This document shows positions 1 through 29,894 of a stretch of DNA of 29,894 nucleotides, piece after piece. The notes beneath the pieces were generated by a model that did not search any database, was not told the DNA's origin, and saw nothing but the letters and a program-made list of their open reading frames with translations. How positions within the stretch are numbered: the first letter of the stretch is position 1; every line of letters starts with the position of its first letter. The stretch is from a virus, in IMG/VR virus record IMGVR_UViG_3300046411_000603, positions 1 to 29,894 of that record; one strand, written 5' to 3'. A program made the position numbers and the translations under genes.

Positions 1-23
1 GGCGGGGCTTTCGGGTTGAACCC

Positions 24-251
24 TTATTCAGCAGCCGAACCATACTTTGCGATGTAGCTACTTGCGTCGATCTCACTAGCCTTTTTGGGCTTATTCAAAA
101 TTTTATATGATCTAATCATATCTTGCAAGATAACGGTAGGTTCACCGCGATGATCACCGAAGATCACCTTATTGCCATGCTGCTTTCCAGTGTAAGCACC
201 AGTAAGAACCATTGGGGTTAAGCTTGTTGTTAGTTCTAATTTAATGTTCAT
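24..251 (-). CDS. Small hypothetical protein, minus strand
   Basis: A 75-residue soluble protein with no family I recognise. The start is supported by an AAGGA ribosome site on the minus strand about 8 bases before the ATG. There is no signal peptide or membrane segment; the C-terminal half is Lys/Ser/Ala rich. It lies downstream of, and co-directional with, the 87-residue gene at 330-593, and both point away from the plus-strand structural block. That position would suit an early or host-takeover gene, but the sequence itself gives no function. Confidence 0.6.
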   Translation of the reverse strand: MNIKLELTTSLTPMVLTGAYTGKQHGNKVIFGDHRGEPTVILQDMIRSYKILNKPKKASEIDASSYIAKYGSAAE

Positions 252-305
252 AATGTTGATCCTTTCAAGATCGGGTGTTGTTGTTAACTTCTATATTATT
301 ATTAT

Positions 306-333
306 CGCCTATAGGCGTGACACGTTAGGTCAC
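306..333. repeat. Paired inverted repeats between the two minus-strand genes
   Basis: A perfect 12-base palindrome, CGCCTATAGGCG (306-317), abuts a second inverted repeat, GTGAC(7)GTCAC (317-333), which overlaps the stop codon of the 330-593 gene. Either could form an RNA hairpin after that stop. AT-rich DNA follows on the minus strand but there is no clean T-run, so an attenuator, an operator or a weak terminator are all possible. Confidence 0.35.
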
Positions 334-593
334 TTTCCAGATTTAATTTCAGATTTTCCAAAAATAAAATCTAGGTAAATTTCCATGCCATCCCACTTTG
401 ATTCGTTTTTTTCAAGCCATTCGTTGTACTCTGCTAAGTCAGCAGCGGTCGGCTGGTATGTTGGTACTGCTTCGTCAATGATATCGAACTTAGAATACAT
501 GGTAAACCTTTCAGGGTATTGATTAACTTCTTGTGCTTCTATTATATACATATCGGCAGACATTGCAAGCCTAATCCAGTCTAATTTGGTCAT
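330..593 (-). CDS. Small acidic hypothetical protein, minus strand
   Basis: An 87-residue protein rich in Glu/Asp and aromatic residues, with a Trp-bearing segment (EYNEWLEKNESKWDG) near the C-terminus. No family is recognised. No strong Shine-Dalgarno precedes the ATG at 593, so the start is less certain than for its neighbour. It is the first gene of the minus-strand pair and faces the divergent control region at 594-873. Its only plus-strand competitor, at 586-768, is a poor candidate, and composition and position favour this one. Confidence 0.55.
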   Translation of the reverse strand: MTKLDWIRLAMSADMYIIEAQEVNQYPERFTMYSKFDIIDEAVPTYQPTAADLAEYNEWLEKNESKWDGMEIYLDFIFGKSEIKSGK

Positions 594-873
594 TTTGTCT
601 GAAATATCGAGGTTTTTTGTTTATATGCTATCATCTGTTAGATGTCGCACCATGCGGGGGTGGTTCAAACACAACTCAGAAATAATTTCTATAATGTCTT
701 ATCCAATCTTCCCCGACTCGAACCTGATTGATCAGAATTCGAAACATATGTGTGCAATTTTCTCATAATCATCATATTATAACGTGTATATAATTAAATA
801 GTTCAGCAGTATTTAGCAGACAAATGTGTAGAATACCCGTAACTAGGTATATAATAAGATATAAGGAGTCACA
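594..873. promoter_or_regulatory. Divergent non-coding control region
   Basis: About 280 bases separate the minus-strand gene pair from the plus-strand operon beginning at 874. The right half is very AT rich and holds several TATA-like runs: TTATAA around 778, a TGTATATAAT run at 784-794, and TATAAT at 850-855. It also holds a TGTGTA element at 825-830 resembling the putative late-promoter motif. I found no tRNA, no terminator and no convincing open frame here. It probably carries promoters for both directions. Confidence 0.5.
822..836 (+). promoter_or_regulatory. Near match to putative late promoter, upstream of sigma operon
   Basis: AAATGTGTAGAATAC lies 38-52 bases before the ATG at 874. 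It shares TGTGTA and the trailing TAC with the five TTTGTGTA elements found in the structural block, but has AAT in place of TTT. A separate sigma70-like TATAAT sits at 850-855, so this operon may be read both by host sigma70 and by the phage sigma it encodes. Confidence 0.4.
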
Positions 874-1053
874 ATGACAAAGAAAATTAAAACTGATGTA
901 AGATTTAAGTCTACAGCACAATTAGAGAAACAGGTAGCCAAAGAACTATCTATTCCTGACCCAGAAACACCTTTAGTGTTTGATTCAAAGGGTGGCCTGT
1001 GGGGTAGCGATAACTTCAAAGAGGAAGATGAATTAGAAAATGGAAATTCCTGA
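874..1053 (+). CDS. 59-residue hypothetical protein upstream of the sigma gene
   Basis: An open frame of 59 residues starting at ATG 874, preceded by a strong AAGGAG site at 863-868 with ideal spacing. It begins MTKKIKTDVRF and ends with an acidic tail (EEDELENGNS). The stop overlaps the next gene's start by 14 bases, so the two are probably translationally coupled. It is the first gene of the sigma/packaging operon. No family is recognised. A role tied to the sigma factor, such as co-activator or anti-sigma, is only a guess from adjacency. Confidence 0.7.
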   Translation: MTKKIKTDVRFKSTAQLEKQVAKELSIPDPETPLVFDSKGGLWGSDNFKEEDELENGNS

Positions 1054-1585
1054 AGGATTAGACAAAGAATTAGTAATAGAGACCATCACTTCTATTGCTA
1101 AAAAGATTTCACACAAATACGTATTCGCTTCGTACCAAGCTGATGACATAGAACAAGAAGCATTTTTGATTGGGATGGAGTGCCTAAGTAGATATGACAA
1201 AGTTAGGCCGCTTGAGAACTTTTTGTACACCCATATGAACAATAGATTGAAGAACTTTAAAAGAGATAATTATTATAGATACGATTATGGTAACGCCCAG
1301 AAAGCACAAGAGAGAAAAAGAAGTATTCTCGAACCAATGAGCTTTGAGCATCTGTATACATTGTGTGATAAAGAAGAAGTAGTAAACCAAGCACACTTCA
1401 AAGAGATGTTAGACTTAATAGATGAAAAGCTACCATCCAATATGAGAAAAGATTATTTAAAATTAAGATCGAACTCTTTCCTGCTAAAAAAGAGAAAGTC
1501 AGACATTATATCTGTTATAAGGTCTATTTTAGACTCAGAGTACTCAGAAATAGACCCAGAGGGGGACAGTGATGAAGAAGGGTAG
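1040..1585 (+). CDS. Phage RNA polymerase sigma factor, gp55-like (late transcription)
   Basis: A 181-residue protein. Residues 27-78 match the layout of sigma-70 region 2: a helix containing DDIEQEAFLIGMECLSRYD, then ENFLYTHMNNRLKNFKRDN. This is the core-polymerase-binding and -10-recognising part (compare the general pattern D-IQEA---L--A---YD-----F--Y----IRN-I). Residues 131-164 (LPSNMRK...SDIISVIRSIL) could be a short helix-turn-helix resembling a region 4 remnant, and the C-terminus is acidic. Size and architecture resemble phage late sigma factors of the T4 gp55 class, which direct host polymerase to late promoters. The recurrent TTTGTGTA element in the gaps between structural genes is a natural candidate target. 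Region 2 is clear by eye; the late role is inference. Confidence 0.72.
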   Translation: MEIPEGLDKELVIETITSIAKKISHKYVFASYQADDIEQEAFLIGMECLSRYDKVRPLENFLYTHMNNRLKNFKRDNYYRYDYGNAQKAQERKRSILEPMSFEHLYTLCDKEEVVNQAHFKEMLDLIDEKLPSNMRKDYLKLRSNSFLLKKRKSDIISVIRSILDSEYSEIDPEGDSDEEG

Positions 1586-2381
1586 ATTTTCAGTGGAGGA
1601 GAAAGCATTTATCGAGGCGAATGCCGAGGTTCTTTCCCCTGAAGCAATTGCCATTGAATTAGACAGAGACCCTGATTCTATTCGCGACTGGATAGGCAAA
1701 CACGTTGGGTTTTCTCCAAAGCAAAAAAAAGAGGCTGAAGTTGCCAATGAATTAAAGTCGAAGCCTTATTACAAAGACTTGAATAATCAATTCTCTCCAG
1801 AAGAACTGCAAATGTTCGAATTTCATTTCAAAAAAATGTGGAGTCAGTTTCGTGACGATGTTTTTCATACTGAAGAAATTCAGATCATTGATACGATCAA
1901 GTTGGAGATTCTAATGAATAGGATTTTAAAATCTCAACGATCCAATCAACAAGACATAGCAGAGACGGAGCGGGTGATTCTAGCTGAGAAAAACAGAGAC
2001 ATCGACCAAAGAGACATGGATTTAGTTATCAACTTAGAAAGGCAAGTGGCGATTCTAAGAGCATCCCAAGAAACTCTCTCAAAAGACTACAAGGATTTAC
2101 AGGCTCGAAAAGCTACTATGTTAAAAGACTTGAAAGGAACCAGAGAGCAGCGGATAAGAGCGATTGAGGACTCAAAGCAAACATTCGCATCAATAATCAA
2201 AGAAATAGATAGCAATCCTATGTTTCGAAACAAGATAGGTCTCGACATGGAAAAAATGAGACTAGCTCACATCAAGGAGAAAGAACGACTTAGTGAGTTT
2301 ACAAAATATGAAGACGGAATGGTGGACCAGCCGTTTTTAACACCGGAAACAGTAATCAGAGAGGACAAGGACATTGAATAA
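1572..2381 (+). CDS. Probable terminase small subunit (TerS)
   Basis: About 269 residues. I chose ATG 1572 over the GTG three bases earlier because the purine-rich AGAGGGGG run lies just upstream. Residues 5-45 form a helix-turn-helix-like segment (SVEEKAFIEANAEVLSPEAI...DRDPDSIRDWIG) typical of DNA recognition. Residues about 65-120 carry the helical pattern FSPEELQMFEFHFKK, and about 125-215 form a long charged coiled coil suited to ring oligomerisation. This HTH plus central helical oligomerisation layout is that of small terminase subunits, which bind phage DNA and load the motor. It overlaps the sigma gene by 14 bases, and TerL lies downstream in the same operon. An alternative is another DNA-binding coiled-coil protein; no sequence motif is unique to TerS. 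Confidence 0.6.
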   Translation: MKKGRFSVEEKAFIEANAEVLSPEAIAIELDRDPDSIRDWIGKHVGFSPKQKKEAEVANELKSKPYYKDLNNQFSPEELQMFEFHFKKMWSQFRDDVFHTEEIQIIDTIKLEILMNRILKSQRSNQQDIAETERVILAEKNRDIDQRDMDLVINLERQVAILRASQETLSKDYKDLQARKATMLKDLKGTREQRIRAIEDSKQTFASIIKEIDSNPMFRNKIGLDMEKMRLAHIKEKERLSEFTKYEDGMVDQPFLTPETVIREDKDIE

Positions 2382-3360
2382 AAAAGCTTTAATATTTGGA
2401 GTATCAGGCCAAGACGGATCATATCTAGCAGAACTTTTACTAGAAAAAGGATACGAAGTGACGGGAGTCACCAGACGAGTTAGTGTAAGCACTACTGAGA
2501 GAATTAACCATATCCTGCCAAAAATTAATATCGCAGAGGGTGATATTACGGATGGCTTTTCTGTCAACAAGCTAATATCGGAATATGAGCCAGATGAAAT
2601 TTACAATCTTGCTGCTCAATCTCACGTTGGTACGAGCTTCAAGCAACCAAGTTTAACTTGGGATATTACCGCTGGTGGCGTATTGAACATTCTTGAGGCG
2701 ATCAGATACTCTCCGCGAAAAGATGACATAAGATTTTATCAAGCAAGCAGCAGTGAAATGTTTGGTAAAAACTATGACGAAATAGCAATGAAAAAATACC
2801 AAGACGAAAACACTGAGTTTATACCTCAAAGCCCTTATGCCATTGCCAAGCTAGCGGCTCACCATCTTGTGAGAAATTACAGAGAGGGTTACGGAATCCA
2901 CGGAAGTTGTGGGATTTTGTTCAATCACGAAAGTGAAAGACGAGGAGAAAACTTTGTTACCCGCAAGATTACCAAGTGGATTGGGGAGTTTGTTAGAAGT
3001 GGACGTGACCCAGAATTTCCAAACCTCCGATTGGGCAACTTAGACGCGAAAAGAGATTGGGGTCACGCAGAAGATTATGTAAACGCCATGTGGCTTATGC
3101 TACAGCAAGAAAAGTCTGACGATTATGTTGTTGCCACGGGTGAGACGTACTCAGTCAGGGATTTCCTAGATGCGGCTTTTTCTAGGGTGGGAATCGAAGA
3201 TTGGAGCGATCTTGTAGTAATTGACCCTAGATTTTATCGCCCAGCAGAAGTAGATCACCTTTTAGGGATTCCAATTAAAGCAGAAAAGTGCTTGGGTTGG
3301 GAAAGAAAGGTCAGCTTTAATGATTTAGTACACAGAATGGTAGATAGCGATTTAGAATGA
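2374..3360 (+). CDS. gmd: GDP-mannose 4,6-dehydratase
   Basis: A 328-residue extended short-chain dehydrogenase that converts GDP-D-mannose to GDP-4-keto-6-deoxymannose, the precursor of GDP-fucose, GDP-rhamnose and related sugars. The NADP-binding Rossmann motif is at residues 9-15 (GVSGQDG). NLAAQSHV is at 78-85, the SSSEMFG active-site segment at 125-131, and the catalytic YAIAK at 155-159. The family hallmarks RRGENFVTRKIT (189-200) and GNLDAKRDWGHAEDYV (221-236) are present. The length is slightly short of cellular enzymes. The usual NHESPRRG is NHESERRG here, a Pro to Glu change at residue 187. The start is TTG with GAGG/AAGG upstream, overlapping the previous stop by 8 bases; no ATG fits the Rossmann start. 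No fcl or other sugar gene is visible nearby. It is an auxiliary metabolic gene inside the packaging operon. Confidence 0.93.
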   Translation: MNKKALIFGVSGQDGSYLAELLLEKGYEVTGVTRRVSVSTTERINHILPKINIAEGDITDGFSVNKLISEYEPDEIYNLAAQSHVGTSFKQPSLTWDITAGGVLNILEAIRYSPRKDDIRFYQASSSEMFGKNYDEIAMKKYQDENTEFIPQSPYAIAKLAAHHLVRNYREGYGIHGSCGILFNHESERRGENFVTRKITKWIGEFVRSGRDPEFPNLRLGNLDAKRDWGHAEDYVNAMWLMLQQEKSDDYVVATGETYSVRDFLDAAFSRVGIEDWSDLVVIDPRFYRPAEVDHLLGIPIKAEKCLGWERKVSFNDLVHRMVDSDLE

Positions 3361-3641
3361 AAAGAAACTACAATGACCCAGCTTATAAGAATTTTCGTAA
3401 TGAAGTCCTAAAAAGAGACAATTTTACGTGTCAAATGTGTAATAATAACAATAGAAGGACTTGGAAGGCAGTTCACCACATTATAAAGTGGTCTTCCTCG
3501 GCTAGTCTTCGGTACGATCCTGACAACGGAATAACACTTTGTCATCAATGTCATAAAGATGTGACCGGAAAAGAATCGCACTACGTATCTTACTTTAACG
3601 AAAAAGTTAAAATATCAAAAAATAAGAAAGGTAAAAAATGA
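3357..3641 (+). CDS. HNH endonuclease
   Basis: A 94-residue small nuclease with a full HNH/zinc layout: C25-x2-C28, the His pair H40-H41 in AVHHIIKW, N57 in DPDNGITLC, then C62-x2-C65-H66. Such proteins make single- or double-strand cuts with a divalent metal. The start codon overlaps the dehydratase stop (ATGA), indicating translational coupling. HNH proteins encoded beside terminases (as HK97 gp74) assist DNA packaging. Its place a few genes before TerL fits that role, but a homing endonuclease or other nicking function is possible. The tail is strongly basic (KISKNKKGKK). Confidence 0.85.
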   Translation: MKRNYNDPAYKNFRNEVLKRDNFTCQMCNNNNRRTWKAVHHIIKWSSSASLRYDPDNGITLCHQCHKDVTGKESHYVSYFNEKVKISKNKKGKK

Positions 3642-4012
3642 AAAATTTCTTTACAAGCAGTCTAGACCAATCTTCGTCTGATACTTTTGACGCTCAGATC
3701 GACGCATTGAAAGCAGGAGAGTCTGTTTATCTAGAGGGCGTTGACAGCGACCGATATATGGAATTGTACGAAAAATACAAAAAAGAAAGAAACAACGGAA
3801 AGCTAAGATTTGTCAGAGATTCTCGACCAACAGAGTTGGATGTCTTCAACGAAGAAAAAACAGAAGAAGCCAAGGCACCTGTCGAGGTAGTCGTGCCAGC
3901 CCCAGCACCAGAACCAGCACCAAAGTCAGAAGCAGAGCAATGTCAAGAAACCTGCGAGTCTGAAGAGTGCGAAGATGGGTGTGTAGATTTCGATGGAGCA
4001 AGCGATACTTAA
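3638..4012 (+). CDS. Acidic Pro/Ala-rich, Cys-rich C-terminus hypothetical protein
   Basis: A 124-residue protein with three visible parts. A small N-terminal domain (residues 1-65) is followed by a Pro/Ala/Glu linker (VPAPAPEPAPKSEAE). An acidic tail with four cysteines (CQETCESEECEDGC) ends the protein and could bind a metal or form disulfides. No family is recognised. It overlaps the HNH stop (ATGA) and hands over to the ERCC4-type gene by a TAATG junction, so it is probably co-translated with both nucleases and might be an adaptor for them. Confidence 0.65.
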   Translation: MKNFFTSSLDQSSSDTFDAQIDALKAGESVYLEGVDSDRYMELYEKYKKERNNGKLRFVRDSRPTELDVFNEEKTEEAKAPVEVVVPAPAPEPAPKSEAEQCQETCESEECEDGCVDFDGASDT

Positions 4013-4653
4013 TGGCGAAATCTAAACCAAAATACACGGTCATAAAAGACACCAGAGAGCAAGACGGTTGGTTTTTCTCTCCTTACGATAGGTGTGAAGG
4101 TATGGAAGTTGCCACAATGAAAACTGGCGACTATACCATCAAGGGCTGTGAAAACTTGGTTTGTGTCGAAAGGAAGGGGTCTGTAACTGAAATAGCAACA
4201 AATCTAGGTAAAAAGAAGAAAGCTTTTCAGGCAGAGATGGAAAGAATGAAAGATTTTGATTTTCGTTTCATGCTGCTAGAATTTTCTGCTTCAGATGTTA
4301 TAGACTATCCATTTAGCTTGCTTAGTCCTGAAGAGCGTGTTTTGTATGATTATTATGAAATAAAGGATATTCGTAATTTTTTTAATGCTTATGAAGATAT
4401 ATACAATAAGCCAGCAGAGTCTTTTAGTTTACCTAAATTTAAAAGATTTGAGGTTGTTGAGCAAACTAGGATAACAGGAAAATACTTAATAAAGTCGCTA
4501 ATGGAAATAAGCATAAGATACAATGTTAATGTTATTTTTTGTGACAATAAGAATAACGCTTTCTTGATTTGCAATAGCATATTTAAAAGGCTTTCCGACC
4601 TTTTTGATACCTATGATAGAGAGTCAGGAAAAGCAAAAATTTTTAAGTTTTAA
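4012..4653 (+). CDS. ERCC4-type (XPF-like) nuclease
   Basis: About 213 residues starting at ATG 4012 in a TAATG stop/start overlap; an upstream in-frame start would give an unrelated basic leader with no ribosome site. The ERCC4 nuclease core is visible: DTREQ at residues 13-17, GDY at 39-41 and VERKG at 52-56, the signature of XPF/Mus81-type structure-specific endonucleases. The acidic residue usually following ERK-x3 is Glu (ERKGSVTE), not Asp. The C-terminal half (residues 85-213) is mostly unlike known domains, with no HhH motif evident. Phage ERCC4 nucleases are thought to process recombination or replication intermediates. Beside HNH and TerL it could trim branched DNA before packaging, which is inference. 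Confidence 0.75.
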   Translation: MAKSKPKYTVIKDTREQDGWFFSPYDRCEGMEVATMKTGDYTIKGCENLVCVERKGSVTEIATNLGKKKKAFQAEMERMKDFDFRFMLLEFSASDVIDYPFSLLSPEERVLYDYYEIKDIRNFFNAYEDIYNKPAESFSLPKFKRFEVVEQTRITGKYLIKSLMEISIRYNVNVIFCDNKNNAFLICNSIFKRLSDLFDTYDRESGKAKIFKF

Positions 4654-4667
4654 AAACGGGAGAGCGT

Positions 4668-5306
4668 ATGAAAGGCGATAGTCGTCCAGAGTGGAAAATG
4701 CACCACGATGAAACTGAACAGGTTCACGATTACTCCCTATCTATAAAGAATAGAAAGGTATACCTCCACTCTTCTTACGGTTCGGATGAAGGCGACCCGG
4801 GTACAGATTGGAGAATGGCTAATACTTTTATTAAAAATCTTCATATTCTTGAAAATTCTAGTGATAACGCTATAGAAATTCATCAATTCAATATTGGTGG
4901 AGATGAAGAGGCTGGCTATGCTATATACGACGCGATAAAATGCTCTCCATGTCCTATTACCGTTATTACCCACGGTGTGGCGGCTTCTATGGGCAGTATT
5001 ATTCCTCAAGCGGCAGACAAGAGGGTTACCATGTCTAGCTGTTGCTGGTTGATACATAAGGGGTCTACAGGCATAGGGCACAGAGACAGGATACCAGCCA
5101 AGCAGTGGGCGAAATGGGAAGATTATTGTGATAAAAGGATGATGTCGATTTACGCTGAGGCTTGTAGTAATTCTGAGGCTTGGTCGGGGAAAGACACAAC
5201 AACCATAATGTCATCTATGAATAAAATGTTAAACGCGAAAGGTGACTGGTTTATGAACGCTACAGACGCAGTACATTACGGGTTTTGCGACGAGGTGTAC
5301 GAATGA
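4668..5306 (+). CDS. ClpP-like serine protease (S14 family)
   Basis: A 212-residue ClpP-fold protease. The nucleophile Ser is at about 107 in GVAASMGS (the ClpP G-x-A-A-S-M pattern). The catalytic His is at about 130 in WLIHKG. The acid is probably the Asp in KGDWFM near 192, followed by the family's end motif ATDAVHYGFCDEVYE. A GGGAG ribosome site lies 5 bases before ATG. In many phages a ClpP-like enzyme is the prohead maturation protease. Here it precedes TerL rather than following the portal, and a second protease-like domain is fused to the scaffold, so its substrate is uncertain. It overlaps the TerL start by ATGA. Confidence 0.85.
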   Translation: MKGDSRPEWKMHHDETEQVHDYSLSIKNRKVYLHSSYGSDEGDPGTDWRMANTFIKNLHILENSSDNAIEIHQFNIGGDEEAGYAIYDAIKCSPCPITVITHGVAASMGSIIPQAADKRVTMSSCCWLIHKGSTGIGHRDRIPAKQWAKWEDYCDKRMMSIYAEACSNSEAWSGKDTTTIMSSMNKMLNAKGDWFMNATDAVHYGFCDEVYE

Positions 5307-7285
5307 TAACGGACTTGCAAAAATTAGAAGATGCTTGGTTGGGGATAGACGTAGATGAGTCAACTATTTTCAATCCTATGAAGTTTATATCTGATTGCAA
5401 TGATAGAGAAGAGTTGCTAGAGCGTGTAGCTTGGCTGATGATGCAACCACAGTATTTTTCTTTCGCTTGTAAATACATACTAAATATTGAAATATCCCCA
5501 TTTCAAGCACTTACCTTAGAAGAGTTATGGAACAGAAAGTTTCCATTATTGATTGGTACTCGTGGTATGGGTAAGTCGTTCTTGCTTTCTGTTTATCCGC
5601 TATTGCGGGCATTGTTTATGCCTAGAAGGAAAATAATCATTGTAGGTGCGGCCTTTAGGCAGTCCAAGGTTTTGTTTGAGTACATGGATACTATTTGGAA
5701 AAATGCACCAGTATTGAGAGATTTATGTGACAGCAAAAGTGGCCCAAGAAGAGATGTTGACAGATGTGTTATGCACATTAATCAAAGTACTATAACTTGC
5801 TTACCTTTAGGTGACGGCAGCAAGATTCGTGGTCAGCGTGCTAATGATATTATAGCAGATGAATTTGCGTCTATTCCTAGAGAGATTTTTGAAAATGTTG
5901 TTGCTGGTTTTGCTATAGTCGCGTCATCGCCAATAGAAAAGGTTAAAAGCAAAGCTAAAGCAAAAAGAGCTAAACAACTAGGAATAAAACTTAAAGAAGA
6001 AGGTAATGGAATTCAAGAAAAATCAAACCAGATTGTGCTGTCTGGTACGGCTTATTACGACTTTAATCATTTTGCTGATTACTGGAGACGCTACAGAGCT
6101 ATAGTAAACAGCAGAGGCTCTAGGTCTAAACTAAAAGAGGTTTTTGGAAATGAGCCACCAGAAGATTTTGATTGGAGTGAGTACTCAGTTATAAGGATAC
6201 CAGTAGAGAAATTAGCTGATGGATTCATGGATGAAGGTCAGGTAGCTAGAGCAAAGGCAACAATTCACTCCGGTATATACAATATGGAATACGGTGCTTG
6301 TTTTACAACAGACAGTCAAGGGTTTTTCAAAAGGTCTTTGATCGAGTCATGTACGACATCTAAGGAAAACCCAATAAAACACCTGTCTGGAGACGTTTTC
6401 TTTGAGTCTCAACTGAGGGGTAGCTCAAGCAAAAAATATGTTTATGGTGTTGATCCAGCTTCAGAGGTTGATAACTTTAGTATAGTTGTGCTGGAAGTAA
6501 ATCCAGACCACAGAAAGGTTGTTCATTGTTGGACTACAAACAGACAGCAGCACAAAGACAAGCTAAAAATGAAAATAGTCGATGAGGACGATTTTTACTC
6601 GTATTGTGCTAAAAAAATAAGACAGCTAATGAAAGTCTTCCCATGCTCTGAGATAGCCCTAGATGCACAGGGTGGCGGTATCGCGGTAATGGAAGCTCTG
6701 CATGACAAAGATAAGATAGGCGAGGGAGAGCTACCTATTTGGCCCGTAATAAACGAAGATAAAGAATCTGATACTGACGACCATCCCGGTCTGCATATTT
6801 TGAAAATGTGTCAGTTTGCAAACGCTGGTTGGTTGGCTGAGGCTAATCACGGCCTAAGAAAAGATTTTGAAGACAGAAGAGTGCTATTCCCATACTTTGA
6901 TTCTATCAGCTTGGGGCTTTCGGCAGAAGAAGACAGTGCCACTGGTAGGGTTTATGACACGCTTGAAGACTGCGTTATGGAAATAGAAGAATTAAAAGAC
7001 GAGCTTTCAATGATTGTTATGACCCAAACATCAACGGGGCGTGAAAGATGGGACACTCCAGAAGTTAAGGTTGCGGCAGGAAAGAAAAACAGAATGAGAA
7101 AAGATAGGTATTCGTCTTTGATCATGGCTAATATGTCTGCTAGGTCAATATCTACTGAAAAAGTTATGGTAGACCATATGACTCAAGGTGGATTTGCTGT
7201 AGTTGATTCTCAATCAAACTTTGAAAAAGAGAAGTTATATCACGGCCCAAACTGGTTTACTGAAAAAATCAACAATTGGGAGTAG
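5303..7285 (+). CDS. Terminase large subunit (TerL)
   Basis: 660 residues from ATG 5303, chosen because GAGG lies 7 bases upstream and the codon forms an ATGA overlap with the protease stop. This is the packaging motor ATPase and nuclease. The N-terminal ATPase shows Walker A GTRGMGKS (85-92) and Walker B IIADEF with D186-E187. The RNase H-like nuclease begins near 378 with VYGVDPAS (D384) and IALDAQGGG (D454). A Lys-rich insertion (about 212-232) separates the Walker B region from the coupling segment. Length is within the usual range, slightly long. The terminase pair is split by six genes (gmd to ClpP), unlike the common adjacent TerS-TerL order. Confidence 0.95.
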   Translation: MITDLQKLEDAWLGIDVDESTIFNPMKFISDCNDREELLERVAWLMMQPQYFSFACKYILNIEISPFQALTLEELWNRKFPLLIGTRGMGKSFLLSVYPLLRALFMPRRKIIIVGAAFRQSKVLFEYMDTIWKNAPVLRDLCDSKSGPRRDVDRCVMHINQSTITCLPLGDGSKIRGQRANDIIADEFASIPREIFENVVAGFAIVASSPIEKVKSKAKAKRAKQLGIKLKEEGNGIQEKSNQIVLSGTAYYDFNHFADYWRRYRAIVNSRGSRSKLKEVFGNEPPEDFDWSEYSVIRIPVEKLADGFMDEGQVARAKATIHSGIYNMEYGACFTTDSQGFFKRSLIESCTTSKENPIKHLSGDVFFESQLRGSSSKKYVYGVDPASEVDNFSIVVLEVNPDHRKVVHCWTTNRQQHKDKLKMKIVDEDDFYSYCAKKIRQLMKVFPCSEIALDAQGGGIAVMEALHDKDKIGEGELPIWPVINEDKESDTDDHPGLHILKMCQFANAGWLAEANHGLRKDFEDRRVLFPYFDSISLGLSAEEDSATGRVYDTLEDCVMEIEELKDELSMIVMTQTSTGRERWDTPEVKVAAGKKNRMRKDRYSSLIMANMSARSISTEKVMVDHMTQGGFAVVDSQSNFEKEKLYHGPNWFTEKINNWE

Positions 7286-7299
7286 TTTGTGTATATGTA
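7286..7299 (+). promoter_or_regulatory. Putative late promoter TTTGTGTA before portal
   Basis: TTTGTGTATATGTA begins right at the end of the TerL gene, about 50 bases before the portal start at 7348. It is one of five copies of the same octamer in the long plus-strand gaps. No -35 hexamer is evident. Confidence 0.55.
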
Positions 7300-7347
7300 T
7301 TGAATTGAAAACAATACCATTGCCATTACTATTAAACGGAGATGTTG

Positions 7348-9459
7348 ATGTCAGACAAAAAAGAAGTCATAATGTACAAGACTTGGGCTAATGAAAATGA
7401 AAGGCAAGATGCCTTTTCAGGAAACATCGGAGAAGATTATGGGCCAATGGAAAAGGCTCAGGCTTACGGAAACAGGCAGAGAACCAGCTATTTAGATATA
7501 GAGCCTAATACATCTGTAAGAACTGGATTTTTGAGATCGGATTACGACTACTTTCGTCCCGGTGAGTCTATATCCAAAAGACAGAAAAGAATCATAAAGC
7601 AGTGTATGGCAGCTTATGATAAAGTTGGTATAATTAGAAATGTTATTGATTTAATGAGTGACTTCTCCGCTCAGGGTTTAAATATATATCACCCAAATAA
7701 AACTATTGAGAAATTTTACAGAACTTGGTTTAAGCAAGTAAATGGCCTTGAAAGGTCTGAGAGATTTCTAAATTACCTTTACCGTTGCGGCAATGTGCCA
7801 GTGAGAAGAAATGTAACAAAGGTAAATAAAAAGACTTCTGACTCTTTAAGAAGGGCTACTGCCGATAACTTTGTAAATGTCCAGAATAAAAATTACGCCA
7901 AAAATGTAATACCTTGGTCTTATGAATTTTTAAATCCTTTGGCTATCGACATAGCAAGTAATTCAAGTAGGCTTAGTGGCAATGGCCCAAGTTACGTTCT
8001 TAATATCAACGATCTAACCCATCAAGCTATGATGGAGTCTATTAGGACTAATGATACCATAAAGAATATTTTTCCACCAGACGTAAAATCCGCATTAGAA
8101 AGCGGCAAGAGGCAGATACCACTAAATGATGTTGGTATGTACTTTTACAAAAAAGATGATTGGATGGCTTGGGCAAACCCAATGATATACGCCATATTGG
8201 ACGACATTATCATGCTCGAAAAAATGAAGCTAGCAGATATTGCAGCCCTTGATGGTGCCATATCTAACGTAAGGCTTTGGACTCTCGGTAGCCTAGATCA
8301 CAAGATTATTCCAACTGCTGCCGCAACAAAAAGACTTAGAAATCAATTAGCTGGTCATGTTGGTGGTGGTACTATGGATTTCGTTTGGGGGCCAGAACTT
8401 CAATTCAAGGAGTCTAGTTCTCAGGTGTATAAGTTTCTTGGAGAGGCCAAGTATCAACCCGTTTTAACAAGTATATACGCGGGATTAGGCATACCGCCAA
8501 CTTTAACGGGTGCTAGTACTAGCGGTGGTTATAGCAATAACTTTGTTTCCCTTAAAACTCTAGTGGAGAGATTAGAGTACGGCAGAGATATAATTTCTGG
8601 TTTTTGGAGACAGGAACTTGAGATGGTCAGGCAGGCTATGGGCTTTAGGCTTCCAGCCGTTATAAAATTTGATGAAATAGTTCTATCAGATGAGTCAACT
8701 CAGAAAGAGCTTTACATTAAGTTAAATGATAGAGGGTTAATTTCGGACGAAACAATACTAGAAAGATTTGGAGAAATTCCAAGTATAGAGAAGGTTAGAG
8801 TGAAAAGAGAAGAAAAGGATAGAGGTGCTGGAAAGTCAAAACCACCAAAGGCTGGCCCATATCACAACCCTCAACACAAGGATGATGTGGCTAAGTTAGC
8901 ACTAACTAAAGATCAGCTAGATACCAAGGTTTTCTTAGAGGAGTTGGATTTGCCGTACTCTCAACCTGAAGTTAGTCAGCCGGTTTCTAAAATAGCTAAC
9001 GATAAATATCAGCCAGAAGGTCAAAATGGAAGACCTAAAAACTCGCGAGACAAACAAAAAAGAAAAGAAAAAGTGGTATTGCCAAGAAGTGGGGAGGCTT
9101 CTAAGTCAACGATCTGCCTCTGGGGTGTTAAAGCTCAAGAGGAGATATCAAAAATCGTCACCCCTATAGCACTGGCTAAATTCTCAAAGTCTACAGCTAG
9201 GTCTCTAACCAAGTCGGAGATAGATCAGTTAGAGTACTTCAAATTGTGTATATTTACAGGTATGAAACCAATGATGCCAATATCTGAGGCTGTCATACAA
9301 GAATTGATAAACTCTGGTAATACTCCAAGTGAAGAGTTTCAGAGCAATGTAAAAGCCATGATCTCTGACTTCAAAAACGCTTTTAATAGAAACCCTAAGA
9401 TTGAAGAGTTGAGACTTATCAACTCAGAGGCTTTCTGTTTAGAGGTAGCAGAATTGTAA
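7348..9459 (+). CDS. Portal protein with long C-terminal extension
   Basis: 703 residues. I place the start at the second ATG (7348), because ACGGAG ends directly against the first ATG (7342) and is correctly spaced from the second. It forms the dodecameric portal at the capsid vertex through which DNA is packaged. Support: position directly after TerL, size, an early helix-rich segment (RQKRIIKQCMAAYDKVGI, IRNVIDLMSDF), the stem/crown-like region with GLGIPPTLTGAS, and ELEMVRQAMGF. From about residue 485 the composition turns basic and low-complexity, then a separate helical domain of about 150 residues ends the protein. No motif identifies that extension. The portal family call is firm; the extension's role is unknown. 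Confidence 0.88.
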   Translation: MSDKKEVIMYKTWANENERQDAFSGNIGEDYGPMEKAQAYGNRQRTSYLDIEPNTSVRTGFLRSDYDYFRPGESISKRQKRIIKQCMAAYDKVGIIRNVIDLMSDFSAQGLNIYHPNKTIEKFYRTWFKQVNGLERSERFLNYLYRCGNVPVRRNVTKVNKKTSDSLRRATADNFVNVQNKNYAKNVIPWSYEFLNPLAIDIASNSSRLSGNGPSYVLNINDLTHQAMMESIRTNDTIKNIFPPDVKSALESGKRQIPLNDVGMYFYKKDDWMAWANPMIYAILDDIIMLEKMKLADIAALDGAISNVRLWTLGSLDHKIIPTAAATKRLRNQLAGHVGGGTMDFVWGPELQFKESSSQVYKFLGEAKYQPVLTSIYAGLGIPPTLTGASTSGGYSNNFVSLKTLVERLEYGRDIISGFWRQELEMVRQAMGFRLPAVIKFDEIVLSDESTQKELYIKLNDRGLISDETILERFGEIPSIEKVRVKREEKDRGAGKSKPPKAGPYHNPQHKDDVAKLALTKDQLDTKVFLEELDLPYSQPEVSQPVSKIANDKYQPEGQNGRPKNSRDKQKRKEKVVLPRSGEASKSTICLWGVKAQEEISKIVTPIALAKFSKSTARSLTKSEIDQLEYFKLCIFTGMKPMMPISEAVIQELINSGNTPSEEFQSNVKAMISDFKNAFNRNPKIEELRLINSEAFCLEVAEL

Positions 9460-9500
9460 AGCGTTCCATTTTTCCTTAAAATAACCCACAAATTTATTTT

Positions 9501-9512
9501 TTTGTGTAATAC
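9501..9512 (+). promoter_or_regulatory. Putative late promoter TTTGTGTA before protease/scaffold
   Basis: TTTGTGTAATAC ends only 20 bases before the start codon at 9533. The leader would be so short that a separate downstream -10 would collide with the ribosome site. This supports the octamer itself being the -10-type element. Confidence 0.55.
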
Positions 9513-9532
9513 CACATATGGAGAAAACAAAT

Positions 9533-11041
9533 ATGAATATAAATATATATGAGCAAGAAATATCTGACGGCATAGCTGATCAGATTTCTAATAATTCTAT
9601 ATATTGCCAGTCTATAGCAAAAACATCTGAGGTTCTTTTCCCTGAGTTAAAATCTTTAACTGACGAGGAACTTCAAGAGATTGGCTGTAGCATGGCTAAT
9701 GATAAAGGTCAATTTGATTTATACAATCTTGAGTCTGTCTTAGTTAGCACTGGCTGGAACAAGAATGATGATGTTTTCGACCGAAAAGAACTATGGCTTG
9801 CTAGGGAAACCCCCGAAGACAAGCCTTTTAATTTTATGCACAATGAAAAAGATATCATTGGACATATAACCGGCAATAGGGTTGTAGATAAGTCAGGCAC
9901 GGAAATTAACAGCGAAGATGACCTGCCTGAAGATTTCGACATTCTCACAAAAGCCGTTATTTATAAAGAGTGGAGTGATTTGGAGCAAAGGTCTAGGATG
10001 AGTAAAATCATTTCCGAGATCGAGGAAGGTAAGTGGTTCGTTTCTATGGAATGTTTATTTCCAGCTTTTGACTACGCTATGATAAGTCCAGATGGAAAAA
10101 AGTCTGTCTTGGAACGGAATGAGGCTTCAGCGTTTTTAACTAAACACCTAAGAGCCTATGGTGGCGAAGGAAAGTACAACAACTATAGAGTTGGCAGAAT
10201 GTTACGAAACTTATCGTTCTCTGGTAAAGGCTTAGTTTCAAACCCTGCCAATCCTGAAAGTCTAATACTTAGCAATGAATCTTTTAGTGAGTCCAAATCA
10301 ATTATTTTAACAACATCCTCGATTAAGGAGAGTTACGACATGTCAACCGAATTAGAGAATCAAGTCTCAATTCTTAAACAGGAGCTATCTGAAGCAAAAG
10401 TTGCTAATGAAGCCCTTAAAGAAAAGGTAGTAGCAGAGCAAAAAGCTGAGTTCGAATCACAGATTTCTAGCTTGGAAGCTTCTCTTGCTGAAAAACAAGA
10501 AGAGATCGCAAAAGCTACTGAGCAAGTAGAAGAGTTTAAGTCCTCAATTGAGAGCTTGAATGAGTCTTTGGCTAAAAAACATAAAGAGCTTGAAGACAAA
10601 GAAGAAGCAATGATGGAAAAAGACAAGAAGCTCGCAATGATGAAAAAGAAAGAAGCTATGATGAAGCGAAAAGCCCAGCTTGAAGAAGCCGGTCTAGAAG
10701 CTGAAGAAGCTGAAGCTACAATTGCCGACTTTAGTGAAGTTGATGACGATACTTTTGATAAAGTTGTCGCATTAATGAAAAAGAAAGCCATTAAGCACGG
10801 TGATAAAGAAGAAGAAAAAGAAGAAGCGACGATGAAAAAGGAAGAAGAAGACGACAAGGGCAAAGCGTCTAACGAAGAAGAAGCTCTTGACGTAGAAGCT
10901 GAAGCTATTGAAAGCTCAGAAGCTTCCTTGCAAAACCTAGATAACCAAGAAGAAGAAGCAGATGCACTAAGAGCTTACGCTTCAAACTGGTTTGAAACAA
11001 GCGTATTAAAATCAACTCAAAATCTAAAAGAGGGAGAATAA
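9533..11041 (+). CDS. Prohead protease-scaffold fusion
   Basis: 502 residues from ATG 9533, which has GGAG 9 bases upstream; ATG 9518 has none. Residues 70-260 resemble phage prohead proteases. There is a VFDRKELWLA strand, a His in FNFMHNEKDIIGHITG (H103), and a Ser in KWFVSMECLF (S171), spaced like the His/Ser pair of prohead proteases. Residues 270-410 are a long coiled coil rich in Glu/Lys/Ala, then runs of charged residues (MMKKKEAMMKRK, KEEEKEEATMKKEEEDD), typical of a scaffold that fills the procapsid and is cleaved out. It directly precedes decoration and capsid genes. An internal in-frame start at 10340 probably yields the scaffold alone. The scaffold part is clear; the protease assignment rests on motif spacing and position. 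Confidence 0.75.
   Translation: MNINIYEQEISDGIADQISNNSIYCQSIAKTSEVLFPELKSLTDEELQEIGCSMANDKGQFDLYNLESVLVSTGWNKNDDVFDRKELWLARETPEDKPFNFMHNEKDIIGHITGNRVVDKSGTEINSEDDLPEDFDILTKAVIYKEWSDLEQRSRMSKIISEIEEGKWFVSMECLFPAFDYAMISPDGKKSVLERNEASAFLTKHLRAYGGEGKYNNYRVGRMLRNLSFSGKGLVSNPANPESLILSNESFSESKSIILTTSSIKESYDMSTELENQVSILKQELSEAKVANEALKEKVVAEQKAEFESQISSLEASLAEKQEEIAKATEQVEEFKSSIESLNESLAKKHKELEDKEEAMMEKDKKLAMMKKKEAMMKRKAQLEEAGLEAEEAEATIADFSEVDDDTFDKVVALMKKKAIKHGDKEEEKEEATMKKEEEDDKGKASNEEEALDVEAEAIESSEASLQNLDNQEEEADALRAYASNWFETSVLKSTQNLKEGE
10340..11041 (+). CDS. Nested in-frame scaffold protein (internal start)
   Basis: Inside the protease-scaffold gene, ATG 10340 lies 9 bases after a perfect AAGGAG (10325-10330) and in the same frame. 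It falls exactly at the boundary between the protease-like domain and the coiled coil. Translation from here gives a 233-residue protein beginning MSTELENQVSILKQELSEAK, an almost pure coiled-coil scaffold. Lambda does the same with Nu3 inside gene C, making an excess of free scaffold over protease fusion. The site is seen in the sequence; that it is used is inference. Confidence 0.6.
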   Translation: MSTELENQVSILKQELSEAKVANEALKEKVVAEQKAEFESQISSLEASLAEKQEEIAKATEQVEEFKSSIESLNESLAKKHKELEDKEEAMMEKDKKLAMMKKKEAMMKRKAQLEEAGLEAEEAEATIADFSEVDDDTFDKVVALMKKKAIKHGDKEEEKEEATMKKEEEDDKGKASNEEEALDVEAEAIESSEASLQNLDNQEEEADALRAYASNWFETSVLKSTQNLKEGE

Positions 11042-11044
11042 TCA

Positions 11045-11536
11045 ATGGCTCTTAAAACAGACAGAAGTACACTAGATACTGACATCTCTAACTTCATGAA
11101 CGAAGTTGCCACAAGAGGTGGTGTTGCTTCGCAAAGCACTGCCGGTTCTGGTGCTTCTATGGACAACGGTGCTGCTCTAGTTACTTATAAGGCAGTTCCA
11201 TCGGGTGCTGTTCCTGTAGGTCTTCTAATCAACGACATGGTAAACATTGACCTTACCAGACAACATCTTAATCAACATAAAGATGAAGTTCAAAAAGGTG
11301 GAAAAGTAACCTTGCTAAGAAAAGGTTATGTTGTAACTAATAATATCCAAGGTACTTTACCTTCCGGTGGAGAAACTGCGTTCTTGGCTCACAGTGGAAA
11401 CGTTGCTATTGCTGATGTTTCTAGCGATGACACAGACGCAGATGGCTCAAAGCTAGTTGTCGGTAAATTTCTAAGCGGTGCTGACGAAGATGGCTACGCT
11501 AAACTTTACGTAGACCTTCCAAACACTAATCTATAA
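11045..11536 (+). CDS. Probable head decoration protein
   Basis: A 163-residue Gly/Ala/Ser-rich, beta-type protein sitting three bases after the scaffold gene and just before the capsid gene, the usual place of decoration (lambda gpD-like) proteins that stabilise the expanded head. A GGGAG site precedes the ATG. Visible features are a flexible N-terminus (about residues 1-45) and beta segments such as GGKVTLLRKGYVVTNNI and SKLVVGKFLSGADEDGYAKL, consistent with a small beta-barrel. No catalytic motif is seen. Identification rests on position, size and composition rather than a signature. Confidence 0.65.
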   Translation: MALKTDRSTLDTDISNFMNEVATRGGVASQSTAGSGASMDNGAALVTYKAVPSGAVPVGLLINDMVNIDLTRQHLNQHKDEVQKGGKVTLLRKGYVVTNNIQGTLPSGGETAFLAHSGNVAIADVSSDDTDADGSKLVVGKFLSGADEDGYAKLYVDLPNTNL

Positions 11537-11558
11537 TAACGAACAGGAGAACGATTTA

Positions 11559-12560
11559 ATGTCTAATAAAAAACCATCTCCTGAGTTTTTAGCATTGCTT
11601 AAAGATTCAGGTAGTACTAAGATTGATGTCGCTCACGCTGCTCAACTAGAGCTTGCCGAGGCACTAACTACACCTCTTCGTAAGGGTGTACTTTCTGGCG
11701 ATATCGTTTCGCCTATTTTCGAAAAAGACCCTCTTGAGCCGGGTGCTTCAACCGAGTATCCTTTGGACTTGATTGCCCCGGGAACAGAAGGTGAGCACGT
11801 TGCTTACACAAATCCTGGAAACGGTAGAATTCCAGAGCGTCACGTTGAAGGTGACTACGTAATGGTCAACACTTTCGGAATTACTAGCTCGATTGATTTC
11901 TTGCTCAAGTATGCACGAGAAGCAAAGTGGGGAGTTGTTGCGAGAGCTATGCAAGCTCTAGAAGCTTCTTTCGTTAAGAAAACTAACGACGACGGATGGC
12001 ACACACTTTTGAGTGCTGCTGTTGATAGAAACGTTCTTGTTTATGACGGTGACGCTGCTGAAGGTCAATTCACCAAGAGACTTATCAGCTTGATGAAAAC
12101 TGTCATGAGACGTAACGGTGGTGGTAACAGTGTTACTGCTAACGGAAGACTTTCTGATATTTACATGTCTCCAGAAGGCATCGAAGATATTAGAAACTGG
12201 GGTGTTGACCAAGTTGATGAAGTAACTCGTAGAGAGATTTATCAAGCTGGTGACGATGCCGCTTCTTTGACACGTATTTACGGTGTCAATCTTCACGACG
12301 TTTTCGAGTTTGGTACTCAGCAAGAATACCAATCTTACTTTATTAACGATCTAGGTGGAAGTCTATTCACCAATGACGTTGAGCTAGTTATCGGTCTAGA
12401 CCAAGGTTCTAACGATAGCTTTATCATGCCTGTTAAGATGGAAGTTGAAGTTCATCCTGACCCTGCAATGCACCGCTCTCAGAGACAGGGGTATTACGCT
12501 TGGGCAGAGCACGGCTTTGGTGTTCTAGACAACAGAAGAATTGTTGCAGCTTCATTCTAA
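11559..12560 (+). CDS. Major capsid protein, HK97 fold
   Basis: A 333-residue major capsid protein. Evidence is the position after scaffold and decoration genes, the family's usual length, and a strong AGGAGA site. Sequence features fit an HK97-type fold: an N-terminal helical arm (residues 1-45), SGDIVSPIFEKDPLEPGAS, a long helix around LLKYAREAKWGVVARAMQALEASFVKK, and a C-terminal beta-rich P/A-domain ending in VEVHPDPAMHRSQRQGYYAWAEHG-type residues. Codon use looks more biased than in neighbouring genes, as expected for the most abundant virion protein. A strong terminator follows directly. Confidence 0.85.
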   Translation: MSNKKPSPEFLALLKDSGSTKIDVAHAAQLELAEALTTPLRKGVLSGDIVSPIFEKDPLEPGASTEYPLDLIAPGTEGEHVAYTNPGNGRIPERHVEGDYVMVNTFGITSSIDFLLKYAREAKWGVVARAMQALEASFVKKTNDDGWHTLLSAAVDRNVLVYDGDAAEGQFTKRLISLMKTVMRRNGGGNSVTANGRLSDIYMSPEGIEDIRNWGVDQVDEVTRREIYQAGDDAASLTRIYGVNLHDVFEFGTQQEYQSYFINDLGGSLFTNDVELVIGLDQGSNDSFIMPVKMEVEVHPDPAMHRSQRQGYYAWAEHGFGVLDNRRIVAASF

Positions 12561-12591
12561 TGTGAAATTAGCAACTTTCGGGTTAATACTA

Positions 12592-12621
12592 AGCCATCCA
12601 ATCAGTTGGGTGGCTTTTTTA
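12592..12621 (+). terminator. Intrinsic terminator after major capsid gene
   Basis: A 10-base-pair stem, AGCCATCCAA with TTGGGTGGCT (one T-G wobble), closes a TCAG tetraloop and is followed by TTTTTT. This is the clearest terminator in the window. It ends the portal-to-capsid transcription and separates it from the fibre unit, whose putative promoter begins 16 bases later. Confidence 0.88.
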
Positions 12622-12636
12622 TTGACTAAAGTTTTT

Positions 12637-12651
12637 TTTGTGTATATATAC
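12637..12651 (+). promoter_or_regulatory. Putative late promoter TTTGTGTA before the fibre unit
   Basis: TTTGTGTATATATAC lies between the capsid terminator and the ribosome site (AAGGAG, 12662-12667) of the 12675 gene. A promoter is required here because the upstream transcript is terminated, which makes this the strongest functional argument for the motif. Confidence 0.62.
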
Positions 12652-12674
12652 TAAAGAAAATAAGGAGTTGATTA

Positions 12675-12959
12675 ATGTTTTTTGGTGGTGTTGCTTTTTC
12701 CGAAGTGCCTATTAGCGATGATGGCCTATCTAGCAGAACTGATAGACCGAGCGGACCAGTTGTTATATTTTTTAATAAAAGTTTTTTAACTTTTACCCTT
12801 AATATTAACACGTTTATTGAGCGATCTCTGTCATTTAACGACCTTAATGAATACTCTCTAGATATAAACACTTCTACGGATTACGCGTTAAATTTTAACA
12901 AAATGCAAGAAAAAAATCTAAACATTAATAGCGTATTCAACTTTACCGCAGAAAGGTAA
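12675..12959 (+). CDS. Small repeat protein heading the fibre unit
   Basis: A 94-residue protein with AAGGAG upstream. After a 40-residue head containing FFGGVAFSEVPISDDG, the remainder is two and a half 20-residue repeats with the pattern L-x-I-N-T-(6)-L-x-F-N, e.g. LNINTFIERSLSFNDLNEYS then LDINTSTDYALNFNKMQEKN. The alternating hydrophobic pattern suggests stacked beta strands. It sits two bases before the giant fibre gene, so a fibre-attachment or small fibre role is plausible. No family is recognised. Confidence 0.7.
   Translation: MFFGGVAFSEVPISDDGLSSRTDRPSGPVVIFFNKSFLTFTLNINTFIERSLSFNDLNEYSLDINTSTDYALNFNKMQEKNLNINSVFNFTAER
12798..12929 (+). repeat. 60-base coding repeats in the small fibre-unit protein
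   Basis: Units at 12798-12857 and 12858-12917 and a partial third from 12918 encode the 20-residue L-x-I-N beta repeat. Protein similarity is clear, but DNA identity is low, so the duplication is old. Confidence 0.55.
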
Positions 12960-12961
12960 TC

Positions 12962-15900
12962 ATGGCATTAAAAGTAAGTGATAGAATAAGACAGAACACT
13001 CTGAGTACTGGTGTTGGTGGGATTTCTTTAGTTGGTGACCTGCCGGGCTTTAAAAAGTTTAGTGACGTTTTATCCAGTGGTGACATAACTTACTATGTCA
13101 TAGAAGAAAATGATAAATTTGAAGTGGGTGTTGGAATTTACGGTTCTAACAACCTTGAGCGTTTTCACGTATTGTCTAGCTCAAATAGTGGGAACAAAAT
13201 AGAATTGGGTGGTAGTGGTGCAGTTTTCGTAACCTACCCAGCAGATAAAAGTGTCATAAGAGACTTAGAGTCGCAGATTGTTGTTGGTGCTTCTGGGCTT
13301 GTTTTTAGTAATGGAACTAAGTTCAAAGAAGCTAAAATTGTAGAATTAACAGATGTAAACCTACAGGGTACTCCATCAAGCCAGTACCTTATAGATTTTA
13401 ACACAACAAATAAAAGTTTGGTTATTGGAGATTCTTCTGGCCCATCTAACTCAAGAAATACATTAATAGGCTACGGTGCTGGTAGCGGAATAACTTCAGG
13501 AACTTCAAACACTAACATTGGTACTGACGCAGGGCACAAGAATCAGGAAGGTTTCAAGAATGTAAGCATTGGAGATTTAGCGGGTCCGTCAGACGCAAAC
13601 GCTAGTATATCCGTATCTAGAACGGTAAATGTAGGATACCAAGCTGGTGAAAAATCTAGAGATGATAGCGTTAATATTGGCTTTGAGGCTGGTGCAGCCG
13701 CTTATTCTAGGGGGCACGTTTCAATAGGTTCTTTTTCTGGCTCTGGTGTTGGTAACTACGCATTTGTTGGTGGTTACGAAGCGGCAAACAATCATGAGGG
13801 CGATTACTTGATAGCTATTGGCTACAGGTCGGCAAAGGACGGTGGTGGCGAATCCTCTGTGTGGATAGGTAAAGAAGCAGGTAAAAGCACTTCTTCTGCT
13901 ATAAATTCTATAGGATTGGGCGAGTTGTCGGGCGAGGGTTCTTCTGGTAATAACTCTATATACTTGGGTAAAAAGTCGGGCAAGGACAACACTTCAAATG
14001 ATATGCTTTTTATCGCAGACAATCAGCCTTCTTCCGAAGGCACTTTAATAAAAGGCGATTTTAGCACAAAAAGGTTGGCGGTAGGTAAATCTGACGTAAC
14101 TCTTTCTGACACATTTTATGTTGGGGTAAATTCTGCGAGCGATAATGGTATTGTGGTTCAAGGTGCTTCTTTGCAGTCTTCTGACTTAACTCAGTGGCGT
14201 GCATTTGACAGTCAATCTATAGCTTCGGTTAGTAATTCAGGTACTATTTTAGCTAATGGTGTAGCGGCCAGTGGTCAAGGTCTGAGATTGGATCGCTCTA
14301 CACCTGCGGTTACAGATAGTGTACTTTACAACGTGGCTGGTTCTTTGTACTGGAGCGGGTCTTCTTTAAGCGATCAAATTTCGTATGCTTCTGGTCAAGC
14401 CATTATTAACGAGTCTGATATAGCTTATATTTCTGGGGTAGTTGATAATAACAATTCTGGCGATACATACGTTTCAGGGGTTGCCGTTTATAGCTCAGGT
14501 CAAGCAATTGCCAACGAAGTTGACATAGCCTACGTTTCTGGTGTAGCGGCTGGTTCTGCCTATGACGACACTTACGTTTCGGGTATCGCGGTTTATAGCT
14601 CAGGCCAAGCGGTTGCCAATCAGTCCAGCATTTCTAGCAATACATCAAATATATCTACGAATACATCAAATATCTCTATTAATAGCGGTAGAATAATCTA
14701 CGCCTCTGGTCAGGCTATACAAAACGAAATTGACATAGCCTACGTTTCTGGTGTCGCTGCTCACGGACATGAAGTTAGCGAGGCTGATCTGACTTATGTT
14801 TCTGGTATAGCTGTTTACGCTTCTGGTAATGTACATGATGACACGTATATTTCTGGTGTGGCAGCCTACGCCTCTGGTATTTTAGTTGATGGTGGAACCT
14901 TGATACCTCATTCATCTCTGATTGTAGGCAGTGTTAATGGCGTAGCACTAGCTAAGGGTGCAAACAACTTCCCAGTAACTATAACTCAACAAGACAATAG
15001 TTCTGGTGGTGCGTACTACATAAGACTTAGAGACAACGACACAGACAATATAGTTTTTGGTGCTACGGATTCAGACGCATTTCAAATTACCGCTAGTGGC
15101 GAAGGAAGTTCTGATGCTGAAAATATATTTAAGTTTTCTTCTGCCGCCAATGACAACCAGTTGGTGTTTGGTGATAATAATGTTCCAACAAAGATACTAG
15201 GACAGACTGTATCTATAGATTCTCCTCTGACAGTGGTTCCCGATGCAAACTTTACTGGAACAGCACATGCCAGCGGTATAAGTGCGAGCGGTTTGGTGCT
15301 GGGTTCAACTGTTACAACTAACGTACTTATTTCCGCAACCGCAGCGGCTTCCCAGTCAGCGAATATAGCAGAGTTTAAAGCTAGTGACGGGGTTGTTGTC
15401 GCACAGGTTGCTCCAGACGGAAGTATTGCAACGAGCGGTAATATTTCATGTAGTGGTAATATCAGTTCTGTTGATGGTAACTTCAGTGGTGAGATTATCA
15501 CTCCGAAGGTATTTGCAACCTCTGGTGGTACAGGGATTACACTTAACCTTAACGACATTAGATTTTCTCGCGTAGGTCAAGGCGAGCAGATGATAATGGA
15601 GACCGCTACGTTCAGGCCAATAAGTAATGACGTAGTAACTCTAGGCACATCAGCAAAGAGATGGTCTGATGTCTATTCTGTCGATGGGGGCTTTAGTGGT
15701 GATCTCACTGTTGGCGGGACGTTAACAAGTGCTGGAGAATTTCCGTTTGTATCGGGTGTCGCTAACTACGCCTCTGGAAACACTATAGCTACGCAAGCCA
15801 TCGCGAACTACGCCTCTGGCGTTGTTAATGGCGGTGTTGCGACGTTAGCTTCTGGTATAATTCAGGCTGGCGGGTCACAGCGAGTTTACAACGTAGGTTC

Positions 15901-18900
15901 TGAAGGCGATGCTAACACTGAGTATCTTGAAACTAGCTGGGACACTGACGTAGCCAAAATAGAGGCTAAGGCTACCGGAACTGGTGTCGAAAGAGCCTTA
16001 ACGCTAACGTCTGAAGGCATTACTAAGCTAATAGGAGCTTACACTCGTATATATTCTGGGACGAACCTCAACATCAATTGCTTCGGCACTACTACGCAGT
16101 TCAATAGTAATCTACAACCCGTTACAGACAACACTAGGTACTGCGGCATAGAAGGTAAACGCTGGTCAAGTGTAGGTTCAGTTGATGGTGACTTTAGTGG
16201 CACAGTCAGCGGAGTAAGGGGCTTCTTCGAAACTTCAAACACTACAGACCCAACGCTTACCGTCACATCTGCCGCCTCACAAACGGCCAACCTTCAGGAA
16301 TGGCTCGCTAACAACGATGTTGTTGTCGCACAGGTTGCTCCAGACGGTAGTATATCTAGTAGTGGAAATATTTCGGCAAGCGGGACTGTTTCAGCCAACA
16401 CTATCGCCAGCGACGGCACTAACTACTTATCAATTGATGCAGGTGCAAGCACTTCTACGGTACGCTTCTTGTTTAATGGCTCACAGAAGATGCTCATCGG
16501 AAATACGTACATCAGGTCTAACGCTGATGACTCAATGACTTTAGGTATATCAAGTAGGCGATGGTCTAACGTCTACTCAGTTGGTGGTGACTTCAGCGGC
16601 ACCGTTGACGCTAGCGTCGTTAACGCTAGTGGTGTTAATGCGAGCGGATTGTTGTTGCACAGTCACGTACCAACGGTAACCACGAACAAGCTGTACAACG
16701 ATGGCGGGACTCTGACGTTCAACGGTTCTGCTGTTGGCGGTGGTGGTACGGACGCTTACACTTCTGGCGTGGCAACCTACGCCTCTGGAAATACGATAGC
16801 TACGCAAGCCATCGCGAACTACGCCTCTGGCGTTGTTAATGGCGGGGTCGCGACGTTAACTTCTGGTATAATTCAGCAAACTTTCCGAATTTATGGCAGT
16901 GGCGATTCCACTAATGGCGAATGGCTTGAAATATCGAATAACGGAACAGAATTTCAGATTAACTCATTAGCTGCTGGAGACGGAACCGTTCAAGCAGTAG
17001 GTATTGGTCGTTCAAATGCTATGTCCATGATTCACAACGGCTCAGGTGGAACCAAATCAAGGTCGATATACCCTCAAGTAAATAATACTTATAGTTGCGG
17101 CATAGCAAACCTTCGTTGGTCTATTCTTAATTCAATAAACGGTAGCTTTACTGGCTCTGTAAGTGGAGCAAGGGGTTTCTTTGAGTCTGCAACTACTACA
17201 GACTCCGCACTTACTATCACCTCTGCCGCTTTACAAACGGCCAACCTTCAAGAATGGCGTGCGAGTGACGATGTTGTTGTGGCACAGGTTGCTCCAGACG
17301 GAAGTATAGCTACAAGTGGAAATTTGAGTGTTAGTGGCGACATCACAGCAGTCAACATTAAAAGCACATTTTCTCACGCTGACCCTCCACGTATCTTCCT
17401 CGACTCTGCTGCATCTCATGGATATCTGTATGGATTAAACAGCACTGCTGCTGTGCGGTGGAATCATCAAGCCGTATTATTCTACCAGAGGCTGCAACCC
17501 GCAAGCACAGGCACAGTCGATATAGGTACAGACGCTCTTAGGTTCAACAAGTATTACGGCGTAGATGGCTCATTCAGCGGCACCGTTGACGCTAGTGTCG
17601 TTAACGCTAGTGGTGTTAATGCGAGCGGATTGTTGTTGCACAGTCACGTACCAACGGTAACCACGAACAAGCTGTACAACGATGGCGGGACTCTGACGTT
17701 CAACGGTTCTGCTGTTGGTGGTGGTAGCAGTGTTGACGCTTACACTTCTGGCGTGGCAACCTACGCCTCTGGAAATACGATAGCTACGCAAGCCATCGCG
17801 AACTACGCCTCTGGCGTTGTTAATGGCGGTGTTGCGACGTTAGCTTCTGGTATAATTCAGGCTGGTGGCTCACAAAAGGTATACAACTCTGGGTCAGATG
17901 GCGATACTGATAGCGAGTCTTTAACAATATCCAGCGATGGAACTACTTACGATATATTTTCTACCCCTACAGGGGCGGGCAGTCACAGAAGAATTGACAT
18001 TGGTGGAATGACTGGTGTTGCTTATCGAGGTCTAAGATTAGATTATGAAAACTCATTTTTTGACTGGCAATACAATAACGCTACTAGATTCAAGGTTGAT
18101 GCTAACACCTGCACTATTAGCACAACAACCACGGTAACAAACGATATTAGGTCAGACGATATTAGACCTAACACAGACAATACTTACGATAACGGGCTTT
18201 CAAGTCATCGTTGGGCTAATACATTTGGAGTTGACGCTAATTTTAGCGGTTCGGTCAGCGGAGTGAGAGGCTTCTTCGAAACTTCAACCACTACAGACCC
18301 AACGCTTACCGTCACATCTGCCGCTTTACAAACGGCCAACCTTCAGGAATGGCTTGCTAACGACGATGTTGTTGTGGCACAGGTTGCTCCAGACGGTAGT
18401 ATCGCTAGTAGTGGAAATGTGAGTGTTAGTGGAGACATAACAACTAGGGGTGACATTGTATTTCCAACACTCAGCAATGGTGGGTTCCAAACTAATGCTG
18501 GGCAACAAATCGTCGTTCAGCCTTATGGTGGAACAACAAGTTTTGTTTTTGATAGGTATTTTAATTATAGCTATAAATCCGTTAGACCCATAGCTGATAA
18601 TAATCATGACATTGGTACTAATACTGTAAGGTATAAAAACGGTTATTTCTATAATCTTTATGCTACAGATGAACTACATGCTAGTGGAGTTCAAGCAAGT
18701 GGAATGTTGTTGCACAGTCACGTACCAACGGTAACCACGAACAAGCTGTACAACGATGGCGGGACTCTGACGTTCAACGGTTCTGCTGTTGGTGGTGGTG
18801 GTACGGACGCTTACACTTCTGGCGTGGCAACCTACGCCTCTGGAAATACGATAGCTACGCAAGCCATCGCGAACTACGCCTCTGGCGTTCTTACTGCTGG

Positions 18901-20257
18901 TCCGTCTTCTGGTATTCCATTTTATGGAGACGCTGGTCAACACGGAGCGATTACTACAAGCGACAACCTTGTTTTCGATAGTGGCAACGGAAATTTACAG
19001 GTTGGTGGTAATATTGGCATAGGAAACTCTAATCCTACAGATAGATTAGTTGTTGCAGGTAACTTATCTACGAATCACATAAATTATACGACGAACGCTT
19101 TCAGAGTAACGCATAATTCTAATGACGTATTCTTAAAATTATATAGAAGAGCAGAGCAAAGCAATGGTGATGTTAGCATTAGAACTGGAGGCGATTCATA
19201 TTTTAACGGTGGGAGCGTGGGCGTTGGAATTACTAGCCCCGAAGCTACACTTCACGCGGTTGCTGCAAACGCCACAGATGTTGGTATTATAGCACAAGGA
19301 GCTTCGGCACAAACCGCGAACCTGCAAGAGTGGCAAGCAAATGACGATGTTGTTGTCGCACAGGTTGCTCCAGACGGTAGTATCGCTAGTAGCGGTAATA
19401 TTGGGGGTAGCGGAACTATAACCGCTGGCGATTTACTTGTTAACGCCGGTGGTACTCAAAAAATGTACAAACTGGGTGCTGTAGGCGACACTGATACTGA
19501 ATATCTTGAGACCACAACTGACAGCACCATATACACTATATTCTCAAAGGCTACCAACGGAGGTACAGTCCGAGAGCTAAGAGTAGGAAACGCGGACGCT
19601 TACTTTAGAACCACAGCTACGGGTGGTATTTTTGCTATTGGTGGAACGACGAAGCTGAACATTGGGGCGAACTTTACCTACTTTGGTTCAGCCTACGTCT
19701 TGCCTGATGCAGATGACTCCAGAACGCTAGGTCGTGAAGGTAGTCGCTGGAAAAGCGTTGGAGCAGTAGATGGTGACTTTAGTGGTTCCGTTAACGCTAG
19801 TGGTTCCGTTAACGCTAGTGGGATTCAGGCAAGTGGGCTATTGTTGCACAGTCATGTACCAACGGTAACCACGAACAAGGTGTACAACAATGGTGGAACT
19901 CTAACTTGGGATGGTCATTTTGCTGCTTCATCCAAGTCGTTCCTTGTTGATCACCCAACAAAGAAAGGAGCCAAACTACAGTACGCTTCTTTGGAAGGCC
20001 CAGAACATAGTGTCTACGTAAGGGGTCGTGTTACTGAAAATATTATCGAACTTCCAGATTACTGGGTTGGATTGGTTGACGAAGAAAGTATTACAGTTCA
20101 GTTAACAGCTAAAGGACATCCACAGCCAAATATGTTTGTCAGCAGTATTGTAAATAACAAGGTTTACATCAGTTCTGACGTAGAGGTTGACGCTTTCTAT
20201 AATGTTTACGCAGAAAGAAAAGACGTTGATAAATTGGAGGTGGAAATATGGCAGTAA
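12962..20257 (+). CDS. Giant modular tail fibre (receptor-binding) protein
   Basis: 2431 residues, the largest gene here. Residues about 160-350 are 'NTLIGYGAG / SIGDLAG / NIGFEAG' repeats like the left-handed beta-roll of YadA-type heads. Residues about 470-650 are Y-x-SG-x-A repeats (DDTYVSGVAVYSSGQAI). From about 660 to 2320 modules alternate: a 'TANLQEW...VVAQVAPDGSI' unit (starts near 800, 1100, 1420, 1780, 2115), diverse beta cassettes beginning QKVYNSGSDGDTD-like and ending RWSNVYSVDGDFSG-like, and a joint HSHVPTVTTNKLYNDGGTL. The last 110 residues, from SFLVDHPTKKGAKLQYASLE, form a C-terminal domain seen in other phage fibres. It probably trimerises and binds the host surface. Several joints are nearly identical at DNA level. 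No signal peptide or lytic motif is seen. Confidence 0.88.
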   Translation: MALKVSDRIRQNTLSTGVGGISLVGDLPGFKKFSDVLSSGDITYYVIEENDKFEVGVGIYGSNNLERFHVLSSSNSGNKIELGGSGAVFVTYPADKSVIRDLESQIVVGASGLVFSNGTKFKEAKIVELTDVNLQGTPSSQYLIDFNTTNKSLVIGDSSGPSNSRNTLIGYGAGSGITSGTSNTNIGTDAGHKNQEGFKNVSIGDLAGPSDANASISVSRTVNVGYQAGEKSRDDSVNIGFEAGAAAYSRGHVSIGSFSGSGVGNYAFVGGYEAANNHEGDYLIAIGYRSAKDGGGESSVWIGKEAGKSTSSAINSIGLGELSGEGSSGNNSIYLGKKSGKDNTSNDMLFIADNQPSSEGTLIKGDFSTKRLAVGKSDVTLSDTFYVGVNSASDNGIVVQGASLQSSDLTQWRAFDSQSIASVSNSGTILANGVAASGQGLRLDRSTPAVTDSVLYNVAGSLYWSGSSLSDQISYASGQAIINESDIAYISGVVDNNNSGDTYVSGVAVYSSGQAIANEVDIAYVSGVAAGSAYDDTYVSGIAVYSSGQAVANQSSISSNTSNISTNTSNISINSGRIIYASGQAIQNEIDIAYVSGVAAHGHEVSEADLTYVSGIAVYASGNVHDDTYISGVAAYASGILVDGGTLIPHSSLIVGSVNGVALAKGANNFPVTITQQDNSSGGAYYIRLRDNDTDNIVFGATDSDAFQITASGEGSSDAENIFKFSSAANDNQLVFGDNNVPTKILGQTVSIDSPLTVVPDANFTGTAHASGISASGLVLGSTVTTNVLISATAAASQSANIAEFKASDGVVVAQVAPDGSIATSGNISCSGNISSVDGNFSGEIITPKVFATSGGTGITLNLNDIRFSRVGQGEQMIMETATFRPISNDVVTLGTSAKRWSDVYSVDGGFSGDLTVGGTLTSAGEFPFVSGVANYASGNTIATQAIANYASGVVNGGVATLASGIIQAGGSQRVYNVGSEGDANTEYLETSWDTDVAKIEAKATGTGVERALTLTSEGITKLIGAYTRIYSGTNLNINCFGTTTQFNSNLQPVTDNTRYCGIEGKRWSSVGSVDGDFSGTVSGVRGFFETSNTTDPTLTVTSAASQTANLQEWLANNDVVVAQVAPDGSISSSGNISASGTVSANTIASDGTNYLSIDAGASTSTVRFLFNGSQKMLIGNTYIRSNADDSMTLGISSRRWSNVYSVGGDFSGTVDASVVNASGVNASGLLLHSHVPTVTTNKLYNDGGTLTFNGSAVGGGGTDAYTSGVATYASGNTIATQAIANYASGVVNGGVATLTSGIIQQTFRIYGSGDSTNGEWLEISNNGTEFQINSLAAGDGTVQAVGIGRSNAMSMIHNGSGGTKSRSIYPQVNNTYSCGIANLRWSILNSINGSFTGSVSGARGFFESATTTDSALTITSAALQTANLQEWRASDDVVVAQVAPDGSIATSGNLSVSGDITAVNIKSTFSHADPPRIFLDSAASHGYLYGLNSTAAVRWNHQAVLFYQRLQPASTGTVDIGTDALRFNKYYGVDGSFSGTVDASVVNASGVNASGLLLHSHVPTVTTNKLYNDGGTLTFNGSAVGGGSSVDAYTSGVATYASGNTIATQAIANYASGVVNGGVATLASGIIQAGGSQKVYNSGSDGDTDSESLTISSDGTTYDIFSTPTGAGSHRRIDIGGMTGVAYRGLRLDYENSFFDWQYNNATRFKVDANTCTISTTTTVTNDIRSDDIRPNTDNTYDNGLSSHRWANTFGVDANFSGSVSGVRGFFETSTTTDPTLTVTSAALQTANLQEWLANDDVVVAQVAPDGSIASSGNVSVSGDITTRGDIVFPTLSNGGFQTNAGQQIVVQPYGGTTSFVFDRYFNYSYKSVRPIADNNHDIGTNTVRYKNGYFYNLYATDELHASGVQASGMLLHSHVPTVTTNKLYNDGGTLTFNGSAVGGGGTDAYTSGVATYASGNTIATQAIANYASGVLTAGPSSGIPFYGDAGQHGAITTSDNLVFDSGNGNLQVGGNIGIGNSNPTDRLVVAGNLSTNHINYTTNAFRVTHNSNDVFLKLYRRAEQSNGDVSIRTGGDSYFNGGSVGVGITSPEATLHAVAANATDVGIIAQGASAQTANLQEWQANDDVVVAQVAPDGSIASSGNIGGSGTITAGDLLVNAGGTQKMYKLGAVGDTDTEYLETTTDSTIYTIFSKATNGGTVRELRVGNADAYFRTTATGGIFAIGGTTKLNIGANFTYFGSAYVLPDADDSRTLGREGSRWKSVGAVDGDFSGSVNASGSVNASGIQASGLLLHSHVPTVTTNKVYNNGGTLTWDGHFAASSKSFLVDHPTKKGAKLQYASLEGPEHSVYVRGRVTENIIELPDYWVGLVDEESITVQLTAKGHPQPNMFVSSIVNNKVYISSDVEVDAFYNVYAERKDVDKLEVEIWQ
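15764..15865 (+). repeat. Fibre joint repeat, partial copy
   Basis: About 100 bases encoding NYASGNTIATQAIANYASGV and the following VNGGVATLASGIIQ. The DNA nearly matches the 3' part of the long joint repeats at 16592-16876 and 17573-17860, including synonymous positions. Confidence 0.85.
16261..16370 (+). repeat. 'VAQVAPDGSI' fibre cassette, representative copy
   Basis: About 110 bases encoding a TANLQEW...DVVVAQVAPDGSI unit. The invariant DNA core GCACAGGTTGCTCCAGACGG recurs in this gene near 15401, 16328, 17282, 18377 and 19358, and with a few changes near 23390 in the second fibre gene. Confidence 0.85.
16592..16876 (+). repeat. Fibre joint repeat, long copy 1
   Basis: 285 bases running from TTCAGCGGCACCGTTGACGC to the ATAATTCAG end, encoding the FSGTVDASVVNASGV, HSHVPTVTTNKL and ATYASGNTIATQAI stretches. 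It differs from copy 2 by only scattered bases and a three-base length change in the glycine run. Confidence 0.9.
17573..17860 (+). repeat. Fibre joint repeat, long copy 2
   Basis: 288 bases, nearly identical to copy 1 about 980 bases upstream. The main difference is GGTGGTAGCAGTGTTGACGC in place of the GGTGGTGGTACGGACGC stretch. The flanking cassettes are unrelated at DNA level. Confidence 0.9.
18705..18889 (+). repeat. Fibre joint repeat, copy 3 (core)
   Basis: About 185 bases matching the core of copies 1 and 2, from TGTTGTTGCACAGTCACG to CTACGCCTCTGGCGTT. Both ends then diverge abruptly. A shorter, more diverged version of the same core is at about 19839-19908. Confidence 0.88.
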
Positions 20258-20955
20258 TATATAATTCTTCTAAAGTTGTTACTGATGGACTTGTTTTTTG
20301 CTTAGACCCAGCAAATCCAAGATGCGATATAGATGCCACAAACGTAAAAGATATAATCCTCAAAAGTGAATTTGAACTTTTGAACGGAGCAGAGATTGGA
20401 AATAACTACGTTAAAAGCCTTATCTTTGACGGAACAAATGACAGAGCAGCAACAAATATACCATCCCTTAACTTTGCGGCAATAGGTGAAAATTTTACAC
20501 TAGATATAATTTGCAGGTCGCTTGATAGTTCTTCTCCTAACGCTGCTGCTTGTATAGGCACTAATGGTTGGCACTTAGGAAATTTTTATGCTAGCCAATG
20601 GAACTGGAGAATTTCTGGTCCAGACGAGGGCGACGGTAATGTTAGTACATATGCACACTTAGGATTAAGCATTAACGATTCAACCATTTACCATTTTCAG
20701 TTATACAAAGATCACCCCCTCATAGGAGGAAGGGTTATAAAAGTAGAAGACGACTCTATAGCTAAAAGCGATTTTACCACTAACTGGGATAGTCAAGGAG
20801 ACACTTTAAGTACTGGTTCGCTTACAATGGGAAAGGCGGCGGCAGCTAGTTATTATTTGAATTGTGAGATTTTTTCCGTTAGGATATACAATAAAGTTCT
20901 GTCTTCAGAAGAGATGGAAATCAACAGAGCGTCTTTAAGAAGGAGATTTGTATGA
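20248..20955 (+). CDS. LamG/ConA-like lectin-type fibre protein 1
   Basis: A 235-residue protein preceded by GGAGG and overlapping the fibre stop by 10 bases. It starts with SSKVVTDGLVFCLDPANPRC and ends with a VRIYNKVLSSEEMEINRASL-type segment. The two other genes nearby share this head and tail, and both are standard features of phage LamG/concanavalin-like domains. SLIFDGTNDRA and SLTMGKAAA match expected sandwich strands. This is the most divergent of the three, lacking the usual W-x-G near the middle. It probably forms a beta-sandwich that binds glycans and sits at a fibre or baseplate tip. Confidence 0.75.
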   Translation: MAVIYNSSKVVTDGLVFCLDPANPRCDIDATNVKDIILKSEFELLNGAEIGNNYVKSLIFDGTNDRAATNIPSLNFAAIGENFTLDIICRSLDSSSPNAAACIGTNGWHLGNFYASQWNWRISGPDEGDGNVSTYAHLGLSINDSTIYHFQLYKDHPLIGGRVIKVEDDSIAKSDFTTNWDSQGDTLSTGSLTMGKAAAASYYLNCEIFSVRIYNKVLSSEEMEINRASLRRRFV

Positions 20956-21212
20956 GTCATAGTATTTATGATCATAGACATTACGTGATAATTTCAGTTA
21001 GTGATTTAGGTTTGATAGACTTTAATCAGGTTTTAGAAACGTCCGCTTCAACTGTACGCAAAAGCCTAGATGAGACATTGACATTTGTAAAATATGAAGG
21101 CGACATGCCGTCAAGCGTAACCGCCTGCTCCAGCAAGAGTCAGGAGTATTCTCATAGTGAGATTTTAGTTATTTTGGATGGTACTGACTGGACTCCAGAA
21201 GGGGCTTTTTGA
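20952..21212 (+). CDS. Small hypothetical protein between lectin-type genes
   Basis: An 86-residue protein overlapping both neighbours (ATGA at its start, TGATG at its end), so it is clearly part of the operon. It begins with MSHSIYDHRHYVIISVSDLG and has mixed alpha/beta character with no transmembrane segment. Its size and its overlap with lectin-type genes on both sides suggest a co-produced accessory, such as a fibre assembly chaperone. No family is recognised. Confidence 0.7.
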   Translation: MSHSIYDHRHYVIISVSDLGLIDFNQVLETSASTVRKSLDETLTFVKYEGDMPSSVTACSSKSQEYSHSEILVILDGTDWTPEGAF

Positions 21213-21880
21213 TGGGATTAATTCATTCGCCAAAAATACCATCTAAGGGTTTAGTTCACGCTTACGATGTTGGAAACCCTAGATGTACACCAGCAGGTAC
21301 TGTTAGCGTTTTAGACCTTGTGGGCAATAAAAATGCACAAATTGATAACGGTGCTTTTGTTTCCCATGAGTTTGGAGGGTGCGTAAAATGTGATGCAACA
21401 GATGACGCAATTGAATGGGATGGTGGAGCTAGTGACGAGATAAACTTGGGTACGGTTCACTCTGTTAGTGTTTGGTATTACCAATATAATCCTTCTGAGG
21501 GTTATGTTATTGTAACTGGTTCTAGCAACAATACTTATGGGTATAATCTAGCCGTTGCTCCGACTAATACAATAATTAGAGTTGGAATAGGGCAAGCTAA
21601 ATACTTTGGGTCTCTTGGAGGCTCAATAACCGGGGAAAAATGGCAGAATGTAACATGGACTAGAAATGGAACTTATTACAGAATTTACGTTGATGGCGTT
21701 CAAAGAACTGCCACAGACACAACCCTTACCAATGATACAACGATTGGTCGAATGAACGGCGGTACTTACCATAGGCAGTCTGATTATGGTTGTCTTTATA
21801 TGTACGATAGAGTTATTTCGGCACAAGAAGTTAAAGAGCTTTATGACGCTATGAAAGGTAGGTATAATCGTGGCAGTTAG
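21212..21880 (+). CDS. LamG/ConA-like lectin-type fibre protein 2
   Basis: About 222 residues from ATG 21212, in a TGATG overlap with the previous gene; a TTG three bases upstream is less likely. It shows the LamG/ConA sandwich pattern: PSKGLVHAYDVGNPRC start, HSVSVWYYQ strand, EKWQNVTWTRNGTYYRIYVD core with the Trp and the YVDG turn, and the end motif YDRVISAQEVKELYDAMKGR. It is paralogous to the genes on either side and likely binds a host glycan or another fibre component. Confidence 0.82.
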   Translation: MGLIHSPKIPSKGLVHAYDVGNPRCTPAGTVSVLDLVGNKNAQIDNGAFVSHEFGGCVKCDATDDAIEWDGGASDEINLGTVHSVSVWYYQYNPSEGYVIVTGSSNNTYGYNLAVAPTNTIIRVGIGQAKYFGSLGGSITGEKWQNVTWTRNGTYYRIYVDGVQRTATDTTLTNDTTIGRMNGGTYHRQSDYGCLYMYDRVISAQEVKELYDAMKGRYNRGS

Positions 21881-22565
21881 TGCGGGGCCAAGCGTAGTAG
21901 AAGACGGTGTAGTGTTGTGTCTTGACGCTGCTAACAAATCAAGTTATGTAGGGGCGGGGAATACGTGGGCTGATCTTGTTGGTGGAAATAACGGTGTTCT
22001 CACAAACGGGCCTACGTTTAGTGAGGAAAAAGGTGGTAGCATTGCTTTTGACGGGACTGATGACGAGGTTCGTGTATCGGATTTATCTACTGGCTTATAC
22101 ACTGTAAATATTTGGTTAAAATTAGAATCGGAAGTTACTAGCTCAAGTAGCTCTAGAGGTGTTTTTAGATACAAGCCTGCCTCTGATTCTTCTCAAGGGG
22201 CTTTAAGCACTGGATCAGTTACAAGTCATGTTACTGACGAAACCTTAACAATCGTACATCAGGATGGTAGCTACACAAGAACTGCGATCAAGGACAACAT
22301 ACCTTCTGGGTGGAACAATATATGTCTTAGGTGGAACGGCTCAACTTACGAATTTTATATTAATGGGCAACAGAAAACTACATACCCCGGTACTGGTGGA
22401 CATGCACCATTTATAACTTCCGATGGTATTTTTCTAGGTGAAAATTACGTTACAGGCCAGCCGAATTTTTTAGGAGATTTTGCTATATTTAGTATTCACA
22501 GCAGGACTTTAAGCTCAGAAGAAATCAAACAAAACTACAAAGCTCTTAGAGGGAGATTCAACTAA
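21870..22565 (+). CDS. LamG/ConA-like lectin-type fibre protein 3
   Basis: 231 residues from a GTG start at 21870, overlapping gene 2 by 11 bases, with AAAGG upstream. It shares the PSVVEDGVVLCLDAANKSSY head, GGSIAFDGTDDEV, the W-NN-x-W-NG core (SGWNNICLRWNGSTYEFYIN) and the tail HSRTLSSEEIKQNYKALRGR. It is the most canonical of the three. The stop overlaps the next fibre start (TAATG). Confidence 0.82.
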   Translation: MAVSAGPSVVEDGVVLCLDAANKSSYVGAGNTWADLVGGNNGVLTNGPTFSEEKGGSIAFDGTDDEVRVSDLSTGLYTVNIWLKLESEVTSSSSSRGVFRYKPASDSSQGALSTGSVTSHVTDETLTIVHQDGSYTRTAIKDNIPSGWNNICLRWNGSTYEFYINGQQKTTYPGTGGHAPFITSDGIFLGENYVTGQPNFLGDFAIFSIHSRTLSSEEIKQNYKALRGRFN

Positions 22566-24913
22566 TGGCAAGAGACATTATAATAACGCCAAAAAATCAA
22601 GAACCGCAAATTCAGTTTACTGGGTCTGGCGATGTATCTTCGATAAATTTAAATGTTGGCTCTGGGATTAGTCCCGTGTCTGGCATTAGAGAAGCTGGAA
22701 GTGGCATCACCACGCTTTCTTTTGAAGGTACTCAAGGGCAATTATTTAGTATTACGGATAATTTATCTAGCGGCGTAATATTTAACGTTTCTGACATTAC
22801 CGGACTTCCCTTGCTAGAAGTTGACGCTTCTGGTGCTGTAAAAATAGCTGAGTATGGAACGTCCACAACTATTGGGCTAACTACCCCAAAGTATAATTTT
22901 GACGTTTTTGGTACTGGTGGATTTCAAAGTGTTGTTTCTGACAAGTTTGAGCTTTACGCTAGTGGCGATGCTCTTTCTGACGGTCAAGAAAAATTGATGA
23001 TTTACGACAACGATGGCACTTTTGAAATTAGGGCATCGGGGCAGGGCGGTGGAAGTATTAATAACTTTAAAATTGTTTCCGACAAAGCTGCTATTTCTTC
23101 TGAGGAAAATTACATTACTATTGACGGCCAGAAATCCGGCGATAATATGATATGTAGAATAAGGCTAAATGGTAGCAACAGATTCAAGTTTTACAATGAG
23201 GGTTTTGCCCCAGAAGCAAGCCTTAAAAACCTCGGTGGGAACAGTTCCGATACTAGATGGGCAGGTATATGGGGGAAATATTTAGACGTAGAGGGGCTTA
23301 ACTCCACCACCACAACTCTTTCGGTTGGTTCGTCAGCCTCTCAATCAGCCAATATCGCAGAGTTTAAAGCTAGTGACGACGTTGTTGTCGCACAGGTTGC
23401 CCCCGATGGTAGTATCGCTAGTAGCGGTGATATTAGTGCTAGTGGAAACTTAACCATCAGTGGGAACACGTTCAACTTTGACGACAATAGTTCCAACTTC
23501 CTAAAAGTAGGTGATAATCTATATATCCAACACGGAGGTGTAAATACTTACCTGTTGGGTAACACAATGTTCGCCCCTCTTTCAAGTAAAGAGGAGCATC
23601 TTGGATATGACTCAGACTCATCCCACAGAAGATGGCTCAAGGTTTGGTCTCACGACTTTGACGCAGATGGAGATGTTTATGCTAGTGGTGACGTTCATTG
23701 TGGTGGAGAATTAAAAACTGCAAACATTGGTTACACTGACGGCGACAATTCTATGACCATAGCGGATGGTGGCAAAGTAACTTTTGCCGCAGGCTTTGCT
23801 GTGGGGTCTGACGCTGAAGGTGATATACTCTACCATAACGGCACAAGCTATGTTAGATTAGCCAAGGGTACTGACGATTACATTTTAAAGATGAATGGCA
23901 ACGTTCCTAACTGGGAAGCTGAAAGCGGTGGGGGCGGGTCTTCTACCCTTGCTGGCTTATCAGACACTAACATTTCTAGTCCTGCAAATGGTCACCTATT
24001 GATATACGATAATGCTTCATCCAAGTGGGATAACGCACTTATGACATCTTCGGGTGGCACAATTTCGTTTACCTTTGGTGCAGGAACTATAAATCTAGAG
24101 GCTGCTGGAGCACCACCGGCTGATGACTCTGTTAACAGCCAGCATTACGTTGATGGCTCAATTGACCACGTTCATTTATCAGCAGATTGTGTTGATGGAG
24201 ACAATATAGCAGATGATTCTATTAACAGTGAACATTATGTTGACCTTTCAATTGACACGGCTCACATAGGAAACTTGCAAGTAACCACTGGCAAGGTTGC
24301 AAACTTAGCTATTGCAACTGGAAAGATTGACAACTTAGCAGTAACTACTGGAAAGATTGACAACTTAGCTGTGACCACTGGCAAGATTGCTGCTGACGCT
24401 GTGACGGGAGCACAGATAGCTGATAACGCAATTAATTCAGAGCATTACACTGATGGCTCTATTGATACTGCTCATATTGGTGACAATCAAGTTACCGCTG
24501 ACAAACTAGCTCACACTGCGGTCACTGCTGGTTCATACACCAGTGCCGATATTACCGTTGACGCACAAGGAAGGTTGACTGCTGCTTCTAATGGTAGTGG
24601 CGGTGGCGGGAGTGGTATTTCTGACGAAAGACTGAAAGACAAGATCAAAAAGATAGAAGGTTCGCTAGAAAAAATATTAGCTATGAACCCTGTTGAATTT
24701 GATTGGCGTGAAGGTCACGAAGATGTTCATAGTAATTCAGGAAAGGACATTGGATTTATAGCTCAGGAAATAGAAAAGATACAACCAGAACTGACTGGGG
24801 AATTTAAGGACTTTAAAACATTGGACTATAGTAAGTTTGCACCCTTAATTGTTGGTGCTATACAAGACTTAACCAAAGAAATAAGAGAAATTAAAAAACA
24901 CTTAAATATGTAA
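22565..24913 (+). CDS. Second tail fibre with peptidase S74 chaperone domain
   Basis: 782 residues, coupled to the lectin gene by TAATG. The N-terminal region has beta-rich fibre modules, including the VVAQVAPDGSI unit shared with the giant fibre (about residues 260-290). Residues about 510-650 carry 10-residue repeats of the N-L-A-V-T-T-G-K-I-D type. The last 115 residues are a peptidase S74 intramolecular chaperone: SDERLKDKI, with the expected Ser-Asp and Lys, then MNPVEFDWREG, DIGFIAQEIEKIQPEL and LDYSKFAPLIVGAIQDL. Such domains trimerise the fibre and then cut themselves off before the serine. It is probably a receptor-binding fibre trimer. Confidence 0.92.
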   Translation: MARDIIITPKNQEPQIQFTGSGDVSSINLNVGSGISPVSGIREAGSGITTLSFEGTQGQLFSITDNLSSGVIFNVSDITGLPLLEVDASGAVKIAEYGTSTTIGLTTPKYNFDVFGTGGFQSVVSDKFELYASGDALSDGQEKLMIYDNDGTFEIRASGQGGGSINNFKIVSDKAAISSEENYITIDGQKSGDNMICRIRLNGSNRFKFYNEGFAPEASLKNLGGNSSDTRWAGIWGKYLDVEGLNSTTTTLSVGSSASQSANIAEFKASDDVVVAQVAPDGSIASSGDISASGNLTISGNTFNFDDNSSNFLKVGDNLYIQHGGVNTYLLGNTMFAPLSSKEEHLGYDSDSSHRRWLKVWSHDFDADGDVYASGDVHCGGELKTANIGYTDGDNSMTIADGGKVTFAAGFAVGSDAEGDILYHNGTSYVRLAKGTDDYILKMNGNVPNWEAESGGGGSSTLAGLSDTNISSPANGHLLIYDNASSKWDNALMTSSGGTISFTFGAGTINLEAAGAPPADDSVNSQHYVDGSIDHVHLSADCVDGDNIADDSINSEHYVDLSIDTAHIGNLQVTTGKVANLAIATGKIDNLAVTTGKIDNLAVTTGKIAADAVTGAQIADNAINSEHYTDGSIDTAHIGDNQVTADKLAHTAVTAGSYTSADITVDAQGRLTAASNGSGGGGSGISDERLKDKIKKIEGSLEKILAMNPVEFDWREGHEDVHSNSGKDIGFIAQEIEKIQPELTGEFKDFKTLDYSKFAPLIVGAIQDLTKEIREIKKHLNM
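24272..24391 (+). repeat. Four tandem 30-base repeats in fibre 2
   Basis: Units at 24272-24301, 24302-24331, 24332-24361 and 24362-24391 encode NLQVTTGKVA, NLAIATGKID, NLAVTTGKID and NLAVTTGKIA. The regular 10-residue period suits a triple-stranded fibre shaft. Repeat number could vary by slippage. Confidence 0.9.
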
Positions 24914-24915
24914 TA

Positions 24916-24927
24916 TTTGTGTATTAC
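24916..24927 (+). promoter_or_regulatory. Putative late promoter TTTGTGTA before connector genes
   Basis: TTTGTGTATTAC lies in the 48-base gap after the S74 fibre, 34 bases before the ATG at 24962. A reading frame can be opened at TTG 24917 inside this motif, but the AAGGAG site at 24950-24955 shows that translation starts at 24962. Confidence 0.55.
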
Positions 24928-24961
24928 TATTGAGACTTTTAACATTTTAAAGGAGATTTTA

Positions 24962-25252
24962 ATGGCTGCATTTACAATTGACATAGCTGATGACGACGTT
25001 TCTCGCGTTATTACCGCGATGTGTGCTAATTATGGGTATCAAACTGAAATTGACAACCCTGCATTTGACCCAGAACAACCAGAGTCAGATGAAAACCCAA
25101 GACTAATCCCAAACCCAGAAACACAGAATCAGTTTGCTAACAGAATGACAAGAGATTTTCTGATGCAAAATACAGTTTCTTACGAGATTAAATTGGAAAA
25201 ACAAAATATTCCTCCAGTGACACCTCCCGTAATTATAGACCCAGCGGAATAA
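24962..25252 (+). CDS. Small hypothetical protein, first of the connector unit
   Basis: 96 residues from ATG 24962, chosen by a strong AAGGAG 6 bases upstream. It begins MAAFTIDIADDDVSRVITAM, a form that resembles small virion proteins with an N-terminal helix. The middle is acidic and Pro-rich (FDPEQPESDENP) and the end is again Pro-rich (IPPVTPPVIIDPAE). The function is not recognised; its place beside baseplate- and connector-like genes suggests a minor structural role. Confidence 0.65.
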   Translation: MAAFTIDIADDDVSRVITAMCANYGYQTEIDNPAFDPEQPESDENPRLIPNPETQNQFANRMTRDFLMQNTVSYEIKLEKQNIPPVTPPVIIDPAE

Positions 25253-25269
25253 ATTAACAGGAGTCTTAA

Positions 25270-25596
25270 ATGACTTTCATAGAACAGGCACACGAAAACG
25301 ATATAGGTACAACCTTTAGGGTTACGGTTTACGATACCAACTCTGACGGAACAACCAAGGTCGCGGACATTCAGTCTGCTACGACCAAAAAGATCACATT
25401 CAAAAAGCCGGACGGTCAAACATTTGAAAGAGTTGCTGTTTTTACAACTAATGGTTCAGATGGTCAGATAGAGTACGTTTCTGTAGATGGAGATTTAGTC
25501 CCAGCGGGGAATTGGAAGTTGCAGGCGTATGTTCAAACTCCCGATGGTACTTGGAGAACAAGTAGCGGTAGCTTCAAGGTTTACGAAAATTTATAA
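25270..25596 (+). CDS. BppU-like baseplate/structural Ig-fold protein
   Basis: 108 residues with an AGGAG site. The whole protein resembles the N-terminal domain of BppU-family baseplate upper proteins. It opens with GTTFRVTVYDTNSDGTTKVADI, continues with KKITFKKPDGQTFER and DGQIEYVSVDGDLVPAG, and ends in WKLQAYVQTPDGTWRTSSG-type strands. In phages that domain anchors receptor-binding fibres to the baseplate. Here it occurs alone, so it may adapt the fibres just upstream to the tail. The fold call is moderately firm; the exact place in the virion is inference. Confidence 0.7.
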   Translation: MTFIEQAHENDIGTTFRVTVYDTNSDGTTKVADIQSATTKKITFKKPDGQTFERVAVFTTNGSDGQIEYVSVDGDLVPAGNWKLQAYVQTPDGTWRTSSGSFKVYENL

Positions 25597-25606
25597 TAGG
25601 TGAAAC

Positions 25607-26107
25607 ATGGCTTGGAAAACAGATTTAGTTTTAATGTTAAGGTCTCTAGTCGGAGACTTAGATATGACTACCTATACAGATGAAAGATTAAAGCAAATAA
25701 TAGTCGCAGGTGCTTACAATGTTGCCAACGATGCAGATTTTACTGAGGCTTACGTTATAGATGTAACGGCAGTTTCAATATCTCCAGACCCAATAGATAA
25801 AAAAGACACTGACTTTTCTGCCTTAACAGTTTTTAAGTCAGCCTGTATTTTAATGGGCAGCGAAGCCAAGACTCAATCAACAAACGCTATCGCGATTAAG
25901 GACGGCCCGTCCTCAATAGACCTTCGTGCAGTTAGCAAAAATTATTACACTTTATATAAAGATTTTTGTAATCAGTATGAAGAGATGTTAAAAACTTACC
26001 AATACAACAATACATTAGTTGGGCAAGTTATACTTGGCCCATACAGTCCAGGCGGTATGATACTGGGTGCTTCTCAGTTTGATTTTCGCGGAAATAATTT
26101 TAACTAG
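25607..26107 (+). CDS. Putative head-tail connector/adaptor protein
   Basis: 166 residues, mainly helical, with AGGTGA before ATG. It begins with LVLMLRSLVGDLDMTTYTDERLKQIIVAGAY, the form seen in small phage adaptor proteins of the gp6/gp15 type that sit under the portal. It ends with a Gly-rich stretch (GPYSPGGMILGASQFDFRG). Its position among the small genes before the tail tube fits a connector. I have no signature motif, so this rests on size, helical pattern and context. Confidence 0.55.
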   Translation: MAWKTDLVLMLRSLVGDLDMTTYTDERLKQIIVAGAYNVANDADFTEAYVIDVTAVSISPDPIDKKDTDFSALTVFKSACILMGSEAKTQSTNAIAIKDGPSSIDLRAVSKNYYTLYKDFCNQYEEMLKTYQYNNTLVGQVILGPYSPGGMILGASQFDFRGNNFN

Positions 26108-26115
26108 GAGTAGAA

Positions 26116-26358
26116 ATGTCAGTATCAAGAAAAGTTATAGACGGAAACAGTCAACCAAATGGAGGTGTGGGTTTCGTTGGAATGGCGGGCTGCAAAGGTC
26201 TGACCGCTTCTGAGAAACTTGGCTCGAACAATGTGCTGTCTCCATTTCCACCGCTTTTACCTTCTCAAATAGATGAGTCAATAGCGGTAATAAACACAAA
26301 GCTTAATGGAAGATTTAACGACATTAATTATTATCATGGTAGTGGAGCACCTTCTTAA
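26116..26358 (+). CDS. Small hypothetical protein in connector unit
   Basis: 80 residues with AGGAG upstream. The first half is Gly-rich (NGGVGFVGMAGCKGL), the second contains PPLLPSQIDESIAVINTKL and a likely short helix. No family is recognised. It lies one base before the next gene's start, so the two are translated together. Confidence 0.65.
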   Translation: MSVSRKVIDGNSQPNGGVGFVGMAGCKGLTASEKLGSNNVLSPFPPLLPSQIDESIAVINTKLNGRFNDINYYHGSGAPS

Positions 26359-26359
26359 T

Positions 26360-26872
26360 ATGGCTATTAATATACCAAGTGATGTTTTCAAAACTTACAA
26401 TGAGGCGGTAAAACTTTTTACAAGAACAGCCGTCTTAGTTTATCCAGAAAAAAGAGAAGAGTGCCCAAACTGTTACATGGACACTCTTAGCGGTAGAGGT
26501 AGGTCTGTAAGTCTTTATAAGCCCGGAGGTCCAATACAATTCTCTCGCGGGATGCCATGCCCTTATTGCAATGGCGACGGATACAAGGCTACTGAGATCA
26601 CTGAGAATATAGAAGCAAGGATTTATTGGGACAAAAAGTTTTGGGTTGACATTGGTATACCAATAAATGTTCCAGACGGATCAATTCAAACAATATCTTA
26701 CATGACGGATTTACCTAAGATAAATAAAGCAAATTACTTGATTCCTCATTATGACGGTATAGAAAAGTATGACGAAATGAGATTCCAAAAAAGTGGATCG
26801 TCTTATCCGCAGGGTTTCAAGCAAAACGAAACTAGGTACGTTGTGACATTTTGGAGCAGAATGAATGGCTAG
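26360..26872 (+). CDS. Zinc-ribbon structural/assembly protein of unknown function
   Basis: 170 residues from ATG 26360, one base after the previous stop; an in-frame start at 26306 would overlap that gene heavily and has no support. Residues 35-74 hold two Cys pairs, CPNC (35-38) and CPYCNGDG (67-74), the second identical in form to the DnaJ C-x2-C-x-G-x-G knuckle. Together they make a probable zinc ribbon. The remainder is beta-type (ARIYWDKKFWVDIGI, TRYVVTFWSRMNG). It lies among connector-type genes and may be a head-completion or stopper protein with a structural zinc. Confidence 0.65.
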   Translation: MAINIPSDVFKTYNEAVKLFTRTAVLVYPEKREECPNCYMDTLSGRGRSVSLYKPGGPIQFSRGMPCPYCNGDGYKATEITENIEARIYWDKKFWVDIGIPINVPDGSIQTISYMTDLPKINKANYLIPHYDGIEKYDEMRFQKSGSSYPQGFKQNETRYVVTFWSRMNG

Positions 26873-27488
26873 GGCTAGGATTAATATAGTAACCTCGCAA
26901 AAGCAAATATCCACAGAGGTAAACAAGGCTTTAACTAAGGCTATAAATCAAGCATTGACCGAAGCTGGTGGTAAAGTAAGAAGAATTGCTTACCCTGTAA
27001 TTAAAAACGCACTTATTAGTAGCTCGGAAATACAATCGTTAAAATCAGGCATTTTAAAAGCGGAGTTTGGGCTAGATTCAGACAGTACGGGTGAATTAGT
27101 AGATACTATAATGTCTTCACTTGATGTTGTGGTCACAAAGGTTAGGGGTGGAAAGTATTCAAGGTCTGGTTCCATTGCTATAGTTATGCAGCCAGACAAT
27201 TACGCCAACTTGCTAAGTCAGGGGTTTGCGTCTCAGTCAACCGAGGACGGGACTTCCCTTCCTTGGCTTTCTTGGTTGTTGACGTTGGGAGACAAGATCA
27301 TAATAGCGGACTTTGGTGTTACGCTTGGAGATTTTGGTAGGTCTGGTGGTGGAAGAATGGAAAGGGGTGCTAGACCGTTCAAGGTAAGCAGTCAATTTTC
27401 TGGAACGCCGAATAATAACTTTATAACAAGAGCAATAGCTTCCACCGCCCCTATGATTCAAAAGATATTACAAAATTCTATAAAGTAA
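26865..27488 (+). CDS. Putative tail completion / head-tail joining protein
   Basis: 207 residues, overlapping the zinc-ribbon gene by 8 bases. A helical N-terminus (KALTKAINQALTEAGGKVRRIAYPVIKNAL) is followed by a beta-rich middle (SGSIAIVMQPDNYANLLSQ). The C-terminus, NNFITRAIASTAPMIQKILQ, matches the closing helix of HK97 gp10-type tail-completion proteins ('N-F-x-x-RA---A-p-x-I---L'). Such proteins cap the tail and join it to the head. The order before the tube gene agrees. Confidence 0.65.
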   Translation: MARARINIVTSQKQISTEVNKALTKAINQALTEAGGKVRRIAYPVIKNALISSSEIQSLKSGILKAEFGLDSDSTGELVDTIMSSLDVVVTKVRGGKYSRSGSIAIVMQPDNYANLLSQGFASQSTEDGTSLPWLSWLLTLGDKIIIADFGVTLGDFGRSGGGRMERGARPFKVSSQFSGTPNNNFITRAIASTAPMIQKILQNSIK

Positions 27489-27497
27489 GGATTAAAA

Positions 27498-28457
27498 ATG
27501 GTAGGTGGCCCACATACAAAATTGAACAATCTAAATAATTCTCAAGACTCAACAATATCGAATATACTAGAAGAAAACTTTATATTGTTTTATGATTGGG
27601 GTCTTTTAGATCGTGGTGGATTTTTTAATATCAGAATACCTCAAAGCGGTATATATGGTGGAGATAGACATGTTCTTAGGTCTGTTACTACACCAAACTA
27701 CACAGACGGTAAAGTCTGGGAGGGTTACAGAGAAAACTGGGTTTGGGAAAGTGGCGTAGATGGCGTTACCGAGCAGCCAATATCTATATCAGGTGTTTTT
27801 GTTGACGACCAATTTTACGCTACTGGAAATGTAACTAAACCTTTTTATGTCGATTACAGGAATGGTAGAGTTCTTTTTGATTCTGCTATAGCGACAACCA
27901 GCAAGGTTCATTTAGAGTATAGCCACAAGTGGGTTTCTGTTATACCGTCAAAAGGAATTCCTTGGTTTAGGCAGGTTCAACAACGATCCTTTAGAAGCGA
28001 AAAGGGTTTTCAGGTTTCTAACTCAGGTGGATGGGCCATGTTAGGCCAAACCAGAGTTCAATTACCTTCTATTGCTGTAGAAGTCGTTCCAGCGGAATCC
28101 CTAGAGGGCTACCAGCTTGGTGGGGGTCAATGGGTAAATAGTAAAGTTGTTTTTTATGTTATTACTGAAAATGACTGGGAATGTAAAAACCTAGTAGATT
28201 CAATAAGTTACCAAAATGACAGAACGATATTCCTTTTCGATCCTACCAGAATAGCGATGTCAGGGGCAATGCCCTTCAATTATAGGAACGAACTCAACGA
28301 AAATGCCCTTCCTAGTGGACTTTATCCTAATTTGGTTGATAATTTCTTTTATAGAAGATGTTGGATAAATAGCTCTAAATCTGATGGTATAACCGAACTT
28401 TCTCCAGATTTATACATGGGTGTAGCCAAGTGTTCTACTCAAGTTAAGGCCATTTAA
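27498..28457 (+). CDS. Virion structural protein, function unknown
   Basis: 319 residues, AAGGA upstream. It is rich in aromatic residues and beta strands: FILFYDWGLLDRGGFFNIRI, WEGYRENWVWESG, KPFYVDYRNGRVLFD, then SKVHLEYSHKWVSV and LPSIAVEVVP. The pattern suggests a beta-sandwich neck or tail component. It ends a transcription unit, with the next putative promoter right after its stop. No enzyme motif is seen. The family is familiar in form from environmental phages, but I cannot attach a precise name. Confidence 0.7.
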   Translation: MVGGPHTKLNNLNNSQDSTISNILEENFILFYDWGLLDRGGFFNIRIPQSGIYGGDRHVLRSVTTPNYTDGKVWEGYRENWVWESGVDGVTEQPISISGVFVDDQFYATGNVTKPFYVDYRNGRVLFDSAIATTSKVHLEYSHKWVSVIPSKGIPWFRQVQQRSFRSEKGFQVSNSGGWAMLGQTRVQLPSIAVEVVPAESLEGYQLGGGQWVNSKVVFYVITENDWECKNLVDSISYQNDRTIFLFDPTRIAMSGAMPFNYRNELNENALPSGLYPNLVDNFFYRRCWINSSKSDGITELSPDLYMGVAKCSTQVKAI

Positions 28458-28464
28458 ATAACTT

Positions 28465-28478
28465 TTTGTGTATAGTAC
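28465..28478 (+). promoter_or_regulatory. Putative late promoter TTTGTGTA before the tail tube gene
   Basis: TTTGTGTATAGTAC sits 43 bases before ATG 28522, with AAAGGAG at 28508-28514. A private promoter would make sense for a high-copy tail protein. Confidence 0.55.
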
Positions 28479-28521
28479 ATTGCCTTTTACCAGAGGTCGA
28501 TTTTTTAAAGGAGAATAAATA

Positions 28522-29538
28522 ATGTCGCGTAATCAACGTATATTTTACGCCTGCCAAGCAGTAGCCATTACCCCAAGGGGTGCGGCTAATGTAGACCCTG
28601 AACATGTTGTTCACGGTGTGCAAAGCATTGGTATGAGTTCAACATTTACTCTTGATCAGGTTTTCGAGCAAGGCCAGATTGAGATTTATGAGAACATCGA
28701 AGAAGTCGCCGACATCGAAGTAACCTTGGAAAAGGTTATTGACGGTTATAAACTCATTTACGATCTCGCCACTCAGGGAGCTTGCAAGACAGATATTGTT
28801 GCAGCCTCTAAAGCTAGGTCAGATGTTTATGTCGCTATCTTTGATGATGGTCTTTCTCACGCTACTGGAGTTCCTAGAAATGTTGTTATGAACTCAGGTA
28901 TGTATGTTAGTTCTGTTTCTTACAGTTACAGCATCGACGGTTCTGCAACAGAGTCCGTTACACTTGTTGGAAACGATAGGTTCTGGAATAATAGTACTTT
29001 TGGTGCTATTGGAACGTCAGCAGCAGCTTCTTGGTCTTCAAACCCAACAACAAATATTGACGGTACTGACGCACCTGTTAGTGGTGTTGTTCGTCGTGTT
29101 AATGTTGATATGGAGGGTTCATTACTTCCGGGGATTGTCAAGAGTCAAGGTGGCGATGACGCAACTGGAATTGGTGGTGGATACCACGTTCAGAGTGTTA
29201 GTGTTAGTACTGACTTTGGTCAGGAAAACATTCAAGAGCTTGGAAGATTTGGTCCGTACCATAGATATGCTACGTTCCCAATCGAAGTTACTTGCGAATT
29301 TGAAGTTATCTCAACATCTGGTGACTTGGTTAGTGTTTCTGGTAATGCACCAAACTTGACCAATGAAACTATTAGAATCAACGATACCGCTGGAACAGTT
29401 TTGGCCTTGGGTGACAAGAACAAGCTGTCTTCGGTTTCTTATTCTGGTGCCGACACTGGTGGTGGAAATGCAACTGTAAGTTACAGTTTCTCTAACTTCA
29501 ACGTTCTAACAGTACAGGGTGGTAAAACTCACGCGTAG
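28522..29538 (+). CDS. Probable major tail (tube) protein
   Basis: 338 residues. The AAAGGAG site is strong and the codon use resembles that of the capsid gene (frequent GTT, GGT, CGT, TCT), both expected of an abundant protein. The sequence is Ser/Thr/Gly/Val rich and beta-type, with VHGVQSIGMSSTFTLDQVF near the start, SGMYVSSVSYSYSIDGSATE in the middle and VEVTCEFEVI-like strands late, as in tail tube or major tail subunits. It follows the completion genes and its own putative promoter. No tail sheath gene is seen in the window, so tail type cannot be decided. Confidence 0.65.
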   Translation: MSRNQRIFYACQAVAITPRGAANVDPEHVVHGVQSIGMSSTFTLDQVFEQGQIEIYENIEEVADIEVTLEKVIDGYKLIYDLATQGACKTDIVAASKARSDVYVAIFDDGLSHATGVPRNVVMNSGMYVSSVSYSYSIDGSATESVTLVGNDRFWNNSTFGAIGTSAAASWSSNPTTNIDGTDAPVSGVVRRVNVDMEGSLLPGIVKSQGGDDATGIGGGYHVQSVSVSTDFGQENIQELGRFGPYHRYATFPIEVTCEFEVISTSGDLVSVSGNAPNLTNETIRINDTAGTVLALGDKNKLSSVSYSGADTGGGNATVSYSFSNFNVLTVQGGKTHA

Positions 29539-29556
29539 AACTATTTAGGAATATGG

Positions 29557-29894
29557 ATGGAAAATTCTTTTTTACAAAAGACTTTATATAGAATAATACG
29601 AGGTCGCCTGAGAGTTGTCTTGGGCGATCTGGTTCTATATATCTACGAACCCGATTCTTCCATAATAGAAGAGTCTTATGAAATTTATGATGATGCCTAC
29701 TCAAAGGCTTATTTTGAAGAAGTCCCATTGAAGTCTGAACTTATTGAAATTTTAATAGAAAATGATCTTTGGACTCCATTGGATGATAGAGAAGCAGAAA
29801 AAGTTGAAAAAGACATCGAAAACAAAAAGATAGAAGCGTTTAAATCTTTTTATGATAAGAAAAAATTAAACTCCATAAAAAGAACTATAAGAGA
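29557..29894 (+). CDS. Partial gene at right edge, possible tail assembly protein
   Basis: An open frame from ATG 29557 runs at least 112 codons to the window end without a stop. AGGA (29547-29550) lies 6 bases upstream, which decides this start over ATG 29553, whose frame soon stops. It begins MENSFLQKTLYRIIRGRLRV, has an acidic aromatic middle (EESYEIYDDAYSKAYFEE) and a charged helical end. Directly after the tube gene, tail assembly chaperones are usual, so that is a positional guess; no motif confirms it. Confidence 0.6.
   Translation, partial: MENSFLQKTLYRIIRGRLRVVLGDLVLYIYEPDSSIIEESYEIYDDAYSKAYFEEVPLKSELIEILIENDLWTPLDDREAEKVEKDIENKKIEAFKSFYDKKKLNSIKRTIR

Follow-up and report, generated by a model that had tools for sequence, protein, structure and literature searches.

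A predicted sigma factor and the short signal TTTGTGTA most likely form a pair that recurs, as far as sequence comparison can tell, across a large unstudied phage family. We analyzed IMGVR_UViG_3300046411_000603, a linear virus record from an uncultured aquatic phage; its full length of 29,894 nt (29.9 kb) is referred to here as the window. Our preferred reading, which we consider probable, is that the protein encoded at 1040-1585 is a late sigma factor that binds the host core RNA polymerase via region 2 and guides it to late promoters made up of a single element, and that its own operon starts at a related box. This would give an abundant family of uncultured phages a sigma-promoter pair that can be tested, and make late transcription units readable from sequence alone via the motif. 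Related capsids are encoded in at least 598 IMG/VR stretches, and no close cultured relative of the family was found in the collections searched.

In the list of open reading frames, two divergent genes are followed by a positive-strand operon that extends from 874 to the end of the large terminase gene at 7285 (Table 1), so that the sigma gene heads this packaging operon, as had been claimed in the sequence-only reading. The order of genes is the 59-aa protein, sigma, a 269-aa protein, and epimerase-like, HNH, ERCC4-type, Clp-like and terminase genes; except for sigma and terminase, these names were assigned by us from reading the translations. Downstream of the operon lie the portal gene (7342), gene 9518, a decoration-like gene, the capsid gene (11559), fibres and tail genes. 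The 269-aa protein (1572-2381), encoded between sigma and terminase, resembles DNA-binding proteins at its N-terminus, probably contains a coiled coil and is possibly the small terminase subunit.

Table 1. Positions of the sigma operon, its upstream boxes and the predicted late promoter elements in the window
Feature	Position	Strand	Remarks
Weak box AACGTGTATATAAT / GTGTATATAAT	781-794	+	Late-motif variant overlapping TATAAT (789-794); upstream of sigma operon
Second weak box AATGTGTAGAATA	823-835	+	51 nt before gene 874; kept in L004, a relative with an 83% identical sigma
Conserved small acidic protein, 59 aa	874-1053	+	First gene of operon; overlaps sigma start
Late sigma factor (predicted), 181 aa	1040-1585	+	ATG start; region 2 (residues ~9-80) and C-terminal helical part without recognizable region 4
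Rest of sigma/packaging operon	1572-7285	+	Ends with large terminase (5303-7285); gaps of at most 14 nt
Late promoter element TTTGTGTA (predicted)	7286-7293	+	Before portal gene
Late promoter element TTTGTGTA (predicted)	9501-9508	+	Before gene 9518; SD-supported start at 9533
Intrinsic-terminator-like hairpin	12591-12616	+	After capsid gene
Late promoter element TTTGTGTA (predicted)	12637-12644	+	Directly 3' of the terminator-like hairpin behind the capsid gene
Late promoter element TTTGTGTA (predicted)	24916-24923	+	Before gene 24962
Late promoter element TTTGTGTA (predicted)	28465-28472	+	Before gene 28522

The 1040-1585 product is a sigma-70-family protein. Its residues 21-77 matched the Pfam Sigma70_r2 model at 29.4 bits (cut-off, 24 bits; E = 6.8e-7), and no Pfam region 4 model was matched. 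Three near relatives were extended with IMG/VR homologues and aligned into a 44-member family, in which every member matched Sigma70_r2 and none (0/44) matched region 4. This supports the earlier description of a 181-residue protein with a clear region 2 and at most a trace of region 4. When only the C-terminal part was used as a profile, no sigma factor was found in PDB; minimal phage sigma factors do not need a region 4. The segment NRLKNFKR, which sits in the presumed region 2.3-2.4 stretch, is invariant across the family, in parallel with the invariant core of the late motif.

An AlphaFold model built from the 44-sequence alignment had a mean pLDDT of at least 90 over residues 11-70, with the C-terminal third modeled as three helices. 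It was used in place of a model from four sequences only, which was poor. The PDB neighbors of the model included sigma region 2 domains, each weak by E-value, and its neighbors in a viral structure library included phage sigma factors, among them one of a T4-like phage, but no match in the fold search reached E ≤ 0.001. We count the latter result against the preferred reading.

Exact copies of TTTGTGTA were found six times in the window, five on the positive strand and one on the negative strand. All five positive-strand copies are located in intergenic gaps preceding late genes, and the sole negative-strand copy falls within the capsid gene. Given that gaps comprise about 1.5% of the window, the chance of finding five out of five copies in gaps is about 7e-10. 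No exact positive-strand copy occurs inside the operon remainder (1572-7285), and the total number of one-mismatch matches in the window was not above chance. The signal in the window is one of position, not of number. A literature search on TTTGTGTA in combination with phage found no promoter paper among the matches listed.

We evaluated the distribution of the motif in 161 related loci, a set that includes overlapping and closely related loci. There, TTTGTGTA was found 194 times in forward gaps and 12 times in reverse gaps, with gaps accounting for 8% of bases. When duplicate contexts were removed, 105 forward and 6 reverse copies remained in gaps and 23 in coding sequence. With no prior choice of sequence, TTGTGTAT, which is shifted by one base, and TTTGTGTA were the top intergenic octamers in the 161 loci, above Shine-Dalgarno. 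With its five positive-strand gap copies in the window and its recurrence in these loci, the late promoter motif is stronger than first claimed. Many of the sites are orthologous and, therefore, not independent, which counts against the preferred reading. Weight-matrix sites preceded 94% of the gene-9518 orthologues, 86% of the gene-12675 orthologues, 7/7 of those of gene 28522 and 63% of the portal genes, as opposed to 0% for the TerL, MCP, Clp and decoration orthologues; the late motif is absent within operons. In early regions (eight 20-kb segments, 160 kb in total, from six related genomes), the motif was found before only 1 of 54 genes that follow a gap.

At 113 sites, the SD-supported start codon was always at least 27 nt away from the motif, as expected of a core promoter. 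This floor suits a transcription start 6-8 nt downstream, as mapped for gp36 of phage phiEco32 (PMC8948821). The same spacing argues against TTTGTGTA being a post-transcriptional or DNA-processing signal rather than a promoter, as do its strong orientation specificity, the presence of related boxes before the sigma operon and the copy at 12637, which directly follows the terminator-like hairpin; we consider that explanation the most improbable of those weighed here. No -35 element common to the groups of motif sites was found. An upstream element in the pooled logo (TTT at -31, A at -23) was rejected because it came mainly from the gene-9518 group, whose flank is orthologous, and was shared inconsistently by the others.

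The sequence-only reading had noted a TATAAT and a near match to the motif upstream of the sigma operon and proposed an early-to-late positive loop. Both elements were recovered, the former within the box at 781 and the near match there and at 823; they are weak, and both boxes are conserved in the nearest relatives. In the window, the box preceding the sigma operon scores low (PWM, 5.2), which counts against the preferred reading, and either of the two boxes could be the one that acts. Another TATAAT, at 850-855, was dismissed as a -10 element because its start would coincide with the Shine-Dalgarno sequence. Among nonredundant relatives, GTGTAT was present upstream of sigma in 32 out of 36 cases compared to 1 out of 36 on the reverse strand, and shuffles averaged 3.4. 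This bias supports self-regulation and leaves the proposed loop plausible. The box has the full consensus TTTTTTGTGTATAG in one clade and the form TTGGTGTATAATA in others. In many relatives the GTGTATA box overlaps a TATAAT-like sequence, so that a host- or middle-type start could precede self-amplification. A loop that the host polymerase starts and the phage factor carries on has been inferred for phage 7-11 by homology with phiEco32, the sigma gene of that phage group being assigned both host and phage promoters (PMC4331800); a similar loop may operate here. In many relatives a further element, TGTGTGCA (749-756 in the window), is found again 19-32 nt upstream of the box of the sigma operon.

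According to the preferred reading, region 2 of the sigma factor would bind the host core RNA polymerase and steer it to late promoters that have the consensus TTTTTTGTGTAT(A/T) and no -35 element, whereby the portal, head and tail transcription units would be switched on. The sigma operon itself, from the small acidic protein and sigma through the terminase, would start at the related GTGTATA box. We detected no gene for a multisubunit RNA polymerase, which counts in favor of this reading. The pairing of sigma with the motif is strongly suggested by these comparisons, and the presence of a second sigma gene in most large genomes keeps it short of proof.

That second sigma-70 protein was encoded outside the late cluster in six out of seven records of at least 90 kb, which suggests a sigma cascade. 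Examples of about 160 aa are found at L173:634-1113 (negative strand) and L174:706-1185 (positive strand), beside single-strand-binding-like genes. The second sigma, whose gene lies in the opposite genome half, could be the factor that reads TTTGTGTA, with the 1040 sigma serving another promoter class. Its frequency in large records is in line with such a role, as is the helix-turn-helix-like C-terminus recognized by eye in the two members examined. However, the late promoters have no common -35 element, which fits a sigma factor without region 4. The region around the second sigma gene has almost no copies of the motif, and a motif box precedes the operon of the 1040-type sigma. Moreover, the 1040-type sigma was present in all 12 records searched, and one 95-kb record showed it as the only sigma. 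We consider it unlikely that the second sigma reads TTTGTGTA. That the motif is read by the 1040 sigma, and neither by the second sigma nor by a host factor, is our inference, as are its binding to core polymerase and its timing.

The closest known factor appears to be phiEco32 gp36. Its PHROG, phrog_1740, was the best match of the sigma family. It was hit by 43 of 44 members, with E = 1.1e-10 at best, and the window sigma matched it with E = 6e-6, the match being confined to region 2. The gp36 protein is described as a sigma factor without region 4 whose promoters consist of the single element tAATGTAtA, and phiEco32 has a small accessory protein, gp79 (PMC8948821). The two systems are thus alike in having a sigma-70-family protein that lacks region 4, single-element promoters and a small protein; the placement of single-element promoters before late genes is, in our case, predicted from the DNA sequence. 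They differ in the consensus, in the location of the sigma gene, which heads the packaging operon here and lies in a middle cluster in phiEco32, and in the small protein, which here is acidic and adjoins sigma. Because the direct profile match between the sigma family and gp36 was weak, we suggest that the window sigma works like gp36 and belongs broadly to the same PHROG, not that the two are close kin.

The 1040 sigma also resembles T4 gp55, a protein of about 185 aa with region 2 and without region 4 that serves late genes through a -10-like element without a -35 (PMC2988020, PMC7892883). It could, like gp55, act in a replication-coupled manner, activated by a gp45 sliding clamp and assisted by a coactivator similar to gp33, a part that the small acidic protein might play. 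Apart from the matching size and the sole region 2, a sigma of a T4-like phage was the best-probability neighbor of our model in the viral structure library, and T4 late promoters likewise consist of a single -10-like element (PMC2988020). The profiles of the sigma family and of gp55 also matched weakly, with an hhalign probability of 61 over columns 11-63. The gp45 clamp domain was found in none of six clade contigs (94-148 kb, perhaps incomplete) but in all three T4-type controls, and no bacterial-type clamp was found. Inspection of the alignment revealed no C-terminal clamp-binding tail in the sigma family; marine gp55 proteins in the comparison alignment likewise had no obvious tail. Finally, the family does not match the gp55 PHROG, phrog_234. 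A gp55-like mode of action is thus very unlikely in our view, and the label "gp55-type" given to the protein earlier is abandoned. The 1040 protein seems to be another sigma that lacks region 4 and uses only one promoter element, and it apparently does so with no sliding clamp of the T4 type.

The major capsid protein has 333 residues, as originally reported, and belongs to phrog_2522, the family of Bacillus phage G. The combination of such a capsid with a sigma factor had been called unusual; this did not hold, since phage G encodes a sigma factor, gp3, near its terminase gene, as in the window. Unlike the window sigma, in which region 4 is undetectable, gp3 carries a genuine region 4 (Sigma70_r4, 37.4 bits). 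The TTTGTGTA pattern was not found in the late cluster of phage G.

In most relatives examined, homologues of the small acidic protein, 45-98 aa in length, are encoded directly upstream of sigma. Their N-terminal part is conserved and their end is acidic. The window protein had no Pfam match, and its comparison with PDB gave a weak match to AQ_328 (E = 0.0017). It is a candidate sigma partner; the roles considered are those of a partner, an anti-sigma factor or a coactivator. A more speculative proposal, to which we give some weight while doubting it, is that the sigma with region 2 only and the acidic mini-protein encoded next to it form a clamp-independent, two-protein sigma. This would be the late specificity factor of the large family of uncultured phages and act within a two-sigma cascade, and the mini-protein would replace region 4 or displace the host sigma.

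Two other genes of the window deserve mention. A gene similar to those for sugar-nucleotide epimerases/dehydratases (2374-3360, TTG start) forms part of the packaging operon, and many relatives have homologues of it. Farther downstream, a fibre-like protein of 2,431 aa (12962-20257) contains repeated YASGNTIATQAIANYASG units.
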